Source of the DNA: an uncultured Veillonellaceae bacterium
GTDB lineage: Bacteria > Bacillota > Negativicutes > Veillonellales > Dialisteraceae
DNA length: 64,000 bases
Reading direction: 5' to 3'
Assembly: GCA_927353735.1 (NCBI GenBank)
Contig: CAKMIA010000007.1
Location: 1 to 64,000 of the forward strand
Positions 1 through 64,000 of this stretch are shown here, one piece after another; position 1 is the first letter of the stretch; every line of letters begins with the position of its first letter. The position numbers and the translations under genes were made by a program. A model generated the notes under the pieces. The model saw only the letters and a list, made by a program, of their open reading frames with translations, was not told the DNA's origin and did not search any database.

Positions 1-754
1 CACCGCGCCCAAACACCCCCCCGCGCGTTTCGCCCACCCCGTCCCCGGGAATTCCCCGCCACACCGGCAGGCGCGTCCCCCAGGAGCCGAAGATCTCCCG
101 GCCGCGGAATTTCTTCTCCCGCAGCACCACCGCCAGAAAGAGTACCAGCAGGAAGGCATAGGTGATCAGCGTGGCGATGCCCGCGCCAATGCCGCCCATG
201 CGGGGCACGCCCCAGTTCCCGAAAATGAAGAGCCAGTTCAAAAAGGCGTCCACAGGCAGTCCCAGCAGGAAAAACCGCATGGAAATGGACGTGCCGCCCA
301 CCGTATCGGTGAGGCTCCGGAGCACCATCACCGGCGTTTCAAAAAAGACCGCCCCCGCCATGGCCAGCAGATAGTACCGGGCGATGCGCTCCACCTCCGG
401 CTCCAGCGCCATTCCCGCCAGCACGGGATCGATGGTCAGCTCGTAGAGCGCCGCAAAGAGCAGCGACAGCACCAGTCCCAGATAGAGGCCTGTGCGCACC
501 ACCTCGGGGATGCCCGCCTCCTGCTTCCGCCCGAGGAGCTGGGCGATCATGGGCGTCGCTGCGGCCAGCACGCCCGTGGTGGCCACCAGAATGGGCAGGA
601 ACAGGCTCGCCCCCACGGAGACGCCTGCCAGATCCTCCCGGCCCGCATGGCCCGCCATGGCCGTATCCAGAAAATTCATACCCACCGTGGAGAGCTGCGC
701 CACCAGAATGGGCAGCATCACCGCAATGAGCTTCCGAAGCACCTGAAACTGCAT
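1..754 (-). CDS. MATE family multidrug/Na+ antiporter, N-terminal part (cut by window edge)
   Basis: The reading frame is open from an ATG at 754 to the window edge, giving about 251 residues. The start follows the ribosome binding site AAAGGAGGG. The product begins MQFQVLRKLIAVMLP and holds hydrophobic helices with the MATE/NorM signatures of an early AQLSTVGMNFLDTAMAG stretch and a PMIAQLLGRK stretch. MATE proteins export cationic drugs or metabolites across the inner membrane, driven by Na+ or H+ gradients. The C-terminal half lies outside the window. It sits about 60 bp downstream of the aldolase gene on the same strand, separated by a likely terminator. Confidence 0.85.
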   Translation of the reverse strand, partial: MQFQVLRKLIAVMLPILVAQLSTVGMNFLDTAMAGHAGREDLAGVSVGASLFLPILVATTGVLAAATPMIAQLLGRKQEAGIPEVVRTGLYLGLVLSLLFAALYELTIDPVLAGMALEPEVERIARYYLLAMAGAVFFETPVMVLRSLTDTVGGTSISMRFFLLGLPVDAFLNWLFIFGNWGVPRMGGIGAGIATLITYAFLLVLFLAVVLREKKFRGREIFGSWGTRLPVWRGIPGDGVGETRGGVFGRG

Positions 755-783
755 GGTCCCTCCTTTCTGAAAAAAGGGCAAAA

Positions 784-805
784 GAAAAAGGCGTTGCCGC
801 CTCTT
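784..805 (-). terminator. Rho-independent terminator after the aldolase gene
   Basis: On the minus strand AGGCG-GCAA-CGCCT is followed by TTTTTCTTTT, just downstream of the aldolase stop codon. The stem is short (5 bp). Confidence 0.5.
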
Positions 806-817
806 TCTCACCGGATC

Positions 818-1465
818 TTATTTCTTCTGCGCTGCCGCCCAGTCTGCCTTGAACCGTGCAATGCCCGTGTCCGTCAGAGGATGCTTCATGGCATCCATGA
901 GCACCTGATAGGGGACCGTGGCGATATCCGCACCGGCGAGGGCACATTCCGTGATGTGCTGCGGCTTGCGGATGGAAGCGGCGATGATCTTCGTCTCGAT
1001 GCCGTGGAGGCTGAAAATATCGGAGATGGTCTGGATGAGGTCCACGCCGTTCCAGCCGATATCATCGATGCGTCCCACAAAGGGGCTCACATAGGTCGCA
1101 CCGGCCCGTGCGGCGAGGAGCGCCTGATTGGCGGAAAAGACCAGCGTCACATTGGTGGGAATGCCCATTTTGGACAGAACGGCTACGGCCTTCATGCCCT
1201 CCGGCGTCATGGGGATCTTCACCACGATGTGATCGCCCAGCTTCACCAGTTCCTTCGCCTCGGCGATCATGCCCTCTGCATCATCGGAGAGCACTTCGGC
1301 GCTGATCGGCCCGTCCACGAAGGAGGAGATCTCGCGGATCACTTCATGAAAATCCCGGCCCTCCTTGGCCACCAGAGACGGATTCGTGGTCACACCGGAA
1401 ATGAAGCCCATGGCATACGCCTTGCGTATGGCCTCCACATCCGCAGTATCAATGAAAAATTCCAT
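818..1465 (-). CDS. fsa: Transaldolase-like fructose-6-phosphate aldolase (FSA/TalC family)
   Basis: This 215-residue protein has the length of the short transaldolase/FSA subfamily (about 215-220 residues; classical transaldolases exceed 300). It begins [17 protein letters not shown], has the TTNPSL substrate loop at residues 26-31, and a Schiff-base lysine at K83 in HIVVKIPMT. Family members transfer dihydroxyacetone units, either as transaldolase in the pentose phosphate pathway or as fructose-6-phosphate aldolase. Sequence alone does not decide between the two. It is divergent from a LysR-type gene, which may regulate it (inference). Confidence 0.9.
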
Positions 1466-1523
1466 TCGGTATCTTCCTTTCTGCGGGCTGGTCCAGCCCT
1501 TTTTCTTTTATTTACAACACTTA

Positions 1524-1552
1524 TATTTACCATGATACCCGAAGATTGTCAA
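1524..1552 (-). promoter_or_regulatory. Promoter of the aldolase gene
   Basis: TTGACA at 1552-1547, a 17 bp spacer and TAAATA at 1529-1524 on the minus strand, about 60 bp upstream of the start codon. The -10 is imperfect. Confidence 0.45.
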
Positions 1553-1580
1553 ATCCGTATCAAATCCGCCCTTCATAACC

Positions 1581-1609
1581 TTGACGTTATATCCCGTGTA
1601 TCTTATAAT
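1581..1609 (+). promoter_or_regulatory. Promoter of the LysR regulator gene
   Basis: TTGACG at 1581-1586, a 17 bp spacer and TATAAT at 1604-1609 on the plus strand, 47 bp before the ATG. It lies back to back with the aldolase promoter, so one LysR site between them could act on both genes. Confidence 0.65.
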
Positions 1610-1655
1610 GTCTGCATTATAGAAATTTTCCTGTATTACCGATAGAGAGAAACCT

Positions 1656-2558
1656 ATGAAGCCGACACTCCTTGCCCTGTCCTACTTTCAGAAGACAGCG
1701 GAAAAACAGCATCTGACCCGCGTGGCGGAGGAGCTGCACATCTCGCAGCCCTCGCTGTCGCGCACCATCAAAACGCTGGAAAATGATCTGGGCGTCCCGC
1801 TTTTCGAGCGGAGCGGCCGGAATATCGTCCTCACCCGCTACGGGGAGATCCTCCTGCGCCACACAGAGCGCATCATGGATGAGCTGCACAGCGCCGAGCG
1901 GGAGATCGAGGAAATGAAAGGCGCCCAGCAGACGACGGTGAGCTTCTCCCTCTTCGCCGCCTCCAAGCTTATCCCGGGCTTCCTCATGGGCTTCCGCCAT
2001 CTCCATCCCCACGTGCATCTGGAAATTCTCCAGCAGAAGATCGACCACACGAAAAAGCAGGGCAACGGCGTGGACCTTTCCCTCTTCTCGTCCATCAATC
2101 CCATGGAGAATGAATTCTGCACGACGCTCATGGAGGAGGAAATTCTCCTCGCCATGCCCGATACGGATTCCCGGGCGCGGCTCCCCTCAGTGAAGCTGAA
2201 GGACTTCGCCGAAGCGGGCTTCATTCTTCTCCAGACCGGCAAGAGCCTCCGGGCCATCACTGATGTGTACTGCCACGCCGCCGGATTCACGCCGCGGGTC
2301 TCGCTGGAAAGCGACAGCCCGGATACGGTGCGCGAATTCATCCGCGCCGGGCTGGGCATCTCCTTCGTGCCGAAGATCACCTGGCACGGCGTCTCCAGCA
2401 GCCATGTGGCACTGGTGCCCATCTCCACGCCGATCTGCCGGCGGAGCATCATCCTCTCGTGGCGTGCGGATATCAACGAGTCCCCGTCAGCGGTGCTGCT
2501 CCGGGACTACATCATCCAGAACTTCGCCCGCTATGCCTATGCGCAGGCCGAGTCCTGA
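1656..2558 (+). CDS. LysR family transcriptional regulator
   Basis: This 300-residue protein has the typical LTTR layout. A winged helix-turn-helix occupies about residues 1-62 (key stretch RVAEELHISQPSLSRTIKTL, then LGVPLFERSGR). An effector-binding domain follows from about residue 90 to 290. LTTRs bind T-N11-A sites, usually next to their own gene, and respond to a small metabolite. The effector cannot be read from sequence. The gene is transcribed away from the aldolase gene, a classical LTTR-target arrangement, so control of that gene is plausible but unproven. Confidence 0.92.
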   Translation: MKPTLLALSYFQKTAEKQHLTRVAEELHISQPSLSRTIKTLENDLGVPLFERSGRNIVLTRYGEILLRHTERIMDELHSAEREIEEMKGAQQTTVSFSLFAASKLIPGFLMGFRHLHPHVHLEILQQKIDHTKKQGNGVDLSLFSSINPMENEFCTTLMEEEILLAMPDTDSRARLPSVKLKDFAEAGFILLQTGKSLRAITDVYCHAAGFTPRVSLESDSPDTVREFIRAGLGISFVPKITWHGVSSSHVALVPISTPICRRSIILSWRADINESPSAVLLRDYIIQNFARYAYAQAES

Positions 2559-3065
2559 CTTCCCCTGGTAACAGAGAGAAAATACACTTCCCCTGTGCGG
2601 TATATTTCCTATCAGACCGAAAAACATCTTTTCCGGAAGAAAAATTCTCTTTTTTACAGATATTTATAAAAAATTTATTTTTCATAATCCATGCAGTTTG
2701 TGTATGTTTCCCGTTTAGTATCCATAACTTACAATCTACTGATTTTATGACTTTATGAGCCTTTTCCGTTATGGTTTCTTTCAATTTCTCTCTTTTCCTC
2801 ACTAAAAGGAAACAAAAAGAAACAGCGGCCCGCGCATGGCCGGCCCTTTACAGTAAGGCGCATTTTGTCTATCAATATCTTTAGTGGTTGAAAATCCGGG
2901 GCTTATAATTTATGGATGTTTGTAAATTTTCGGGATTTCTGCTATCTTATGTTAGTAAATAGTGTAATATTTTATAGTGAAAATGCAAAAAGGTCACACA
3001 TAGTACACGGTGTGATATACCCAGAGCCGAACGCATTTTCCGTGTGTATTGGAAGGAGATTCCCC
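2559..3065. other. Intergenic AT-rich region with no recognisable gene
   Basis: About 500 bp between the LysR and XRE genes. It is much more AT-rich than its surroundings. I see no ORF with a convincing ribosome binding site other than the start of the XRE gene, and no clear terminator for lysR. A possible promoter for the XRE gene (TTGTAA, 17 bp, TATCTT) lies at about 2921-2949. An inverted repeat follows at 2994-3015. Confidence 0.5.
2994..3015 (+). promoter_or_regulatory. Inverted repeat, possible XRE operator
   Basis: TCACAC-N10-GTGTGA is a perfect 6 bp inverted repeat 50 bp upstream of the XRE start codon, consistent with autoregulation. No experimental or comparative support is available here. 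Confidence 0.35.
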
Positions 3066-3464
3066 ATGAATTTAGGAATGAGAATTCGTCAGTTCCGCAA
3101 CATGGCCGGCCTCAGTCAGGAAAAACTTGCATGGAAAGCCGGCATTGCCCCTGCGTTCCTCGGACAGCTGGAACGCGGTCTGAAAAGCCCGACCGTCAAG
3201 ACGCTGGAAAAGCTGACCCGTGCTCTTGGCATTCCGATGGCTGAGCTGTTTTCCGGTCCGGTAGACCTGTCCGATGAAAAGGACACGGCCATCAAACAGA
3301 TCGTGTATCAGATCCGCGACCTGCCCGTAGAAAGCATTCAGAATCTGTCTGTCATCATCCAGCAGGCCCGTGAAATGGCGACCCATCCGCTGCCCGCGCC
3401 CCGTTCGGCGGAAGTGGAACCGGAAGCCAAACCGGCAGAAGCTGCGGAACAGAATCAGCAGTGA
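3066..3464 (+). CDS. XRE family helix-turn-helix regulator
   Basis: This 132-residue protein starts at the ATG after GGAAGGAGATTCCCC; a longer in-frame ORF upstream lacks this site. Residues 1-62 form a Cro/C1-type HTH (MRIRQFRNMAGLSQEKLAWKAGI, then LGQLERGLKSPTVKTLEKL). The C-terminal 70 residues are a short helical segment and a Pro/Glu/Ala-rich tail. It resembles SinR-like chromosomal regulators. It stands alone between two terminators, so its target is probably itself or distant genes. The role is unknown. Confidence 0.85.
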   Translation: MNLGMRIRQFRNMAGLSQEKLAWKAGIAPAFLGQLERGLKSPTVKTLEKLTRALGIPMAELFSGPVDLSDEKDTAIKQIVYQIRDLPVESIQNLSVIIQQAREMATHPLPAPRSAEVEPEAKPAEAAEQNQQ

Positions 3465-3468
3465 TCGA

Positions 3469-3497
3469 AAAAACGTCCTGTACCGGGACGTTTTTTT
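3469..3497 (+). terminator. Terminator of the XRE gene
   Basis: AACGTCC-TGTACCG-GGACGTT followed by TTTTT, directly after the stop codon. Confidence 0.85.
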
Positions 3498-3562
3498 GTG
3501 GGAAAATCAGCCCCTGCGGGCGGCTTTTTTCACACCAGCATAACAATCTTCCAGAACACACG

Positions 3563-3596
3563 AAAAGCCCCTGTACGAATCGTACAGGGGCTTTTT
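3563..3596 (-). terminator. Terminator of the livHMGF operon (bidirectional)
   Basis: AAAAGCCCCTGTACGA and its complement form a near-perfect stem with a U-run on both strands, 20 bp downstream of livF. Confidence 0.85.
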
Positions 3597-3615
3597 CAGC
3601 AGCTTATATTGATTG

Positions 3616-4329
3616 TTATTTCCGGCCGCCCAGATAGGCTGCCATGACGCTCGGATTGGAAGCCACTTCCTGCGCCGGTCCTTCGAGGACGATCTTCCCC
3701 GTTTCCATGACGTACGCGTAGTCGGCGATCTGGAGCGCCTTGCGCGCATTCTGTTCGACCAGCAGCACCGTGGTGCCGCCCTGATTGATGGCTTTTACCA
3801 CGTCGAAGATCTGCTGTACCACCAGAGGCGCCAGGCCCATGGACGGTTCATCCAGCAGCATGACCTTCGGACGGGCCATCATGGCACGGCCGATGGCGAG
3901 CATCTGCTGTTCGCCGCCGGAGAGCGTGCCGCCGTACTGGGTGAGGCGTTCCTTCAGACGGGGGAACTGGGCAAAGACCCGTTCCATATCTTCCTCGATG
4001 CCTGCCTTGTCCTTGCGTTGGTAGGCGCCCATTTCCAGATTTTCCTGCACGGTCATGCTCTGGAGGATCTGACGGCCTTCCGGCACGAGCACCACGCCGG
4101 CGCTGACGATCTGATAGGGCTTCTTCCCGCGGATGGACTGCCCTTCAAAGAGGATATCCCCTTCATTGGGCTTCATCACGCCCATGATGGTCTTCATGGT
4201 GGTGGATTTCCCTGCGCCGTTTGCCCCGATCAGGGTGACGATCTTGCCTTCCTCTACGGAGAGGCTGATGCCTTTCAGCGCTTTAATATTGCCGTAGCTC
4301 GCCACGACATTTTTCAGCTCAAGCAGCAT
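3616..4329 (-). CDS. livF: Branched-chain amino acid ABC transporter ATP-binding protein LivF
   Basis: This 237-residue ABC ATPase has Walker A GANGAGKST at about residues 34-42, signature LSGGEQQMLAIGRAM, Walker B VMLLDEPS and the switch histidine replaced by the LivF-typical LLVEQN. The length is standard for LivF. It shares one base (TAATG) with livG, so the two are translationally coupled. With LivG it forms the heterodimeric motor on the cytoplasmic face of the LivHM permease, importing Leu/Ile/Val by ATP hydrolysis. It is the last gene of the operon. Confidence 0.95.
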   Translation of the reverse strand: MLLELKNVVASYGNIKALKGISLSVEEGKIVTLIGANGAGKSTTMKTIMGVMKPNEGDILFEGQSIRGKKPYQIVSAGVVLVPEGRQILQSMTVQENLEMGAYQRKDKAGIEEDMERVFAQFPRLKERLTQYGGTLSGGEQQMLAIGRAMMARPKVMLLDEPSMGLAPLVVQQIFDVVKAINQGGTTVLLVEQNARKALQIADYAYVMETGKIVLEGPAQEVASNPSVMAAYLGGRK

Positions 4330-5093
4330 TATTCGTCCTCCTTCCCGAGATAGGCTTCAATAACGGCGGGGTTGTTCTGTACTTCCGCCGGGGTGCCTTC
4401 CGCCAGCATTTTGCCGAAATTCACAACGATCAGATGATTGCACAGCGTCATGACGAGGTTCATGTCGTGTTCAATGAGGATGATCGTGATATTGAACTGT
4501 TCCCGGATGCCGCGGATCAGGTCGATCAGAGCGGCGGTCTCGCTGTCGTTCATGCCGGCCGCCGGTTCATCCAGCAGGATGATCTGCGGATGGGAGGCCA
4601 TGGCGCGGGCGATCTCCAGCTTTCTCTGCTTGCCGTAGGGAAGCTCCGTGGCGAGATGGTCCGCCACATCATCGAGGCCTACGTACTGGAGCAGCTTGTG
4701 CGCTTCCTCCACCGCTTCCGCTTCTTCCTTCTTCATGGACGCCGTGTGGAGCAGGCTGCCCAGCAGGCCGGTCTTCATGCGGGAATGATGGCCCACGAGG
4801 ATGTGCTCGAGAACGGTCATGTTGGAGAAGAGGCGGATATTCTGGAACGTGCGGGCGATGCCGCCGTCGATGATTTCAAAGGTCTTTTTCCCGTTCAGGC
4901 TCTGGCCGTTGAAGACCACGTCCCCGGAGGTGACGGGATAGACGCCGGTGACCATATTGAAAATGGTGGTCTTCCCTGCGCCGTTCGGTCCGATGATGCC
5001 GAAGATGTCTCCCTGATTGACCTGGAAGGAGATATCGGAGAGGGCTGTGATGCCGCCGAATTTTTTCACTACGTTCTTTAATTCAAGAAGCAC
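4329..5093 (-). CDS. livG: Branched-chain amino acid ABC transporter ATP-binding protein LivG
   Basis: This 254-residue ABC ATPase starts with GTG at 5093, 2 bp after the livM stop codon. It carries Walker A GPNGAGKTT, the LivG-type insert after the Q-loop (FQNIRLFSNMTVLEHILVG), signature PYGKQRKLEIARAM, Walker B IILLDEPAAGM, and H-loop LIEHDM. The ATPase domain is followed by the C-terminal EVQNNPAVIEAYLG motif typical of the family. It pairs with LivF to power branched-chain amino acid uptake. Confidence 0.95.
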   Translation of the reverse strand: MLLELKNVVKKFGGITALSDISFQVNQGDIFGIIGPNGAGKTTIFNMVTGVYPVTSGDVVFNGQSLNGKKTFEIIDGGIARTFQNIRLFSNMTVLEHILVGHHSRMKTGLLGSLLHTASMKKEEAEAVEEAHKLLQYVGLDDVADHLATELPYGKQRKLEIARAMASHPQIILLDEPAAGMNDSETAALIDLIRGIREQFNITIILIEHDMNLVMTLCNHLIVVNFGKMLAEGTPAEVQNNPAVIEAYLGKEDE

Positions 5094-5095
5094 GG

Positions 5096-6043
5096 TCAGT
5101 TGCCTCCTTTCGGGGATTTCTTCAGACGGCGGGCGATGTATTTCACCGCGTCATAGGACAGGATGCCGTCCGGGCGGAAGCCCATGAGAGCAACCAGCAT
5201 GAGGCCGTAGATGATATCGCGGTATTCCGACATCGAGCGGAGCGATTCCGGCACGATGGTGAGGACGGTGGCGCCCAGAAGCGGACCCCACATGACGTTG
5301 CTGCCGCCGAATACAGTATAGAGCAGCATGTCCACGACCTTGTGCCAGGTGAAATCGGTGGGGCTGATGAAGTAGGTGGCATGCGCATAGAGCGCACCGG
5401 CTACACCGGCGAAGAAGGCACTGAAGAGGAAGGCCAGCATTTTGTAGTACACCACATTGATGCCCGACAGGGACGCAGCGTATTCATCGGCCTTGATGGC
5501 AGCGAAGGCGCGGCCCACGCGGGAGTGTTCCAGCCGGTACCAGAAAAAGAAGATCACGGCCACAAAGATGAAGAGCACGACGCACATGAGGAGCTGGCCC
5601 ATCGTCTGGGAGTCCAGTCCGAGTGCATCGATGAGGCCCAGATCGCTGGCATAGTCGGACAGCGCGCTCGCCATGGAGGGGATGCCCGAGAGGCCCAGCG
5701 CCCCGTTGGTGATCTTCATATTGAGGGCGATGACGCGCACCACTTCGCCGAAGCCCAGTGTGGCGATCGCCAGATAGAGGCCGCGGAGGCGAATGGTGGG
5801 GATGCCGATGATGAGTGCCACCACAGCCGCCACGATGCCCCCGCAGAGGATGGACAGCGGCATGGGCACATCCATTTTCATGGCGAGGATCGCCGAGGTG
5901 TAGGCGCCGAAGCTCATGAAGCCTGCGTTGCCCAGAGAAACCAGCCCGGTGCAGAGCGTCATATAGATGGTGAGCGCCAGGATGACATTGATGCAGATAA
6001 ACACAAAGACCTGCAGAAAGTAACCATTGAGCAATTCTTCCAT
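5096..6043 (-). CDS. livM: Branched-chain amino acid ABC transporter permease LivM
   Basis: This 315-residue permease has about nine hydrophobic segments and the LivM motifs GLVSLGNAGFMSFGAYTSA (residues about 33-51) and IGIPTIRLRGLYLAIATLGFGE. It overlaps livH by one base (TAATG). It forms the transmembrane channel together with LivH. The N-terminal cytoplasmic/TM extension found in some enterobacterial LivM proteins is absent, as is usual in Firmicutes. Confidence 0.95.
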   Translation of the reverse strand: MEELLNGYFLQVFVFICINVILALTIYMTLCTGLVSLGNAGFMSFGAYTSAILAMKMDVPMPLSILCGGIVAAVVALIIGIPTIRLRGLYLAIATLGFGEVVRVIALNMKITNGALGLSGIPSMASALSDYASDLGLIDALGLDSQTMGQLLMCVVLFIFVAVIFFFWYRLEHSRVGRAFAAIKADEYAASLSGINVVYYKMLAFLFSAFFAGVAGALYAHATYFISPTDFTWHKVVDMLLYTVFGGSNVMWGPLLGATVLTIVPESLRSMSEYRDIIYGLMLVALMGFRPDGILSYDAVKYIARRLKKSPKGGN

Positions 6044-6930
6044 TACGGTCTTCCTCCTTTCCCAGCCTTAGAGAACAATCCTTCCGGCCGGATGAAAAGG
6101 ATCAGAATGATGAGGCCGAAGGCCACTGCATCGCGGTAGGTGGATGCGCCGTAGGCCACGCTGAATACTTCGGCAATGCCCAGAATGAAGCCGCCTGCCA
6201 TGGCGCCTTCCACATTGCCCAGCCCGCCCATGATGAGGACGGCCAGCCCCTTGAAGCCCATGGCGGTGCCCATGGTCGGTTCAATGGCGTTGAAGGAAAG
6301 TCCGATGAGGACGCCCGCCGCAGCACCCAGTGCCGAGGCCAGCATGACCGTAAAGGTGATGATGAGGCCCGTATTGATGCCGAGGAGGCCGGCGGTCTCG
6401 ATATTTTCCGAGGTGGCGCGCACGGCCTTACCGATCTTCGTCTTGTTCAGCATGAGAGCCAGGAGCACCATGAGCACGACGGCGGTGCCGAGGCTGACGA
6501 TCTGAATGCCGGAGATCTTGAAGGCGCCCATGTCCATGAGCTCACTGCTGATGGTGGCCGGGAAGGACCGCGTCTGCGGGCCCCAGACCATGAGGGCCAC
6601 GCTTTCAAGGAAAATGGAAACACCGATGGTGCTGATAAGAGGAGCCAGATGGGTGACTTTGCGGCGGCGCAGCGGGCGCAGTGCAAAGAGCTCCAGCAAA
6701 TACCCGAGAACGGCTCCGCCGATCATCGCGCCGATGAGTGCGGGGAAGATCCCCACGCCGCCCTCGGTGACGAGGAGGAGACCGATGTACGCGCCGATCA
6801 TGAAGATGCCGCCATGCGCCATGTTGACGATATTCAGCACACCGAAGACCAGCGTGTAGCCGATGGCGATGACTGCATAGGCGCTGCCCAGAGTCAAACC
6901 GTTGATAAGCTGCTGAGAAAACACGTTCAT
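6043..6930 (-). CDS. livH: Branched-chain amino acid ABC transporter permease LivH
   Basis: The product is 295 residues from the ATG at 6930 after CAGAAAGGGAC; the frame runs on upstream but that part is leader RNA. The sequence MNVFSQQLINGLTLGSAYAVIAIGYTLVFG and the motif NMAHGGIFMIGAYIG are characteristic of LivH. It is an integral membrane subunit with about eight helices and heads the livHMGF operon. Expression is probably set by the T-box leader immediately upstream, which senses uncharged tRNA. Confidence 0.95.
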   Translation of the reverse strand: MNVFSQQLINGLTLGSAYAVIAIGYTLVFGVLNIVNMAHGGIFMIGAYIGLLLVTEGGVGIFPALIGAMIGGAVLGYLLELFALRPLRRRKVTHLAPLISTIGVSIFLESVALMVWGPQTRSFPATISSELMDMGAFKISGIQIVSLGTAVVLMVLLALMLNKTKIGKAVRATSENIETAGLLGINTGLIITFTVMLASALGAAAGVLIGLSFNAIEPTMGTAMGFKGLAVLIMGGLGNVEGAMAGGFILGIAEVFSVAYGASTYRDAVAFGLIILILFIRPEGLFSKAGKGGRP

Positions 6931-7023
6931 GTCCCTTTCTGTAAAACACGGGCCCCTGTGACTGCTGCGGCGTCTTCCGTGCCCCTGGAAGGCGCGCCCG
7001 GCAAAGCCGGAACGGATACCGAA

Positions 7024-7068
7024 GAAAAAGCCCCTGCCGCAGTCTCCGCTGATGACTGTGACAGGGGC
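7024..7068 (-). terminator. Second T-box terminator of the livH leader
   Basis: GCCCCTG...CAGTC pairs with GACTG...CAGGGGC and is followed by TTTTTC. The T-box at 7089-7076 can pair with its 5' arm. Confidence 0.85.
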
Positions 7069-7130
7069 GCTTCCGCGCGGTACCACCCTATTTTTTACTC
7101 TCCGGAAACGTGGCGGGTTGTCCCTGTCAT

Positions 7131-7165
7131 AAAAAAATCCCCTACCTGCATGCGCAGATAGGGGC
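7131..7165 (-). terminator. First T-box terminator of the livH leader
   Basis: CCCCTATCTGC and GCAGGTAGGGG flank GCAT and are followed by ATTTTTTT. It competes with the antiterminator formed with the T-box at 7185-7172. Confidence 0.85.
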
Positions 7166-7525
7166 GATGAACGCGGTACCACCCTACATTATACTTTGTT
7201 TCCGATCCGTAACGAGGATTGACGCCCGTCCCTACTCGATTCAGGAAAGGAGCTCCCGAGTGATATATTTGGAAGACAGAATGCGCCGTCTTGCACCATC
7301 CGCCGGCTCTCTGCAGTCATGGACTGTCTTCCTTTTTGCTCTCGATCATTGCATGTGCACCCTGTAACGCGGGCGGCGCCGGCAGATACTTGATTCCCCG
7401 CCGGAACTCCCAGGTGAGTTTGCGTCCCGCTGCCCGCCAGCTTACACCAGCCGCTGGCTCTCTTTGCCGCATGGACAGGATGCTTTTCCCTGATCCTCGT
7501 CTTTCTGATTCGGTTATATCAGTAT

Positions 7526-7553
7526 ATTATAGGAGATTCTGCTGCATTGTCAA
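7526..7553 (-). promoter_or_regulatory. Promoter of the livHMGF operon
   Basis: TTGACA at 7553-7548, a 16 bp spacer and TATAAT at 7531-7526 on the minus strand. It lies just upstream of the first stem I, so livHMGF can be transcribed independently of livJ. Confidence 0.8.
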
Positions 7554-7562
7554 TAGAAAACG

Positions 7563-7610
7563 GAAAATTTCTGACGGTCCGGCGCCGGGAAAACCGGCGG
7601 AACTCCGGAC
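7563..7610 (-). terminator. Possible terminator after livJ
   Basis: GTCCGG...CCGGAC with an inner GCCGG/CCGGC stem lies 10 bp after the livJ stop codon. The T-rich tail (AAATTTT) is weak and offset, so termination may be partial. Confidence 0.4.
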
Positions 7611-7620
7611 GGCAGGCCTC

Positions 7621-8781
7621 TTATTCCAGCGGCACCCACTGGCCGTTCTTGACCTGGAGGATGTCCAGTTCCATCTTCGGATCGCGGTTTTCATCGAATT
7701 CAAATTTGCCGGTCGCACCTTCGAAGCCCTTGATGCCGGCGAGAGTGTCGCGGAACTTCTTCCGGTCCGTGGTGGTGCCGGACTGCTCGATCGCCTGATG
7801 GAGGGTGTACATCGCGTCATAGGCCTGTGCGGAGAACTGATCCGGTTCGTGGTTGTACTTCGCGATGAAGGCCTTGCGGAATGCCTGGGCCTTTTCGGTC
7901 TGCCGTTCCGGGTTCCACGGGGTCGCTACGAGCGTGCCGTCTGCCGCTTCCCCGGCCTGCTTGATGTATTCAGGGCTGTTGAAGCCGTTGTTGCCGATGA
8001 TCATCTGGGTCATGCCCATGTCGCGGGCCTTCTTGGCGATGAGGGCCCCTTCCTGATAGAGGCTGGCCACGCAGATGATGTCCGGATTGGCCGCCTGGAT
8101 CTTCGTGAGCTGGGCGGAGAAATCCGTATCCTTTTCCGCGAAGGTCTCCGTGGCGACGATGTCGATGCCCATTTCCTTGAACAGTTCCTGATAGATGCCG
8201 TTCTCGCCTACCATCTGGTCATTGTTGTTGCAGTACAGGATCGCGGCAGTCTTGAAGCCCAGCTTGTCATGGGCCTTCTTTACGGTCTGCGGGATGGCCA
8301 TTTTGCCGGGGATGGCATTTCTGAAGATGTAGTCGCCGATGTCGGTGATGCCCGGTGCGGTGGTGCCGGTGCCGAAGGCCACGACGCCGGACTGCTGGGC
8401 GATCGGGCCGGCAGCAAACATTTCACCGGAGAAGGTCGGGCCCTCGATGGCGAGCACCTTGTCCTGCTCGATGAGCTTCTTCATCGCATTGATGGCCTCG
8501 GTCTTGCTGCCCTTCGTATCATAGAAGGCGATATCCAGCTTGATCTTCGTATTGGGATTGCTGTTGATCTCCTCCACGGCCAGATCGACGCCTTCCTTCA
8601 TGGCGATGCCGTAGGCCGCCCCGGGGCCGGACGTCGCTTCCAGCACGCCGATCTTGGCGGACTGGCCTGCACTGCCGGACGCCGAGCCCGATTTTTCTCC
8701 GCCGCAGCCTGCGAAAGCACCTGCGATCATCAATGCGGCGCCTGCCGCTGCCAGCCGTTTCATCCATTTCTTGTCCATCAT
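7621..8781 (-). CDS. livJ: Branched-chain amino acid ABC transporter substrate-binding lipoprotein LivJ
   Basis: This 386-residue type I periplasmic binding protein begins with a lipoprotein signal (MKRLAAAGAALMIAGAFAGC, lipobox AFAGC) and a Gly/Ser linker. The mature part starts KIGVLEATSGPGAAYGIAMKEGVDLAVEEIN, typical of Leu/Ile/Val-binding proteins. The start follows GAAGGGGGTC; either of two adjacent ATGs could be used. It captures ligand outside the inner membrane and delivers it to LivHMGF. It is a separate transcription unit from livHMGF, with its own T-box leader. Confidence 0.93.
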   Translation of the reverse strand: MMDKKWMKRLAAAGAALMIAGAFAGCGGEKSGSASGSAGQSAKIGVLEATSGPGAAYGIAMKEGVDLAVEEINSNPNTKIKLDIAFYDTKGSKTEAINAMKKLIEQDKVLAIEGPTFSGEMFAAGPIAQQSGVVAFGTGTTAPGITDIGDYIFRNAIPGKMAIPQTVKKAHDKLGFKTAAILYCNNNDQMVGENGIYQELFKEMGIDIVATETFAEKDTDFSAQLTKIQAANPDIICVASLYQEGALIAKKARDMGMTQMIIGNNGFNSPEYIKQAGEAADGTLVATPWNPERQTEKAQAFRKAFIAKYNHEPDQFSAQAYDAMYTLHQAIEQSGTTTDRKKFRDTLAGIKGFEGATGKFEFDENRDPKMELDILQVKNGQWVPLE

Positions 8782-8843
8782 GATTGTTGACCCCCTTCTT
8801 ATGTGTCATCGGTGATTGCTATGCCATCCCATACAGCCTGTCC

Positions 8844-8895
8844 AAAAAGAAAACGCCCCTGTCTCCGGCTGCATGCCTTTCCGGAGACAGGGGCG
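8844..8895 (-). terminator. Second T-box terminator of the livJ leader
   Basis: GCCCCTGTCTCCGG and CCGGAGACAGGGGC form a perfect 14 bp stem followed by TTTTCTTTTT. Confidence 0.88.
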
Positions 8896-8959
8896 CATCG
8901 CGCGGTACCACCCTGTGTTTGGACTCGCCTACGGTATAGATGCGGTGCATCCGCTGTAC

Positions 8960-8993
8960 AAAAAACCCCTACCTCACCATGGTGAGATAGGGG
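8960..8993 (-). terminator. First T-box terminator of the livJ leader
   Basis: CCCCTATCTCACC and GGTGAGGTAGGGG form a hairpin followed by TTTTTT. Confidence 0.85.
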
Positions 8994-9205
8994 CGTCATT
9001 CCGCGGTACCACCCTACATTATACTTATAGGAGTGTCCGTAACGGGGACCGGCCGTTCCACCTTACTTACTTCAGATGGAATACTCGCGAGGGACATATC
9101 GCACTCCAGCCTGCATCAGCTTGCACCATCCGCTGACTCTCTGCAGTCAGATTCTGAAATGCTCGGAAAATCTCGTTCATCGTATCTGCTGTATTGAATG
9201 TCTGA

Positions 9206-9234
9206 ATTATACCGCTGCCCGCGCGGAAAGTCAA
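9206..9234 (-). promoter_or_regulatory. Promoter of livJ
   Basis: TTGACT at 9234-9229, a 17 bp spacer and TATAAT at 9211-9206 on the minus strand, placing the transcript start just before stem I. Confidence 0.85.
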
Positions 9235-9341
9235 ACGATTTTCTGCAATTTCCTCATCTATTCATGCGCCGGCCGCAAGATATGTCAGATTCTGGTAAAA
9301 TAAAGACAGAAAATACCGAATTCCGAAGGGAGGTGCTCTCC

Positions 9342-10043
9342 ATGACTTCCGCCGATATCCTGCTCCGCCTGCTCACCGCGCTGGTGCTGGGCGGCCTCGT
9401 GGGTTACGAACGGCAGGCGCGCAGCAAGGCCGCGGGGCTCCGCACGCACATCCTCGTCGCCATGGGGGCATGCCTCTACATGATGGTATCCCTCATGATC
9501 CCCGTGGAAATGCAGGAGCGGCTGGGCCTCTCCTCCGACGGCGGCCGCATCGCCGCGCAGGTAGTGAGCGGCATCGGCTTCCTCGGCGCGGGCACCATCC
9601 TCGCCGCGCAGGGCACCCGCCGCATCATGGGACTCACCACCGCGGCGAGCATCTGGGCCGTGGCGGCCGTGGGCCTTGCGGCCGGCGCGGGGCTCCTCTT
9701 CATGGCCGCCGTGACCGCCCTGCTCATCCTTGTGACGCTCACGGCGCTCCGCCAGATCGACCTGTACCTGTCCGCCCGGCATGTCCCGCCCCTGCTGGAG
9801 CTGCACCTCACCGTGGATGAGAAGCGCTTCTCCCCGGAGCATCTGCGGCTTCTCCTCCGGGAGCGGGCGGTGCACCTCCGCACCTTCGAAACAAAGCCCC
9901 TTCCCGGCGGACGGGCCGCGCTGCGGCTGCTCCTCGAGGAAGAGGAGGACGAGCCCTTTTCCCTCGACCTGATGCTGCTCCCCGGCGTGGAGCAGGCCGA
10001 CGTCCGGAAGCAGCCCCGCCGGCCATCCGGCCGTCATCCATAA
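9342..10043 (+). CDS. MgtC/SapB family membrane protein
   Basis: The product is 233 residues from the ATG after GAAGGGAGGTGCTCTCC; a longer frame upstream lacks a ribosome binding site. The first 145 residues are an MgtC-type membrane domain with about four helices. It carries the signatures GGLVGYERQ..KAAGLRTH, VSGIGFLGAGTIL and GLTTAASIWAVAA. A roughly 75-residue soluble C-terminal domain follows. MgtC proteins modulate ATP synthase or Mg2+/phosphate homeostasis in some pathogens; the role of YhiD-like members is unclear. It is monocistronic. Confidence 0.85.
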   Translation: MTSADILLRLLTALVLGGLVGYERQARSKAAGLRTHILVAMGACLYMMVSLMIPVEMQERLGLSSDGGRIAAQVVSGIGFLGAGTILAAQGTRRIMGLTTAASIWAVAAVGLAAGAGLLFMAAVTALLILVTLTALRQIDLYLSARHVPPLLELHLTVDEKRFSPEHLRLLLRERAVHLRTFETKPLPGGRAALRLLLEEEEDEPFSLDLMLLPGVEQADVRKQPRRPSGRHP

Positions 10044-10053
10044 AAATCCCGCT

Positions 10054-10089
10054 AAAAAAGACCAGCCTTTCCGGAGGCCGGTCTTTTTC
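10054..10089 (+). terminator. Bidirectional terminator between mgtC-like gene and M20 gene
   Basis: AAAAGACC-A-GCC and GGC-C-GGTCTTTTT pair around TTTCCGGA, with U-runs in both directions. It serves both convergent genes. Confidence 0.8.
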
Positions 10090-10097
10090 TCATGCGC

Positions 10098-11201
10098 TCA
10101 GCCGAGCACCTTTTTCACGATATCCACAAAGACGTTTTTCCCGTCCTCCAGATATTTCGTCTCGAAATGCATTTCCGGATGGTGCAGGCCCGGCCATGCC
10201 GCGCAGCCCAGTCCGAAATAGCCTGCCTTGAGAGACGGCTTGTGCTGGATGTAGTAGTGGAAATCCTCGCCGCCGGTGAGACGGATCGGCTTGTAGAGGC
10301 GGTCCTTTCCGAGCACGTCCGTTACGGCGTCGCTGATGAGGCGGATCGCTTCATCGCTGTATTCCGCCGCGGGCACGGCGCCGTCGCAGGACAGATCCAC
10401 CGAGGCCCCCACTGATTCCGCCGCACTGCGGATGGCCTTCTCCGTCTTTTTCTTCATTTCCTCCATCGCCTCATTCTGCTCGCACCGCATATCCCACGAT
10501 ACGACCGCTTCCGGCGGAATGGCATTCAGCGCGCCGTTGTCGCACACGAAGCGGGTGGGCTTCACGCTGAAGGACAGATTCGGGTCGATGTGCACCATGG
10601 AGACCGCCTGTACGGCCAGACTCCCCGCCTCAATGGCATTGACGCCGAGATGGGGCCGGGACCCGTGGGCCTGCGTGCCGTGGAAATGCGCGGTCATCAT
10701 ATACTGCGCCGCATGATACATGGCGGGCGTGATGCTTCCCGTGGGCACATTGGCCGCCGGCTGGATGTGCGCCCCGATGAGGATGTCCACATCGTCGATC
10801 GCGCCGCCTTCGATCATGGACAGCGCCCCCGAGGACAGCTCCTCTGCGGGCTGGAACAGGATCTTCAGCTTGCCCTTTTTCACGAGGCCCGCCGCCTTCG
10901 CTTCCTCCGCCGCGGTGAGCACCATGGAGGAATGGCCGTCATGGCCGCAGGTGTGACGGAAGCACCGCACGCCGTCGATGACGTGTGTCAGGGCATCCAT
11001 GTCCGCCCGGAGCCCCAGCACCGGACCGGGGACGCCGCTGTCCCACACGCCGACCACGCCGGTCTTTCCGCCCACGTTCCGCGTGACCTCGTAGCCCGCC
11101 TTTTCCAGGCAGTCCGCCAGATAGGCCGACGTTTTGAATTCCTCCATCCCTCTTTCAGGAATGGTATGAAGATACGTGAAATGTTCCATCAGCTGACTCA
11201 T
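10098..11201 (-). CDS. M20D family amidohydrolase/peptidase
   Basis: This 367-residue cytoplasmic hydrolase has the M20D signatures. LGLRADMDAL comes first, followed by the metal-binding HTCGHDGHSSM, the catalytic PAEE, and HPEMHFE near the C-terminus. The central dimerisation (lid) domain is at about residues 170-280. Members remove acyl groups from N-acyl amino acids or hydrolyse dipeptides and conjugates; the substrate is not predictable here. It lies 46 bp downstream of the yjiH-yjiG pair on the same strand and probably shares their transcript. This suggests handling of a small peptide or amide taken up or exported by the membrane pair (inference). Confidence 0.88.
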   Translation of the reverse strand: MSQLMEHFTYLHTIPERGMEEFKTSAYLADCLEKAGYEVTRNVGGKTGVVGVWDSGVPGPVLGLRADMDALTHVIDGVRCFRHTCGHDGHSSMVLTAAEEAKAAGLVKKGKLKILFQPAEELSSGALSMIEGGAIDDVDILIGAHIQPAANVPTGSITPAMYHAAQYMMTAHFHGTQAHGSRPHLGVNAIEAGSLAVQAVSMVHIDPNLSFSVKPTRFVCDNGALNAIPPEAVVSWDMRCEQNEAMEEMKKKTEKAIRSAAESVGASVDLSCDGAVPAAEYSDEAIRLISDAVTDVLGKDRLYKPIRLTGGEDFHYYIQHKPSLKAGYFGLGCAAWPGLHHPEMHFETKYLEDGKNVFVDIVKKVLG

Positions 11202-11247
11202 ACAAGAATTCCTTCTTTCTTTTTACAAGGATACAGAGCTGCATCCG

Positions 11248-11721
11248 TCAGACCACAAACCAGTGCATGATGAGCATGGCGCAGCAGGAGTTGAGCAAAC
11301 TGGTGAGCATCAGCAGCGGCCAGTACCGCGCCGGCACGCCGGCCACGCCGAGAAGGCGGCCCATATACTGGATCTGCGCATTCAGCAGGAAATAGGCGGG
11401 CATCATGATCGTCACGTCATGGGGCGTGAGCGAACCGGCCGCCACCATGCTCGCCGTAAGGCCGATCGCCGCAGACGAGGAGAACCACGTGGTGAGCAGG
11501 ACGATGACCGCCTCGCCGGGCAGCCCGAAGATCACCATCAGCGGTCCGAAGACATCGCTGGCGAGCTTGAGAAAACCAATGCGGTTCAGGATATCCGTCA
11601 GCACATAGGCCATGAGGATATTCGGGAGCAGATTGCCTACCGCCAGATTGAATCCCTTTTTCGCGCCCCGTACGAAAATATCGCAGGGATTGTTGGTCGT
11701 TGCCTGTGTCGTCTCATTCAT
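11248..11721 (-). CDS. yjiG: YjiG-like nucleoside-recognition-domain membrane protein
   Basis: This 157-residue hydrophobic protein has about four membrane segments and belongs to the Gate/nucleoside-recognition (YjiG, SpmB-like) family, as shown by GNLLPNILMAYVLTDILNRIG and FSSSAAIGLTASM. It overlaps the yjiH stop by 8 bp. In E. coli the yjiH-yjiG pair lies next to an isoaspartyl dipeptidase gene; here the neighbour is an M20 peptidase. The two proteins probably act together as a transporter-like complex of unknown substrate. Confidence 0.8.
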   Translation of the reverse strand: MNETTQATTNNPCDIFVRGAKKGFNLAVGNLLPNILMAYVLTDILNRIGFLKLASDVFGPLMVIFGLPGEAVIVLLTTWFSSSAAIGLTASMVAAGSLTPHDVTIMMPAYFLLNAQIQYMGRLLGVAGVPARYWPLLMLTSLLNSCCAMLIMHWFVV

Positions 11722-12388
11722 TCCGGAAATCCCCCTTGTACACTGTATTCAGCATGAAGCGCACAAATATGGCGCCCACAAATTTAAAAATGAAGATCAG
11801 TACGAGCGGGATGAAGAGCGGTGCAATGAGGAACGCAAACGCCCCGGACCCGATGGTGAAATAATTATTGATCATTCCCGCGCCGGAATACTGCCATGAA
11901 CTCATGATGACCAGCTCTTTTTTCGTGATCAGCTTGTCCTCATAGAGCTCGCGCGTCAGCGCCGCCCCGGCATCGGTACTCTGCAGATCCGTGATGAGCG
12001 CCAGCCCCGTCACACCGGGGATTCCCAGGAGCGGACGGAGGAGCGGCGTCAGCAGCTTCTGGGCTGCCTTCAGGGCGCCGTAGTGGGAGAGGATCTCCAG
12101 ACATCCCAGCGCCAGCATGACCCCCGGCGCCAGAGACAGTGCAAAGAGAAAGCCCTGCCGCGCGCCCACGCCAGCGGAGCCCAGGAAGGTGCCTCCTTCC
12201 TTGACCTTCCCGAAGCCGCCCATGAGCGTCGAGAAATCAAAGGCTGCCAGCCACTTCGCATCCGGCACATTGGCCAGTGCGCCGGAAAAATAAACGATGG
12301 CCACAATGAGCGCGATATACGCCTTGGGCCCGATGCGGAGGCTCTCCGTCTGACTCTCCGCCGGCGGAATTTTCTTTTCCTCTTCCAT
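11714..12388 (-). CDS. yjiH: YjiH-like nucleoside-recognition-domain membrane protein
   Basis: The product is 224 residues from the ATG after CAGGGGGGAAGAAC; the frame extends upstream without a ribosome binding site. It has about six membrane segments. Features shared with YjiH/SpmA-type proteins are ALGCLEILSHYGALKAAQKLL, GIPGVTGLALITDLQSTDAG and SSWQYSGAGMINNYFTIGS. It is the first gene of the yjiH-yjiG-M20 unit. The function of the family is not established; transport of a nucleoside- or peptide-like compound is the usual guess. Confidence 0.8.
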   Translation of the reverse strand: MEEEKKIPPAESQTESLRIGPKAYIALIVAIVYFSGALANVPDAKWLAAFDFSTLMGGFGKVKEGGTFLGSAGVGARQGFLFALSLAPGVMLALGCLEILSHYGALKAAQKLLTPLLRPLLGIPGVTGLALITDLQSTDAGAALTRELYEDKLITKKELVIMSSWQYSGAGMINNYFTIGSGAFAFLIAPLFIPLVLIFIFKFVGAIFVRFMLNTVYKGDFRNE

Positions 12389-12588
12389 GTTCTTCCCCCC
12401 TGTAAACAGAAAAGGCAGAGCAACCGGAGACCCTTCCATGAAGCGTCTCTCCGGCGACTCTGCCGAATGAAAAGCCGATGCTTTCCTATCAAAATGAAGA
12501 AATCCGGGATTTCTTTCTCCATATCATACTCAATAAAAACAATTTCCGCAAGAGGCAAAAAGTTATAGAAAGATTTTCTTTATCCATT

Positions 12589-12616
12589 TTATAGTTTCTA
12601 TACCTTTTAGAAACTA
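12589..12616. repeat. AT-rich inverted repeat overlapping the hydrolase stop codon
   Basis: ATAGTTTCTA and TAGAAACTAT form a perfect 10 bp inverted repeat around a 7-8 base loop. It has no U-run on the minus strand, so it is an unlikely terminator. It lies about 200 bp upstream of yjiH and could be an operator or a mRNA-end stem-loop. Confidence 0.5.
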
Positions 12617-13555
12617 TCGGCCGGCGATAAAATTCTGCACCGTCCGGCAGTAGGCCTCCGGATTCAGAGCCAGCTCCTGCGCGTGGCCGGCCCCCTCGAA
12701 GAGGACCACCTTCTTGCGGCGGCTGGAGCAGGCCGCGCCCAGCTCCTCTGCCGCTGAGGAGGGCACCAGCCGGTCATCCTCCCCGTGAAGAAACAGCGCC
12801 GGCGCGCGCATATGCGACACCGCCTCGAGGGGCGTGATATCCTTCAGGAATTTGCCCGTGTGGAAGAACATTGCCGCCTGGAAGAAGGGGTCCACCACGT
12901 CCAGCCCGAGCAGAACCCGCTCATCGCCGGTCCACCGGAGGAGCTTTTCCCGGCCGAGCGACATCAGGTCCGCATAGGCGCTGTCGGCGATGCAGAAGAG
13001 CAGGTCCTGTCCCTCATCGGTGCCGCACTCCAGAATGGACAGGGCCGCGCCGAGAGAGATCCCGTGGAGCCCCACGCGCACGTCCGGGTCCTTCGCATGG
13101 AGGAAGTCCATCCAGGCCTGAAAATCATCCACCTCCCGCATGCCCCACATGGTGTGGCGGCCGCCGCTCTCGCCGTGGCCCCGCAGGTCGATGAGGAGCA
13201 CATTGTAGTCCATTTCCTGATACATCTCTACCAGCGGCAGGCACATGGAGCGGTTCGAATACAGGCCGTGCACGAGGATCACCGTGTGATGGGACAGGCT
13301 GTGGCGGGGGATATAGGTCCCTGCCAGCACGGTGCCGTCCCCGGCGGTGACCTCCACCGGCTCCCAGCCCCATTCCTGCTCTCCCTCATGGACCCGCACC
13401 AGATCCCCGGTCTGATTCCGGATGCCCAGTATCCGGTCCCACGGCGAGCCGATCAGGTCCTCATAGACCGTGTTGCCCACGTACAGCCCCGCTGCCAGCG
13501 CGGCGGCCACACACAGCAGAAACAGCCGCCGGATCCATTTCCAGATCCATCTCAA
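12614..13555 (-). CDS. Membrane-anchored alpha/beta hydrolase
   Basis: The best start is TTG at 13555, six bases after GGAAAGGAGG, giving 313 residues; an upstream ATG at 13606 in the same frame lacks a comparable site. An N-terminal anchor (LFLLCVAAALAAGLYVG) precedes an alpha/beta hydrolase fold. The oxyanion motif is HGLYSNR, the nucleophile elbow GISLGAA, the acid is in HGEDDRLVP, and the histidine is in GAGHAQE. It resembles YqkD/BAAT-like extracytoplasmic esterases. The active domain is predicted outside the inner membrane. The substrate is unknown. Confidence 0.85.
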   Translation of the reverse strand: MRWIWKWIRRLFLLCVAAALAAGLYVGNTVYEDLIGSPWDRILGIRNQTGDLVRVHEGEQEWGWEPVEVTAGDGTVLAGTYIPRHSLSHHTVILVHGLYSNRSMCLPLVEMYQEMDYNVLLIDLRGHGESGGRHTMWGMREVDDFQAWMDFLHAKDPDVRVGLHGISLGAALSILECGTDEGQDLLFCIADSAYADLMSLGREKLLRWTGDERVLLGLDVVDPFFQAAMFFHTGKFLKDITPLEAVSHMRAPALFLHGEDDRLVPSSAAEELGAACSSRRKKVVLFEGAGHAQELALNPEAYCRTVQNFIAGR

Positions 13556-13637
13556 TGTGATCCTCCTTTCCGGACCCCGTCCGTTTTTTACCGATGGTAT
13601 ATGCAATCCCCCGTTTCGTCAAGGCGCAGGGGCACAC

Positions 13638-13664
13638 AAAAACGCCCGGCCGCAGACCGGACGT
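13638..13664 (-). terminator. Terminator of the aldo/keto reductase gene
   Basis: CGTCCGG-TCTGCGG-CCGGGCG (one G-U pair) followed by TTTTTG on the minus strand, just after the stop codon. Confidence 0.75.
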
Positions 13665-13672
13665 CGCTCGTA

Positions 13673-14482
13673 TCAGAAGGGAAGATGGTGCGGGTCCGCC
13701 GACAGGCGTGTCCCCGTATCCATGGCATTCATGGCCTCCATATCCTTCCGGCGGAGCTTGAAATCAAAAATGCCCGTATTTTCACGGATGCGCTCCCGGT
13801 TGGAGGACTTCGGAATCACCACGAGACCCCGCTGGAGCTCCCACCGCAGCACGATCTGCGCCGGAGTCTTCCCGTATTTCCGGGCCAGTGCGGCCAGCAC
13901 GGCATTGCCGGCGAGGTCCTTCCCCTTGCCGAGCGGGCTGTATGCCACAGGCACGATGTGCCGGGCGAGCACCGCGTCCAGCACGGCCTGATTGGCAAAG
14001 CCGGGATGGCTCTCGAACTGATCCACCAGCGGCTTCATATCCGATACACCCTGCAGCGCGTCCAGATGGTCCGCTTCAAAATTGGCGACGCCGATGGCGC
14101 GGCACCAGCCCTCGTGGTACAGGTCCGTCATGTCCTCCCACGCCTTCTGATAGCCCTCGGCCGGCCAGTGGATCAGATAGAGGTCCACATAATCCATGCC
14201 GAGCCGCGCCAGACTTTCCATGAGCGCCTCTCTCGCCCGGCCCCGGCGCACATCGTCGGTCCAGAGCTTCGTCGTCACAAAAATATCTTCCCGGGAAATC
14301 CCGCTTTTCTTAATGGCGCGCCCCACCGCGTCCTCATTGCCGTACATGGCCGCCGTATCGATATGGCGGTACCCGGCTTCGAGCGCCCACAGCACGGACT
14401 GTTCTGTCCGGTCGCCGCTGCGCCACACGCCGAGACCGAGCTTCGGCATCTTCACACCGTTTTCCAGCTGTATCCATTCCAT
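13673..14482 (-). CDS. Aldo/keto reductase
   Basis: This 269-residue protein has the AKR catalytic tetrad: Asp in HIDTAAMYGNE (about D42), Tyr four to five residues later, Lys in TTKLW (about K71) and His in YLIHWP (about H104). The C-terminal NADPH-binding stretch is VVIPKSSNRERIREN. It is a typical AKR5-type 2,5-diketo-gluconate/methylglyoxal reductase-like protein that reduces small carbonyls with NADPH. It is monocistronic between two terminators. The physiological substrate is not predictable. Confidence 0.92.
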   Translation of the reverse strand: MEWIQLENGVKMPKLGLGVWRSGDRTEQSVLWALEAGYRHIDTAAMYGNEDAVGRAIKKSGISREDIFVTTKLWTDDVRRGRAREALMESLARLGMDYVDLYLIHWPAEGYQKAWEDMTDLYHEGWCRAIGVANFEADHLDALQGVSDMKPLVDQFESHPGFANQAVLDAVLARHIVPVAYSPLGKGKDLAGNAVLAALARKYGKTPAQIVLRWELQRGLVVIPKSSNRERIRENTGIFDFKLRRKDMEAMNAMDTGTRLSADPHHLPF

Positions 14483-14556
14483 GGGATATCCCTCCTTTTT
14501 CCCCTAATTATAGCAGGATACCCGTCCTTTTCCAGTGCTTTTCACCGCTATGGGCA

Positions 14557-14585
14557 CGAAAAAAGCAGAGCTCTGCTCTGCTTTC
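14557..14585 (-). terminator. Terminator at the end of the polA-coaE-slt-unknown run
   Basis: AAAGCAGAG-CAGAG-CTCTGCTTT followed by a T-run on the minus strand. It overlaps the stop codon of the unknown gene. Confidence 0.8.
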
Positions 14586-15264
14586 ACGATTCGGGCTTCA
14601 TGGTGAGAAGCGCCTCCAGATCCTTTTCGAGATGGCGGCGGATCAGCGCCCCCAGCGCATCCGCGGTCTTCGCATCGTACTGATGGATGATGACGGGAAT
14701 CTTCTCCGCGCTCATCTCTGCATAGTACTCGTCGCGGAACATATTGTAGAAAAAGACGATGCCCCGTTCTTTTTCCGCACATTCGTACACGGCGATGATA
14801 TAGGACCCGTTCAGGCCGAGGAGCGGCCGCGACGGATCGACCATGCGGCGGTACGCCCCGACGGTCTCAGGCAGCACGTCCTGCCAGTGCCAGGTGGAAA
14901 AGGCCCGCCCCTGTACGATGACGGAGATCTTCCGGTCGATGAGCTCCCGGCGCATGTTTTTCTCCAGCAGCGTCTCCACCGCCTTCTGATAGGCCTGGAA
15001 ATCCCCGGTGATGAGCTCGATATCCGTCATGACGAAGAGGCGGAAATCGGTCTTGACCATGTAGTCCATGGTCTCCTCGTCAAAGAGAGCCTTCACCTCC
15101 CAGCCGGTGGCGTCGCTCACATAGGAGAACGCCTGATAGATGCGCCCCTCCTGCCGGTCCACCCGGCGGAACCGGTAATCGCCGATGACGGCGGGCAGGC
15201 GGTGTTCCACATCCCAGTCGAGGAAGCCCTGCCGGCGCTTCGCCTGATCTTCTGTCAGTTCCAT
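14584..15264 (-). CDS. Conserved-looking cytoplasmic protein of unknown function
   Basis: This 226-residue protein begins MELTEDQAKRRQGFLDWDVE after the site GAAAGGACAGAT. I do not recognise a family. It has no signal peptide or membrane segment, is rich in charged and aromatic residues, and its predicted structure would be mixed alpha/beta. Its codon use and GC match the neighbours. It is the last gene of a minus-strand run with the lytic transglycosylase 19 bp upstream and coaE and polA before it. That suggests house-keeping co-expression but says little about function. Confidence 0.75.
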   Translation of the reverse strand: MELTEDQAKRRQGFLDWDVEHRLPAVIGDYRFRRVDRQEGRIYQAFSYVSDATGWEVKALFDEETMDYMVKTDFRLFVMTDIELITGDFQAYQKAVETLLEKNMRRELIDRKISVIVQGRAFSTWHWQDVLPETVGAYRRMVDPSRPLLGLNGSYIIAVYECAEKERGIVFFYNMFRDEYYAEMSAEKIPVIIHQYDAKTADALGALIRRHLEKDLEALLTMKPES

Positions 15265-15283
15265 ATCTGTCCTTTCTGTCCGC

Positions 15284-15895
15284 TCAGGAGCGGTTCTTTT
15301 CCTTCAGCCAGTCCCGGTTCTCGATGACGGCGCGCACAAATTCCCGCGTCTCCGGGAAGGGGATGCCCTCGATATCCGCATAGTCCGGCGGCCAGCCGCG
15401 CTCCTCCATCCAGGAGTCCACGTTGCCCCGCCCTGCATTGTACGCCGCCAGCGCCAGCACGAGATTGCCGTTGTATTTCCCGATGAGATAGTCCAGATAC
15501 CACGCGCCGAGGGGGATATTCTCCTCCGGATTGTGCAGGTCGTCATCGGGAAGGCCGCTCTGCTCGGAGATCCATTCGGCAGTGTCGGGCATGAGCTGCA
15601 TCACGCCCACCGCGCCCGTGCTGGACACGGCGTGCCGGTCAAATTTGCTTTCCACCAGAATGACCGACTGGAGCAGCTCCCGGCTGAGGGAAAACCGGGC
15701 GGCATTCTCCTCGATGAGGTGCTCCACCTCTCTGGTGGGGCGGAAAAAGACCGCTGCCGGCAGGAGCCATTCGCCCAGATACAGGAAGCCCGCCATGAGG
15801 CACGCCAGAAGCACCGCAAACCACCGGGCGCTTCGCTTCACCCGGCACGGCCTGCGTTCTTTTCTTCTCCGGTACCTCCTGTATCTTCCTGCCAT
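15284..15895 (-). CDS. Membrane-anchored lytic transglycosylase (SLT domain)
   Basis: This 203-residue protein has a basic N-terminus and one membrane anchor (about residues 24-42). An SLT domain then covers about residues 60-190. It shows the catalytic Glu in SVILVESKFD, the GAVGVMQLMPDTA motif and LALAAYNAGRGNVD. It cleaves peptidoglycan glycan strands between MurNAc and GlcNAc, with formation of 1,6-anhydroMurNAc, in the periplasm. It follows coaE by 9 bp. The pairing polA-coaE-slt is a recurrent gene neighbourhood in Firmicutes. Confidence 0.93.
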   Translation of the reverse strand: MAGRYRRYRRRKERRPCRVKRSARWFAVLLACLMAGFLYLGEWLLPAAVFFRPTREVEHLIEENAARFSLSRELLQSVILVESKFDRHAVSSTGAVGVMQLMPDTAEWISEQSGLPDDDLHNPEENIPLGAWYLDYLIGKYNGNLVLALAAYNAGRGNVDSWMEERGWPPDYADIEGIPFPETREFVRAVIENRDWLKEKNRS

Positions 15896-15904
15896 GGTCT
15901 CTCC

Positions 15905-16519
15905 TTACCGCCGGCTCATGGTCTCCCAGCCGGGCACCTGCTGCAGGGCTTCCTGCACCTGCTGCTCCGTTGCTTCCAGACTTCCGCTGTTGTCGATGAC
16001 GACATCGGCATAATTGATTTTATTGATCGTGGGCATCTGCTTCCGTATCCGCGCGAGGGCCTCCTCCCGGGTAGCGCCGTCGCGGGCGCACATCCGCAGG
16101 ATCTGCTGCTCCACCGGCGCCCTGACCACCCACACCGCCTCGGAGCGGAGCTGCCAGCCGATCTCCAGCAGGAGCGGCATATCCATCACGGCGATGGGAT
16201 AGCCCTCGTTCTGCGCGGTGATGAGCCCTTCCTCCGTGCGGCGCCACACATAGGGATGGATGATGGCATTGAGCGCCTGCCGCCGGTCCTCGTCGGAAAA
16301 GACGAGCTTCGCCATCTTCACCCGGTCCAGCTGTCCGTCCGGCAGAAAGACCTCCGGCCCGAAGACCTGACGGATGCGCTCCATGGCCTCGCTCCCCGGC
16401 GTCACCGCCTCCCGGGACAGCTTGTCCCCGTCGATGATGGGCAGGCCGAGCCGCGCCATATAGGAGGACACCGTGCTCTTGCCGCAGCCCACGCCGCCGG
16501 TCAGTCCGATACGATACAT
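15905..16519 (-). CDS. coaE: Dephospho-CoA kinase
   Basis: This 204-residue P-loop kinase has Walker A GGVGCGKST at about residues 8-16, followed by DGDKLSREAV with the catalytic Asp, and the lid/CoA motif at VVRAPVEQQILRM. It phosphorylates the 3'-hydroxyl of dephospho-CoA, the last step of CoA synthesis. It starts 12 bp after the polA stop on the same strand, so the two are probably cotranscribed. Confidence 0.95.
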   Translation of the reverse strand: MYRIGLTGGVGCGKSTVSSYMARLGLPIIDGDKLSREAVTPGSEAMERIRQVFGPEVFLPDGQLDRVKMAKLVFSDEDRRQALNAIIHPYVWRRTEEGLITAQNEGYPIAVMDMPLLLEIGWQLRSEAVWVVRAPVEQQILRMCARDGATREEALARIRKQMPTINKINYADVVIDNSGSLEATEQQVQEALQQVPGWETMSRR

Positions 16520-16531
16520 ACTTCTGCTCCC

Positions 16532-19108
16532 TTACTTTGTTTCCGCCCAGTTCCGGCCGATGTGGACATCCGCCACGAGCGGCACCTTCAGCTCGGCGGC
16601 GCCTTCCATTTCCCGGCGCACCAGCTCCGATACGGCCTCCACTTCATCCTGCACGGCCTCCAGCACCAGTTCATCGTGCACCTGCAGGAGGATGCGGCTC
16701 CGGAATCCACCGTCGCGGAGCGCGCGGGCCACGCGGATCATGGCGATCTTCATGATGTCCGCCGCCGTCCCCTGAATGGGCGTATTCATGGCCGTCCGTT
16801 CCGCAAAGGACCGGCGGTTGAAATTTTTACTCAGAATATCCGGCAAATCCCGCACCCGGCCGAAGAGCGTCTCCGTCCGGCCGGTCTCCCGGGCCTTCTC
16901 CACCATTTCCTCCATGAAGGCATGGATGCGGGGATAGCGCTCGAAATACACCCGGATATAGTCCGCCGCGGCCTGCCGGGAAATGCCCAGCTGCCGGGCC
17001 AGACCGAAATCACTGATGCCGTAGATGATGCCGAAATTGACGGCCTTCGCGTGGGACCGCTGCTCTGCCGTGACCTCCTCCATGGGGATGCCCAGCACCT
17101 CCGCCGCAGTCCGGCGGTGGATGTCCTCCTTCTCCCGGAACGCCCGGATGAGGCTCTCGTCACCGGACATATGGGCCATCACGCGGAGCTCCACCTGGGA
17201 ATAATCGGAGGAAATGAAGCAGTCATAGCCCTCGCCGGGCACGAAGAGAGAGCGGATCTTCTTTCCCTCCTCCGTGCGGACGGGGATATTCTGCAGATTC
17301 GGCTCCGAGCTGGACAGCCGGCCCGTCGCGGTCACCGTCTGATTGAAGGACGTGTGGATGCGTCCCGTCTCCGGCCGGATCAGCTGGGGCAGCGCATCCA
17401 GATAGGTGGAAATCAGCTTGGACAGCGTGCGGTATTCCAGGATCTCCTTCACGAAGGGATAGTCCGCCGCGAGCGTCTCCAGCACGTCCGCCGCGGTGGA
17501 ATAGCCGGTCTTTGTCTTTTTGCCGGCGGGCATGCCCATTTTTTCAAACAGGATGTGCCCCAGCTGCTTCGGCGAATTGACATTGAAGCTTTCTCCCGCT
17601 TCCTCATAAATGGAGCGGAGAAGCTGCCGTTCCCGGCGGGCCATGTCGTCCCGCACCTCCTGCCAGCGGGCCTGATCGGTGGCGATGCCCGCCTTTTCCA
17701 TCGCCGCGAGCACCGGCGCCAGCGGCGACTCGATCTCCTCGAAGAGCCGCAGCAGGCCCCGCTCCTTCAGCTTCTCCCGGGCAGTCTCACAGATGCCGTT
17801 GAGGAACCCTGCAATGAGGGCGCACCGCGACGGATCGTCAGCGGCCTCGTCCGGGTAGATGGGCAGAGCCCCAAAGGCCTCCGCCAGATAGGACAGGGGA
17901 TAGGTCACCCGCGTGGGGTCCAGCAGATACGCCGCCAGCGTCAGATCGAAGAAGGGAAGGCCCTCACAGGGGAATCCGCTCTCCCAGAGCTTCTTGCTGT
18001 CCTCCACCGCCACGGACGAAGCCGTGCGGAGCGCCGCGGCGGCGCTGTCCGCCTCCTCCGCCGGCACCTCCCAGCACTGGCTGCCGCAGGCGATCACCGC
18101 CGCATCCCACTGGTAAAAAGGCGCCTTCCCCGTGAGCGCCAGAGAGAGCGCGCACGCCCGGCCGGACAGATCCTCCCTGCCGGTCCAGCGCAGCAGCTCT
18201 GCGGCCTCCTTTTTCGTTTCCTCCTGCTTGGCCGCCGCCAGCTCCCGGAAGCGGGGCAGGCTGCTGAATTCCTCCGCCAGCTGCTCGAAGCCGAGCTGAC
18301 GGAACAGCGCCGTCATTTCCTCCGCATGCACCGGCTGATGCATCGACTCCAGCGGCGCCTCCACGGGCACATCCCGGCGGATGCGGGCCAGCGTCTGCGA
18401 CAGATACGCCGAATCCCGGCCATTGCGGAGCTTCTCCCCGAGCTTGCCCTTCACCTCATCCGCATGGGCGTAGATCTCGTCCAGCGTGCCGTACCGGGTG
18501 AGCAGCTTCAGCGCCGTCTTTTCTCCGATGCCGGGCACACCGGGGATGTGGTCCGACGCATCGCCCATGAGGGCCTTCATGTCCACCACCTGCTCCGGCG
18601 TGATGCCGTATTTCTCCTTCACCGCGCCGGGCGTCATCTCCGCCATGTCCGAAATGCCCCGCTGGGTGAGGAAGACCGTCGTGCGGTCATTCACCAGCTG
18701 CAGCGCGTCCCGGTCCCCGGTGATGACCTTCACCGGCAGCTCGCCCTCGTAGCGCGCGGCGAGCGTCCCCAGAATGTCGTCCCCCTCGAAACCGGACAGC
18801 TCGTACTGGGCGATGCCCATCACGCGGAGCACGTCCCGGATGAGCGCAAACTGCGGCACCAGCTCCGGCGGCGCAGGCTTCCGCGTCCCCTTATATTCAT
18901 CGTACAGCTCCATGCGGAAGGTGTGCTTGTCCTTATCGAAGGACACCGCCATATACTCCGGGTCCATGGCGCGGTACACGCCGAGGAGCATCCGCAGGAA
19001 TCCGTATACGGCGTTCGTGTAGACGCCGTTTTTCGACAGCAGCGGCAGCGCATAGAACGCGCGGTACAGCAGGCTGTTGCCGTCAATGATCACCAGTTCT
19101 TTTTCCAA
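16532..19108 (-). CDS. polA: DNA polymerase I
   Basis: The start is TTG at 19108, six bases after CAGGAGG, giving 858 residues; the frame continues upstream but without a ribosome binding site. Residues 1-290 form the 5'-3' exonuclease (DGNSLLYRAFYAL; VITGDRDALQLV; GIGEKTALKLL). The central 3'-5' exonuclease-like region lacks the DxE motif, so proofreading is probably absent, as in Bacillus polymerases. The polymerase domain has motif A DYSQVELRVMAHMSGD, motif B KAVNFGIIYG and motif C QVHDELVLEA. It fills gaps in repair and Okazaki fragment maturation. Confidence 0.95.
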   Translation of the reverse strand: MEKELVIIDGNSLLYRAFYALPLLSKNGVYTNAVYGFLRMLLGVYRAMDPEYMAVSFDKDKHTFRMELYDEYKGTRKPAPPELVPQFALIRDVLRVMGIAQYELSGFEGDDILGTLAARYEGELPVKVITGDRDALQLVNDRTTVFLTQRGISDMAEMTPGAVKEKYGITPEQVVDMKALMGDASDHIPGVPGIGEKTALKLLTRYGTLDEIYAHADEVKGKLGEKLRNGRDSAYLSQTLARIRRDVPVEAPLESMHQPVHAEEMTALFRQLGFEQLAEEFSSLPRFRELAAAKQEETKKEAAELLRWTGREDLSGRACALSLALTGKAPFYQWDAAVIACGSQCWEVPAEEADSAAAALRTASSVAVEDSKKLWESGFPCEGLPFFDLTLAAYLLDPTRVTYPLSYLAEAFGALPIYPDEAADDPSRCALIAGFLNGICETAREKLKERGLLRLFEEIESPLAPVLAAMEKAGIATDQARWQEVRDDMARRERQLLRSIYEEAGESFNVNSPKQLGHILFEKMGMPAGKKTKTGYSTAADVLETLAADYPFVKEILEYRTLSKLISTYLDALPQLIRPETGRIHTSFNQTVTATGRLSSSEPNLQNIPVRTEEGKKIRSLFVPGEGYDCFISSDYSQVELRVMAHMSGDESLIRAFREKEDIHRRTAAEVLGIPMEEVTAEQRSHAKAVNFGIIYGISDFGLARQLGISRQAAADYIRVYFERYPRIHAFMEEMVEKARETGRTETLFGRVRDLPDILSKNFNRRSFAERTAMNTPIQGTAADIMKIAMIRVARALRDGGFRSRILLQVHDELVLEAVQDEVEAVSELVRREMEGAAELKVPLVADVHIGRNWAETK

Positions 19109-19127
19109 AAGAGCCTCCTGAAAAACG

Positions 19128-19148
19128 AATACAATTAGTTGTATTATA
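19128..19148 (-). promoter_or_regulatory. polA -10 region with overlapping palindrome
   Basis: On the minus strand TATAAT (19148-19143) runs into the perfect palindrome AATACAA-CTAA-TTGTATT (19145-19128), right at the expected transcript start. The -35 is poor (TTCGGT). The palindrome may be an operator. Confidence 0.4.
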
Positions 19149-19182
19149 CCATACCGAAGATTTTCACCGAAAACGGCCACGT

Positions 19183-19208
19183 AAAAATCCCGGAGTGGTT
19201 CCGGGATC
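19183..19208 (-). terminator. Terminator of the MarR-MATE operon
   Basis: ATCCCGG-AACCACT-CCGGGAT followed by TTTTAC on the minus strand, 36 bp after the MATE stop codon. Confidence 0.8.
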
Positions 19209-19243
19209 ACTGCCATATACCGATGGCCGTCAGAAAAAGGAAA

Positions 19244-20557
19244 TCACGCGCTCTCCGGAGCCGTTTCTCCGCGGGCGCCGCCGCAGCGCATCCAGAGCCC
19301 CGCCGCCAGAACGGCCGCCGCGGCCCGGGCCAGGGTCACGCTCCACCAGACCAGCGTCTGCCCGCCGAAGGGCGGCAGCACCAGCAGAAACAGGCCGAGA
19401 AATACAGGCTCCGCCCAGGACAGGCACTGCGCGGGCCGGCTCTGCCCCACCGCGTAGAACGAGGACGCCGCCACGCGGTTCAACGCCATGAAGGGGAGCG
19501 ACGCAATGAAAACCGGATAGACCGCACCGGAGGCCGCCGCGGCCGCCGGGGACACACCCATGAAAAGACTGATCTCCACGCCGTACCGCCAGAAGATCAC
19601 CCCGCTTCCCGCGGCCAGCAGCAGGGCAAATCCTGCGGCCCAGCGCTGGACGCGGAAGAGGCCCGGCCAGTCCCGCCGTCCGCAGCACCGGCTCATGAGG
19701 GGCTGGCTGCCCTCTCCCACGCCGTGGAGCGCCAGATAGACGATGCAGATGGAATAGGCGACCACCGCATAGACCGCCACCGCAAAATCACCGCCGTACG
19801 CCGCAGAAAAGCCGTTCATCAGCACCAGCGACGCATTGGGCGTCATGGACAGGCCGAACGGCGCCGCCCCGACGGACAGTATATCCTGAAAAAGCCCGCG
19901 CCGGCCTGACGCAGGGAGCCGCATATCCAGCCCGCCCGCGCGGAGCAGGAGGCCCGCGCCGAGCAGCGCTGCTGCGCCCTGCCCGATGATCGTGGCCAGC
20001 GCCGCTCCGGTCATGCCCCAGTCCAGTTGCCAGACGAACAGATAATCCAGCAGGATATTCAGCACGAAGCCCGCCGTCATCACCGCCGCCGCCGGAAAAG
20101 AGCCGGCCCGGTTCCGCAGGAGCGGCACCAGTCCCACGCCGAGGATCTGCAAAAATCCCCCGGCGGTGATCACCTGATTGTATTCCGTACCGAGCCGCAG
20201 CAGTCCGCCCCGCGCGCCCATGGCATACAGCATCGGTTCCGCCGTGAGCCACAGCGCCAGAGACAGCACCGCCCCCGCTGCGAGAAGCCCCCACAGCGCC
20301 GCCGCGCCGTACTGCCGGGCCTTCTCCCGGCGGCCCCGTCCCATGGACAGGGCATAATGAACGGCGCCGCCCATGCCGATGCCTGTCCCCACCGCCTCCA
20401 GAAAGGCCGTCACCGGATAGGCAAAATTGATGGCTGACAGCCCCGGATCCCCGATGCGGTTGCCCACAAAAAATCCGTCCACAATGGCATACACGCCGGA
20501 CAGCGCCATGGCCAGCACCGCCGGCACCACATAGGACAGAAAGGTGCCATATGTCAT
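19244..20557 (-). CDS. MATE family efflux transporter
   Basis: This 437-residue protein starts at the ATG overlapping the MarR stop (ATGA) after CGGAGAGGAAGCC. It has twelve predicted helices and MATE features such as SGVYAIVDGFFVGNRIGDPGLSAIN in helix 1-2 and GLVPLLRNRAGSFPAAAVM. It resembles the DinF/VmrA-like branch (Firmicutes MepA type). It is coupled to a MarR-family gene upstream, which probably represses it until a toxic ligand is present (as in the mepRA arrangement; inference). Confidence 0.9.
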   Translation of the reverse strand: MTYGTFLSYVVPAVLAMALSGVYAIVDGFFVGNRIGDPGLSAINFAYPVTAFLEAVGTGIGMGGAVHYALSMGRGRREKARQYGAAALWGLLAAGAVLSLALWLTAEPMLYAMGARGGLLRLGTEYNQVITAGGFLQILGVGLVPLLRNRAGSFPAAAVMTAGFVLNILLDYLFVWQLDWGMTGAALATIIGQGAAALLGAGLLLRAGGLDMRLPASGRRGLFQDILSVGAAPFGLSMTPNASLVLMNGFSAAYGGDFAVAVYAVVAYSICIVYLALHGVGEGSQPLMSRCCGRRDWPGLFRVQRWAAGFALLLAAGSGVIFWRYGVEISLFMGVSPAAAAASGAVYPVFIASLPFMALNRVAASSFYAVGQSRPAQCLSWAEPVFLGLFLLVLPPFGGQTLVWWSVTLARAAAAVLAAGLWMRCGGARGETAPESA

Positions 20558-21003
20558 GGCTTCCTCTCCGCGAACCGGGCGAGCTCCCGCCCCATGAACC
20601 AGTTGAACAGGTCGGAAGTCTCCTTCATGGCGGCCATCCGTTCCGGTCCCACCGCCTGAAAGACCTGCACCTCCATCTGCCGGAGCGGCTCTGCGATGTC
20701 CAACGCATGGCGCCGCCCGGCCTCCGTGAAGGCCAGCACCTTCCGGCGCCGGTCCGACGGATCGTTCTCCATGACGAGATATCCCGCCTCCCGGAGTTTT
20801 TTCACCGTCTGATTGACGGTCTGCTTCGTCAGCTCGCACCGCAGCGACAGCTCCCGCTGGGTGAGCCGCCCCGCCTCGAGCAGCATATACAGCACCATGA
20901 GTTCGCTGTAGCTCACCCGGCGCAGCTCCGCATATTTCACATACAGCGCCGTCCCCTGTGCCCACGACAGGTACAGGCCGCTGATCACCGTTCTTTCATC
21001 CAT
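20554..21003 (-). CDS. MarR family transcriptional regulator
   Basis: The start is ATG at 21003 after TAAGGAGAAAAGAA, giving 149 residues; the frame continues upstream into the promoter. The winged helix is RRVSYSELMVLYML...LTQRELSLRCELTKQTVNQTVKKLREAGYL, with wing DPSDRRRKVLAFTEAG, all classic MarR. It overlaps the MATE gene by 4 bp. The AATAGTC...GACTATT inverted repeat over its promoter is the likely operator. Confidence 0.92.
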   Translation of the reverse strand: MDERTVISGLYLSWAQGTALYVKYAELRRVSYSELMVLYMLLEAGRLTQRELSLRCELTKQTVNQTVKKLREAGYLVMENDPSDRRRKVLAFTEAGRRHALDIAEPLRQMEVQVFQAVGPERMAAMKETSDLFNWFMGRELARFAERKP

Positions 21004-21017
21004 TTCTTTTCTCCTTA

Positions 21018-21060
21018 AATAGTCTAATTTTTTACCATTATAGTATAATTTTGGACTATT
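21018..21060 (-). promoter_or_regulatory. MarR operon promoter with operator-like inverted repeat
   Basis: AATAGTC at 21018-21024 and GACTATT at 21054-21060 are exact complements, and the adjacent A/T-rich bases are partly complementary. Between them lies a TATAAT-like -10 for the minus strand, preceded at 17 bp by a weak TGGTAA. Repressor binding would occlude RNA polymerase. Confidence 0.6.
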
Positions 21061-21122
21061 TACCAGCCATTGCAAAGCGAAACCGGCCGGGCCTGCCATG
21101 TCTTGCAACGAAACAGCACAAC

Positions 21123-21156
21123 AAGAAAGCACCGGATAAAATCCGGTGCTTTCTTT
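21123..21156 (-). terminator. Terminator of the groESL operon
   Basis: AAAGCACCGGA-TTTTA-TCCGGTGCTTT is a perfect 11 bp stem about 40 bp after groEL; the T-tract is interrupted on the minus strand. Confidence 0.75.
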
Positions 21157-21192
21157 TATCACTTTATCGGTTGTGATGATCTCACGGGGAGA

Positions 21193-22827
<1,635 letters not shown>

Positions 22828-22860
22828 TTATTGTCACTCCTATCAGTTATCAGTCAGAAA

Positions 22861-23142
22861 TCAGAATACGCAGAGAATATCACGTTCGGTGATGAGCAGG
22901 TAATGCTTGCCACCTTCATCGATATCCGTGCCGGAATATTTAGCGAAAAGGACTTCATCCCCGACCTTGACTTCCATCGGGATGCGCTGGCCGTTGTCAT
23001 TCAGCTTGCCCTGGCCTACGGCTACGACGGTGCCTTTCTGAGATTTTTTCTGTGCTGTATCAGGCAGCAGGATGCCGCCTTTGGTCTTGGTTTCTTCTTC
23101 TTTAACTTCAATCAGAACACGATCTGCTAATGGTTTTAACAT
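22861..23142 (-). CDS. groES: Co-chaperonin GroES
   Basis: This 93-residue protein begins [17 protein letters not shown] and contains the mobile loop region [18 protein letters not shown] and [11 protein letters not shown]. It caps the GroEL ring as a heptamer. The start follows TTGAAGGAGGAGTCGAC. It is the first gene of the groESL operon. Confidence 0.98.
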
Positions 23143-23163
23143 GTCGACTCCTCCTTCAACTTA

Positions 23164-23190
23164 TTAGCACTCACTTGCATCGAGTGCTAA
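23164..23190 (-). promoter_or_regulatory. CIRCE element (HrcA operator)
   Basis: TTAGCACTC-N9-GAGTGCTAA matches the CIRCE consensus exactly. It lies between the groES promoter and start codon, where HrcA represses class I heat-shock genes. The hrcA gene itself is not in the window. Confidence 0.97.
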
Positions 23191-23201
23191 CTCATGTCCT
23201 T

Positions 23202-23230
23202 ATAATACACAACACATGGCAAAAATGCAA
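23202..23230 (-). promoter_or_regulatory. groESL promoter
   Basis: TTGCAT (23230-23225), 17 bp, TATTAT (23207-23202) on the minus strand, immediately upstream of CIRCE; a vegetative sigma-A type promoter. Confidence 0.7.
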
Positions 23231-23269
23231 GGGTTTCCCGGAAAATTTCAAAAAATTTCCCGCACCACG

Positions 23270-23302
23270 CCAAAAGGCGGCTCTCCGAAAAGAACCGCCT
23301 CA
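23270..23302 (-). terminator. Terminator of the AsmA-like gene
   Basis: AGGCGGTTC and GAGCCGCCT (one G-U pair) flank TTTTCGGA and are followed by TTTTGG. It overlaps the stop codon. Confidence 0.6.
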
Positions 23303-24619
23303 GTAGACCCGCTCCGCCGTGCCGGAGAGGGAATCCATGAGATACACCGGACCCAGCCGCACCCGTCCGTCCTGAATGGTGAACGCATCGGTGGTCACGT
23401 CCCCCAGCGCGAGGGAGATCACCACATCCCGGATGGTGACCGTGCCGCCCTCCCGTTCAAAGGCGCCGGAAATTTTCTGAAAGGGCAGGAACCGGTACTG
23501 GCCCGGGCCGGACAGGAAAGAGCCCCAGGCCTCGGGCGGGCGTCCCCGCTCGCCCCGCAGATGCAGGTCCAGCTCCACCTCGCATCGGAGCCCCGAATCC
23601 TTCGCCGCCGTGCCGCCGCGGAGGCGGTGCCCCTGAATGTCCGCCCCGTAGGACCGCTTGTCCAGATCGAAGCGTCCTGTTCCTTCCACGGTGCCGCCGA
23701 AGACCTTTCCCTTCACGGCCTCCACGGAAAGGAGCCCCGCTTCATAGTGGAAATCGCCGGTGAGCTCCGTGAACAGGAGCGCCGTCACATTCAGCTCCGG
23801 AATATCCAGCGTCCCCGTGATCACCGGCCGCGCCGCCGGGCCCTTCACCCGGGCACTGACTGAAACCGGGTCGTCGATATCGATGCCCGCGCCGAGCGCC
23901 GACGGCCGGCAGCCCGTCACGGACAGCGCCAGATCGCACGCCGGCCCGTCCCCGGTGAAATCCACCGTCCCGTGCATCACCATCCGGTCCGCCGCGATGG
24001 TGCCCGTAAAGCGGCCGCTCAGGAGATCGACCCGCATCTGCCGGTCCGTGTCCGCATCGACCTTCAGATTCACATGCTCCATGCGGAACTGCCGCCCCGG
24101 CGCCTCCGCCTCGATCACGCCGTCCCGCAGCACCGCCCGGCAGTCAAAGAGGCGGTTCCCGTCCGGACCGGTGAGACGGATCGGCTCCAGCCCCTGCGCC
24201 TGCCGCGCCCTGCCGTCGGGCTTGATGTACCGCAGCCACATGGCGTCATCAAAGAAGAGATGCACATAGGCCTTCTCCAGCGTCACCTCCGTGATGCTCG
24301 ACGTCCCGATCCGGCCCGTCACCACGTCCCAGGGCTTCACATGGAACCGTACCGACGGCGCATCTGCCAGCAGCGTCCCGTCATCGGCGGTCCATCGCAC
24401 GCTGTCCGCCTCCACATTGCCGAAAAGATCCGCCCGGATGCGCGCTGTCGTCACCGTCCCCGGGAACAGGTCCCGCTCCTCCGCCACGCGGTTGAAGATC
24501 TCCGCCGCATAAAAGGTGAGGGCGTAGCAGAGGCCGTAAAAAAGAACGGCCGCCGAGACGATCCCCGCCAGAAGCCTCCGCCATGTCCGGCCGTTTCTGT
24601 ACCATGCGCGCTCTCTCAT
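23300..24619 (-). CDS. AsmA/TamB-like envelope protein (short form)
   Basis: The product is 439 residues from the ATG after AAAGGAGGGCGGCAGC. One N-terminal membrane anchor (about residues 17-38) is followed by a periplasmic domain made mainly of beta-strands. It has the NVEADSVRWT and ITGTLDIPELNVTALLF patterns seen in AsmA/TamB/YhdP-type proteins, which move lipids or assist assembly between the membranes of diderms. It is much shorter than TamB (more than 1,200 residues). The family call rests on pattern and layout, not on a decisive motif. It lies downstream of murB, behind a terminator. Confidence 0.6.
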   Translation of the reverse strand: MRERAWYRNGRTWRRLLAGIVSAAVLFYGLCYALTFYAAEIFNRVAEERDLFPGTVTTARIRADLFGNVEADSVRWTADDGTLLADAPSVRFHVKPWDVVTGRIGTSSITEVTLEKAYVHLFFDDAMWLRYIKPDGRARQAQGLEPIRLTGPDGNRLFDCRAVLRDGVIEAEAPGRQFRMEHVNLKVDADTDRQMRVDLLSGRFTGTIAADRMVMHGTVDFTGDGPACDLALSVTGCRPSALGAGIDIDDPVSVSARVKGPAARPVITGTLDIPELNVTALLFTELTGDFHYEAGLLSVEAVKGKVFGGTVEGTGRFDLDKRSYGADIQGHRLRGGTAAKDSGLRCEVELDLHLRGERGRPPEAWGSFLSGPGQYRFLPFQKISGAFEREGGTVTIRDVVISLALGDVTTDAFTIQDGRVRLGPVYLMDSLSGTAERVY

Positions 24620-24677
24620 GCTGCCGCCCTCCTTTTTCTGTATTGTAGCACAGGCCCCCCGCTGCCCAGCGGAGCAC

Positions 24678-24709
24678 AAAAAAACTGCGCCCTCCGCAGA
24701 GGACACAGC
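24678..24709 (-). terminator. Terminator of the trmL-ylbF-murB operon
   Basis: CTGTGTCCTC-TGCG-GAGGGCGCAG (two G-U pairs) followed by TTTTTTT on the minus strand, just after murB. Confidence 0.75.
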
Positions 24710-24723
24710 TTTTCTCTTATGGT

Positions 24724-25650
24724 TTATCTTTCCTGATGGACGCCGTCGCCGAGGATGCGGACATCGAGCGGGATGTGCACATTGAACTGATCCATCACCC
24801 GGCGCTGTACTTCGTGGAGCACGGCGAGCACGTCCTGGCAGGTGGCGTGGCCGTTATTGACGACGAAGTCCGGATGCTTCGTGGAGACCTGGGCATCGCC
24901 CACGGAGTAGCCCACGAGGCCGCAGGCCTTGATCATCGGGCCTACATGATATCCCGGCGGACGGAGGTACATCGTGCCGGCGCTTCTCTTGTCGAGAGGC
25001 TGCTTGGTCCGGCGGGACAGCTGGTGCTCGTCCATGGCCCGCTTGATCTCGTCCACATTGCCGTGGGACAGATGAAGGCGCACGCCGAGGATGATGTCGC
25101 CATTGTGCATGAAAATGCTGTCGCTTTCGCCGTAATGGAGGTCATCCCAGCCGTAGGTCTTTTCCCGCTGCCCGTCGCGGGTGAGAACGCGGACGCTCTC
25201 CACTACATTTTTCATCTGGCTGCCGTAGCCGTTGGCGTTCATGAACGCCGCGCCGCAGATCGTGCCCGGCAGGCCTACGGCCCATTCCATGCCCTTCAGC
25301 TGGTTTTTCCAGGCCAGACGGGACACCGCGCCGGTGGCCGTGCCGCCGGAAGCGACGATCCAGTCTCCTTCGCATTCCAGATAGGGCTTCAGGCGCTGGG
25401 TGCATACGGTGATGCCGCGGATGCCCTTGTCGCTCACGAGGCAGTTCGAGCCGCCGCCGATGATGGTCACCGGGACGCCCCCTTCATAGGCGCGGTTCAG
25501 CACCTTCTGCAGCGTTTCTTCCGTGTCCGGAGCCACGAATACATCCGCCGGGCCCCCGATGCCGTACGTGGTGTGGCGGCTCATGGGTTCGTCCACGCGA
25601 AACTGTTTTTCCGTGAGAATTCCGTCAAAAAACGAGGTCCATTCTGTCAT
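24724..25650 (-). CDS. murB: UDP-N-acetylenolpyruvoylglucosamine reductase
   Basis: This 308-residue flavoenzyme has HTTYGIGGPADVFVAP and GGGSNCLVSDKGIRG for FAD binding, and EWAVGLPGTICGAAFMNANGYG. It reduces UDP-GlcNAc-enolpyruvate to UDP-MurNAc with NADPH in peptidoglycan synthesis. The proton-donor motif, usually SAGS, reads SAGT (Thr226). The start overlaps the ylbF stop (ATGA). It is part of trmL-ylbF-murB. Confidence 0.95.
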   Translation of the reverse strand: MTEWTSFFDGILTEKQFRVDEPMSRHTTYGIGGPADVFVAPDTEETLQKVLNRAYEGGVPVTIIGGGSNCLVSDKGIRGITVCTQRLKPYLECEGDWIVASGGTATGAVSRLAWKNQLKGMEWAVGLPGTICGAAFMNANGYGSQMKNVVESVRVLTRDGQREKTYGWDDLHYGESDSIFMHNGDIILGVRLHLSHGNVDEIKRAMDEHQLSRRTKQPLDKRSAGTMYLRPPGYHVGPMIKACGLVGYSVGDAQVSTKHPDFVVNNGHATCQDVLAVLHEVQRRVMDQFNVHIPLDVRILGDGVHQER

Positions 25651-26003
25651 TTTTTATCCAGCTCCAATACATCCATACCCTGCATCATGGCATCGCTGAT
25701 GATCTTCTGCAGATCGGCTGCGACCTGCTGCCAGCGGATAAATGCCTGCAGATATTCCTGCGCATCGCCGTTGTTGCTGACCAGCACAGCCAGCTCCTGG
25801 AGATGCTCGTAGGTCTTGTCATCCTGCTTCTGCCCGGCCAGCTTCGCATAGTCTGCCTGCATCTGGGCCATCAGGTATTCCTTGACCAGTTTCCGGGCGT
25901 CTTCATTGCCCTTGATCTTTTCTCCCGCCGCCGTGAGACGCTTCATCTCATCGCTTTCTTTGATGCCGGCAGCGAGCTCGTAGGCCTTATCATAAATATT
26001 CAT
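25647..26003 (-). CDS. ylbF: YlbF/YmcA family regulator
   Basis: This 118-residue all-helical protein matches the YlbF/YmcA (Com_YlbF) family: MNIYDKAYELAAGIKESDE, then AQMQADYAKLAGQ and a C-terminal helical pair. In Bacillus, YlbF, YmcA and YaaT form the Y-complex that guides RNase Y and affects competence and biofilm genes. Here the partner is unknown. It overlaps trmL by 14 bp and murB by 4 bp, so translation is coupled. Confidence 0.85.
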   Translation of the reverse strand: MNIYDKAYELAAGIKESDEMKRLTAAGEKIKGNEDARKLVKEYLMAQMQADYAKLAGQKQDDKTYEHLQELAVLVSNNGDAQEYLQAFIRWQQVAADLQKIISDAMMQGMDVLELDKK

Positions 26004-26499
26004 GGCTTTCTGCTCCCTCCCTGAATAACCGTCCGCTCTTCTGCAGCAGATGGGGAAATCCCTGCTGCCGCAGCGCCTCCATGGCCACGATGGCCACCGC
26101 GTTGGACAGATTCAGCGACCGCGCCTCCTCGATCATGGGAATGCGGATGCAGTCCTCCTCATGAGCGAGAAGCAGATCCTCCGGCAGGCCCTTTGTTTCC
26201 TTGCCGAAGACCAGCACATCCCCCGCCGTGAAGGACACACCGCTGTAAGCGCGCACCGCTTTCGTCGTATTGTAATAGAAATGATGGCCGGCCAGCATCC
26301 GCTGCACCTCTTCAAAATTCTCATGGACGTGCACATCTAGCAGATCCCAGTAATCGAGGCCTGCCCGTTTCATATGCCTGTCGTCCAGAGAAAAGCCGAG
26401 GGGCTTCACCAGATGAAGCGTCAGATGCTCCGCCGCGCAGAGCCGGGAAATATTTCCCGTATTTCCCGGAATTTCCGGTTCTACCAGCACAATATGCAT
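25990..26499 (-). CDS. trmL: tRNA (cytidine/uridine-2'-O-)-methyltransferase TrmL
   Basis: This 169-residue SPOUT methyltransferase has the TrmL signatures EPEIPGNTGNISRLCA (residues 7-22), VFGKETKGLP (motif 2) and IPMIEEARSLNLSNAVAI (motif 3, trefoil knot). It methylates the 2'-hydroxyl of wobble base 34 in leucine tRNAs. It is the first gene of the trmL-ylbF-murB unit. Confidence 0.93.
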   Translation of the reverse strand: MHIVLVEPEIPGNTGNISRLCAAEHLTLHLVKPLGFSLDDRHMKRAGLDYWDLLDVHVHENFEEVQRMLAGHHFYYNTTKAVRAYSGVSFTAGDVLVFGKETKGLPEDLLLAHEEDCIRIPMIEEARSLNLSNAVAIVAMEALRQQGFPHLLQKSGRLFREGAESHEYL

Positions 26500-26522
26500 G
26501 GATACGCCTTTCTGTACTCACA

Positions 26523-26538
26523 AATACCACATGGTATT
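26523..26538 (-). promoter_or_regulatory. Palindrome near the trmL promoter
   Basis: AATACCA-CA-TGGTATT is a perfect 7-2-7 palindrome whose end is adjacent to a TATAAT -10 for the minus strand (26542-26537). It may be an operator; the -35 is weak. Confidence 0.35.
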
Positions 26539-26596
26539 ATAGCATACAACCCGGAGAAACTGTACCTGTTTCCCCGCCGGATGCGCCGGGCGCGCC

Positions 26597-26986
26597 TCAG
26601 AAATAGCTCCCGTAGCGGTCCTTGTAGCGCGTCTGCATTTCCTCCTCTTCATAGGCCTTGAACGTGAGGGCCTTCTGCCCGTGATAGGAGATCTTGTAAA
26701 TGATGTCCGTATCGAGGCCGTTCACGGGGATGCGGTACGTATTCGGATAGCCCCGCACCTCCTGCGCCCTCGGCGCGCCGGTCATTTCCACGCCCTCGCT
26801 GAACGTGAAGGCCGGACGGGCCGGGTCCCACCGGAAAGGATCGGTCTCCTCCGCCGTGAGCGGGTCCTCCATGACGACCTCCACCGTGAGATAATCCACG
26901 GCGATCACCGATTCGATCTGATTGGCCGAAGCGGCGCCGCCGCACAGCACTGCCGCTGCGAGCACCGCCGGAAACAGATGGTTCAT
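26597..26986 (-). CDS. Small exported protein of unknown function
   Basis: This 129-residue protein has a signal peptide (MNHLFPAVLAAAVLCGGAASA, cleavage after ASA). The roughly 108-residue mature domain is rich in beta-strands and acidic residues and contains IAVDYLTVEVVMEDPL and YRIPVNGLDTDIIYKISYHG. This resembles an immunoglobulin-like fold of bacterial envelope proteins, but I cannot name a family. The start follows AAAGGAGGTGCGGT. It is monocistronic between rplS and trmL. Confidence 0.75.
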   Translation of the reverse strand: MNHLFPAVLAAAVLCGGAASANQIESVIAVDYLTVEVVMEDPLTAEETDPFRWDPARPAFTFSEGVEMTGAPRAQEVRGYPNTYRIPVNGLDTDIIYKISYHGQKALTFKAYEEEEMQTRYKDRYGSYF

Positions 26987-27051
26987 ACCGCACCTCCTTT
27001 TTTCTGATTATCCTTAACTATACGGGCCGGCGCCTCCTCTGTCAAGGCAAA

Positions 27052-27078
27052 CAAAAAAGGCCCCGTAAGGGAGCCTCT
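27052..27078 (-). terminator. rplS terminator
   Basis: AGGCTCC-CTTAC-GGGGCCT (one G-U pair) followed by TTTTTTTG on the minus strand, just after rplS. Confidence 0.75.
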
Positions 27079-27084
27079 TTCGTC

Positions 27085-27426
27085 TTATTTTCTTTCTTTG
27101 ATTCTTGCCGCTTTGCCGGACAGTCCGCGCAGATAGAAAAGTTTTGCACGGCGTACAATGCCGCGGCGCTTCACTTCGATCTTTGCGAGACGCGGAGAAT
27201 GGACGAAGAATGTTCTTTCGACGCCGACGCCGTAGGAAATGCGGCGAACGGTGAATGTTTCGCGAAGGCCAGCATGTTTTCTCGCGATAACAACACCTTC
27301 AAATACCTGGATTCTTTCGTTCTTGCCTTCGACAACCTTGGTATGTACGCGTACGGTGTCGCCGGGACGGAATTCAGGAATGTCGTTTCTCAGCTGTTCT
27401 CTTTCGAGCGTTTCGATAATGTTCAC
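27085..27426 (-). CDS. rplS: 50S ribosomal protein L19
   Basis: This 113-residue protein starts with GTG at 27426 after TAAGGAGGAAAAGATC. An in-frame ATG further upstream lies in the mRNA leader and would give a non-homologous extension. It shows [26 protein letters not shown] and [14 protein letters not shown]19 sits at the 30S-50S interface. It is a single gene here; in many bacteria rplS follows trmD, which is not nearby. Confidence 0.96.
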
Positions 27427-27495
27427 GATCTTTTCCTCCTTACTCACAGGACATTCGTGCCGATCGCCTTTGGCAGAGGACTGTCCAGACATACG
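27427..27495 (-). promoter_or_regulatory. rplS 5' leader with stem-loop
   Basis: GGACA (minus strand, about 27485) can pair with TGTCC (about 27450) around a GCC-AAA-GGC hairpin, just upstream of the ribosome binding site. L19 leaders of Firmicutes are known RNA elements; whether this is one needs a covariance search. Confidence 0.3.
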
Positions 27496-27500
27496 CAAGT

Positions 27501-27529
27501 ATTTTAGCATTTTTCCGCCCGTTCCGCAA
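27501..27529 (-). promoter_or_regulatory. rplS promoter
   Basis: TTGCGG (27529-27524), 17 bp, TAAAAT (27506-27501) on the minus strand. Confidence 0.6.
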
Positions 27530-27567
27530 GGGAAACTTCCCGATACAATGTCGTATTTTATTTTCCG

Positions 27568-28080
27568 TTACCAGCCCTGACTTGCCTGCTCTTTTATCAA
27601 ATCATAAAGTAATTTCGTCGATCCAATTGAAATCCATGCTCCGCCCGCAGCAGAGTCGTTCGCTATATCTATTATTGTATTCTTCCCTATCCAAATACAA
27701 TTATCCCACTCATTAATTTGTGGTTTGCCATACAGTTGAATCATGGCATTTTTCAAAGATGTAAAGGTAGATTTCCCATTGAAATACAATATAATTTTCC
27801 ATAACTTATCATTCCAAAAGGTTGCATCAAAACCTTCTCTCAAAATTGGCACCTGTGAAAGTGTTTTAGACTCATCAGAATTGAGATGCACCCAATACGT
27901 AACAGAATTTGTTTTTTCATCATAATTGAAATATTCCACTTCGCGTCCCTGCTTCACTTCCTCCAGGGTTTCGCCCCAATAGAGGTCACGAAATCCAATG
28001 GGTTCATTTTGAAAGGCCAATCCGGATACCGGTACGACCAGTAAAAGGATCGTCATAATGATTTGCTTGATAAATTTCAT
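27568..28080 (-). CDS. Exported GFRDLYWG-motif protein, copy 2
   Basis: The product is 170 residues from the ATG after GGTGGAGAGTGGA. A signal peptide (MKFIKQIIMTILLLVVPVSGLA) precedes NEPIGFRDLYWGETLEEV. It is a paralogue of the gene 14 bp upstream, with the same N-terminal motif and the same later landmarks (LYGKP.., W.GKNTI.DI). The region is visibly more AT-rich than its surroundings. The function is unknown; proteins with an F..L.WG.s..EV start are common secreted or periplasmic proteins. Confidence 0.75.
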   Translation of the reverse strand: MKFIKQIIMTILLLVVPVSGLAFQNEPIGFRDLYWGETLEEVKQGREVEYFNYDEKTNSVTYWVHLNSDESKTLSQVPILREGFDATFWNDKLWKIILYFNGKSTFTSLKNAMIQLYGKPQINEWDNCIWIGKNTIIDIANDSAAGGAWISIGSTKLLYDLIKEQASQGW

Positions 28081-28094
28081 TCCACTCTCCACCT

Positions 28095-28616
28095 TTACTT
28101 CTTTTTATTGCCTTCTTTTGCCGATATTTCTGCAAAGAGACCGGCTGACCAGATATGAAGATCACATCTGTCCGGAGCATTAGCTGCCCTGTTAAAAATC
28201 AGAATGGTATTTTTACCTGCCCATAAATGGGTATCCTTCCCTATCATGCTGGAATTTCCATACAGCCGAAACAGCTTTTGTCTGACCAGCTCATAGGAAT
28301 GAATCCCCTTAAAATTCACCGCTATTGCAAATAATTCATCATAAAAAAATGACACAGATATCCTGTTATTTTCTGGGGCATATCCCAGTATGGCCTCGAT
28401 TTCCCTGCTGTCATCCTGGCTCAACTGTAGTTTATACATTACGGCATTCTGTTCAGGCATATAAGAAAAAAAACGTGCATCATAATGGCCACAAACTTCC
28501 TGCAGCGATTCTCCCCAGTATAGATCTCGGAATCCGTTCGGCTCATTGGGAAAGGCCCAGCTCTGTACGGGCAGGCACAGCAGCAGCGCCAGCATCATTT
28601 TTACGATCCATTTCAT
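28095..28616 (-). CDS. Exported GFRDLYWG-motif protein, copy 1
   Basis: The product is 173 residues; the ATG at 28616 follows GGGAG at 9 bases (an upstream ATG at 28625 is too close to it). A signal peptide (MKWIVKMMLALLLCLPVQSWA) precedes NEPNGFRDLYWGESLQEV. The remainder shares the order LFRLYG...LWAGKNTIL with the next gene, but the two have diverged strongly. It is the first of a tandem pair. The family and function are not recognised. Confidence 0.75.
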   Translation of the reverse strand: MKWIVKMMLALLLCLPVQSWAFPNEPNGFRDLYWGESLQEVCGHYDARFFSYMPEQNAVMYKLQLSQDDSREIEAILGYAPENNRISVSFFYDELFAIAVNFKGIHSYELVRQKLFRLYGNSSMIGKDTHLWAGKNTILIFNRAANAPDRCDLHIWSAGLFAEISAKEGNKKK

Positions 28617-28741
28617 GCATATCATCTCCCTTTCCGTTCTATTATAGCAGTTTATGCACTCCTTGATAACTATATCATCTCAAATATCTGCAACAAAAAA
28701 GACATCCCGCCGTAGCAGGATGCCTTTTTATAGTTTTTAAA

Positions 28742-30793
28742 TTATGCGAGCTTGCTGAAGTCGCCCCAGGTGTTGAAGAGGTCCAGCACGGTCAGCAGGG
28801 TGGAAATGCGGTTGGCCTTGACGACTTCGTCATCCACCATGACCATGACCTTGTCCAGATAGTCATTGATGGGCTGCGTGAGGGTGCGGAGCGCGGGCAG
28901 TGCGGCCGCATAGTCGCAGGCGTCGTAGGCTTTCTTTGCTTCCACAGAAGCGGTCTCGTAAGCGGCCCAGAGGTTTTTCTCTGCGTCATCGGCGAAGAGC
29001 ACCGGCTGTACAGCGGCGGCTTCCTTGCCCTTCGTGATGTTCGCCAGACGGGTCACGGCCTGACGGAGGTCCGCTTCATCCTTCACGGCGCTGGCTTTCA
29101 TGCTTTCCGCACGAAGGAAGATGGCATATACGTCATCCACCGGGCCGGAGAGCACGGCGTCGATGATGTCGTAGTCCACGTCCTGTGCGAGCAGGATGGC
29201 GCGGATACGCTGGCGGAAGAATTCTTCGATCTGTCCTGCGGCGGTCTGCTTGGCTTCGTCCGTGCCCGGCAGGAGCTCCAGTGCCTTGGCGATGCCCCGG
29301 CGGACATCCCAGTGGATTTTGCCGTCGGCCAGAATGCTCACGGCGCCGATGGTCTGGCGGCGGAGAGCGAAGGGGTCCTGAGAGCCCGTGGGGATCAGGC
29401 CGCGGAGGAAGGTCGCTGCGAGGTTGTCCAGCTTGTCGGCGATGGAGAGCGCACGGCCGATGGCCTGCTTCGGAAGGATGTCTCCGGCAAATCTCGGCAT
29501 GTACTGTTCAAAAAGGGCCTGTGCCACATTGGCTTTTTCGCCGTCCAGGAGAGCATATTCCTTGCCCATTTCGCCCTGCAGCTCCGTGAATTCCGTCACC
29601 ATGCCGGTGGCAAGGTCGGACTTGGAGAGGTAGGCCGCGCGGTCTGCATCAGCCAGCTCTTCGGCGGTGAAGCCCCAGTCCGCGCCGATGGCGGCGGCGA
29701 GGGTCTGGAGACGGCCGGCCTTGTCATAGAGGCTGCCCATGTCTTCCTGATAGTTGATGCGCTTCAGGTCCTCGCGGTGGGCCTCGAGGGATTTCTTCCG
29801 GTCGTTGTCGAAGAAGAATTTCGCATCGTCCAGACGGGCACGGAGCACCCGTTCATTGCCGATCTGTACGTTTTCGAGGGCTTTCGTGCCGCCGTTGCGG
29901 ACGGTGAGGAAATACGGCATGAGGCTGTCGTCCTTGGCGTGTACCGGATAGTATCTCTGGTGGTCGCGCATGGGCGTGACGATAGCCGGAGCAGGCAGGG
30001 AGAGGAAAGATTCATCGATGCGGCCGTACAGCGGGGTCGGGTATTCGACGATGAAATTGATTTCTTCCAGCAGGCCCGGATTCGGCCAGATCTCGCCGCC
30101 GAGCTTGGCTGCCACTTCGAGCAGTCCCTTTTTGATCATGGCGCGCCGCTCGTCCTGATCGACGATGACCGACGCTTTCCGCATGGTTTCCTTGTATTCC
30201 GCAGGAGAGGCAATCTCCACGTCGTCCTTGCAGAGGAAGCGGTGGCCGCGGCTCTTCCGTCCGCTCTTCACGCCGGCCAGCTCCATGGGCACCACGTCCG
30301 TACCGCAGAGTGCCACGATCCAGCGGATCGGACGAATGAAGCGCAGTTCCTGGCTGCCCCAGTGCATGCTCTTCGGGAAGGACAGGCCGAGGATCATGTC
30401 CGTGAAGACCTGCGGCAGGATCTCTGCCACGGGCTTGCCTTCATTGACGATCTCCGCCCACACATAATTGCCTTCTTTGACGAGGTCGGCGGGGTCGATG
30501 TGAGCGCCCCGGGCAAAGCCCTGTGCGGCGCGGGTGGGGTTGCCGTCCGCGTCATAGGCCGCCTGAATGGAGGGGCCTCTCTTTTTCACCTGCTCATCAG
30601 CCTGCTTTTCCGCAGCATCTGCGACGAGCACGGCCAGACGGCGGGGCGTGGCGTAAATGGTCACCTTGCCGAAGGAAAGGCGCGCTTCTTTCAGTTTCGC
30701 TTCCGCCAGCTCCTGCAGCTGGGCGATGGTGCCGGGGAGGATATTCGCCGGCATTTCTTCCGTTCCGATTTCGAGAAGGAGATCCTTCGTCAT
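28742..30793 (-). CDS. glyS: Glycine--tRNA ligase beta subunit
   Basis: This 683-residue protein starts at the ATG overlapping the glyQ stop (AAAATGA) after AAAGGAAGTGCTGC. It begins [19 protein letters not shown] and shows the [10 protein letters not shown] and [26 protein letters not shown] motifs and a C-terminal anticodon-binding domain. With GlyQ it forms the alpha2beta2 glycyl-tRNA synthetase. Its expression follows glyQ and the glycine T-box. Confidence 0.97.
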
Positions 30794-31671
30794 TTTGCAG
30801 CACTTCCTTTCAGCATGGGGAATCCCAGTTCTTTTCGTTTCTTCAGATAGGCCTTCGCGCACATTCTGGCGAGATTTCTCACGCGGCCGATATATTCCGT
30901 CCGTTCGGAGAGGGAAATGGCGCCTGCTGCATCGAGCAGATTGAAGGCGTGGGAGCATTTCAGCACGTAGTCATAGGCGGGCAGCACATAGCCGGCCTTG
31001 ATGACCCGGGACGCTTCCTTTTCATACATATCGAACAGCTGGAACAGCATGTCGTGGTCGGACAGGTCATAGCTGTACACGGACTGTTCGTATTCGTTTT
31101 CATGCCAGATATCGCCGTAGGTCACGCCGTCCGTCCAGACCAGATCGTATACGTTGTCCTTTTCCTGGATGTACATGGCGATGCGTTCCAGCCCGTAGGT
31201 GATCTCCACCGCCACGGGATGTTCGTCGATGCCGCCCACCTGCTGGAAGTAGGTGAACTGGGTGATTTCCATGCCGTCGAGCCAGACTTCCCAGCCGATG
31301 CCCCAGGCGCCGAGCGTCGGGGATTCCCAGTTATCCTCCACGAAGCGGATGTCGTGTTCCTCCGGATCGATGCCGAGTTCCTTGAGACTTTCCAGATAGG
31401 TCTCCTGGATATTGTCCGGGGACGGCTTCATGATGACCTGGAACTGGTGATGCTGATAGAGACGGTTCGGGTTGTCGCCGTAGCGTCCGTCATCGGGGCG
31501 GCGGGACGGTTCCACGTAGGCCACGCACCACGGCTCCGGTCCGAGCACGCGGAGGAACGTGGCCGGGTTCATCGTGCCGGCGCCTTTTTCCACATCATAG
31601 GGCTGCTGCAGGATACAGCCGCGCTCCGACCAGAATTTCTGGAGCGTCAGAATGATCTGCTGAAATGTCAT
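30790..31671 (-). CDS. glyQ: Glycine--tRNA ligase alpha subunit
   Basis: This 293-residue catalytic subunit of the bacterial alpha2beta2 GlyRS begins [19 protein letters not shown] and shows [20 protein letters not shown] and the class II motif residues in [20 protein letters not shown]. The start follows TCAGGAGGCAATC. A T-box leader lies immediately upstream. Confidence 0.98.
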
Positions 31672-31687
31672 GATTGCCTCCTGAAAA

Positions 31688-31721
31688 TAAAAAATCCCCT
31701 GTAACGACTGTTACAGGGACG
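31688..31721 (-). terminator. T-box terminator of glyQS
   Basis: CCCCTGTAACGA/TGTTACAGGG hairpin followed by ATTTTTTATT on the minus strand, ending about 20 bp before glyQ. Confidence 0.88.
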
Positions 31722-31902
31722 AGATATACCCGCGGTTCCACCCTTATTGGCACAGAATCCTCTGTACCCGCTTCTTTGATGGCTGCCCTACTCACCGAAG
31801 CTTCAGGCAGCAGCTCCGAAACGCCTTCCGCGCCTGTCCGGCTTGCACCGTCCCGGACTCGCTTCGCTGCGCGTACTCCTTTTCTTCCTCGCTGTGATTT
31901 TT
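31688..31902 (-). promoter_or_regulatory. Glycine T-box leader of glyQS
   Basis: On the minus strand a stem I (GGAGTA S-turn, GGTGCAAG distal loop) carries the specifier GGC (31825-31823, Gly). The T-box is AGGGTGGAACCGCG and the terminator is CCCTGTAACAG-TCG-TTACAGGG with ATTTTTT. Uncharged tRNA-Gly should stabilise the antiterminator and let glyQS be transcribed. Confidence 0.95.
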
Positions 31903-31905
31903 CCC

Positions 31906-31934
31906 ATTGTAGCAGGGGCCGCCGGAAATTGCAA
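31906..31934 (-). promoter_or_regulatory. glyQS promoter
   Basis: TTGCAA (31934-31929), 17 bp, TACAAT (31911-31906) on the minus strand. Confidence 0.7.
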
Positions 31935-31943
31935 GGCAGCCAC

Positions 31944-31970
31944 CAAAAAAGCCCATGCCGGAGCATGAGC
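31944..31970 (-). terminator. Terminator of the small-protein gene
   Basis: GCTCATGC-TCCG-GCATGGGC followed by TTTTTT on the minus strand, right after the 42-codon gene. Confidence 0.85.
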
Positions 31971-31980
31971 CGTGCCTGTT

Positions 31981-32109
31981 TCAGGCTTTCTTTTCGTCCG
32001 CCTTCACTTCAGCGGTCTTTTTATCCTGGAGATACGCGGTGTCTACACGGAGCCAGCTCTGGAACAGAGCGGAGCAGAAATCTTTCGTTGTTTTCGTGGC
32101 AGTCATCAT
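31981..32109 (-). CDS. Small protein of 42 residues, unknown function
   Basis: The reading frame starts MMTATKTTKDFCSALFQSWL and ends in the highly charged tail DKKTAEVKADEKKA. The ATG follows GGAGGAGATTGATC. A good promoter (TTGACG, 17 bp, TATGAT) lies 50 bp upstream and a strong terminator lies 11 bp downstream, so this is a complete small transcription unit. There is no signal peptide. An amphipathic helix (FCSALFQSWLRVDTAYL) is likely. I do not recognise a family. Confidence 0.75.
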   Translation of the reverse strand: MMTATKTTKDFCSALFQSWLRVDTAYLQDKKTAEVKADEKKA

Positions 32110-32161
32110 GATCAATCTCCTCCTTCAAAGGGAAATCCTTATGGTTCATCTATTTGTCATA

Positions 32162-32190
32162 ATCATAATACCGCGTGTCTATTCCGTCAA
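32162..32190 (-). promoter_or_regulatory. Promoter of the 42-residue protein gene
   Basis: TTGACG (32190-32185), 17 bp, TATGAT (32167-32162) on the minus strand. Confidence 0.7.
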
Positions 32191-32353
32191 GAGATATCTT
32201 TTGAAGTTCTGAAACTTCTATCTTTCTATCCATTTTTATCATCGGAAATATAAATTTCCCCTTTTCACGCAGACCCATCTCTGCCCCGCTGCCGCCCGCC
32301 CCGTGGAAGATGTTCAATGATATAATGAAGAAAAAAGCAAAGGAGGCGATCCC

Positions 32354-34093
32354 ATGCGAAACATTCGTGCACTTATTCTGGCGGCGCTGCTCGGACTGCC
32401 TGTGGCGGCCGCTCCCGTTCCGGAGGCTCCGGCGGAGGTGCCCTTTGCGGCGGCAGTGAAGCAGGACGGCCGCTGGGGCGCGGTGGATGCGTCGGGGCGC
32501 GTGCTCATTCCCATGCAGTATGATGCAGTGGCGGTCTCCCTCATCGATGACAGCCGCCGTGCGGCGGACCTCGCCATGCCCGGCCGCGACCGCCTCATCG
32601 AGGTGAAGCAGGACGGGAAGTACGGTTTCTTCGACCGGACCGGCGCAGTCATCGTCCCCGCGGTCTATGAGGCCCGCTCCGTATGGCAGGACGGGGCCCT
32701 TACAGTGCAGCGCAAAAAGGGCGAGCTCGGCATCTACCGCGATGACGGCCGCGAGCTGGCCGCTCCTGTCTACGAGGCCGCGTCCGACATGAAGGACGGC
32801 TGGGCCATCGTGAAGCAGGACGGCAAATACGGCTACGTCAGCCGGGAGGGCACGGTCCTTGCGCCAGTCTACGACGAGGCCCGCTACTTCCGGGAGGGCT
32901 TCGCACCGGTGAAGCAGAAGCAGTGGGGCGTCATCGACACGGCCGGACAGTTCGTCGTCCCCTGCGGGTATGATGATGCCGGCCCGTATGTGAGCGACGG
33001 CCTGCTGGCGGCGGAAAAGGACGATCACTGGGGCTTCATCGATATGACCGGCCGGTCAGTGATTCCCTTCACCTACCGGGAGGTCCACCCGGTCTTTGCA
33101 GAGCATCTCACGGCGGTGCAGTCCGACGACAAGCTGTGGGGCTTCGTGAGCAGCACCGGAGAAGTCACGGCGGAGCCTGTCTTTTCCAATGTGGTGACGC
33201 CCTTCAGCGAGGGTCTGGCCGGCGTGGTCACCCGGGACGGCAAGGCCTACGCCCGGCCGGACGGCACCCTCGCTTTCCATGCGGACTATGACCGCATCTA
33301 TGCCTTCGAGGACGGCCTCGCGGAATATCTGGAGGGCGAGCCCGCAGCCATCCCGCGGCGCTCCTCCGTCTCCATCGGGATCGGCATCGGCTGGGGCGGC
33401 TATCACCATCACCCCTGGGGCTGGGGCATCGGCTGGCCTCTGTGGGGTCCCTGGTGGTACGACGACTGGTATGACGGCCCCACCCGCGCGGTGGAGGTGA
33501 AGCGGGGCTATCTCGACAAAACGGGGCGGCTCATCGCCTCCGCTGACCTGGGCCGGGTCTATCCCGCCATGGAAGAGGGCATCATCGTATTCAACCGAAA
33601 CCGCTTCGGCATGGTGGACCGCACGGGCCAGTACGTGATCCACACGGAATACCGGTCTCTCTCGCCGGATGCAGAGAATCACTGCCTCCTCGCCCGGGAT
33701 GAGGAGAAAAACTGGGGCGTGCTGTCCTTCACGGGCGAAACGCTGGTGCCCTTCCGCTACGATGAGATCCGTTCCCTCGGGGCGGACTGCTTCGCCGGCA
33801 AACGGGACGGCGGCTGGGCGCTCCTCCGCCGGGACGGCACGGAGCTCACCGCTCCTGTCTATAAGGAGATCGGCCCCGGAGGAAGCGGCCTCTTCCCGGC
33901 GCGCACCCGCAGCAGCTGGGTCTATCTCGATGCGTCCGGACAGGAAGCCCTCCGTTTCTCCGACAAGGTGCAGGAGGCCCTGCCCTTCGTTCATGGCGGC
34001 GCCGGCGTCCGCATCGGCGGCAAATGGGGGCTCATCGATCCCGCAGGCACCTTTACGGTGTCCCCCGTCTACAGCGATCTCCGCCTCCTCTGA
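32354..34093 (+). CDS. Exported WG-repeat protein
   Basis: This 579-residue protein has a signal peptide (MRNIRALILAALLGLPVAAA) and about ten WG beta-repeats (PF14903 type): WGAVDASGRVLIPMQYD, YGFFDRTGAVIVPAVYE, WGVIDTAGQFVVPCGYD, WGFIDMTGRSVIPFTY and others up to the C-terminus. Around residues 335-372 the repeats are interrupted by a Gly/Trp/His/Tyr-rich insert (GIGIGWGGYHHHPWGWGIG). WG-repeat proteins are secreted or surface proteins of mostly unknown, probably binding, function. The start follows AAAGGAGGCGATCCC. It is monocistronic with a terminator. Confidence 0.88.
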   Translation: MRNIRALILAALLGLPVAAAPVPEAPAEVPFAAAVKQDGRWGAVDASGRVLIPMQYDAVAVSLIDDSRRAADLAMPGRDRLIEVKQDGKYGFFDRTGAVIVPAVYEARSVWQDGALTVQRKKGELGIYRDDGRELAAPVYEAASDMKDGWAIVKQDGKYGYVSREGTVLAPVYDEARYFREGFAPVKQKQWGVIDTAGQFVVPCGYDDAGPYVSDGLLAAEKDDHWGFIDMTGRSVIPFTYREVHPVFAEHLTAVQSDDKLWGFVSSTGEVTAEPVFSNVVTPFSEGLAGVVTRDGKAYARPDGTLAFHADYDRIYAFEDGLAEYLEGEPAAIPRRSSVSIGIGIGWGGYHHHPWGWGIGWPLWGPWWYDDWYDGPTRAVEVKRGYLDKTGRLIASADLGRVYPAMEEGIIVFNRNRFGMVDRTGQYVIHTEYRSLSPDAENHCLLARDEEKNWGVLSFTGETLVPFRYDEIRSLGADCFAGKRDGGWALLRRDGTELTAPVYKEIGPGGSGLFPARTRSSWVYLDASGQEALRFSDKVQEALPFVHGGAGVRIGGKWGLIDPAGTFTVSPVYSDLRLL

Positions 34094-34104
34094 CCGAATG
34101 ATTC

Positions 34105-34146
34105 CACAAAAAAAGAGCCGTGCCTCATGGCACAGCTCTTTTTTTA
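34105..34146 (+). terminator. Terminator of the WG-repeat gene (bidirectional)
   Basis: AAAAGAGC-C-GTGCC and GGCAC-A-GCTCTTTT around TCAT, with U-runs on both strands. It also serves the convergent NiaR-like gene. Confidence 0.85.
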
Positions 34147-34151
34147 TGGTT

Positions 34152-34679
34152 TTATTTCTCCGGCACAGGTTCCTGAAGATAGCCCGCTTCGCCGAGCAGA
34201 CGGAGAATTTCTTCACCGGCTTCCGCATTTTCCATTTCCACACAGAGGCAATGGGCGCCCCCGGCAAGCATGGACAGCGGCTGGATCTGCATGGCCTGAA
34301 GCTGCTCGCCCCATTTCCGGATATCTCTGCGGGAACACAGATTCAGCGCGCTGGACAGCTTCCCGTACATGCCGTATTCCACGCTGACTCCGCGGATCAT
34401 CCCGCCATTGTCTACGATCAGTTCCAGCTCATGGCGCAGCGCTTCCACATCGGTGCAGTACAGCGCGATTTCCCGGACCTCGCCGTCCCGTTCCCTTTCC
34501 ATGAGATAGCCCTGCGAAGTTGCCAGGATCTTCGCCCCCTCTGCACGAAGCATGGCAATATCGCTGACGATGATCTGACGGCTCACGCCGCAGAGTTCCG
34601 CCAGCTCACGGCCCGTGACGGAGGCACTGGATGATTTCAGCTTCCGGAGGATGAGGCGTCTTCTTTCAATATTTTCCAA
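34152..34679 (-). CDS. NiaR-like transcriptional regulator (HTH + 3H domain), copy 1
   Basis: The best start is TTG at 34679, eight bases after GGAAAGGAGG, giving 175 residues, the usual NiaR length. Residues 1-60 form a BirA-type HTH (VTGRELAELCGVSRQIIVSDIAMLRAEG). The rest matches the 3H domain (ELELIVDNGGMIRGVSVEYGMYGKL...LSMLAGGAHCLCVE). NiaR represses niacin uptake or NAD synthesis genes in Firmicutes. Here the metal-binding His of VEHPVYG is Tyr, and the second His of GVHLHT is lost, so effector binding may differ. Confidence 0.8.
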   Translation of the reverse strand: MENIERRRLILRKLKSSSASVTGRELAELCGVSRQIIVSDIAMLRAEGAKILATSQGYLMERERDGEVREIALYCTDVEALRHELELIVDNGGMIRGVSVEYGMYGKLSSALNLCSRRDIRKWGEQLQAMQIQPLSMLAGGAHCLCVEMENAEAGEEILRLLGEAGYLQEPVPEK

Positions 34680-34709
34680 ATTCGCGTCCTCCTTTCCGAT
34701 TTTGTTCAA

Positions 34710-34754
34710 TTATAACATGTTATAAAAACGTTGTGTATTTATAATTCATAAATA
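34710..34754 (-). promoter_or_regulatory. Two AT-rich palindromes upstream of NiaR-like copy 1
   Basis: TTATAACATGTTATAA (34710-34725, perfect 16 bp palindrome) and TATTTAT-AATTC-ATAAATA (34736-34754) lie 30-75 bp upstream of the start, overlapping the probable promoter. They are likely autoregulatory operators. Confidence 0.55.
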
Positions 34755-34807
34755 AAATAGAACAAAACCATTGCAATCACAGGGCCTGCTGTCATATCAG
34801 GCACGCA

Positions 34808-34851
34808 AAAATCCCCTGCGGCATCACTGACGAATGCCTGCAGGGGATGTC
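34808..34851 (-). terminator. Terminator of the enoyl-CoA hydratase gene
   Basis: ATCCCCTGCAGGCAT and ATGCCGCAGGGGAT pair around a short loop and are followed by TTTTTG on the minus strand. Confidence 0.8.
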
Positions 34852-34866
34852 TTTACGGAAATTATC

Positions 34867-35655
34867 TCAGGATTTCCATCTGGGGGGCCGCTTCTCACAG
34901 AAGGCATGGACCGCCTCGGCAAAATCCGCCGAGCGGAAGGCCTCATGCATCGTCTGCCGCTCCGTCACGGCCAGATAGGTCTCCAGATCGGCATAATTTA
35001 CGGCAAAGTTCTGCACCTTTGCCAGCTCATACGCCCGGAGCGGCCCCGCTGCGAGCTCGCGGGCATAACGGACGGCCTCTTCCAGGGCGCGCCCCGCCGG
35101 GACCAGTCCCGTGAGCAGGCCCAGCCGGTCCGCCTCCGCCGCATCGATCACCGGATGCTCCACACAGAGCTCCAGCGCCTTCCGGGCGCCCACCGCCCGG
35201 GACAGCAGATACATGCCGCCCGCATCAGGCGCGAGACCGATCTTTGTAAAGGGCTCGGAAAATTTCATGGTCTCATCGGCGATGATGAAATCCGCGGCCA
35301 GCGCCAGATTCGCGCCGCCGCCCGCCGCATGGCCCTGCACGGCGGCAACGATGAGCTTCCGCATGGTCTTCATATACAGAATGAGCCGGTTCACATGGGT
35401 GAGGATCTCATCCAGCTTCTCATAGCGGCCGCTGTCGATCTGCTCGCGGAAGAACTGCATATCGCCCCCGGCGGAAAAGGCCCGTCCTCTCCCACCGAGC
35501 ACCACCACCTGCACCGCCGGGTCCGCCTCGCACGCCTCGAGCCGCTCCAGCAGCTCGTCATCCATGGCGATGTCCAGCGGATTCAGCCGCTCCGGATCGT
35601 TCATCATGAGGATGCCGATGCCCTCATCCACCGTATATTCTGTTCTGCTCATCAT
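34867..35655 (-). CDS. Enoyl-CoA hydratase/isomerase family protein
   Basis: This 262-residue crotonase-fold protein has oxyanion-hole segments GRGRAFSAGGDM (about residues 55-66) and GHAAGGGANLALAADFIIAD (about 108-127). The position of catalytic Glu 1 (usual hydratases) is not Glu here (GANLALA), while an Asp/Glu-containing GLAPDAGGMYLL follows, as in isomerase- or PaaG-like members. It probably acts on an acyl-CoA, but hydratase versus isomerase cannot be settled. Two adjacent ATGs (35655, 35652) follow AAAGGAGG; the second has better spacing. It is monocistronic. Confidence 0.85.
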   Translation of the reverse strand: MMSRTEYTVDEGIGILMMNDPERLNPLDIAMDDELLERLEACEADPAVQVVVLGGRGRAFSAGGDMQFFREQIDSGRYEKLDEILTHVNRLILYMKTMRKLIVAAVQGHAAGGGANLALAADFIIADETMKFSEPFTKIGLAPDAGGMYLLSRAVGARKALELCVEHPVIDAAEADRLGLLTGLVPAGRALEEAVRYARELAAGPLRAYELAKVQNFAVNYADLETYLAVTERQTMHEAFRSADFAEAVHAFCEKRPPRWKS

Positions 35656-35725
35656 ACCGCCTCCTTTGCAGAGCCTGTTTTTCCCATTATATCATTTCCC
35701 CGCCGCGGTCCCTGCGGGCACAAAA

Positions 35726-35752
35726 AAAGACCCCCGTAAAGGGAGTCTTTTC
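35726..35752 (-). terminator. rplL terminator
   Basis: AAGACTCCC-TTTAC-GGGGGTCTT followed by TTTTT on the minus strand. Confidence 0.85.
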
Positions 35753-35767
35753 TGTGCAGGGCTGAAA

Positions 35768-36136
35768 TTATTTCAGTTCTACGGTTGCGCCAGCTGCTTC
35801 GAGCTTGCCTTTGATTTCTTCAGCGTCAGCTTTGGAAGCGCCTTCCTTAACAGCCTTCGGTGCGCCGTCTACGAGAGCTTTAGCGTCTTTCAGGCCGAGG
35901 CCGGTGATTTCACGGACAACTTTGATGACCTGGATCTTGCTTTCGCCAGCGGAAGCGAGGATAACGTCGAATTCGGTCTTTTCTTCAGCTGCTGCTGCTG
36001 CTGCCGGAGCTGCTGCTGCTACTGCTACCGGAGCTGCTGCGGATACGCCGAATTTGTCTTCGATGGCTTTTACGAGTTCGCTCAGTTCGAGGACGGACAT
36101 GTTGCTAATGGCTTCAAGGATTTCTTCGTTTGTCAT
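35768..36136 (-). CDS. rplL: 50S ribosomal protein L7/L12
   Basis: This 122-residue protein starts [18 protein letters not shown] after ATGGAGGAACAAAAA; an in-frame ATG 15 bp upstream lies on the ribosome binding site. The N-terminal dimerisation domain, Ala-rich hinge (about residues 35-52) and C-terminal domain ([20 protein letters not shown]) are complete. It forms the ribosomal stalk that recruits translation factors. It follows rplJ by 37 bp. Confidence 0.98.
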
Positions 36137-36173
36137 TTTTTGTTCCTCCATTGGATGATTTTATGCGCAGAGA

Positions 36174-36722
36174 TTATGCGCTTTCTTTCTGTTTACGCAC
36201 AGCTTCGAGAGCGTATGCGAGTTTCGTGATATTGCCGTTGAGGGCACGTGCCAGGCCGGAAATCGGAGCAAGCAGGGTTGCTGCGACCATGCCGAGCAGC
36301 TGTTCTCTGGACGGGAGATCGGCGAGAGCCTTGATCTCTTCCGGTCCGATGACGCGTCCGTCGAGGACACCGGCTTTGATGGTGATGGCTTCCGTTTTGG
36401 TTTCTTCCACAAAAGTCTTCAGTACAGCTGCCGGAGCGACCGGATCGTCTTTGCAGGTTGCAAGACCGTTAGGTCCTTCGAGATATGCATCAAGACCGTT
36501 CAGGCCGAGTTCATCAGCTGCGATGCGGGTCAGGGTATTTTTGATAACCTTGTATTCTACGCCGCGTTCACGGAATTTCCGACGGAGCAGCGTTGCATCA
36601 GCTACGGTCAGTTTGTTGAAGGAAATGAGAACGACACCCTGGCTTCCCAGTTTTTCTTTCATTTCTTCAACGATGGCTGCCTTTTCAGGACGAATTCTGG
36701 TTTCGTATTTTTCTTCGCTCAT
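36174..36722 (-). CDS. rplJ: 50S ribosomal protein L10
   Basis: This 182-residue protein contains LGSQGVVLISFNKLTVADATLLRRKFRE and the C-terminal helix that binds L7/L12 dimers. It is the base of the ribosomal stalk. It follows an L10-type leader with an attenuator, so autogenous control of rplJL by the L10-L12 complex is expected. The start follows CAGAGGAGGTGTACT. Confidence 0.98.
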   Translation of the reverse strand: MSEEKYETRIRPEKAAIVEEMKEKLGSQGVVLISFNKLTVADATLLRRKFRERGVEYKVIKNTLTRIAADELGLNGLDAYLEGPNGLATCKDDPVAPAAVLKTFVEETKTEAITIKAGVLDGRVIGPEEIKALADLPSREQLLGMVAATLLAPISGLARALNGNITKLAYALEAVRKQKESA

Positions 36723-36766
36723 AGTACACCTCCTCTGCTCTTGGATTTTTATTTATCACGTTAGCT

Positions 36767-36880
36767 AAAACGACCCCACCGCGGTGAGGTCGTCTACTGG
36801 CATTCCAGTATTCAGCCTCGGGAGGCGGGCTTGCGCCCATTATACATACCGCCGGTCTTCAGCTAAAGTGTTAAATATGA
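36767..36880 (-). promoter_or_regulatory. L10 leader (rplJ autoregulatory RNA) with attenuator
   Basis: Between rplA and rplJ the minus strand holds CTGAAGACCGGCGG, GGGCGCAAGCCC and GCCTCCCGAGG, which match the look of the L10 leader. ACGACCTCACCGCGGTGGGGTCGT with TTTTA follows (36793-36767), an intrinsic-terminator-like hairpin. L10-L12 binding would favour termination or block rplJ translation. Confidence 0.8.
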
Positions 36881-36882
36881 AA

Positions 36883-37587
36883 TTATGCCTTCGGTGCTGT
36901 CACCTTGGTGATGTCCAGGTGGATGCCCGGGCCCATGGTGGAGCAGATGGTGAGGCTCTTCATGTACGCACCTTTGACGGTGGACGGACGAGCCTTCAGG
37001 ATGTGGTCATAAACCACACGCAGGTTTTCTTTCAGTTTGTCGTCGTCAAAGGAGACTTTGCCGATTACGACCTGAATGTTGCCTGCTTTGTCGGTACGGT
37101 ACTGAACCTTGCCGGCTTTGATTTCATTGACGGCTTTGGTGATGTCCGGGGTAACGGTGCCGACCTTCGGATTCGGCATGAGGCCCTTCGGTCCGAGGAT
37201 ACGGCCCAGACGGCCTACAACGCCCATCATGTCCGGGGTAGCTACGACGACGTCGAAGTCCATCCAGCCGCCCTGAATCTTCTGAGCCAGTTCCATTCCG
37301 CCTACGTAATCTGCGCCTGCTGCTTTCGCTTCATCTTCTTTGTGGTCCTTTGCGAAGACGAGGACTTTCTTCGTCTTGCCGGTGCCGTGCGGGAGAACGA
37401 GCGCGCCGCGGAGCTGCTGATCAGCGTATTTCGGATTGATATTCAGATTGAAGGAAAGCTCTACCGTTTCATCAAATTTCGCGGATGCAGCTTTCTTGAG
37501 AAGTGCTACAGCTTCGTCGAGGTCATAGAGTGTATGGCTGTCAACGATGGCTGCCGCTGCCTTCTGTTTCTTTGTCAGTTTTGCCAT
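36883..37587 (-). CDS. rplA: 50S ribosomal protein L1
   Basis: This 234-residue protein begins [22 protein letters not shown] at the ATG after CAAGGAGGAAACA; the frame continues upstream but without homology. It contains the signature [19 protein letters not shown]1 forms the mobile stalk at the E site and represses its own operon by mRNA binding. It follows rplK by 51 bp. Confidence 0.98.
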
Positions 37588-37638
37588 TGTTTCCTCCTTG
37601 TGGTAAGCGGGACATTGCCCTTCCACGAACGGTCAGTC

Positions 37639-38064
37639 TCAGTCTACGACTTCGATGCCCATGCTGCGGGCGGTTCCTTCGATGAGGCGCATTGCTGCTT
37701 CCACATCGTTGGCGTTCAGGTCAGGCATCTTCGTTTCAGCGATTTCCTTGACCTGCGCTTTGGTGACCTTGCCTACTTTCTTCTTGTTCGGTTCACCGGA
37801 AGCGGTTTCGATGCCTGCTGCTTTCTTCAGAAGGACGGCAGCCGGCGGCGTTTTGCAGATGAAAGTGAAGCTTCTATCTTCGTAAACAGTGATTTCTACA
37901 GGGATGATCAGGCCGACCTGCTGAGCAGTGCGGTCATTGAAGTCCTTGACGAAAGCCATAATGTTCACGCCTGCCTGGCCGAGGGCCGGGCCTACTGGCG
38001 GAGCCGGAGTGGCTTTGCCTGCGGGTACCTGCAGTTTCACTACCTTGGTAATTTTCTTTGCCAT
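37639..38064 (-). CDS. rplK: 50S ribosomal protein L11
   Basis: This 141-residue protein begins [20 protein letters not shown] after TAAGGAGGTGTCAATT, with [19 protein letters not shown] and the C-terminal [12 protein letters not shown]. It binds the GTPase-associated centre of 23S rRNA. It is the first gene of the rplKA pair. The 105 bp between nusG and rplK can fold and may contain the L1 target, which I did not resolve. Confidence 0.98.
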
Positions 38065-38170
38065 AATTGACACCTCCTTACTCTTTGAGGATGTGGTACA
38101 GACGGGCATGCGCCCTCCCACGTGAGGTTCCGGATGCGGCGGAGGTTCCGCGCATCGCTCTCACCGAGCG

Positions 38171-38728
38171 TTACGAAAGGGGCTCAAAGAAGCCCGCTTC
38201 CAGCTCTATTTTGGTTGCGTGCCCAAAGGCGCTGATTTCAGCAGTGATTCTGCCCTTGTCAGCCGCTACATTGAGCACGGTAGCCACATGATCGGCGAAA
38301 GGCCCTTCGGTGATGCGGATGGCATCCCCTGCCTTCACGGTGATCTTCACCGGGACTTTTTTATCTTTATGAAGAATGCGCGCCACTTCGTCATCGGACA
38401 GGGGGATCGGCTTGGTGGTGGTCCCCACGAATCCGGTCACGCCGGGCGTATTCCGCACGACATACCAGCTGTGGTCATTGACTTCCATCTCGATGAGAAG
38501 GTAGCCCGGGAAGACTTTCCGGGAAACGACCTTTTTCTGGCCGTCCTTGACTTCCTCTTCATCCTGCATCGGGAGAAGGATCTGTTTGATCGTGTCCTCC
38601 AGACCCATGGAATGCACCTTGCGGGTCAGCGTATCCTGGACTTTGTTTTCATAGCCGGAATACGTATGGATGACATACCAGCGTATATTCTTTTCTTTCT
38701 TTTCGAGTTGTTCTTCGTTTTCCGGCAT
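38171..38728 (-). CDS. nusG: Transcription termination/antitermination factor NusG
   Basis: This 185-residue protein starts MPENEEQLEKKEKNIRWYVI after GAAAGGAGGAGAAGC. The NGN domain (RWYVIHTYSGYENKVQ...VSRKVFPGYLLIEM...RNTPGVTGFVG) is followed by a KOW domain (AGDAIRITEGPFADHVATV). It binds RNA polymerase and links it to Rho or the ribosome. It follows secE by 13 bp. Confidence 0.98.
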   Translation of the reverse strand: MPENEEQLEKKEKNIRWYVIHTYSGYENKVQDTLTRKVHSMGLEDTIKQILLPMQDEEEVKDGQKKVVSRKVFPGYLLIEMEVNDHSWYVVRNTPGVTGFVGTTTKPIPLSDDEVARILHKDKKVPVKITVKAGDAIRITEGPFADHVATVLNVAADKGRITAEISAFGHATKIELEAGFFEPLS

Positions 38729-38741
38729 GCTTCTCCTCCTT

Positions 38742-38966
38742 TCAGCCCACTGCGGAAACCAGCAGCTTGGAGAGGCCCATGAAAACGAAGTCAACTGCAA
38801 CGAGCAGACAGGAAACCAGAAGCACAGAGGCAATGACGGTTACGGTATACCGGCCGAGCTGCTGTCTGGTCGGCCAGATGACCTTCTTCATTTCCACTTT
38901 CGTCTCATGGAAAAACCGATTCCATGCAGCGCTGTTTTCCTCTGCTGTTTGCCGACGATTCGCCAT
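38742..38966 (-). CDS. secE: Preprotein translocase subunit SecE
   Basis: This 74-residue protein has the cytoplasmic amphipathic helix WNRFFHETKVEMKKVIWPTRQQL and one C-terminal membrane helix (VTVIASVLLVSCLLVAVDFVFMG), the short single-helix form of SecE. It clamps SecY in the translocon. It is placed between rpmG and nusG as usual. Confidence 0.97.
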   Translation of the reverse strand: MANRRQTAEENSAAWNRFFHETKVEMKKVIWPTRQQLGRYTVTVIASVLLVSCLLVAVDFVFMGLSKLLVSAVG

Positions 38967-38987
38967 TCTTACACCCCAGTTCGCTAA

Positions 38988-39137
38988 TTATTTGGTTTCT
39001 TTATGCAGGGTGTGTTTTTTGCACCATTTGCAGTATTTCATCATTTCGATGCGTTCTGCATTGTTTTTCTTGTTCTTGTTTGTACGATAATTGCGGCGTT
39101 TGCATTCGGTACATGCAAGAGTAATTCCTTCACGCAT
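38988..39137 (-). CDS. rpmG: 50S ribosomal protein L33
   Basis: This 49-residue protein reads [20 protein letters not shown] and continues to [14 protein letters not shown]. It carries the two CxxC pairs (CTEC and CKWC) of the zinc-binding form. The start follows GTGAGGTGTAAAGA. It heads rpmG-secE-nusG-rplK-rplA, with a strong promoter 55 bp upstream. Confidence 0.97.
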
Positions 39138-39192
39138 TCTTTACACCTCACTCAAATTTATTCGGGCTTTCCCTATTGCAACATACTCAAGG

Positions 39193-39222
39193 ATTATAGC
39201 ATATGCGCGGACGGGAAGTCAA
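39193..39222 (-). promoter_or_regulatory. Promoter of rpmG-secE-nusG
   Basis: TTGACT (39222-39217), 18 bp, TATAAT (39198-39193) on the minus strand. Confidence 0.75.
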
Positions 39223-39338
39223 CCGGATTCACTTAAAAAAGCCGGGATTTCCCGACGAAATTATTATATCACGGCCCCGCCGGTTCCGCAAGAAAGAAAA
39301 ATCCCCCGTTTTTCTCTTCATGAGGCCCCTTTTCCGCA

Positions 39339-39372
39339 CGCAAAAAAGAGACCTCCGGAGAGACCTCTCTTT
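39339..39372 (-). terminator. Terminator downstream of the SLH porin
   Basis: AAAAGAGA...TCTCTTTT with an inner CTCCGGAG and a TTTTTT run on the minus strand, about 100 bp after the porin stop. The 100 bp between hold no ORF. Confidence 0.6.
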
Positions 39373-39475
39373 TATATATACGAAATATTGCGTAAGCCGG
39401 AGTCTTCGGGGGAAAGGTCGGCGCACCGCAGATCGCATCCGGTGTCGCCGCCGCTCCGGCTCTGCGCGGAGGCTG

Positions 39476-40747
39476 TCAGAATTTATAATTCAGTTCCACG
39501 CCGAACATGTCGTCGAAGTCTTTGCCATTGTCATATTCGCCGCCGAAGTAGTAGTAGCCGTCGAGGGAAATATTCTTCGCCAGCGCGTAGTTGACTTCTG
39601 CCACCCAGAACTGTGCGCCTTCTTCTACAGAGGCATTGAGCGCATCGGTGATGTCCAGTGTGGAAGCGCCGATGTAGGCCCCGGGTTCTGCATCCACATA
39701 GTGAACGCCGGCCCAGAAGGTGCCCGGATGTTTCAGGTCTTCCTTGCCGTAGTTGAGGCCGGCCACCCACATCACCGGCTTGTCCACGTGCATGCCCGTA
39801 AGCTGCGTGTCCGCCGTATTCTGGATGAAGTCGCCGTCGACGAAGAATTTGTCGCCCAGGTCGATCCGGGCGCCGACGCCGTAGAAGGAAGCGCCCTTGT
39901 CGCCGGATTTATACTCGGCCCAGCCGTCAGCGAAGTTCTGATAGAACGCATTTACACGGGCATGGCTGCCGAGCTGTGTATTGGCCTGTACATAGAAGGT
40001 CTCGCGGGTATTGCCGCTGCCGAGGAGATCAGAAGCCTTGGCGGACTGTTTCCATTCCCGGCCGTAACCCACTTCGGCATTCCAGCTGCCGCCTTTATAT
40101 TTGGCGATCAGCCCTTCGAAGCGGTCATCGTAGAAGTAGCCGGTCTGTCCGAGGAAGAGATCCGTACGGCCCATATCGAAGCTGAACCGTTCCGTGGGCT
40201 GCCAGAGCACATGGAGGCGGTCCATGGTGGTCTGTGCCTCGCCGGAGCTCTGCAGGTTTGCTTCGGTCTTGAAGCGGCCAATCACCTTCACCTGATCATT
40301 CACCTGGGCATTCATGTTGATGCGGACACGGGCCTTGTAGACATCACTGCCGAAGTCCCCGAGATCCTGATAGCGCATGCGGGCATCGCCGCTCCAGGAG
40401 ATATGGCCCACTTTCTTTTCCAGATTGGATACGCGTACGCCGAGGCTGTCCAGCTCATCGGCGTATTCAGCGGCCAGTTTATCGATGGTGGCGCGCTGTT
40501 CTGCATTGTACTGATCTTCCTTCGCCATCATGCGGGCGATGATCTGAGCCATTTCATAGCGGGTGATATTTTTCTGCCCTTCAAACGTGCCGTTCGGATA
40601 GCCTTCCACGATGCCCTGCTCAGACAGGTCGGCTACGGCCTGATAGGCCCAGTCGGACGTGGATACATCGGAAAACGGATTGGCTGCAAAAGCGGACGCA
40701 CCTGCAGCGAGGGCAGCCGCAGCTGCCATGGCAAGAATTTTTTTCAT
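39476..40747 (-). CDS. SLH-domain outer membrane porin
   Basis: This 423-residue protein starts at the ATG after AAGGAGCAGAAACAGA. It has a signal peptide (MKKILAMAAAAALAAGASAFA), one SLH domain at about residues 24-80 (FSDVSTSDWAYQAVADLSEQGIVEGYPNG, ITRYEMAQIIARM), a coiled coil at about 85-115, and then a beta-barrel ending in aromatic Phe (ELNYKF). This is the OmpM/Mep45-type porin of Negativicutes. Its SLH domain binds polyamine-modified peptidoglycan and tethers the outer membrane. It is the best lineage marker in the window. Confidence 0.95.
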   Translation of the reverse strand: MKKILAMAAAAALAAGASAFAANPFSDVSTSDWAYQAVADLSEQGIVEGYPNGTFEGQKNITRYEMAQIIARMMAKEDQYNAEQRATIDKLAAEYADELDSLGVRVSNLEKKVGHISWSGDARMRYQDLGDFGSDVYKARVRINMNAQVNDQVKVIGRFKTEANLQSSGEAQTTMDRLHVLWQPTERFSFDMGRTDLFLGQTGYFYDDRFEGLIAKYKGGSWNAEVGYGREWKQSAKASDLLGSGNTRETFYVQANTQLGSHARVNAFYQNFADGWAEYKSGDKGASFYGVGARIDLGDKFFVDGDFIQNTADTQLTGMHVDKPVMWVAGLNYGKEDLKHPGTFWAGVHYVDAEPGAYIGASTLDITDALNASVEEGAQFWVAEVNYALAKNISLDGYYYFGGEYDNGKDFDDMFGVELNYKF

Positions 40748-40877
40748 TCTGTTTCTGCTCCTTACAAGGGATATATTCCGGTCATGGAGAGACGGAAAAG
40801 CGCCGCGCAAGAGCTGCCTTGTTTCCTCTGCCGTTCTTTTCCGGCCGGCCGGGCTGACCTGTCCCGCCGACGGTCCC

Positions 40878-40906
40878 ACTATATGTCAGTTCATCCCTGC
40901 GGGCAA
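40878..40906 (-). promoter_or_regulatory. Promoter of the SLH porin
   Basis: TTGCCC, 17 bp, TATAGT on the minus strand. Confidence 0.55.
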
Positions 40907-40957
40907 CTGTATTTACACAAGTTTTACCTCCTCTCTACCGGGCCTTACACAGCTGTT

Positions 40958-41035
40958 CTGACGAAGTCTGACCGGATATTGACAGGTTTATGACGCGCTG
41001 CTGACACAGCCGGCCCCTTCCGTCCGCTTTCTGAC
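40958..41035 (-). promoter_or_regulatory. Helically phased GTCA direct-repeat array upstream of the porin
   Basis: On the minus strand GTCA begins at 41005, 40994, 40983, 40972 and 40962, spacings 11, 11, 11 and 10 bp; one more copy lies at 41035. Direct GTCA repeats on one helix face resemble PhoB/PhoP-type OmpR-family binding sites (CTGTCA repeated every 11 bp). The regulator is not identifiable here. Confidence 0.6.
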
Positions 41036-41203
41036 AGAATCTTTGCAAAACGCCTCCGGCCCCCTCCTCTTTTTCCCGTTTTGTTTCCGCCCGATTAAAA
41101 TTGTAAAATCCGGCCGGCTGCGGCGGTCCGTACACAATGCATACACAGGAAAAACGGAAATGAAACAGAAAATTCCGCCCTGTCCGCGCGTCCGAGGACA
41201 TAA

Positions 41204-41235
41204 AAAAAGACCGCTTTCACGGTCTCTTTTCTCTG
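41204..41235 (-). terminator. Terminator of the WYL regulator gene
   Basis: AGACCG-TGAAAG-CGGTCT followed by TTTTTTT on the minus strand. Confidence 0.85.
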
Positions 41236-42267
41236 TTATGTCTCCTGATACAGCGCCAGCGCCGCCTGCAGTTCCTCTTTTGTCTCCTTCACGAGCTGCT
41301 CCGGCGCAAGCACCCGGATCTGCGGGCCCTGGCTCCGTATCCACAGCCGGATGCCGCCCAGCCCGTACACCTCGGCGGAAATGGTATATTTCGTGCGCCC
41401 GTTGTCCAGCAGTTCCTTCTTCTCGATCTTCGCCGTGGGCAGCCGGTCCAGCACATGCGCCACGGAATCGCTGGCGATGTATTCAAAGACCACATGCTCC
41501 AGCTGGCCGCCGAACATGTAGAGGATGCGCTTCCGCACCTCCCCGCTCTGGAATCGCCGGCTGTAGTCCACCTTGAAGGGCGCTCCTTCTTCAAAGGACC
41601 GGACCCGGTCCAGCCGGTACACCGTGGGGAAGCGGTAGCGGTCCCGGGACAGCCCCGCCTCCTCGGGATCGGCCATCTCCGCGATGAGGTAGAAATAAAA
41701 TTCGGAAAACATGATGCTGAGGGGCTTTACCGTGCGCTCCACCTCGACGCCGTCCCGCCGCTCGTAGCGGATCACCAGCGTGCACCGGCGGCTGATCGCG
41801 TCGCCGATGCCCCAGATTTTTTCCAGCAGCTCCCCGTCATGATGCTGCAGCTCCTCGTAATACCGCTTTTCATTGTTGACGAGCTGCTGTACCGGTTCGA
41901 TATCCGGGCGGGGCACGGCGCTCCGGATGATCTTGTCCACGACGCTTTCCATCTGCTTCTTGGTGAAGGCCCGGCTCTCCAGCAGAATCTTGCACAGCGC
42001 CAGCGCCTCCTCCCGGGTCAGGTCCTTCCGGTTCCCCCGCAGCACATAGCCGCGGACCTTCCAGTCATAGACCACGCTCTGGGAAAAGCCGCCCTGCTGC
42101 TGTCCGCTGAGAAAGACCCGCAGCGCATCCAGATCGCGCTGAATGCTGCGCACATCCACGCCGTAGCGTTCGGCTTCTTCCTTTTTCGTGATCTTCTCGC
42201 CGTCAAGAAGACGCAGATACATCTCGAGGATCCGGTAATATTTACAGGAACTGTCAGCAGCATTCAT
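41236..42267 (-). CDS. WYL-domain transcriptional regulator
   Basis: This 343-residue protein starts at the ATG after GAAAGGACGATCTGT. An N-terminal HTH of the DeoR/HTH_11 type (KITKKEEAERYGVDVRSIQRDLDALRVFL) covers about residues 20-65. A WYL domain follows at about 155-240 (VIRYERRDGVEVERTVKPLSIMFSEFYFYLIAEM), then the C-terminal WCX segment (IRLWIRSQGPQIRVLAPEQL). WYL proteins sense ligands or nucleic acids and regulate stress, CRISPR or phage-defence genes. No defence genes are nearby; its target is unknown. It lies upstream of the porin but has its own terminator. Confidence 0.88.
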   Translation of the reverse strand: MNAADSSCKYYRILEMYLRLLDGEKITKKEEAERYGVDVRSIQRDLDALRVFLSGQQQGGFSQSVVYDWKVRGYVLRGNRKDLTREEALALCKILLESRAFTKKQMESVVDKIIRSAVPRPDIEPVQQLVNNEKRYYEELQHHDGELLEKIWGIGDAISRRCTLVIRYERRDGVEVERTVKPLSIMFSEFYFYLIAEMADPEEAGLSRDRYRFPTVYRLDRVRSFEEGAPFKVDYSRRFQSGEVRKRILYMFGGQLEHVVFEYIASDSVAHVLDRLPTAKIEKKELLDNGRTKYTISAEVYGLGGIRLWIRSQGPQIRVLAPEQLVKETKEELQAALALYQET

Positions 42268-42332
42268 ACAGATCGTCCTTTCCTTTCGTTTTCCTATATT
42301 ATAGCTTTTTTTCCGCCCCTGTGCATCTGCAT

Positions 42333-42366
42333 AAAAAAAGAGCACCCTTTTCAGGATGCCCTTCTT
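42333..42366 (-). terminator. tuf terminator
   Basis: GGGCATCCT-GAAA-AGGGTGCTC (with G-U pairs) followed by TTTTTTT on the minus strand. Confidence 0.75.
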
Positions 42367-42380
42367 CTGTTTTGGAAAAC

Positions 42381-43568
42381 TTATTTGGAGATCTTTGCAA
42401 CAACGCCTGCGCCGACCGTACGGCCGCCTTCACGAATTGCAAAGCGCTGTCCTTCTTCCATGGCGATCGGGGTGATGAGTTTTACGCTCATTTCGATGTT
42501 GTCGCCAGGCATGCACATTTCAGTGCCTTCCGGCAGCTGAATGTCACCGGTTACATCGGTCGTTCTGAAGAAGAACTGCGGACGATAGCCGTTGAAGAAC
42601 GGGGTATGACGGCCGCCTTCGTCTTTCGTCAGTACATAGACCTGGGCGGTGAATTCGGTGTGCGGATGTACGCTGCCCGGCTTCGCCAGTACCTGGCCTC
42701 TTTCGATTTCCTTACGGTCAATGCCGCGCAGCAGCGTGCCGATGTTGTCCCCTGCCATTGCCTGGTCGAGGATCTTGCGGAACATTTCTACGCCCGTTAC
42801 GACGGTCTGTTTCGGTTCATCCTGCAGACCTACGATTTCTGCTGCGTCGCCGACTTTGACGGTACCACGTTCTACACGGCCCGTTGCTACGGTGCCACGG
42901 CCGGTGATCGTGAATACGTCTTCTACAGGCATCAGGAACGGCTTGTCCGTTTCACGTGCCGGGGTCGGGACGTATTCGTCTACTGCCTTCATCAGGTCTT
43001 TGACTGCCTGTACATATTTAGCTTCGCCGTTCAGTGCGCCCAGTGCGGAGCCGACGATGATCGGGGTGTCGTCGCCCGGATAGCCGTATTCGGTCAGCAG
43101 ATCGCGGACTTCCATTTCGACGAGGTCGATCAGTTCCGGATCATCTACCTGGTCAGCTTTGTTCAGGAATACCACGATTGCCGGTACGCCGACCTGCTTT
43201 GCCAGCAGGATGTGTTCACGGGTCTGCGGCATCGGGCCGTCAGCTGCGGATACAACGAGGATAGCGCCGTCCATCTGTGCTGCGCCGGTGATCATGTTCT
43301 TGACATAGTCAGCGTGCCCGGGGCAGTCAACGTGTGCGTAGTGACGGTTTTCGGTTTCGTATTCAACGGTAGCGGTGTTGATGGTGATGCCGCGTGCGCG
43401 TTCTTCCGGAGCCTTATCGATGGATGCATAGTCCAGGAAGTTTGCCATGCCTTCGTCGGAAAGGACCTTGGTGATTGCTGCGGTCAGCGTGGTCTTGCCG
43501 TGGTCGACGTGGCCGATGGTGCCGATGTTAACATGCGGTTTTGTTCTTTCATAATGTGCTTTTGCCAT
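42381..43568 (-). CDS. tuf: Elongation factor Tu
   Basis: This 395-residue protein starts [21 protein letters not shown] after ATGGAGGAAATGA. It has the G1 motif [10 protein letters not shown]3 DCPGHADY, G4 NKAD and domains 2 and 3 complete. It delivers aminoacyl-tRNA to the ribosome. It lies downstream of five tRNA genes but has its own promoter after an intervening terminator. Confidence 0.98.
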
Positions 43569-43607
43569 TTCATTTCCTCCATTTTGCAAAAACAATCTGC
43601 TCCCATT

Positions 43608-43636
43608 ATTATACATAGAATGTCAAGGGGATACAA
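43608..43636 (-). promoter_or_regulatory. tuf promoter
   Basis: TTGTAT (43636-43631), 17 bp, TATAAT (43613-43608) on the minus strand. Confidence 0.65.
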
Positions 43637-43659
43637 GGAAAACAGCCGGAAAATTTGCA

Positions 43660-43687
43660 CGAAAAAAAGCCCTCACGGGCTTTGGTT
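43660..43687 (-). terminator. Terminator between the tRNA cluster and tuf
   Basis: AAAGCCC-GTGA-GGGCTTT followed by TTTTCG on the minus strand, directly after tRNA-Met. Confidence 0.8.
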
Positions 43688-43764
43688 TGGTGGCGGCTCA
43701 GAGATTTGAACTCCGGACACAGCGGGTATGAACCGCTTGCTCTAGCCAACTGAGCTAAGCCGCC
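43688..43764 (-). tRNA. tRNA-Met (CAT), elongator
   Basis: 77 bases with encoded CCA. Acceptor GGCGGCT pairs with AGCCGCC; the anticodon stem-loop is AGCGG-TTCATAC-CCGCT with anticodon CAT. The normal 1-72 pair and CGGTTCATACCCG anticodon arm point to elongator tRNA-Met, not initiator or Ile2. It is the last of five tRNAs. Confidence 0.95.
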
Positions 43765-43765
43765 A

Positions 43766-43841
43766 TGGAGCTGATAACCAGGATTGAACTGGTGACCTTA
43801 TCCTTACCAAGGATACGCTCTACCGACTGAGCTATATCAGC
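43766..43841 (-). tRNA. tRNA-Thr (GGT)
   Basis: 76 bases with encoded CCA. Acceptor GCTGATA pairs with TATCAGC; anticodon stem-loop TATCC-TTGGTAA-GGATA gives anticodon GGT, reading ACC/ACU. Confidence 0.96.
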
Positions 43842-43867
43842 ATTTATATAAATTGAATTATATAACA

Positions 43868-43943
43868 TGGTTGCGGGGGCAGGACTTGAACCTGCGGCCT
43901 TCGGGTTATGAGCCCGACGAGCTACCAACTGCTCCACCCCGCG
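43868..43943 (-). tRNA. Initiator tRNA-fMet (CAT)
   Basis: 76 bases with encoded CCA. It starts CGCGGGG against CCCCGCA, so the first base pair is C-A mismatched as in initiators, and the anticodon arm has the GGG/CCC pairs (CGGG-CTCATAA-CCCG). Anticodon CAT. Confidence 0.96.
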
Positions 43944-43947
43944 ATAG

Positions 43948-44032
43948 TGGTGGACGGAGTAGGATTCGAACCTACGAAGCCATCGGCGGCAGATTTACAG
44001 TCTGCTCCCTTTAACCACTCGGGAATCCGTCC
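43948..44032 (-). tRNA. tRNA-Tyr (GTA)
   Basis: 85 bases with encoded CCA and a long variable arm (class II). Acceptor GGACGGA/TCCGTCC; anticodon stem-loop GCAGA-CTGTAAA-TCTGC, anticodon GTA. Confidence 0.96.
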
Positions 44033-44037
44033 ACATT

Positions 44038-44113
44038 TGGAGCTGGCAATAGGACTCGAACCTACGACCTGCTGATTACAAATCAGCTGCTCTACCAACT
44101 GAGCTATGCCAGC
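44038..44113 (-). tRNA. tRNA-Thr (TGT)
   Basis: 76 bases with encoded CCA. Acceptor GCTGGCA/TGCCAGC; anticodon stem-loop GCTGA-TTTGTAA-TCAGC, anticodon TGT. It is the first gene of the cluster Thr-Tyr-fMet-Thr-Met, an order close to the thrU-tyrU-glyT-thrT-tufB operon of E. coli. Confidence 0.96.
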
Positions 44114-44131
44114 GGACAAGTGACGAAAATA

Positions 44132-44160
44132 ATTATAACGTGTTGCACATCGTTTGTCAA
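44132..44160 (-). promoter_or_regulatory. tRNA cluster promoter P2 (consensus)
   Basis: TTGACA (44160-44155), 17 bp, TATAAT (44137-44132) on the minus strand, a perfect consensus about 20 bp before the first tRNA. Confidence 0.9.
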
Positions 44161-44213
44161 GCTTTTTTGCTCATTATTTTCGTTGGTCTTCATTCGGCCT
44201 ATCACGTTTATGA

Positions 44214-44242
44214 ATTATACCATCAGTTTCTGCCTTTGTCTA
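44214..44242 (-). promoter_or_regulatory. tRNA cluster promoter P1
   Basis: TAGACA (44242-44237), 17 bp, TATAAT (44219-44214) on the minus strand, 82 bp upstream of P2. Tandem promoters are typical for stable RNA operons. Confidence 0.7.
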
Positions 44243-44305
44243 CACTTTTTCTGTATTTTGTAAAAATTCTTTTGCCTCTCCGGAAAACGGCCCGTCATTC
44301 CACAG

Positions 44306-44330
44306 AAAAAGCAGGCATCCGCCTGCTTCC
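44306..44330 (-). terminator. Terminator after the ANTAR regulator gene
   Basis: AAGCAGG-CGGATG-CCTGCTT followed by TTTCTG on the minus strand. It ends the long pncA-to-ANTAR run. Confidence 0.75.
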
Positions 44331-44333
44331 GTT

Positions 44334-44933
44334 TTACCGTGATTCCCGGTTTTTCCGGGCCATAATCTCCTTGATGATCTTCTGCGCCACCTCGGATACG
44401 GGAATGCCCCGTTTCATGCTGGTGAGCTGCATGCGCCGGTGCGCCTCCTCCTCGGAGATGCCGTAAAAGCTCATGAGCAGCCCCTTGGCGCGGTCCACGA
44501 TCTTTCGCGCGGCGAGCTCCTGCTCCACAGCGTGCACATGGCCCACCATTTCCTTCCGGTGCTCGAACTGGCTCACGGCGATCTCGATGGTGGGGAAGAG
44601 CACCTTTTCATTCACCGGCTTCATCACATAGCCGAAGACAAAGGACTTCTTCGCCCGTTCGATGACCTCCTCATCGCCGAAAGCCGTCAGAAGGACCACC
44701 GGCGCCCAGTTATTGTGAGCGATCATCTGCGCCGCCTGGATGCCGTCAAGCCGGGGCATCTGCACATCGAGGATCACCAGATCGGGTTTGTATTTTTTTG
44801 TAAGGTCCAGCGCCTCCACGCCGTCCTTGCCGATGCCCACCACCTCATGGCCTTCCTCTTCCAGCATTTCCCGCAGGTCCATCGCCGCCAGCGCCTCGTC
44901 GTCGGCGATCACGATGCGATACGTTTTCTTCAT
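44334..44933 (-). CDS. ANTAR-domain response regulator (PdtaR/EutV-like antiterminator)
   Basis: The product is 199 residues from the ATG overlapping the kinase stop (ATGA). The receiver domain (about residues 5-120) has the phospho-acceptor Asp56 in LVILDVQMP and DD at 11-12. The C-terminal ANTAR domain (about 130-190) reads ARKIVDRAKGLLMSFYGISEEEAHRRMQLTSM. Such regulators bind two-hairpin RNA motifs and prevent transcription termination when phosphorylated. It pairs with the histidine kinase just upstream. No ethanolamine or nitrate genes are nearby, so its RNA targets are unknown. Confidence 0.92.
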   Translation of the reverse strand: MKKTYRIVIADDEALAAMDLREMLEEEGHEVVGIGKDGVEALDLTKKYKPDLVILDVQMPRLDGIQAAQMIAHNNWAPVVLLTAFGDEEVIERAKKSFVFGYVMKPVNEKVLFPTIEIAVSQFEHRKEMVGHVHAVEQELAARKIVDRAKGLLMSFYGISEEEAHRRMQLTSMKRGIPVSEVAQKIIKEIMARKNRESR

Positions 44934-46342
44934 TCTGTCACTTCCAATCTCTTCACAGGGCACCGGATATGGGCCGCTACCTGGCCGTCCTCATTGCCGA
45001 AGGAAAAGGAGCCGCCCAGCTCGATCTCCGTCAGCGTGCGCACGATCTGCAGCCCCAGATCATAGCCTTTCGCATTGAACCCCTCCGGCAGGAGATGGCC
45101 GTCATTCCGGACGCACAGATGGAACCAGCCGTCCTCACAGCATTCCGAGATTGTTAGGCGTCCTTTCGGCAGGCCGTGGAATCCGTGGTCCAGCGCATTA
45201 TGAATGAGCTCATTCACCGCAATGGCCAGATTGACCGCCGCCTCCGAGCCCATCACGAGAGGCTCGCCGTCATTCTCCATGGACAGATGCACCCGGCAGC
45301 CCGCGGTGAGGCTGTCCAGAGAAAGCCGGCACAGCCGGTCCAGCAGCTGCCGCCAGTCCACATTTTCTCCGCTCTGACGGGCAAGAATGTCGTGGATCTG
45401 GGAAATGCCCAGGATCCGGTCCACCGCGCGCCGGAGCGCCTCCTTCGTTTCCTCGTTTTCCGCCCGGCGGGCCTGCATCCGCAGAATGCCCGCAATGGTA
45501 TTGAGATTGTTCTTCACCCGGTGATGGATCTCTTTAATGACGGAATTTTTCACGAGGATCTGCTGTTCCTTTTCCCGGATGGCCGTCACGTCGGTCAGCA
45601 CGAGGAGCGTGCGCTGCACCCGTCCCTGCACGAGAAGCGGCAGGCCCCACGCGGTGAGCGTCAGTCCCCCGGCCTGCTCCTCGCCGTACTGCGGCCGGCC
45701 CGTGGCCATGACGGACTCCACCAGCGGCAGATGGATCATGGCCCGCCCCACCAGATTTTTCGGCTCCGCCGCTTCCTTGTCGAGGACGAAGCACAGCCCC
45801 GCTGCCATGTCATTGGCATAGAGGATGCGCCCCACGGAATCGAGCACCAGCAGGCCGTCCTGCAGGCGCGGCAGATGATAGGCCTCTCCGGTCAGGGGCA
45901 GGAGCAATGCCATATAGGCCGTATCGGTCAGGACCTGATGCTGCTTCGTGGAGCTGGAAATGAAGCAGACCGCCGCAAAGACGACGCCTGCATTGTCCGA
46001 CAGCGGATAGGCCGTGACCGCCACCTGACGGCCGATCTCCAGCTCCTTCCGCCCCACGATCTTCCGTCCCGTCACCAGCACGCTCTCTGCGAGGGCCGCC
46101 TCATCCATGAAGGATACGTCCCCTTCATGGTAATAGGAGGGGCTGCCCGCATAGGACGGGCTCACCACGCAGAGCACGACCGCCATGTCCGGATTTTTGC
46201 CCCGGGTCATAACGATCACCTGCTCGCGGGATACATCGGCCGCAAACTGCAGGGCCTCCTGCATATTGCCGAGAATGCGCATCTGCACCTCGGAGATGTT
46301 GGTCTCTTCCCTTGCCAGGGAGTACAGCTGTCCTCTGTCCAT
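44930..46342 (-). CDS. Sensor histidine kinase of the HisKA_2/HWE type (PdtaS/EutW-like)
   Basis: This 470-residue soluble kinase has a GAF-like N-terminal sensor (about residues 1-155), a PAS domain (about 160-255), and a HisKA_2 dimerisation domain with the phospho-accepting His in IKEIHHRVKNNL (about residue 274). It ends in an HATPase domain (AVNELIHNALDHGF..., YDLGLQIVRTL). This layout is that of PdtaS and EutW, which phosphorylate ANTAR regulators. It follows tsaD by one base and overlaps the regulator by 4 bp. The ligand is unknown. Confidence 0.92.
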   Translation of the reverse strand: MDRGQLYSLAREETNISEVQMRILGNMQEALQFAADVSREQVIVMTRGKNPDMAVVLCVVSPSYAGSPSYYHEGDVSFMDEAALAESVLVTGRKIVGRKELEIGRQVAVTAYPLSDNAGVVFAAVCFISSSTKQHQVLTDTAYMALLLPLTGEAYHLPRLQDGLLVLDSVGRILYANDMAAGLCFVLDKEAAEPKNLVGRAMIHLPLVESVMATGRPQYGEEQAGGLTLTAWGLPLLVQGRVQRTLLVLTDVTAIREKEQQILVKNSVIKEIHHRVKNNLNTIAGILRMQARRAENEETKEALRRAVDRILGISQIHDILARQSGENVDWRQLLDRLCRLSLDSLTAGCRVHLSMENDGEPLVMGSEAAVNLAIAVNELIHNALDHGFHGLPKGRLTISECCEDGWFHLCVRNDGHLLPEGFNAKGYDLGLQIVRTLTEIELGGSFSFGNEDGQVAAHIRCPVKRLEVTE

Positions 46343-46343
46343 C

Positions 46344-47363
46344 TTATTTCACCTGATCGGCCAGAAAGGGCAGCCGCGGGTCCGCATTGAGCGTCATGGG
46401 TGCGAAATCGCCGGCCTGCGCCATGTAATAGGCCCGGCAGCCGATCATGGCGCCGTTGTCCGTACACAGCACCGGATCCGGACGGCACAGGCGGACCCCC
46501 GCTTCCCCGCACGCCTCGGTGAGCGCCTTCCGCAGGCCGCTGTTCGCCGCGACGCCTCCGGCCAGCACGATCGTTTTCAGGCCGGTCTTTTTCAGCGCCG
46601 CCATGGCCTTCGTCACCAGCACGTCCACCACGGCTTTCTGGAAGGATGCCGCCACGTCCTCCTTCACCACCGGCTGTTTCTTCATATCTGCCGTGTGCAG
46701 GTAGTTGATGACCGCCGATTTCAGGCCGCTGAAGGAGAAGTCAAAATTATGCTCCTTCGCCATGGCCATCGGGAAGTGGATAGCGTCTGGATTGCCCTCG
46801 CCGGCGAGGCGGTCGATGTGGGGGCCGCCCGGATAGGGATAGCCCATGACGCGGGCGATCTTGTCGAAGGCTTCTCCCGCCGCGTCGTCCCGGGTCTGTC
46901 CGAGCAGCTCAAAGGTATTGTAATCGCGCACCACCACGAGCATGGTATGGCCGCCGGAGACGACCAGCGCCAGGAAGGGCGGCTCCAGATCGGGATACTG
47001 AAGCAGATTGGCAAAAATATGTCCTTCCATGTGATTCACCGCGATGAGCGGCTTGTCCAGCGCCCAGGCCGCCGCCTTGGCCGCCGCCACGCCCACGAGC
47101 AGCGCCCCCACCAGACCGGGGCCCTGCGTCACGGCGATGGCATCCATGTCGTTCCACGTGCACCTCGCCTGGCTGAGGGCCTCCTCCGCCACGGGCAGCA
47201 CGTCCTCGATATGATGGCGGGATGCGATCTCCGGCACCACGCCGCCGAATTTTTTATGGATCGGCACCTGCGAGGAAATGACATCGGACAAAATGCGGCG
47301 TCCATTCTCAATGACGGCGCACGATGTCTCGTCGCAGCTCGATTCAAAAGCCAGTATTTTCAT
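46344..47363 (-). CDS. tsaD: tRNA N6-threonylcarbamoyladenosine transferase TsaD
   Basis: This 339-residue protein of the ASKHA fold begins MKILAFESSCDETSCAVIEN and has the metal-binding motif AVNHMEGHI (about residues 108-116) and the nucleotide-site ALVVSGGHTMLV. With TsaB and TsaE it transfers threonylcarbamoyl to A37 of ANN-decoding tRNAs. All three partners are encoded together here (tsaE, tsaB, rimI, tsaD). The start follows AGAGGAGAATC. Confidence 0.97.
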   Translation of the reverse strand: MKILAFESSCDETSCAVIENGRRILSDVISSQVPIHKKFGGVVPEIASRHHIEDVLPVAEEALSQARCTWNDMDAIAVTQGPGLVGALLVGVAAAKAAAWALDKPLIAVNHMEGHIFANLLQYPDLEPPFLALVVSGGHTMLVVVRDYNTFELLGQTRDDAAGEAFDKIARVMGYPYPGGPHIDRLAGEGNPDAIHFPMAMAKEHNFDFSFSGLKSAVINYLHTADMKKQPVVKEDVAASFQKAVVDVLVTKAMAALKKTGLKTIVLAGGVAANSGLRKALTEACGEAGVRLCRPDPVLCTDNGAMIGCRAYYMAQAGDFAPMTLNADPRLPFLADQVK

Positions 47364-47380
47364 GATTCTCCTCTATTGTC

Positions 47381-47812
47381 TTACAGTGTCCGCGCCATGA
47401 TATAGCCGTCCTCCCGAGGCAGGTCATACACGCCCTTCCGGAGCGCCTGCACCGCGAAGCCGTACCGGCGGTACAGCGCCTGCGCCGCCACATTGGACAC
47501 GCGCACCTCCAGATACATGGACGCCATATGCCGCTCTTTCGCCGCCGCCAGGCCCGCTTCCACGAGCCGTGCTCCGAGGCCTCTCCGGCGCGCGGCCGGC
47601 CTCACGCCGATATTGACCAGCTGGGCCTCGTCCGCCACAAACCAGAAGCAGGCATAGCCGAGGATCTCCTCCCCGTCCTGCGCCACCAGGTACAGGCTGT
47701 GCGGCTGCGCCATATCATGGACGACCGTCTCCTCACGCCAGGCATCAGAAAAGCACTGCGTCCCGATCTCATAGACCGCACGGGCCGCAGAGGCCTCTGC
47801 TTCCCGGATCAC
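47381..47812 (-). CDS. rimI: Ribosomal protein S18-alanine N-acetyltransferase RimI
   Basis: The product is 143 residues from GTG at 47812, overlapping the tsaB stop (GTGA); the frame continues upstream inside tsaB and is not coding there. The GNAT fold shows the acetyl-CoA motif A (NIGVRPAARRRGLGARLVEAGL) and motif B (YLEVRVSNVAAQALYRRYGF). RimI acetylates the N-terminal alanine of S18. Its position between tsaB and tsaD is conserved in many bacteria. Confidence 0.93.
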   Translation of the reverse strand: MIREAEASAARAVYEIGTQCFSDAWREETVVHDMAQPHSLYLVAQDGEEILGYACFWFVADEAQLVNIGVRPAARRRGLGARLVEAGLAAAKERHMASMYLEVRVSNVAAQALYRRYGFAVQALRKGVYDLPREDGYIMARTL

Positions 47813-48504
47813 TTCTGTTCCGGGTGTCTCTGTTCCCACAGCACTTCCGCCTCGCTTCGCCGGATATAATTGGGCACCAGCGTCATCGGGTCCGCCGTCT
47901 CGCCGCGCTTCCATTTCGCCCACGCCGCCGCGGCGACGCTCCCCGCCCGGCAGCACCGGTTCTGGGGCGGCGCCAGACGGATGCCCGCCGCGGTCAGCTT
48001 GTCCTTATACATATCCGCCGCTTCGCCCACGGCGATGACCGGCCCGCCGTGGCGCACGGCCGCCGCGATGACCTCATCCACCGGAGCCGCCTCTGCAGGC
48101 GCCTCCAGCCACATGCTCTGGAAGGCCCCGTATAAGGCGGCATACACATTGCCCCGCTGAGCATCCTCCAGCGGCAGAATGAATGCTTCCGCCCCGGCCA
48201 TGTTCCATGCCAGCCCTTCCAGCGTATCCACCGCAATGAGCGGCACCTGCCAGATCCGGGCAGCCATCTTGGCCGTGGCCAGACCGATGCGCAGGCCCGT
48301 GAAGCTGCCCGGTCCCACCGCACAGGCCACGGCGGTGATCTCCTTCTTTGAGATGCCCGCCTCCGCCAGCAGCGCATCCATATGGGGGATGAGCTGCTCC
48401 GAATGGGTGAGCTTCCGCTGCACCGTCCATTCTGCAATGAGCCGGTCGTCCTCCATCGCGGCGCAGCTCAGCACCAGCGACGACGTATCAATGGCCAAGA
48501 GCAT
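47809..48504 (-). CDS. tsaB: t6A biosynthesis protein TsaB
   Basis: This 231-residue inactive ASKHA-fold paralogue of TsaD begins [20 protein letters not shown] and shows CAVGPGSFTGLRIGLATAKMAA. It dimerises with TsaD and is needed for threonylcarbamoyl transfer. It overlaps tsaE by 17 bp and rimI by 4 bp. Confidence 0.95.
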   Translation of the reverse strand: MLLAIDTSSLVLSCAAMEDDRLIAEWTVQRKLTHSEQLIPHMDALLAEAGISKKEITAVACAVGPGSFTGLRIGLATAKMAARIWQVPLIAVDTLEGLAWNMAGAEAFILPLEDAQRGNVYAALYGAFQSMWLEAPAEAAPVDEVIAAAVRHGGPVIAVGEAADMYKDKLTAAGIRLAPPQNRCCRAGSVAAAAWAKWKRGETADPMTLVPNYIRRSEAEVLWEQRHPEQK

Positions 48505-48964
48505 AAGTCTGCAACTCCTTTGTCAGCAAATGCGGCGCCGCTTCGCCCCAGGACAGGGTGATGCGCCGCTCCGTCACGGACAGCGTTTCCAGCGTCACCG
48601 TCACGGCTTCCGGGGGGATCACCTCGGGGAAGAGGTCCGCCCACTCCGCCACGACCACGCCGCCCGCGCCGTATTCATCCCAGCCGATGCCGTACAGCTC
48701 CTCGGCATCGTTCAGGCGGTAGAAATCGAAATGCTTCAGCGGAAGCGCGCCGTCATAATAATTCATAATGGTAAAGGTCGGGCTGGTCACAGCGCCCTCG
48801 ATGCCGAGGCCCGCTGCCAGTCCCTGTACGAAATGGGTCTTTCCCGTGCCGAGATCGCCGATGAGCGCCAGAAAGAGGCCGTCTGCGGCGTGTTCCCCGA
48901 TGAACCGCCCCAGCGCGGCCGTCTCTGCCTCGCTCCGGGAAATGACCGTCACGGACTCCGTCAT
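48488..48964 (-). CDS. tsaE: t6A biosynthesis ATPase TsaE
   Basis: This 158-residue P-loop ATPase has Walker [16 protein letters not shown] (about residues 37-51), [11 protein letters not shown] and [13 protein letters not shown]. It powers turnover of the TsaBD complex. It overlaps gpmA by 4 bp (ATGA), so it is translationally coupled. Confidence 0.96.
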
Positions 48965-49716
48965 TTCTTCACCGCGGACTGCTGCTTGACCGCTTCCATT
49001 TTCGCCCGGATCTCCGCCTGATCGCCCAGATAGCTCACATCATGCACGGTGAAGTCCTCATTCAGATGATAGACCCGCGGCACTGCCGTAGGCACATTCA
49101 TCCCTGCGATCGTCTCATTGGACACCCCTTCCAGATGCTTGATGAGGGCCCGGATGGAATTGCCGTGCGCCGCGATGAGCACCCGCTTCCCCGACTGGAT
49201 CTGCGGCTTGATGACGCTGTCGAAATAGGGCGCCACGCGGGCCACGGTGTCCTTCAGGCATTCCGTGAGGGGCAGCTTCATGCCCGCAGCCACCTCCGCC
49301 TGATAAGGCGCCAGGAATACGGGGTTCCGGGGATCGTCCGGCGTCAGCGACGGCGGCTGCACATCGTAGCTTCTCCGCCAGAGCTGCACCTGCTCCGCTC
49401 CGTATTTGGCGGTGGTCTCGCTCTTGTTCAGTCCCTGCAGTGCGCCGTAATGACGTTCGTTCAGGTGATAATTCTTGATGACCGGAATCCAGGTGAGGTC
49501 CATCTCATCCAGCACCGTGTAGGCCGTGTGAATCGCCCGCTTCAGCACCGACGTATAGCAGATGTCAAAACTATAGCCGCCCTCCCGGAGCAGCCGCCCT
49601 GCCTTTCTCGCCTCTGCAAATCCGTTTTCCACCAGATCGACATCGGTCCACCCGCAGAAAAGATTTTTCTGATTCCATTCACTTTCTCCATGTCTGATGA
49701 CCACCAGCGTGTACAT
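48961..49716 (-). CDS. gpmA: 2,3-bisphosphoglycerate-dependent phosphoglycerate mutase
   Basis: This 251-residue protein has the catalytic RHGESEWN (His9), [21 protein letters not shown] (Glu/His active-site loop) and HGNSIRAL (second His). It interconverts 3- and 2-phosphoglycerate in glycolysis and gluconeogenesis. It starts after GGAAAGGATGGTGCGCC and is 72 bp downstream of thiL. Confidence 0.97.
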
Positions 49717-49788
49717 GGCGCACCATCCTTTCCATGCCGAAGCATACCCCGCCTCACCGGCAGGAACTCTCTATACCATGCCGCCGTT

Positions 49789-50790
49789 TCACGGCGTTTC
49801 TTCCTTAAAATGATCGTAGCCGCACCGCGGAAGAAGCGACAGCCTGCCGCCCTCTTCCAGCCATACCCGGCCTCCGGGGCCGGCCACACGGCCGATGACC
49901 GTCAGCGGGATCTGCTCCGCCGCCCGGCGCACCGCCTCTTCCGGGCCGGCCCCGAGGAGCGCATAGTCCTCGCCGCCGGTGAAGGCCCAGTGCAGGGGAT
50001 CGATCCCGAAGGCCTCCCCGGCGCGGCGCGCCTCCTCGGAAAGCGGAATGCGGTCCTTCTCCAGAATGAGATCCTGCCCGCTCGCCGTCGCCACCTCATG
50101 GGATTCACTGGCCAGTCCGTCCGTGATGTCATCCAGTGCACGGATGCCGGCCTCCCGCAGGACAGCCCCCGCCTCAACGCGCGGCACCGGCCGGCGGTGG
50201 CGGGACACAAGCTCCGGAAATTCCCGGGCCCGGCCGCGGAAAATGGCTTCCAGCCCCGCGGCAGAATCCCCCACCGGGCCGGTGAGCACCAGAAGGTCTC
50301 CCTCCCGGGCGCCGCTCCGCGGGACCGCCGTGCCGGACGGTACCATTCCCACCACCGTGCCGGTGAGCACCACCCCCTGCCGGGACCCCGTCATATCTCC
50401 GCCGAGGAGATTGACCCGGTACCGGCGGCAGGCGGCGCGGATGCCCTCATAGCACGCCTTCAGCCAGGACAGGGGAAGCGTCTTCGGCAGCGCCGCGGAA
50501 ATGACGAACTGTGCCGGCTCCGCTCCCATGGCGGCCATGTCGCTGAAATTGGCCGTGCAGAGCTTCCACCCCACATCGGCAGCGTCCATGGTCTCCGCAG
50601 TGAAATGGATGCCCTCCACCATGGTATCGGTGGAAATGACCTGATCCATCCCCGGCGGAGACACATAGACCGCCCCGTCATCGCCGGCGCCGAGCTTCAC
50701 CAGCTCCGGCCGGTAGAGCAGGTCGTGGCACACCGCCTCGATGCAGCCGAATTCCCCGGCCGATGCGGCGGTCTTCTCCGGCTCAGCCAA
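49789..50790 (-). CDS. thiL: Thiamine-monophosphate kinase
   Basis: A TTG at 50790 gives 333 residues with GEFGCIEAV close to the N-terminus, as is usual for ThiL; it overlaps pncA by 8 bp. The frame runs upstream to 50859 but within pncA. It shows LGAGDDGAVYV (Mg-ATP site), STDTMVEGIHF, NFSDMAAMGAEP, GGDMTGS and TGGEDYALL. It phosphorylates thiamine monophosphate to the diphosphate cofactor. The exact start is uncertain. Confidence 0.92.
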   Translation of the reverse strand: MAEPEKTAASAGEFGCIEAVCHDLLYRPELVKLGAGDDGAVYVSPPGMDQVISTDTMVEGIHFTAETMDAADVGWKLCTANFSDMAAMGAEPAQFVISAALPKTLPLSWLKACYEGIRAACRRYRVNLLGGDMTGSRQGVVLTGTVVGMVPSGTAVPRSGAREGDLLVLTGPVGDSAAGLEAIFRGRAREFPELVSRHRRPVPRVEAGAVLREAGIRALDDITDGLASESHEVATASGQDLILEKDRIPLSEEARRAGEAFGIDPLHWAFTGGEDYALLGAGPEEAVRRAAEQIPLTVIGRVAGPGGRVWLEEGGRLSLLPRCGYDHFKEETP

Positions 50791-51337
50791 GAAAGGAAAC
50801 GCCCCTTTCCCGGAGATCGGCCAGATTTTTCTCGTGATCCTCCTTCGATACGTAGGCAAGGCCTTCCGTAAGGACTGTCACGGTATGGCCGGCTTCGAGG
50901 AGGGCCAGCACCGTTTCCCGCACGCAGTATTCCGAGGCGATGCCCCCCACGTACACATGGGACGACACGATATCGCCCAGCCGCTCTCCTGCGTCATTCC
51001 GGCCGTTGTAGGCGGAGTACTCCTCCACCACATCGTCCTGCCCCTTCAGGAAGAGATTCTTCCCGCAGGGCCGGTTCGCTTCGTCCTTCACCTCACGGGA
51101 AAAGGCTTCATCCAGCGCCGCGCCGCGGGTGCCCGCCACACAGTGCACCGGCCAGATGCCGCCGTTCATCTGAAAGGACTGATTGGCCGGCGAGTGCCAG
51201 TCCGAGGTGTACAGCGCCCGCACGGCGTGCGCATTGAGGAACTGCACCAGAGCGGCCACCGCCTCCGCACCGTGAGCGCAGGCCAGCGTGCCGTCGATGA
51301 AATCATGCTGGCAGTCTACAAGAATGAGATCGTCCAT
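50783..51337 (-). CDS. pncA: Nicotinamidase / isochorismatase-family hydrolase
   Basis: The product is 184 residues from the ATG after AAATGGAGGGAAACAG. It has the catalytic Asp in LVDCQHDFIDG (also metal-binding), TSDWHSPANQSF with DWH metal ligands, Lys in KGQDDVVEEYSAYNG, and the nucleophile in GIASEYCVRETV (Cys). This combination is characteristic of PncA, which deamidates nicotinamide to nicotinate for NAD salvage. Two NiaR-like regulators in the window fit niacin metabolism, but neither is adjacent. It is the first gene of the long minus-strand run. Confidence 0.93.
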   Translation of the reverse strand: MDDLILVDCQHDFIDGTLACAHGAEAVAALVQFLNAHAVRALYTSDWHSPANQSFQMNGGIWPVHCVAGTRGAALDEAFSREVKDEANRPCGKNLFLKGQDDVVEEYSAYNGRNDAGERLGDIVSSHVYVGGIASEYCVRETVLALLEAGHTVTVLTEGLAYVSKEDHEKNLADLRERGVSFLG

Positions 51338-51563
51338 CTGTTTCCCTCCATTTGCCGTTTCTGTCCTTTTATTGTACCAGCTTTCGCCGCGCCCATACAA
51401 GAAAAAGTACGGAAAATCCCCGTCCGGCGCATCGTCCGCCCCTGTATGGCGCCGGCCCCGGGAGGCCCCGCGCCGCGCCTGCGGCACGCCGTTTTCAGCT
51501 TGCGTCCGGTGCTGTTTCCCGTTATACTAAAAAAGATACATATTTTTAAAGGAGATGAATTTT

Positions 51564-52523
51564 TTGGACTTCATCAGTGCGCTTATCATTTTTCTGAACG
51601 CCGGTTTCCTCAGCGCCATCGTCGCCCGCTTCACCGGGGCGAACATGACCATTCTCATCCTGTGCTCTCTGCTCTATGCGGGGGCGGCTCCGCTGGAAGC
51701 GGCCGGCATCATGATGACCTTCATCGTCTTCATGCGCCTCACCATGTACACCCAGCATCACCCCGTCAATTATAAGGAATTCCAGATTTTCCGGGGCTGG
51801 CGTCTGGCCATCCCGGTGGTCCTCATCCTTGCGGGCCTGTTCTTCTATCCCTTTGCGGCACTGGCCATTTTCCTGGCCTTCTTCATTTCCGAGCTGCTCT
51901 ACCGCATCTATCACGAAATGCCGAAGGAACGCCGCATGGCTCCGTCTGCCCTGGCAGGCTACGCCGCCGTCGCCTCGGTGATCACGGCAGTGTCCTTTGC
52001 GGTCGTCTCGTTCATTCCGGAGACCTGGTACTACGGCATCGCCGGTACGGCCATTCTCCTGCTGTGCGTCTTCTTCTGGTGGGTCGGCCAGAACCGCCGC
52101 CGCCTCGCCGGCACGTGGGATACGGTCATTCTCGCCTCCTTCATTCCCGCCGGCCTCTTCGGCTTCGACCTGTCCGACTGGATCGAGGATATGCGCCGCA
52201 GCACCGGCACATCCCGTCTGGCTTACAATCTGCCCTTCATTGTCCTTCCGGCCTTCTTCGTCGGATTCGTGGCAGCCAATGTGCTCTTCGGCATCTTCTC
52301 CTTCTCCGGCCTGATCCTCACCTTCTTCGCCGCACTGGCTATCCGCCTCTTCGGCTACTATCAGATGTCCGGCCGCGGCAAGACCAATCTGGTGGCCATC
52401 GCCATGACGGCGCTCGCCGCAGTGTGCCTTTTCCTCACCGCACCGGAACCGGCCAATATCTCCCACGCCATCGACGTGGTGCTTCCAGCCCAGCCGGTAT
52501 CGGATCTCTTCCAGCTCTTCTGA
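51564..52523 (+). CDS. Polytopic membrane protein of unknown function
   Basis: I take the TTG at 51564, nine bases after AAAGGAG, giving 319 residues; an ATG at 51555 directly abuts the ribosome binding site. It has about nine to ten hydrophobic helices, starting MDFISALIIFLNAGFLSAIVAR. The loop MYTQHHPVNYKEFQIFRGWR and RRRLAGTWDTVILASFIPAGLFG are distinctive but match no family I know; TauE/SafE-like permease is one possibility. It is divergent from pncA with its own terminator. Confidence 0.75.
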   Translation: MDFISALIIFLNAGFLSAIVARFTGANMTILILCSLLYAGAAPLEAAGIMMTFIVFMRLTMYTQHHPVNYKEFQIFRGWRLAIPVVLILAGLFFYPFAALAIFLAFFISELLYRIYHEMPKERRMAPSALAGYAAVASVITAVSFAVVSFIPETWYYGIAGTAILLLCVFFWWVGQNRRRLAGTWDTVILASFIPAGLFGFDLSDWIEDMRRSTGTSRLAYNLPFIVLPAFFVGFVAANVLFGIFSFSGLILTFFAALAIRLFGYYQMSGRGKTNLVAIAMTALAAVCLFLTAPEPANISHAIDVVLPAQPVSDLFQLF

Positions 52524-52531
52524 GCGGACAT

Positions 52532-52566
52532 GCAAAAAGAACGGATCTTCATCCGTTCTTTTTTTG
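52532..52566 (+). terminator. Terminator of the membrane protein gene
   Basis: AAAGAACGGAT-CTTC-ATCCGTTCTTT followed by TTTTG. Confidence 0.88.
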
Positions 52567-52584
52567 TGCCCTTTCACCGCCATA

Positions 52585-52612
52585 AAAAAAAGACCCGTTT
52601 CCGGGTCTTTTC
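52585..52612 (-). terminator. Terminator of NiaR-like copy 2
   Basis: AAAAGACCCG-GAAA-CGGGTCTTTT followed by TTTTATGG on the minus strand; it overlaps the stop codon. Confidence 0.85.
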
Positions 52613-53135
52613 ACACCTTCACGGCACCGCATTTCTCATCCAGGCTGTGCAGCGCACTGCGTATGCTCTTCATGGTTTCCATCGTCTTCGTCTCCACCAG
52701 ATAGCGGTGAATGCCGTCCTTCAGATTGGAAAGCGCGGTGGTGCGCTTCTGCCGCAGCTCCGACAGATACCGGTCCACATCGCCGCGGTTGTAGACATTC
52801 ATCTCCATCCGCAGATAGCCGTAAAAGCCGTGTTCCACACTGAGGTTCAGCACGGCCCCGCCCAGATCGACGATGGTGTACAGCTCATCCCGCAGCCATT
52901 CGATGCCGAGCTGGCTCGTGAGGAGCGCCTTGAAGCCCTTCTCCTCCGGCGCCACCATGCGGTATCCCCGCGGCGAAGAAATGATCCGCTCGCCCAGCAC
53001 CCGCATATGCGCCACATCCCCTACGATCACCTGCCGGGTCACCTGGCATTCCTTCGCCAGGTCGCTGCCCCGCACCGGACCAGCGGCTTCCGTCAGCCGC
53101 TGCTGGATATACTGGATACGTTTGGCTCGGTCCAT
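52611..53135 (-). CDS. NiaR-like transcriptional regulator (HTH + 3H domain), copy 2
   Basis: This 174-residue protein has an HTH_11 domain (GPVRGSDLAKECQVTRQVIVGDVAHMRVLGERI) and a 3H domain (RDELYTIVDLGGAVLNLSVEHGFYGYL...LSNLKDGIHRYLVE). It keeps the His in VEH and in GIH but has lost the first His and the last His of the canonical set. It is a paralogue of the regulator at 34.2-34.7 kb. It stands alone, with an A/T-rich leader containing a perfect inverted repeat. An NAD/niacin role is likely by family but not shown. Confidence 0.82.
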   Translation of the reverse strand: MDRAKRIQYIQQRLTEAAGPVRGSDLAKECQVTRQVIVGDVAHMRVLGERIISSPRGYRMVAPEEKGFKALLTSQLGIEWLRDELYTIVDLGGAVLNLSVEHGFYGYLRMEMNVYNRGDVDRYLSELRQKRTTALSNLKDGIHRYLVETKTMETMKSIRSALHSLDEKCGAVKV

Positions 53136-53224
53136 GGGGAGTCTACCGCCTTTCTTTTCGCCCGTCTTTTCTGACGACCGTCACATGTATGGATAGGATT
53201 TTCTGATGTTTATATTTTCGTTTT

Positions 53225-53250
53225 AATTATAAATCTTTTTCTTTATAATT
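53225..53250 (-). promoter_or_regulatory. Perfect inverted repeat in the NiaR-like copy 2 leader
   Basis: AATTATAAA-N8-TTTATAATT, 9 bp arms, about 90 bp upstream of the start and just downstream of the promoter. A candidate autoregulatory operator. Confidence 0.55.
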
Positions 53251-53263
53251 TCTCTATGTAAAA

Positions 53264-53293
53264 ATTATATATCATTCTACTTGTATATTTCAA
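53264..53293 (-). promoter_or_regulatory. Promoter of NiaR-like copy 2
   Basis: TTGAAA (53293-53288), 18 bp, TATAAT (53269-53264) on the minus strand. Confidence 0.65.
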
Positions 53294-53328
53294 GACAGTT
53301 TCTGACTCTTTATGAAAAATTTAGGCAA

Positions 53329-53364
53329 TAAAAAAGCCGCCTTCCTCAGAAAGCGGCTTTTTTA
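53329..53364 (-). terminator. Terminator of the ahpC-reductase operon
   Basis: AAAAAAGCCGC and GCGGCTTTTTT pair around a 12-base loop, with U-runs on both strands. Confidence 0.85.
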
Positions 53365-53365
53365 T

Positions 53366-54988
53366 TCAGGCTCCGAACAGATCGAGCAGCTGCGTCAGTG
53401 ATTTCTTGCCGAAATGCACATCCGTGCCGTTCACGATCATGCAGGGCACGCTCATGATATTGTATTTTTCCTTCATTTCCGGATAATACTGGAAATCGTA
53501 GACGTCCACCATCACATTGTCATTGCCGGCGGCGATCCGTTCCGCCGCGGCCACCAGGTCCGGGCACATGGTGCAGGACAGCGATACAGCGATCTGCACA
53601 TGGATGGGCCGGTCGATGGACTCGATGCGCTTCTGGTTTTCAGCGCCCACATCCTGTCCCGGACCGGCCGCATTGTACATGGCCAGCACGAAGGAATTGA
53701 ATTCGTGGCCGCCGGGCACGCCGTGGAAGCGCAGCCCCAGATCGGTGCCGTCCTCGCGGCACACGGCGATGGTGTGCTTGTTTTCCGGACCGGAAGCCGG
53801 TACGAAATCCGTACGGATCTTGTCCGTGAGGGAAGCCAGCTCCTCCAGCATCCGGCGGTTCTCCGCCGAAGCGCGGCTGTCATCCTCGAACAGGCGCAGC
53901 ACGATGGGACGGGTGAACCGGGCGAATACCGGCGCGAGCGCCTGCCGGATATTGTCGTCAAGGAAAGCCCCGGCCGCTGCCTTCGGCGCTGCTTTGGCCT
54001 CTTCCGCCTTCGGCGTCGCTTTTTTGACCGGTTCCCGCTTCAGGCCGAGCTTCCGGTACTGGCCGCCCAGATATTTTTCCAGCGACGTGGCTGCAATGGC
54101 CCCGTCGGATACGGCAGTGACCACCTGACGGAGGTTCTTCACGCAGATATCCCCCGCGGCATAGACGCCGTCCACATTCGTTTTCTGATCCCGGTCAGTG
54201 ATGACATAACCCTGGGGATTCAGCTCCACCAGTCCCTTGATCAGTTCATTTTCCGGTGCATAGCCTGCAAAGACGAAGACCCCGTAGTTGTCGCCGGAGG
54301 CGGCGCGGAAGGTCTCCTCCGCGCCGGTCTTCCGGTCCCGGATGGTCACGGCGCGGACGGCGCTGTCGCCTTCCACACGGACCACTTCCGTATGATAGCG
54401 GACCTCGATCTTCGGATGGTTCTTCACTTCCTCCACCACCGGTGCCTGGATGGAAAAATCATCGCCGCGGACCAGCATGATCACCTTTTTGCCGTAACGG
54501 GTGAGGAAAAGCCCCTCTTCCACTGCGGCAAAACCGCCGCCGATGACGAAGATCTCCTTATCCGTGAAGAACTCCCCGTCGCAGGTGGCGCAGTAGGCCA
54601 CGCCGTGCCCCCGGAAGGTCTCCTCGCCGGCAAATCCGGCCAGACGCGGATGAGCGCCCGCCGCATAGACCAGCCCGAGGGTCTTCACCTCGCCGCAGTC
54701 CGTGCGGACCGTCTTGTAATCGCCGTCCAGGTCCAGTCCGGTCACCTGGGCGATCTTGAATTCCGCACCGAAATTTTCCGCCTGCCGGTGCATGGCTTCC
54801 GTCAGTTTTGTGCCGTCTGTCTTGAGGATGCCCGGGTAGTTCACCACTTCCCCGGTGATCGTGATCTGGCCGCCGATTTTTTCCTTCTCGATGACCAGCA
54901 CGCGGAACTGCGCTCTCGACAGATAAATAGCGGCGGACAGCCCCGCAGGACCTCCGCCGACTATTACGGCATCATAGAAATGGTTCAT
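53366..54988 (-). CDS. AhpF-like peroxiredoxin reductase with reversed domain order
   Basis: This 540-residue protein has a thioredoxin-reductase module first (residues about 1-310: VIVGGGPAGLSAAIYLSR for FAD, CATC redox pair at 133/136, FVIGGGFAAVEEGLFL for NAD(P)H, GVYAAGDI). An Ala/Lys/Pro-rich linker (about 310-335) follows, then a double thioredoxin-fold module resembling the AhpF N-terminal domain, with CTMC at 472/475. In AhpF the double-Trx module is N-terminal. It lies 17 bp after ahpC and probably reduces AhpC with NAD(P)H. Confidence 0.9.
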   Translation of the reverse strand: MNHFYDAVIVGGGPAGLSAAIYLSRAQFRVLVIEKEKIGGQITITGEVVNYPGILKTDGTKLTEAMHRQAENFGAEFKIAQVTGLDLDGDYKTVRTDCGEVKTLGLVYAAGAHPRLAGFAGEETFRGHGVAYCATCDGEFFTDKEIFVIGGGFAAVEEGLFLTRYGKKVIMLVRGDDFSIQAPVVEEVKNHPKIEVRYHTEVVRVEGDSAVRAVTIRDRKTGAEETFRAASGDNYGVFVFAGYAPENELIKGLVELNPQGYVITDRDQKTNVDGVYAAGDICVKNLRQVVTAVSDGAIAATSLEKYLGGQYRKLGLKREPVKKATPKAEEAKAAPKAAAGAFLDDNIRQALAPVFARFTRPIVLRLFEDDSRASAENRRMLEELASLTDKIRTDFVPASGPENKHTIAVCREDGTDLGLRFHGVPGGHEFNSFVLAMYNAAGPGQDVGAENQKRIESIDRPIHVQIAVSLSCTMCPDLVAAAERIAAGNDNVMVDVYDFQYYPEMKEKYNIMSVPCMIVNGTDVHFGKKSLTQLLDLFGA

Positions 54989-55005
54989 GATGCCTCTCCT
55001 CTCTC

Positions 55006-55569
55006 TTACAGCTTGCCAACCAGATCGAAGGACGGTTTCAGGGTCTCTTCACCGGGATGCCATTTGGCCGGGCAGACTTCGTCGCCGTGTTCATACACGA
55101 ACTGTGCTGCCTGTACCTTGCGGAAGAGTTCATCCGCATTGCGGCCGATATTGCCTGCGCTCACTTCGTAGAGCACGACCTTGCCTTCCGGATTGATAAC
55201 GAAAGTGCCGCGTTCCGTCTGGCCTGCCGCTTCGATGTATACATCGAGATCCTTGGACAGGACGCCGGTAGGATCGCCGATCATCGGATATTCCACCTTG
55301 CCGATGCGGTCGGACGATTCATGCCATGCCTTGTGCACGAAATGGGTGTCGCAGGATACGGAATAGATCTCGCAGTTAATCTTCTTGAAGTCTTCATATT
55401 TGTCCTGCAGATCTGCCAGTTCCGTCGGGCATACGAAGGTAAAGTCCGCCGGATAGAAGAAGAGCACGCTCCACTTGCCTTTCAGATCTTCCTGGGTGAC
55501 ATCGATGAATTCACCGTTCTGATAGGCTTTGACGCTGAAATCAGTGACCTGTTTACCATTGAGAGACAT
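55006..55569 (-). CDS. ahpC: Alkyl hydroperoxide reductase AhpC (2-Cys peroxiredoxin)
   Basis: This 187-residue peroxiredoxin has the peroxidatic Cys47 in FTFVCPTELADLQ and the resolving Cys166 in EVCPAKW; length and motifs are standard AhpC. It reduces H2O2 and organic hydroperoxides in the cytoplasm. The start follows AAAAGGAGGAATCATT. It forms an operon with the AhpF-like reductase. Confidence 0.97.
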   Translation of the reverse strand: MSLNGKQVTDFSVKAYQNGEFIDVTQEDLKGKWSVLFFYPADFTFVCPTELADLQDKYEDFKKINCEIYSVSCDTHFVHKAWHESSDRIGKVEYPMIGDPTGVLSKDLDVYIEAAGQTERGTFVINPEGKVVLYEVSAGNIGRNADELFRKVQAAQFVYEHGDEVCPAKWHPGEETLKPSFDLVGKL

Positions 55570-55631
55570 AATGATTCCTCCTTTTTTTCATCAGCGGGAT
55601 CTCCGCTGTAAATCGATTTTTATGAATATCT

Positions 55632-55669
55632 TATACTGGCAGTATATCCAATACATCGAGATTTGTCAA
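55632..55669 (-). promoter_or_regulatory. ahpC promoter with a palindrome over the -10
   Basis: TTGACA (55669-55664), 17 bp, TATACT (55646-55641) on the minus strand. The 15 bp palindrome TATACTG-G-CAGTATA (55632-55646) covers the -10. It does not match the PerR box consensus, so another redox regulator may bind. Confidence 0.75.
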
Positions 55670-55709
55670 TAGAAAAACAGGTATCCCTCAAAATTTTATT
55701 TTTGACCAT

Positions 55710-55745
55710 AAAAAAATACAGACTCCTTACAGAGTCTGTATTTAT
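55710..55745 (-). terminator. Terminator of nrdDG
   Basis: AATACAGACTC-TGTAAG-GAGTCTGTATT followed by TTTTTT on the minus strand, directly after nrdG. Confidence 0.88.
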
Positions 55746-55746
55746 C

Positions 55747-56262
55747 TTACATCACATCGCCGGTGATCTCATCCCGGTAGAGCACGATCTGTCCTGCCGC
55801 GAGAGACTGCTGGATATCGATGACCCGCTGGTTGGAGGAACCCCGGAAGCGGAGCATGGGATCTTTCAGGGCATCCACAAAGGGGCCGTCCACGAGGACG
55901 TCGCATTCCTGGAGAAGCGCCTTTTTCACCGGATCGGCGAGGATCTCATCCCACTGATAGCCCGAATAGACCCAGATAGATTTCTGCACCGCCTTTTTCA
56001 CGGCGCGCACCACCTCTGTGAGGCCTTCCGCATTCTGCATGGGTTCGCCGCCGAGGAGCGTGAGGCCCGCCACGTTGTCATCCTTCATGTACTGGATGAC
56101 CTGTTCCGTTTCCTTGTCGGTCCAGAGCTGGCCTGCCTGAAAATCCTGATATTCCACATTGAAGCACTCCGGGCAGTGCCGTGTGCATCCGGTCACGAAG
56201 ATGGAAGTCCGGATGCCGACGCCGTTGGCGATATCATACCGCCGGATCTGTCCGTACCGCAT
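55747..56262 (-). CDS. nrdG: Anaerobic ribonucleoside-triphosphate reductase activating protein
   Basis: This 171-residue radical SAM protein has the cluster motif CTRHCPEC (CxxxCxxC, residues about 26-33) and LTLLGGEPMQNAEGL for SAM binding. It generates the glycyl radical on NrdD. It shares one base with the nrdD stop (TGATG), so the two are coupled. Confidence 0.96.
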   Translation of the reverse strand: MRYGQIRRYDIANGVGIRTSIFVTGCTRHCPECFNVEYQDFQAGQLWTDKETEQVIQYMKDDNVAGLTLLGGEPMQNAEGLTEVVRAVKKAVQKSIWVYSGYQWDEILADPVKKALLQECDVLVDGPFVDALKDPMLRFRGSSNQRVIDIQQSLAAGQIVLYRDEITGDVM

Positions 56263-58409
56263 CAGATGTGCAGGACGCGGGATTTGATTTCCTTCGTCCG
56301 TCCCTCATTCCAGAAATTTTCACCGAGATAGCCGCAGGTACGGCGGATGACGGTCAGCTTGTTTCTGTCCTTGTTGTGGCAGCGCGGGCATTCCCATTCG
56401 TTGTCATCGTTGCAGATGATCTCGCCGTCGAAGCCGCATACGTGGCAGTAGTCGGATTTCGTATTGAATTCGCCGTAGCAGATGTTGTCGTAGATGAAGC
56501 GCACCATGGTGAGCACCGCTTCCACGTTGTTCGTCATGTTCGGGATTTCCACGTAGGAGATGCAGCCGCCGGTGGAAACCTTCTGGAACTGCGCCTCGAA
56601 GCGGAATTTATCGAATACGTTGATGGGCTCGCGTACATCCACGTGATAGCTGTTCGTGTAGTAGCCCTTGTCGGTGACGTCCTTGATCTCGCCGAAGCGC
56701 GCCTTGTCGATGGCGCAGAAACGGTTCGTCAGGCTTTCTGCGGGCGTGCCGTAGAGCGCGAAGCCGAGGCCGCTTTCCTTCTTCCAGGCATCCACGGCGT
56801 CTCTCAGGCGGTGAATGATCTTCAGCGCGAACTTTTCGCCTTCCGGCGTGGTGTGGCTTTCGCCCGTGATGAGGACGGATGCTTCATAAATGCCGATGTA
56901 GCCGAGGGACAGCGTGGCATAGCCGTTCTGGAGGAGCGGATAGATCTTTTCGCCCTTCTTCAGACGGGCAATGGCGCCGTACTGCCAGTGGATCGGGGAC
57001 ACGTCGCTGGTGATGTCCTTCAGCAGGTCATACCGGAGAAGCAGCGCCTTGTGGCACAGTTCCAGACGCTTGTCGAGGATCTCGAAGAATTTCTTTTCAT
57101 CGCCGCGGGCCAGAATGCCGATCTGCGGCAGGTTGATGGAAACGACGCCCATATTGAAGCGGCCGTCCCAGACGTATTTGCCTTCCTTGTTCTTCCACGG
57201 AGAGAGGAAGGAGCGGCAGCCCATGGGGCTGAATACGTTGCCTTCATAGATCTCGCGCATTTTCTTCGCGGAGATGTAGTCCGGATACATGCGCTTGGCC
57301 GTGCATTTCGCCGCCAGCTCCGTCAGGTAGTAATACGGGGAATCGGGATGCACATTGTGTTCATCCAGTACATAGATCAGCTTCGGGAACGCCGGGGTGA
57401 CATACACATCCTGTTCGTTCTTGATGCCCTGCAGGCGCTGTTCGAGGATCTCCTCGTCGATCATCGCCGCTTCCTTTGCGTATTCGTAGTCCGGCTGGAA
57501 ATACATGAAGAGCGTCACAAACGGAGCCTGTCCGTTCGTGGTCATGAGCGTATTGATCTGGTACTGGATGGTCTGGATGCCGTCCTTCACTTCCTTGCGG
57601 GTGCGCTTCCAGGCCACTTCCTCGGCCTTTTTCATATCCGGCTCGATGCCGTAGATATCCTTCTGCTCCTCGATGACCGCTTTCAGATATTTTTCATAGG
57701 ACTTGCGCACGAAGGGAGCGAGGATGCGGTCCACGCCGTTGATGCTCTGGCCGCCGTACTGGCCGCTCGCCACCTGTGCGATGATCTGGGTGGTCACCGT
57801 GCAGGCCACCTGGAACGATTTCGGCGTATCGATCTTCTTGCCGTTAATGACCGTGCCGTTCTGGAGCATATCCTCCAGATTGATGAGGCAGCAGTTGAAC
57901 ATCGGCTGAATGATGTAGTCCATATCATGGAAATGGATGGCGCCGCTGTCGTGAGCCTGTACGATATCCAGCGGGATCAGCTTTCTGCGGGCAATATCCT
58001 TGGAGACTTCCCCGGCAATGAGGTCGCGCTGCGTGGAGACCACGTGGGAATTTTTGTTGGAGTTTTCATCCATGACCGCCACGTTGGTCTGACGGATCAG
58101 TCCGAGAATGTCATCGTCGGTCGTATTGATGTGGCGCTTGAACGACTGCATGGCCTTGTAGTTTTCATAGGCCCGTGCGGTAGCGGGATTGTTGTTGTCC
58201 AGCAGCTTGTAGTAGACCTGATCCTCGATGGAATAGATCGTCATGGAATGACCCAGTCCGCGGGCATATTCCTCGATCTCCGATGCGATCTTGTCTGCAA
58301 CGCCTGCCTGATAAATGCCGCTGGCGCTGTTCATGGCCTTTTCGATGGCGATGGCGATTTTCTCTTTCTGGAACGGCACCTTTGTGCCGTCGCGCTTGAT
58401 GACCTCCAT
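56262..58409 (-). CDS. nrdD: Anaerobic (class III) ribonucleoside-triphosphate reductase
   Basis: This 715-residue protein starts at the ATG after AAGGGGAGGATTTGCA. The ATP-cone covers about residues 1-90 (MEVIKRDGTKVPFQKEKIA), followed by the ten-stranded barrel. The C-terminal zinc site (CHVCGF and CPRC) and the glycyl radical loop (RRTCGYLGEN) are intact. It makes deoxynucleotides without oxygen, using formate or a thioredoxin-like donor. The ATP-cone gives allosteric control by dATP. Upstream lies an unusual leader with a micro-ORF. Confidence 0.97.
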   Translation of the reverse strand: MEVIKRDGTKVPFQKEKIAIAIEKAMNSASGIYQAGVADKIASEIEEYARGLGHSMTIYSIEDQVYYKLLDNNNPATARAYENYKAMQSFKRHINTTDDDILGLIRQTNVAVMDENSNKNSHVVSTQRDLIAGEVSKDIARRKLIPLDIVQAHDSGAIHFHDMDYIIQPMFNCCLINLEDMLQNGTVINGKKIDTPKSFQVACTVTTQIIAQVASGQYGGQSINGVDRILAPFVRKSYEKYLKAVIEEQKDIYGIEPDMKKAEEVAWKRTRKEVKDGIQTIQYQINTLMTTNGQAPFVTLFMYFQPDYEYAKEAAMIDEEILEQRLQGIKNEQDVYVTPAFPKLIYVLDEHNVHPDSPYYYLTELAAKCTAKRMYPDYISAKKMREIYEGNVFSPMGCRSFLSPWKNKEGKYVWDGRFNMGVVSINLPQIGILARGDEKKFFEILDKRLELCHKALLLRYDLLKDITSDVSPIHWQYGAIARLKKGEKIYPLLQNGYATLSLGYIGIYEASVLITGESHTTPEGEKFALKIIHRLRDAVDAWKKESGLGFALYGTPAESLTNRFCAIDKARFGEIKDVTDKGYYTNSYHVDVREPINVFDKFRFEAQFQKVSTGGCISYVEIPNMTNNVEAVLTMVRFIYDNICYGEFNTKSDYCHVCGFDGEIICNDDNEWECPRCHNKDRNKLTVIRRTCGYLGENFWNEGRTKEIKSRVLHI

Positions 58410-58482
58410 TGCAAATCCTCCCCTTATATTTTTCATGATAAAGCGGGACCGGAAAGGGCCCCGCCGCTTCGTTACGAGTCTC

Positions 58483-58511
58483 ATTATACGGGAGATAACC
58501 GCCCCTGTCTA
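58483..58511 (-). promoter_or_regulatory. nrdD proximal promoter
   Basis: TAGACA (58511-58506), 17 bp, TATAAT (58488-58483) on the minus strand. I see no clear NrdR box pair around it. Confidence 0.65.
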
Positions 58512-58569
58512 TGATAAAATTTCCCTAAAACGCAAGATATGGTATTGACAAAACGGAGTCCTTATCACA

Positions 58570-58691
58570 TCTGGTGTGTGCATTGAGAATCATCTATTCA
58601 CCGTGTCTTCTGTGAATAACTGCCTCCGCCGCCGACGGCGCCGCCGGAAATCCGCGGTGAATTTCTTTTCTGTCATTCTCAATTGCCTCCG
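58570..58691 (-). repeat. Long interrupted inverted repeat upstream of nrdDG
   Basis: ATTGAGAAT pairs with ATTCTCAAT and, inside them, ATTCACCG pairs with CGGTGAAT. The arms are about 100 bp apart end to end. The repeat encloses a GC-rich core of CGG/CGC codons and spans the 28-codon micro-ORF, including its start and stop regions. Confidence 0.7.
58590..58676 (-). CDS. Arg-rich 28-residue micro-ORF in the nrdDG upstream region
   Basis: The frame reads MTEKKFTADF, eight consecutive arginines, then QLFTEDTVNR and TGA. The ATG follows CGGAGG at nine bases, and a TATAAT box (58708-58703) lies 27 bp further upstream. It ends about 180 bp before nrdD on the same strand. Possible roles are a leader peptide whose Arg run stalls ribosomes, or a small nucleic-acid-binding peptide. 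It could also be a chance ORF in a GC-rich hairpin. Confidence 0.45.
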   Translation of the reverse strand: MTEKKFTADFRRRRRRRRQLFTEDTVNR

Positions 58692-58915
58692 TTTTTTGTG
58701 ATTATACGGAAAACGGCACCCTTATATATCAAAATCATATACCATGATTTTCCCGAAAAATTTCCCTGTTTTTTATTTTCCTTTTCCCCAAAATGATTTT
58801 CCAAGCGTTCCCTCCGGCCGTCCGGAACAGCCCGGCGCGCCCCGGCCCGTTTCCCTGCGGGCTGTTCCCTTATATAATAAGAAAAAATAATTCGATTTCA
58901 CGAAAGGAGCCTCTC

Positions 58916-61900
58916 ATGTCTCTCCATTTCATTTTCGGACGCGCCGGAACGGGCAAGACCACCCGCTGCTGCGCGGATATCGCCCGCTACATGGAGGAAG
59001 AACCCGGCCGGACCGCCTTTTTCATCGTCCCCGATCAGGCCACGTACCGCGCGGAATCCATGCTGGCCGCGGCATTTCCCGGCGGCGGCTTCGCAGACGT
59101 CACGGTGTGCGGCTTCGCCCGCCTGTCCTACCGGGTCTTTCAGGAGCTCCACGAGGACGCCAGCGAGGCCCTCTCGCCGCTGGTGCAGCAGCTCATCCTG
59201 CGGCGCCTCCTCACGGCTCACGCCGGAGAATTCCGCATGATCCGCGAGGCTGCCCGTCAGCCCCATTTCGCGGGGACGCTCACCGCCTTTTTCCACCAGC
59301 TCGATTCCTTTCAAGTACGCGAGCCCGATCTGGAAGCCGCTGCCCGGGCGGAGGGCGACACGCCGCTGGGGCGGAAGCTCGCCGACCTGTCCTTTCTCTT
59401 CACGGCCTACCACGCCTATCTCCGGGACCATTTCCGCTACCGCGGCAACATCTACGACAAGCTCGCCGAGGATATCCCGAAATCGGAACAGCTCCGCCGG
59501 TCCGCCGTATGGATCGACGGCTTCAATGGCATGATCCCGCAGGAGCTGGCCATCGTGTCCGCTCTCATCCGTACGACGAAGGACGTGACCGTCACGCTCC
59601 CCATGGATGCGCCGGAGCAGGCCGCCGGCTACACGCTCTTCGACCGGCCGTACCGCATGTGGGAAGCCCTCGAGAAAGCCGCCGGCCGATCTGACCGCAT
59701 CGTTCTCACCGAGCCCCACCGCTACACCTGTCCCCGCGTGCGTGAGCTGGCGGAGCAGTTCTTCCGCCCCTTCCCAGGCCCCTGCCGCTATCCCTCCGCC
59801 ACGAGGACGCTCCCCGAGCAGGGCGTCTACGTGACCGAGGCGCCATCCCGGCAGGCCGAGGCGGATGACGCCGCCCGGCGCATCGCCCTCCTCGTGCGGG
59901 AAAAGGGCTTCCGCTGGCGGGACATCCTCGTGCTGCTCCGCAATGCCGACGCCTACGCCGACATCGTGCGCCGCAGCTTTGAGGCGTGCCATATTCCCGC
60001 CTTCATCGACCGGCGGCGCTCCATGAAGAATCATCCTCTGGTGGTCCTCACGGACGCGCTGCTCCGCTTCCTCGCCGCCGGGGAAAAGGGGCCGTGGCAA
60101 GGCTGGACGAAGGAGCTGCTCTTCCAGATCCTGAAGACGGACCTGCTCCGCACCTTCAGCCCGGAGGAAGTGGACCGGCTCGAAAATTACGTGCTCTGCG
60201 TTGGCATCCGCCGCAGCCAGTGGCAGTCGGTGTGGAAATTCCATCATCCCTTCCATCTGGAAAGCGACAACGATATGCCCACACCGCAGGAGCTGGAGGA
60301 GCTGAACAGCATGAACCGCTGCCGGGAAAAGCTCCTGCAGTTCCTCATCCCCCTCGAGGACGAATGGCGCACTGCCAAAACCGTGCGGGACAAGTGCGCC
60401 GTGCTCTACCGCCGGCTCATGGCGGAGGGCGTGCCGGACACGCTCGCCCGCTGGGATGAGGCGGCCTACTCGGAGACGAAGGAGCGGCCCCACGTGCAGG
60501 TGTGGAAAAAGCTGCTCCTTCTGCTGGACGATCTGGTGAAGGCCGCCGGAGATGACGCCGTGCCCGCCGCGGAATTTCTGTCCATGGCGGAGGACGGGCT
60601 GGCCTCGCTGACCTTCTCCATGATCCCGCCCACGCTGGACCATGTGACCGTCACCACGGTGGACCGGGGCTACGCCATGGAAGGCAAGGCGGTCTTTCTT
60701 CTCGGCGCCGCCGAAGGAGAATTTCCGGCACGCATCGAGGAATCGGGCCTCCTCTCCGAGGCGGAAACGCGGACGCTCCGCTCCCAGGGCGGCCTCACCG
60801 TCGGCCCGGGACTGATGTCCCTCATCTATCAGGAGGAATTCTATACCTATCTCGCCCTCACCCGGGCGCGGCAGGCCCTCTACATTTCCTGGTCCTCCTC
60901 CGACAATGACGGCAACGCCGCGGCGCTCTCGCCGTGCGTGGCCCGCATGGAAGCCCTCGGCTACACCACCGCGGCCCGTCAGGCGGCGCTTCCCGCGCCG
61001 GATACGGACGATCCGTCCTTCCTCGTAAATCCCGAACAGGCCCTGTCCCTCCTGCCGGGGGTGCTCCGGGAGGCTGTGCCGACGCCCGGCTCCCTGTGGG
61101 ATCAGCTCCGCTCCTGGGCCCTTGCCCGGCCGGAAACGGCGCGTCTCCTCACGCGGAAGGTGCAGGGCTTCTCCTATCGGAATGTGTCGGCGGAGCTGCC
61201 CCCTGACGTGGTGCGCCAGCTCTTCCTGAAGCGGAAACCCGTGAAGCTCTCCGTATCCCAGCTGGAGACCTACCGCCGCTGCCCCTACCAGTATTTCCTG
61301 CGGTACGGCCTGCATCTGGAGGACCGCGACCAGAGCCGCCTCGACTCCCGGGACTACGGCAATTATCTCCACGCCGGCCTCCACAGCTTCGGGGAATGCC
61401 TGAAACAGCAGCGGAAACAGTGGCGGGATGCCACCGACGCGGACATCGACAGCCTCGCCGCCTCCATTGCGGACAAGGTGGCGCCGCGGGTCAAATCGGG
61501 AGCGCTCCTCTCCGACGCGGCCGCGCAGTACACCCGGCGCGCGCTGGACCACACCTTCCGCTCCACCCTGCGCCGCCTCCGCGACTGGAGCCGCAGCAGC
61601 AGCGCCGATACGGTCGCCATGGAGAGCACCTTCCGCCTCCGTCTGGAAGCGGACGCCCGGTCGGATTTCCTCATTGAATGCCACATCGACCGCGTGGACC
61701 ACGCCGCCGGCGCAGCGGTCGTCACCGACTACAAGACCGGCACGCCGGACCTCACGCTGGCGGAGATCACCGCCGGCTACCGCCTCCAGCTCATCACCTA
61801 CCTGATGGCCGTGCTGGAAAGCAGTAATGAGCCGCTCCTGCCGGGGGCCCTGCTCTACATCTATTTACAGAGCGGCACCCGGAGCGTCGCCGTACCCGCC

Positions 61901-62320
61901 GGGGGCGTCCCGGCCGCCCCGCCCAAAGGCCTCCGCGGCTATTTTCTCGCGGATGATGCGATCCTCTCCGCCCTCGACAGCCGGCTGGGCACGGAGGACT
62001 CCGTCCTTCCCGTAGGCTATAAAAAGAGCGGCGGCTACAAGTCCACCGCGCCGGTGCTCACCATGGAGGAAATGCGGGCGCTCTTCGATACGGTGAAGCG
62101 CCGCCTCACCGGCCTGTACGGCGAGCTCCGCCGGGGCCGCTTCCCCATCCGCCCCGTCCGCTATAAAGGGCAGACGCCGTGCCAGTGGTGCGACTACCGG
62201 AGCATCTGCCGCTTCGATCTGAAATTCCGGGACAACCGGTATGAGGATCTCCCCTCCGCCCGCGACGGAGAGATCCGGAAAACACTTCTCGCGGACGCAG
62301 GAAAGGAGGAACAGCCATGA
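58916..62320 (+). CDS. addB: ATP-dependent helicase/nuclease subunit AddB
   Basis: The product is 1,134 residues from the ATG after ACGAAAGGAGCCTCTC; the frame continues upstream without homology. It has the AddB Walker A GRAGTGKT at residues about 8-15, an inactive helicase core, and a C-terminal PD-(D/E)xK nuclease (VVTDYKTGTPDLTLAE). Cysteines in RRCPYQYF and CQWCDYRSICRF bind the 4Fe-4S cluster. With AddA it resects DNA ends for recombination, replacing RecBCD. It overlaps addA by 4 bp. Confidence 0.95.
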   Translation: MSLHFIFGRAGTGKTTRCCADIARYMEEEPGRTAFFIVPDQATYRAESMLAAAFPGGGFADVTVCGFARLSYRVFQELHEDASEALSPLVQQLILRRLLTAHAGEFRMIREAARQPHFAGTLTAFFHQLDSFQVREPDLEAAARAEGDTPLGRKLADLSFLFTAYHAYLRDHFRYRGNIYDKLAEDIPKSEQLRRSAVWIDGFNGMIPQELAIVSALIRTTKDVTVTLPMDAPEQAAGYTLFDRPYRMWEALEKAAGRSDRIVLTEPHRYTCPRVRELAEQFFRPFPGPCRYPSATRTLPEQGVYVTEAPSRQAEADDAARRIALLVREKGFRWRDILVLLRNADAYADIVRRSFEACHIPAFIDRRRSMKNHPLVVLTDALLRFLAAGEKGPWQGWTKELLFQILKTDLLRTFSPEEVDRLENYVLCVGIRRSQWQSVWKFHHPFHLESDNDMPTPQELEELNSMNRCREKLLQFLIPLEDEWRTAKTVRDKCAVLYRRLMAEGVPDTLARWDEAAYSETKERPHVQVWKKLLLLLDDLVKAAGDDAVPAAEFLSMAEDGLASLTFSMIPPTLDHVTVTTVDRGYAMEGKAVFLLGAAEGEFPARIEESGLLSEAETRTLRSQGGLTVGPGLMSLIYQEEFYTYLALTRARQALYISWSSSDNDGNAAALSPCVARMEALGYTTAARQAALPAPDTDDPSFLVNPEQALSLLPGVLREAVPTPGSLWDQLRSWALARPETARLLTRKVQGFSYRNVSAELPPDVVRQLFLKRKPVKLSVSQLETYRRCPYQYFLRYGLHLEDRDQSRLDSRDYGNYLHAGLHSFGECLKQQRKQWRDATDADIDSLAASIADKVAPRVKSGALLSDAAAQYTRRALDHTFRSTLRRLRDWSRSSSADTVAMESTFRLRLEADARSDFLIECHIDRVDHAAGAAVVTDYKTGTPDLTLAEITAGYRLQLITYLMAVLESSNEPLLPGALLYIYLQSGTRSVAVPAGGVPAAPPKGLRGYFLADDAILSALDSRLGTEDSVLPVGYKKSGGYKSTAPVLTMEEMRALFDTVKRRLTGLYGELRRGRFPIRPVRYKGQTPCQWCDYRSICRFDLKFRDNRYEDLPSARDGEIRKTLLADAGKEEQP

Positions 62321-64000
62321 GCGCCATGAAATGGACCCCGGCGCAGGAGGAAGCGCTCAATGCGCGGGGCAGCGATCTGCTCCTCTCCGCCGCTGCCGGA
62401 AGCGGCAAGACCGCCGTGCTGGTGGAGCGCATCCTCCGGCGCATCACCGATCCGGAGGACCCGGTGGACGTGAACGCCTTTCTGGTGCTCACCTTCACCC
62501 GCTCCGCCGCGGCAGAAATGCGGAGCCGCGTGGGTGCCTCCCTCTCGGATCGTCTGTCAGAGGCCGCCAGAGCGCTGGAAGCCCGTCCTTCGGAGGAAAA
62601 TGCCCGCCGCGCGGCGTGGCTCCAGCGGCAGCTCACCCTTCTCGGCAGCGCCTCCATCTCCACCATCGACGCCTTCTGCCAGTCCGTGCTCCGCCAGTAT
62701 TTCTACCTGCTCGACATCGATCCGAACTTCCGCATCCTCTCCGATGACAATGAAAAGAAGCTCCTGCAGGAGGACGTGCTGTCCGGGGTGCTTCTCCGGT
62801 GGTATGAAAAGGACGACCCCCGCTTCCGCGACCTGACCGGCCTTTTCTCCTCCGGCTATGAGGATGAGAAGCTCCGCAGTGAAATTCTCCGCATCTACAG
62901 CTTCTCCCGGTCGCTGGCCTTCCCGGAGGACTTTCTCCGCCGGTTCCCGCTGCCCTATGAGGATTCCGGCGCTGCCGGCCCCGATGATTTCCCGTGGACC
63001 GCGGAGCTCCTCGCCGATTTCCGGGACAAGGCCCGCGCCTGGTGCAGCCGGTACCATCGCATCGTCCAGCTCGCCGACGAGGACGAAGCCCTGGCTCCCT
63101 ACCGCGATGCCCTCGGCACGGAACATACGGCGCTCACTCTGCTCCTCACTGAGGACGGAGAGACCTGGAGCAGCTGGCGCCGCCTCCTCTCCATGGATAT
63201 CTTCGGCCGCCTGCCCGCCGTGCGCCGTGCCCAGTCCCTGGACCCGCTCCGCTTCGACGAGCTGAAAGGGGAGATCCAGACGCTCCGGGACAGCGTCAAA
63301 AAAGAGGTGAAGGACCTGGCGGAAAGCTGCTTCTCCATTCCCGATGCGCAGTGGGTCTCCGACCTTGCCGCCACCCGGCCGCTGGCGGAGGTGCTCTCGG
63401 AGGTGCTCCTCGATTTCTCCGACGCTTATGAACAGCGCAAGAAAAAGGAAGGACTGCTGGAATTCAACGATACGGAGCACCTCGTGCTCTCCCTGCTCCT
63501 CGACAAGAGCAGCACGCCGGACCACCCGGTCCGTTCCGAGACGGCGCTGGCGCTGCAGAAGAAATACCGGGAGGTCATGGTGGATGAATACCAGGACACG
63601 AATGACCTGCAGGAGCTCATCACCGCTCTCATTTCCGACGGGAAGAACCGCTTCCTCGTAGGGGACATCAAGCAGAGCATCTACCGGTTCCGCCAGGCAG
63701 ACCCGGGCATTTTCCTCACCAAATACACCGGCTTCCGGGAGAACGGCACCGGGCGTCGCATCGACCTGAACCAGAATTTCCGCAGCGATCCTGCGGTGCT
63801 CTCCGCCGTCAATTTCATCTTCCGCCAGCTTCTCCGCACGGAAGGAGGCCGCACGGCGCTGGAGCTGGACTACGGCGACGCCGAAGCGCTCCATCCCGGC
63901 CGCAGCGCAGGGGCACCCCCGGACTCATATATCGGCGGCGGAACGGACATCGAGCTCCTCGATCTGGCCGACCAGTCCGAAAAGGAAGAGGAGACCGGCG
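62317..64000 (+). CDS. addA: ATP-dependent helicase/nuclease subunit AddA, N-terminal part (cut by window edge)
   Basis: The frame is open from the ATG (overlapping the addB stop, after GAAAGGAGGAACAGCC) to the window end, about 561 of roughly 1,200 expected residues. The UvrD-like motor shows motif I SAAAGSGKTAVLVERI, motif Ia LTFTRSAAAEMR, motif II VDEYQDTNDLQ, motif III VGDIKQSIYRFRQA and motif IV NFRSD. The helicase C-terminal part and nuclease domain lie beyond the window. Confidence 0.95.
   Translation, partial: MSAMKWTPAQEEALNARGSDLLLSAAAGSGKTAVLVERILRRITDPEDPVDVNAFLVLTFTRSAAAEMRSRVGASLSDRLSEAARALEARPSEENARRAAWLQRQLTLLGSASISTIDAFCQSVLRQYFYLLDIDPNFRILSDDNEKKLLQEDVLSGVLLRWYEKDDPRFRDLTGLFSSGYEDEKLRSEILRIYSFSRSLAFPEDFLRRFPLPYEDSGAAGPDDFPWTAELLADFRDKARAWCSRYHRIVQLADEDEALAPYRDALGTEHTALTLLLTEDGETWSSWRRLLSMDIFGRLPAVRRAQSLDPLRFDELKGEIQTLRDSVKKEVKDLAESCFSIPDAQWVSDLAATRPLAEVLSEVLLDFSDAYEQRKKKEGLLEFNDTEHLVLSLLLDKSSTPDHPVRSETALALQKKYREVMVDEYQDTNDLQELITALISDGKNRFLVGDIKQSIYRFRQADPGIFLTKYTGFRENGTGRRIDLNQNFRSDPAVLSAVNFIFRQLLRTEGGRTALELDYGDAEALHPGRSAGAPPDSYIGGGTDIELLDLADQSEKEEETG

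Follow-up and report, generated by a model that had tools for sequence, protein, structure and literature searches.

The leader of the livH operon in the window, by which we mean the whole 64-kb stretch of DNA analyzed, is probably a dual-decoder T-box, in which decoders for Leu and Ile stand side by side and feed shared antiterminator/terminator modules, most likely in an OR-like manner. This leader and the leader of the neighboring livJ gene are both predicted transcriptional T-box riboswitches. The Leu+Ile pair was found upstream of livH in every readable leader of the family, and a second, weaker case was identified upstream of ilvD in a distant Negativicutes genome.

Genes and promoters of the liv locus

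Profile matches gave the gene order livJ, livH, livM, livG, and livF on the minus strand, with a promoter-like TTGAC-TATAAT pair separately present for the livJ leader and the livH leader:

9206..9234, minus strand, livJ promoter (TTGACT, 17 nt, TATAAT; sequence inspection)
7621..8781, minus strand, livJ-type branched-chain amino acid binding lipoprotein (Peripla_BP_6, E 1.8e-61; the top NCBIfam match is a LivJ-type subfamily, under its cut-off)
7526..7553, minus strand, livH operon promoter (TTGACA, 16 nt, TATAAT; sequence inspection)
6043..6936, minus strand, livH permease (PF02653, E 1.8e-39; top match NF008011 LivH)
5096..6043, minus strand, livM permease (PF02653, E 3e-41; top match NF008450 LivM)
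4329..5093, minus strand, livG ATPase (NF008449 LivG, E 5e-92)
3616..4329, minus strand, livF ATPase (NF008626 LivF, E 1.6e-78)

The livJ sequence matched uncultured Veillonellaceae contigs (94%) and Dialister succinatiphilus (73%), and the source organism, as judged from sequence, is close to Dialister.

Three decoders with Leu, Ile, and Val specifiers

The term decoder is used here for the T-box decoding domain, comprising Stem I, Stem II, and the F-box. A covariance model (R1) was built from 20 decoders of other T-box leaders of the same genome and its family, with every livH decoder and every decoder in the window left out of the training set. Compensatory changes were present in 19 of the 26 predicted pairs of the training alignment, supporting the expected helices. 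Using R1, three decoders were identified across the 64-kb window, the next match, at 8.6 bits, being noise:

9035..9186, minus strand, Val decoder of the livJ leader (Stem I, Stem II, and F-box hairpin); R1 108.7 bits, E 1.4e-28
9093..9095, minus strand, specifier GUC of the Val decoder, followed by C; frame from the covarying basal stem
7360..7503, minus strand, Leu decoder of the livH leader, without its own antiterminator/terminator; R1 82.5 bits, E 2.5e-21
7416..7418, minus strand, specifier CUC of the Leu decoder, followed by A; covariance-model frame
7205..7355, minus strand, Ile decoder of the livH leader, 4 nt downstream of the Leu decoder; R1 114.3 bits
7262..7264, minus strand, specifier AUC of the Ile decoder, followed by A; covariance-model frame

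The earlier note had pointed to the minus-strand triplets CTC (7418-7416), ATC (7264-7262), and GTC (9095-9093) as Leu, Ile, and Val specifiers. All three are exact in the sequence, and the covariance alignment leaves them where they had been placed, with R1, trained without the livH and window decoders, reading CUC, AUC, and GUC. The frame is taken as CUC+A, AUC+A, and GUC+C because the covarying basal stem of R1 fixes its position. In all three decoders, Stem I carries AGAGA and GGUG at its apex and has a specifier loop that the basal stem closes, and the Stem II AGUA and F-box CGUUA hairpin is likewise found in each, the Leu decoder included. Single-sequence folding does not favor the basal stem of the Leu (P 0.12) and Val (P 0.06) decoders; as energy models miss non-canonical motifs present in T-box decoders, covariation was relied on instead.

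At the Rfam gathering threshold (93 bits), no T-box was found in the window. A permissive search with the T-box model RF00230 gave matches in the livH leader (7358-7157; 83.3 bits, E 5.6e-18) and in the livJ leader (9189-8986; 82.6 bits, E 8.3e-18), both of which a default scan misses because they score under the gathering score. The same search also matched the T-box 3' part in isolation at 7093-7063; the Leu element was absent from the T-box matches in the window. In the Rfam alignment, Stem III is largely deleted from the livH leader and mismatched in the livJ leader, with only an AGUA-UAAU remnant left; this was not treated as decisive, given that Stem III varies among T-boxes and that leaders elsewhere in Veillonellales are similar. 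Rfam matches to NsiR1, mir-3130, and Pseudomon-1 were terminator-like hairpins under threshold and were dismissed. A further T-box lies elsewhere in the window (31712-31898, minus strand), upstream of a glyQ-like gene, with a specifier that is probably GGC (Gly); it is under the Rfam gathering score and was missed by R1.

The source genome harbors a tRNA-Leu(GAG), the discriminator A73 of which matches UGGU. Neither tRNA-Ile(GAU) nor tRNA-Val(GAC) was seen in the draft assembly of the source organism; a tRNA-Val(GAC), also with A73, is present in the complete genome of a relative (G005). The CUC+A and AUC+A specifiers fit the usual pattern of a purine after the triplet; GUC precedes C, which makes Val the least secure of the predicted specificities.

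Antiterminator/terminator modules

Two modules were identified in each leader, all four of which contain a UGGU bulge; by folding, the antiterminator 3' strand of each doubles as the terminator 5' strand:

8960..9016, minus strand, first antiterminator/terminator of the livJ leader (UGGU bulge, U-run; terminator -29.5 versus antiterminator -7.4 kcal/mol)
8850..8915, minus strand, second antiterminator/terminator of the livJ leader, without its own decoder (terminator -38.5 versus antiterminator -10.6 kcal/mol)
7131..7186, minus strand, first antiterminator/terminator of the livH leader (terminator -24.6 versus antiterminator -8.1 kcal/mol)
7025..7090, minus strand, second antiterminator/terminator of the livH leader (Rfam 3' part at 7063-7093; terminator -34.5 versus antiterminator -11.1 kcal/mol)

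The second module of each leader (8915-8850 and 7090-7025) had not been described in the earlier note. In the livJ leader, one decoder is followed by two modules in series, an arrangement of duplicated terminator/antiterminator elements, and two terminator modules are present in nearly all livJ leaders of the family. The livH leader is not a tandem of complete T-boxes, as its Leu decoder has no antiterminator/terminator of its own, and no terminator or T-box core lies in the 4-nt gap between the Leu and Ile decoders. The earlier note placed two T-box stem I elements in this leader, implying a different layout; two decoders are indeed present, but they abut and precede a shared pair of terminators.

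Two terminator modules were also a feature of other leaders: 8 of the 18 T-box leaders of the source genome (G000, L001-L018), livJ included, possess them; each of these eight lies ahead of a transport or biosynthesis gene, and none precedes an aminoacyl-tRNA synthetase gene. The leader L088 (G011), upstream of a livJ-type gene, has one decoder and then three antiterminator/terminator modules.

The livH double decoder is conserved across three genera

The family sample comprised 12 Dialisteraceae genomes, 8 of which, from three genera, had livH with a readable leader; livH of this kind was absent in three of the others, and in G011 the leader was lost at a contig end. The Leu+Ile double decoder was found upstream of livH in all eight readable leaders, with a spacing of 2 to 7 nt, CUC+A in every Leu decoder (8/8), and AUC+A in every Ile decoder (8/8), the Leu decoders being only about 70% identical among themselves. 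Six of the eight leaders, including that in the window, contain two terminator modules, and those of G005 and G003 contain one. The G003 leader has the order Ile-Leu, its downstream Leu decoder being degenerate in Stem II (46.5 bits); the G003 decoders share approximately 40 to 54% identity with either class, and the reversed order may stem either from a decoder swap or from point changes in the specifiers.

In an alignment of 16 livH decoders and one weak match, 94.8% of the helix cells were paired, 19 of 24 pairs had changed on both sides, and none of 500 shuffles equaled this, although the alignment was fitted to the structure tested. For that reason, an unfitted comparison offers the safer support: the basal stem changes from CAGG/CCTG to CGGG/CCCG, and all six positions of the Leu apical stem remain paired (6/6).

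Elsewhere in the order, in families other than Dialisteraceae, LivH homologues had no decoder within 1.5 kb upstream, with the exception of G015, where a decoder approximately 1.3 kb upstream probably belongs to a livJ leader. A junction model (R2) run against 300 Negativicutes genomes scored the eight livH leaders at 107 to 143 bits and all else at about 52 bits or less, which is not a fair count of double decoders elsewhere, as R2 was trained on these eight leaders and gave the ilvD case described below only about 45 bits. In two genomes of another Veillonellales family, the leaders L164 (G031 C1:1147221-1148071) and L165 (G032 C2:91796-92644) harbor a series of four complete T-boxes with Ile (AUC) specifiers, at intervals of about 234 nt, preceding an aminotransferase-like gene.

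Following the R2 search of the 300 genomes, R1 identified a second double decoder in the ilvD leader of G247, a distant Negativicutes metagenome-assembled genome (L226, 1410-1736), consisting of an Ile decoder and then a Leu decoder, 30 nt apart, with one terminator. The specifiers read AUC+C and CUC+C in a frame for which the basal stem is taken to contain a bulged C. Relatives of G247 with an ilvD T-box each have a single decoder, with AUC in three and CUC in one. This case is weaker than that of livH, as the G247 genome is 63% complete.

Specifiers of other livJ-type genes

Four T-box-controlled livJ paralogues are present in the source genome, with a Val specifier in the window copy only. 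The other three are as follows:

C9:1739, livJ-type gene with a T-box leader, specifier AUC (Ile)
C9:3511, livJ-type gene with a T-box leader, specifier CUC, followed by U (Leu)
C5:46343, livJ-type gene with a T-box leader, specifier AUC (Ile)

Further livJ genes in other family genomes have GUC+A (Val), AUC, and CUC specifiers, and the GUC+C of the window-type livJ was found in three genomes of the genus. A U or C in place of a purine follows the specifier in the livJ leaders L034, L035, L036, L088, and L090 as well as at position 9092 of the window, and this base is kept within livJ orthologues.

The earlier note proposed a three-way split of the branched-chain amino acids between permease and binding protein. 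Leu+Ile at livH and Val at the window livJ agree with this, but as the three other livJ leaders read Ile, Leu, and Ile, the arrangement is better described as one permease/ATPase operon under Leu+Ile with binding proteins each under one amino acid. It was also this split that had been named as unusual; what is truly unusual, the juxtaposition of decoders for two tRNAs, had not been singled out.

Proposed mechanism and alternatives

During shortage of Leu or Ile, the matching uncharged tRNA would be held by its own decoder, and its free 3' NCCA end would pair with the UGGU bulge, preventing the terminator from forming and allowing livHMGF to be read; charged tRNA would leave the terminators formed. 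The two decoders would be alternative (OR-like) inputs to the shared terminators, and the second terminator in series would tighten the off state. The analysis established the elements, the specifier frame, the lack of a terminator between the two decoders, their covarying conservation in three genera, and the ilvD case; tRNA binding, antitermination, and OR logic at the livH leader are inferred.

Adjacent decoders for different tRNAs precede a single terminator in G005, G003, and G247, and thus a switch common to two decoders seems workable. That two decoders do share one switch follows from the livH leaders of G005 and G003, which keep both with one antiterminator module. The window leader has two terminators, which may leave room for AND logic, with one terminator per decoder and livHMGF read only if tRNA-Leu and tRNA-Ile are both uncharged. 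Five other genomes share this layout of two decoders and two terminators, and complete T-boxes in series have been described as requiring both ligands (PMC12452182). We nevertheless regard an AND gate as somewhat unlikely, given the two decoders on one terminator in G005, G003, and the G247 ilvD leader; moreover, terminator number does not follow decoder number, since livJ leaders have two terminators and one decoder.

The absence of a terminator belonging to the Leu decoder could also mean that it survives as a relic from a complete tandem T-box that was once present, leaving tRNA-Ile as the sole regulator of livH. Bacillota commonly carry complete T-boxes in tandem (PMC12452182), and such arrays occur in this order too, as in the four in series of L164 and L165. 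However, across three genera the Leu decoder keeps all of its stems with compensatory changes, CUC+A is invariant, and the short spacing is constant, while in G003 it is the Leu decoder that stands downstream, making a relic very unlikely. A cooperative or antenna role, in which both tRNAs are bound together and one decoder stabilizes or recruits the tRNA of the other without itself feeding the switch, would have a parallel in glycine riboswitches, where neighboring aptamers on a single expression platform act cooperatively (PMC9481103). Simple one-ligand cooperativity is inapplicable to differing specifiers, and no sign of decoder-decoder contact was found; we consider this role unlikely.

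The OR-like reading has a difficulty of its own, as a tRNA held by the upstream decoder would have to reach the antiterminator past a whole second decoder. In its broadest form, a natural RNA OR gate by which either Leu or Ile shortage turns on one transporter operon, and which arose at least twice (livH in Dialisteraceae and ilvD in another Negativicutes family), the proposal is tentative, and we place it a little short of an even chance. The family provides a natural series in which one decoder is found with one, two, or three terminators and two decoders with one or two, in either order. With this series one can ask directly whether a T-box accepts alternative inputs from two different tRNAs and at what distance a decoder may still control its switch, and it would show how several amino acids come to govern one broad-specificity transporter with no regulatory protein involved.

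Comparison with known systems

The livH leader shares with the canonical transcriptional T-box (RF00230) the AGAGA/GGUG apex, the specifier loop, the Stem II AGUA, the F-box, the UGGN bulge, and an antiterminator and terminator sharing a strand; it differs in that its two decoders read different tRNAs, that it has two terminators, and that the Stem III hairpin is almost absent. T-boxes of a partially tandem kind, in which the terminator/antiterminator elements are duplicated, were reportedly described by Vitreschak et al. in 2008. They resemble the livJ leader and seven others of the 18 in the genome in having two terminator modules; in these the switch alone is duplicated, whereas the livH leader doubles the decoder too, with another specifier. 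Such partially tandem T-boxes are mentioned in PMC7583486, and T-boxes are enriched in complete tandems, glycine riboswitches in adjacent aptamers (PMC12452182). Terminators duplicated in series are already known, and serial arrays of complete T-boxes are common (PMC12452182).

Interactive aptamer logic gates and tandem glycine aptamers likewise combine adjacent aptamers with a common expression platform (PMC9481103); the gates listed in the available portion of that survey are AND, NOR, A AND NOT B, NOT A AND B, and IMPLY, with no OR, and its tables, to the same extent, include no T-box pair on one platform. Two adjacent aptamers for different ligands on a single platform, the layout of such a gate, are seen in the leaders of G005, G003, and G247, and the window leader has two terminators. 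In the literature searched, largely the main texts of open-access papers, no account of neighboring T-box decoders that read two tRNAs was found. The homoserine dehydrogenase gene of C. difficile has two T-boxes for presumably different tRNAs (PMC11477304) and thus also places two tRNAs on one gene; there, each T-box is listed separately, whereas the livH decoders abut and share a switch.
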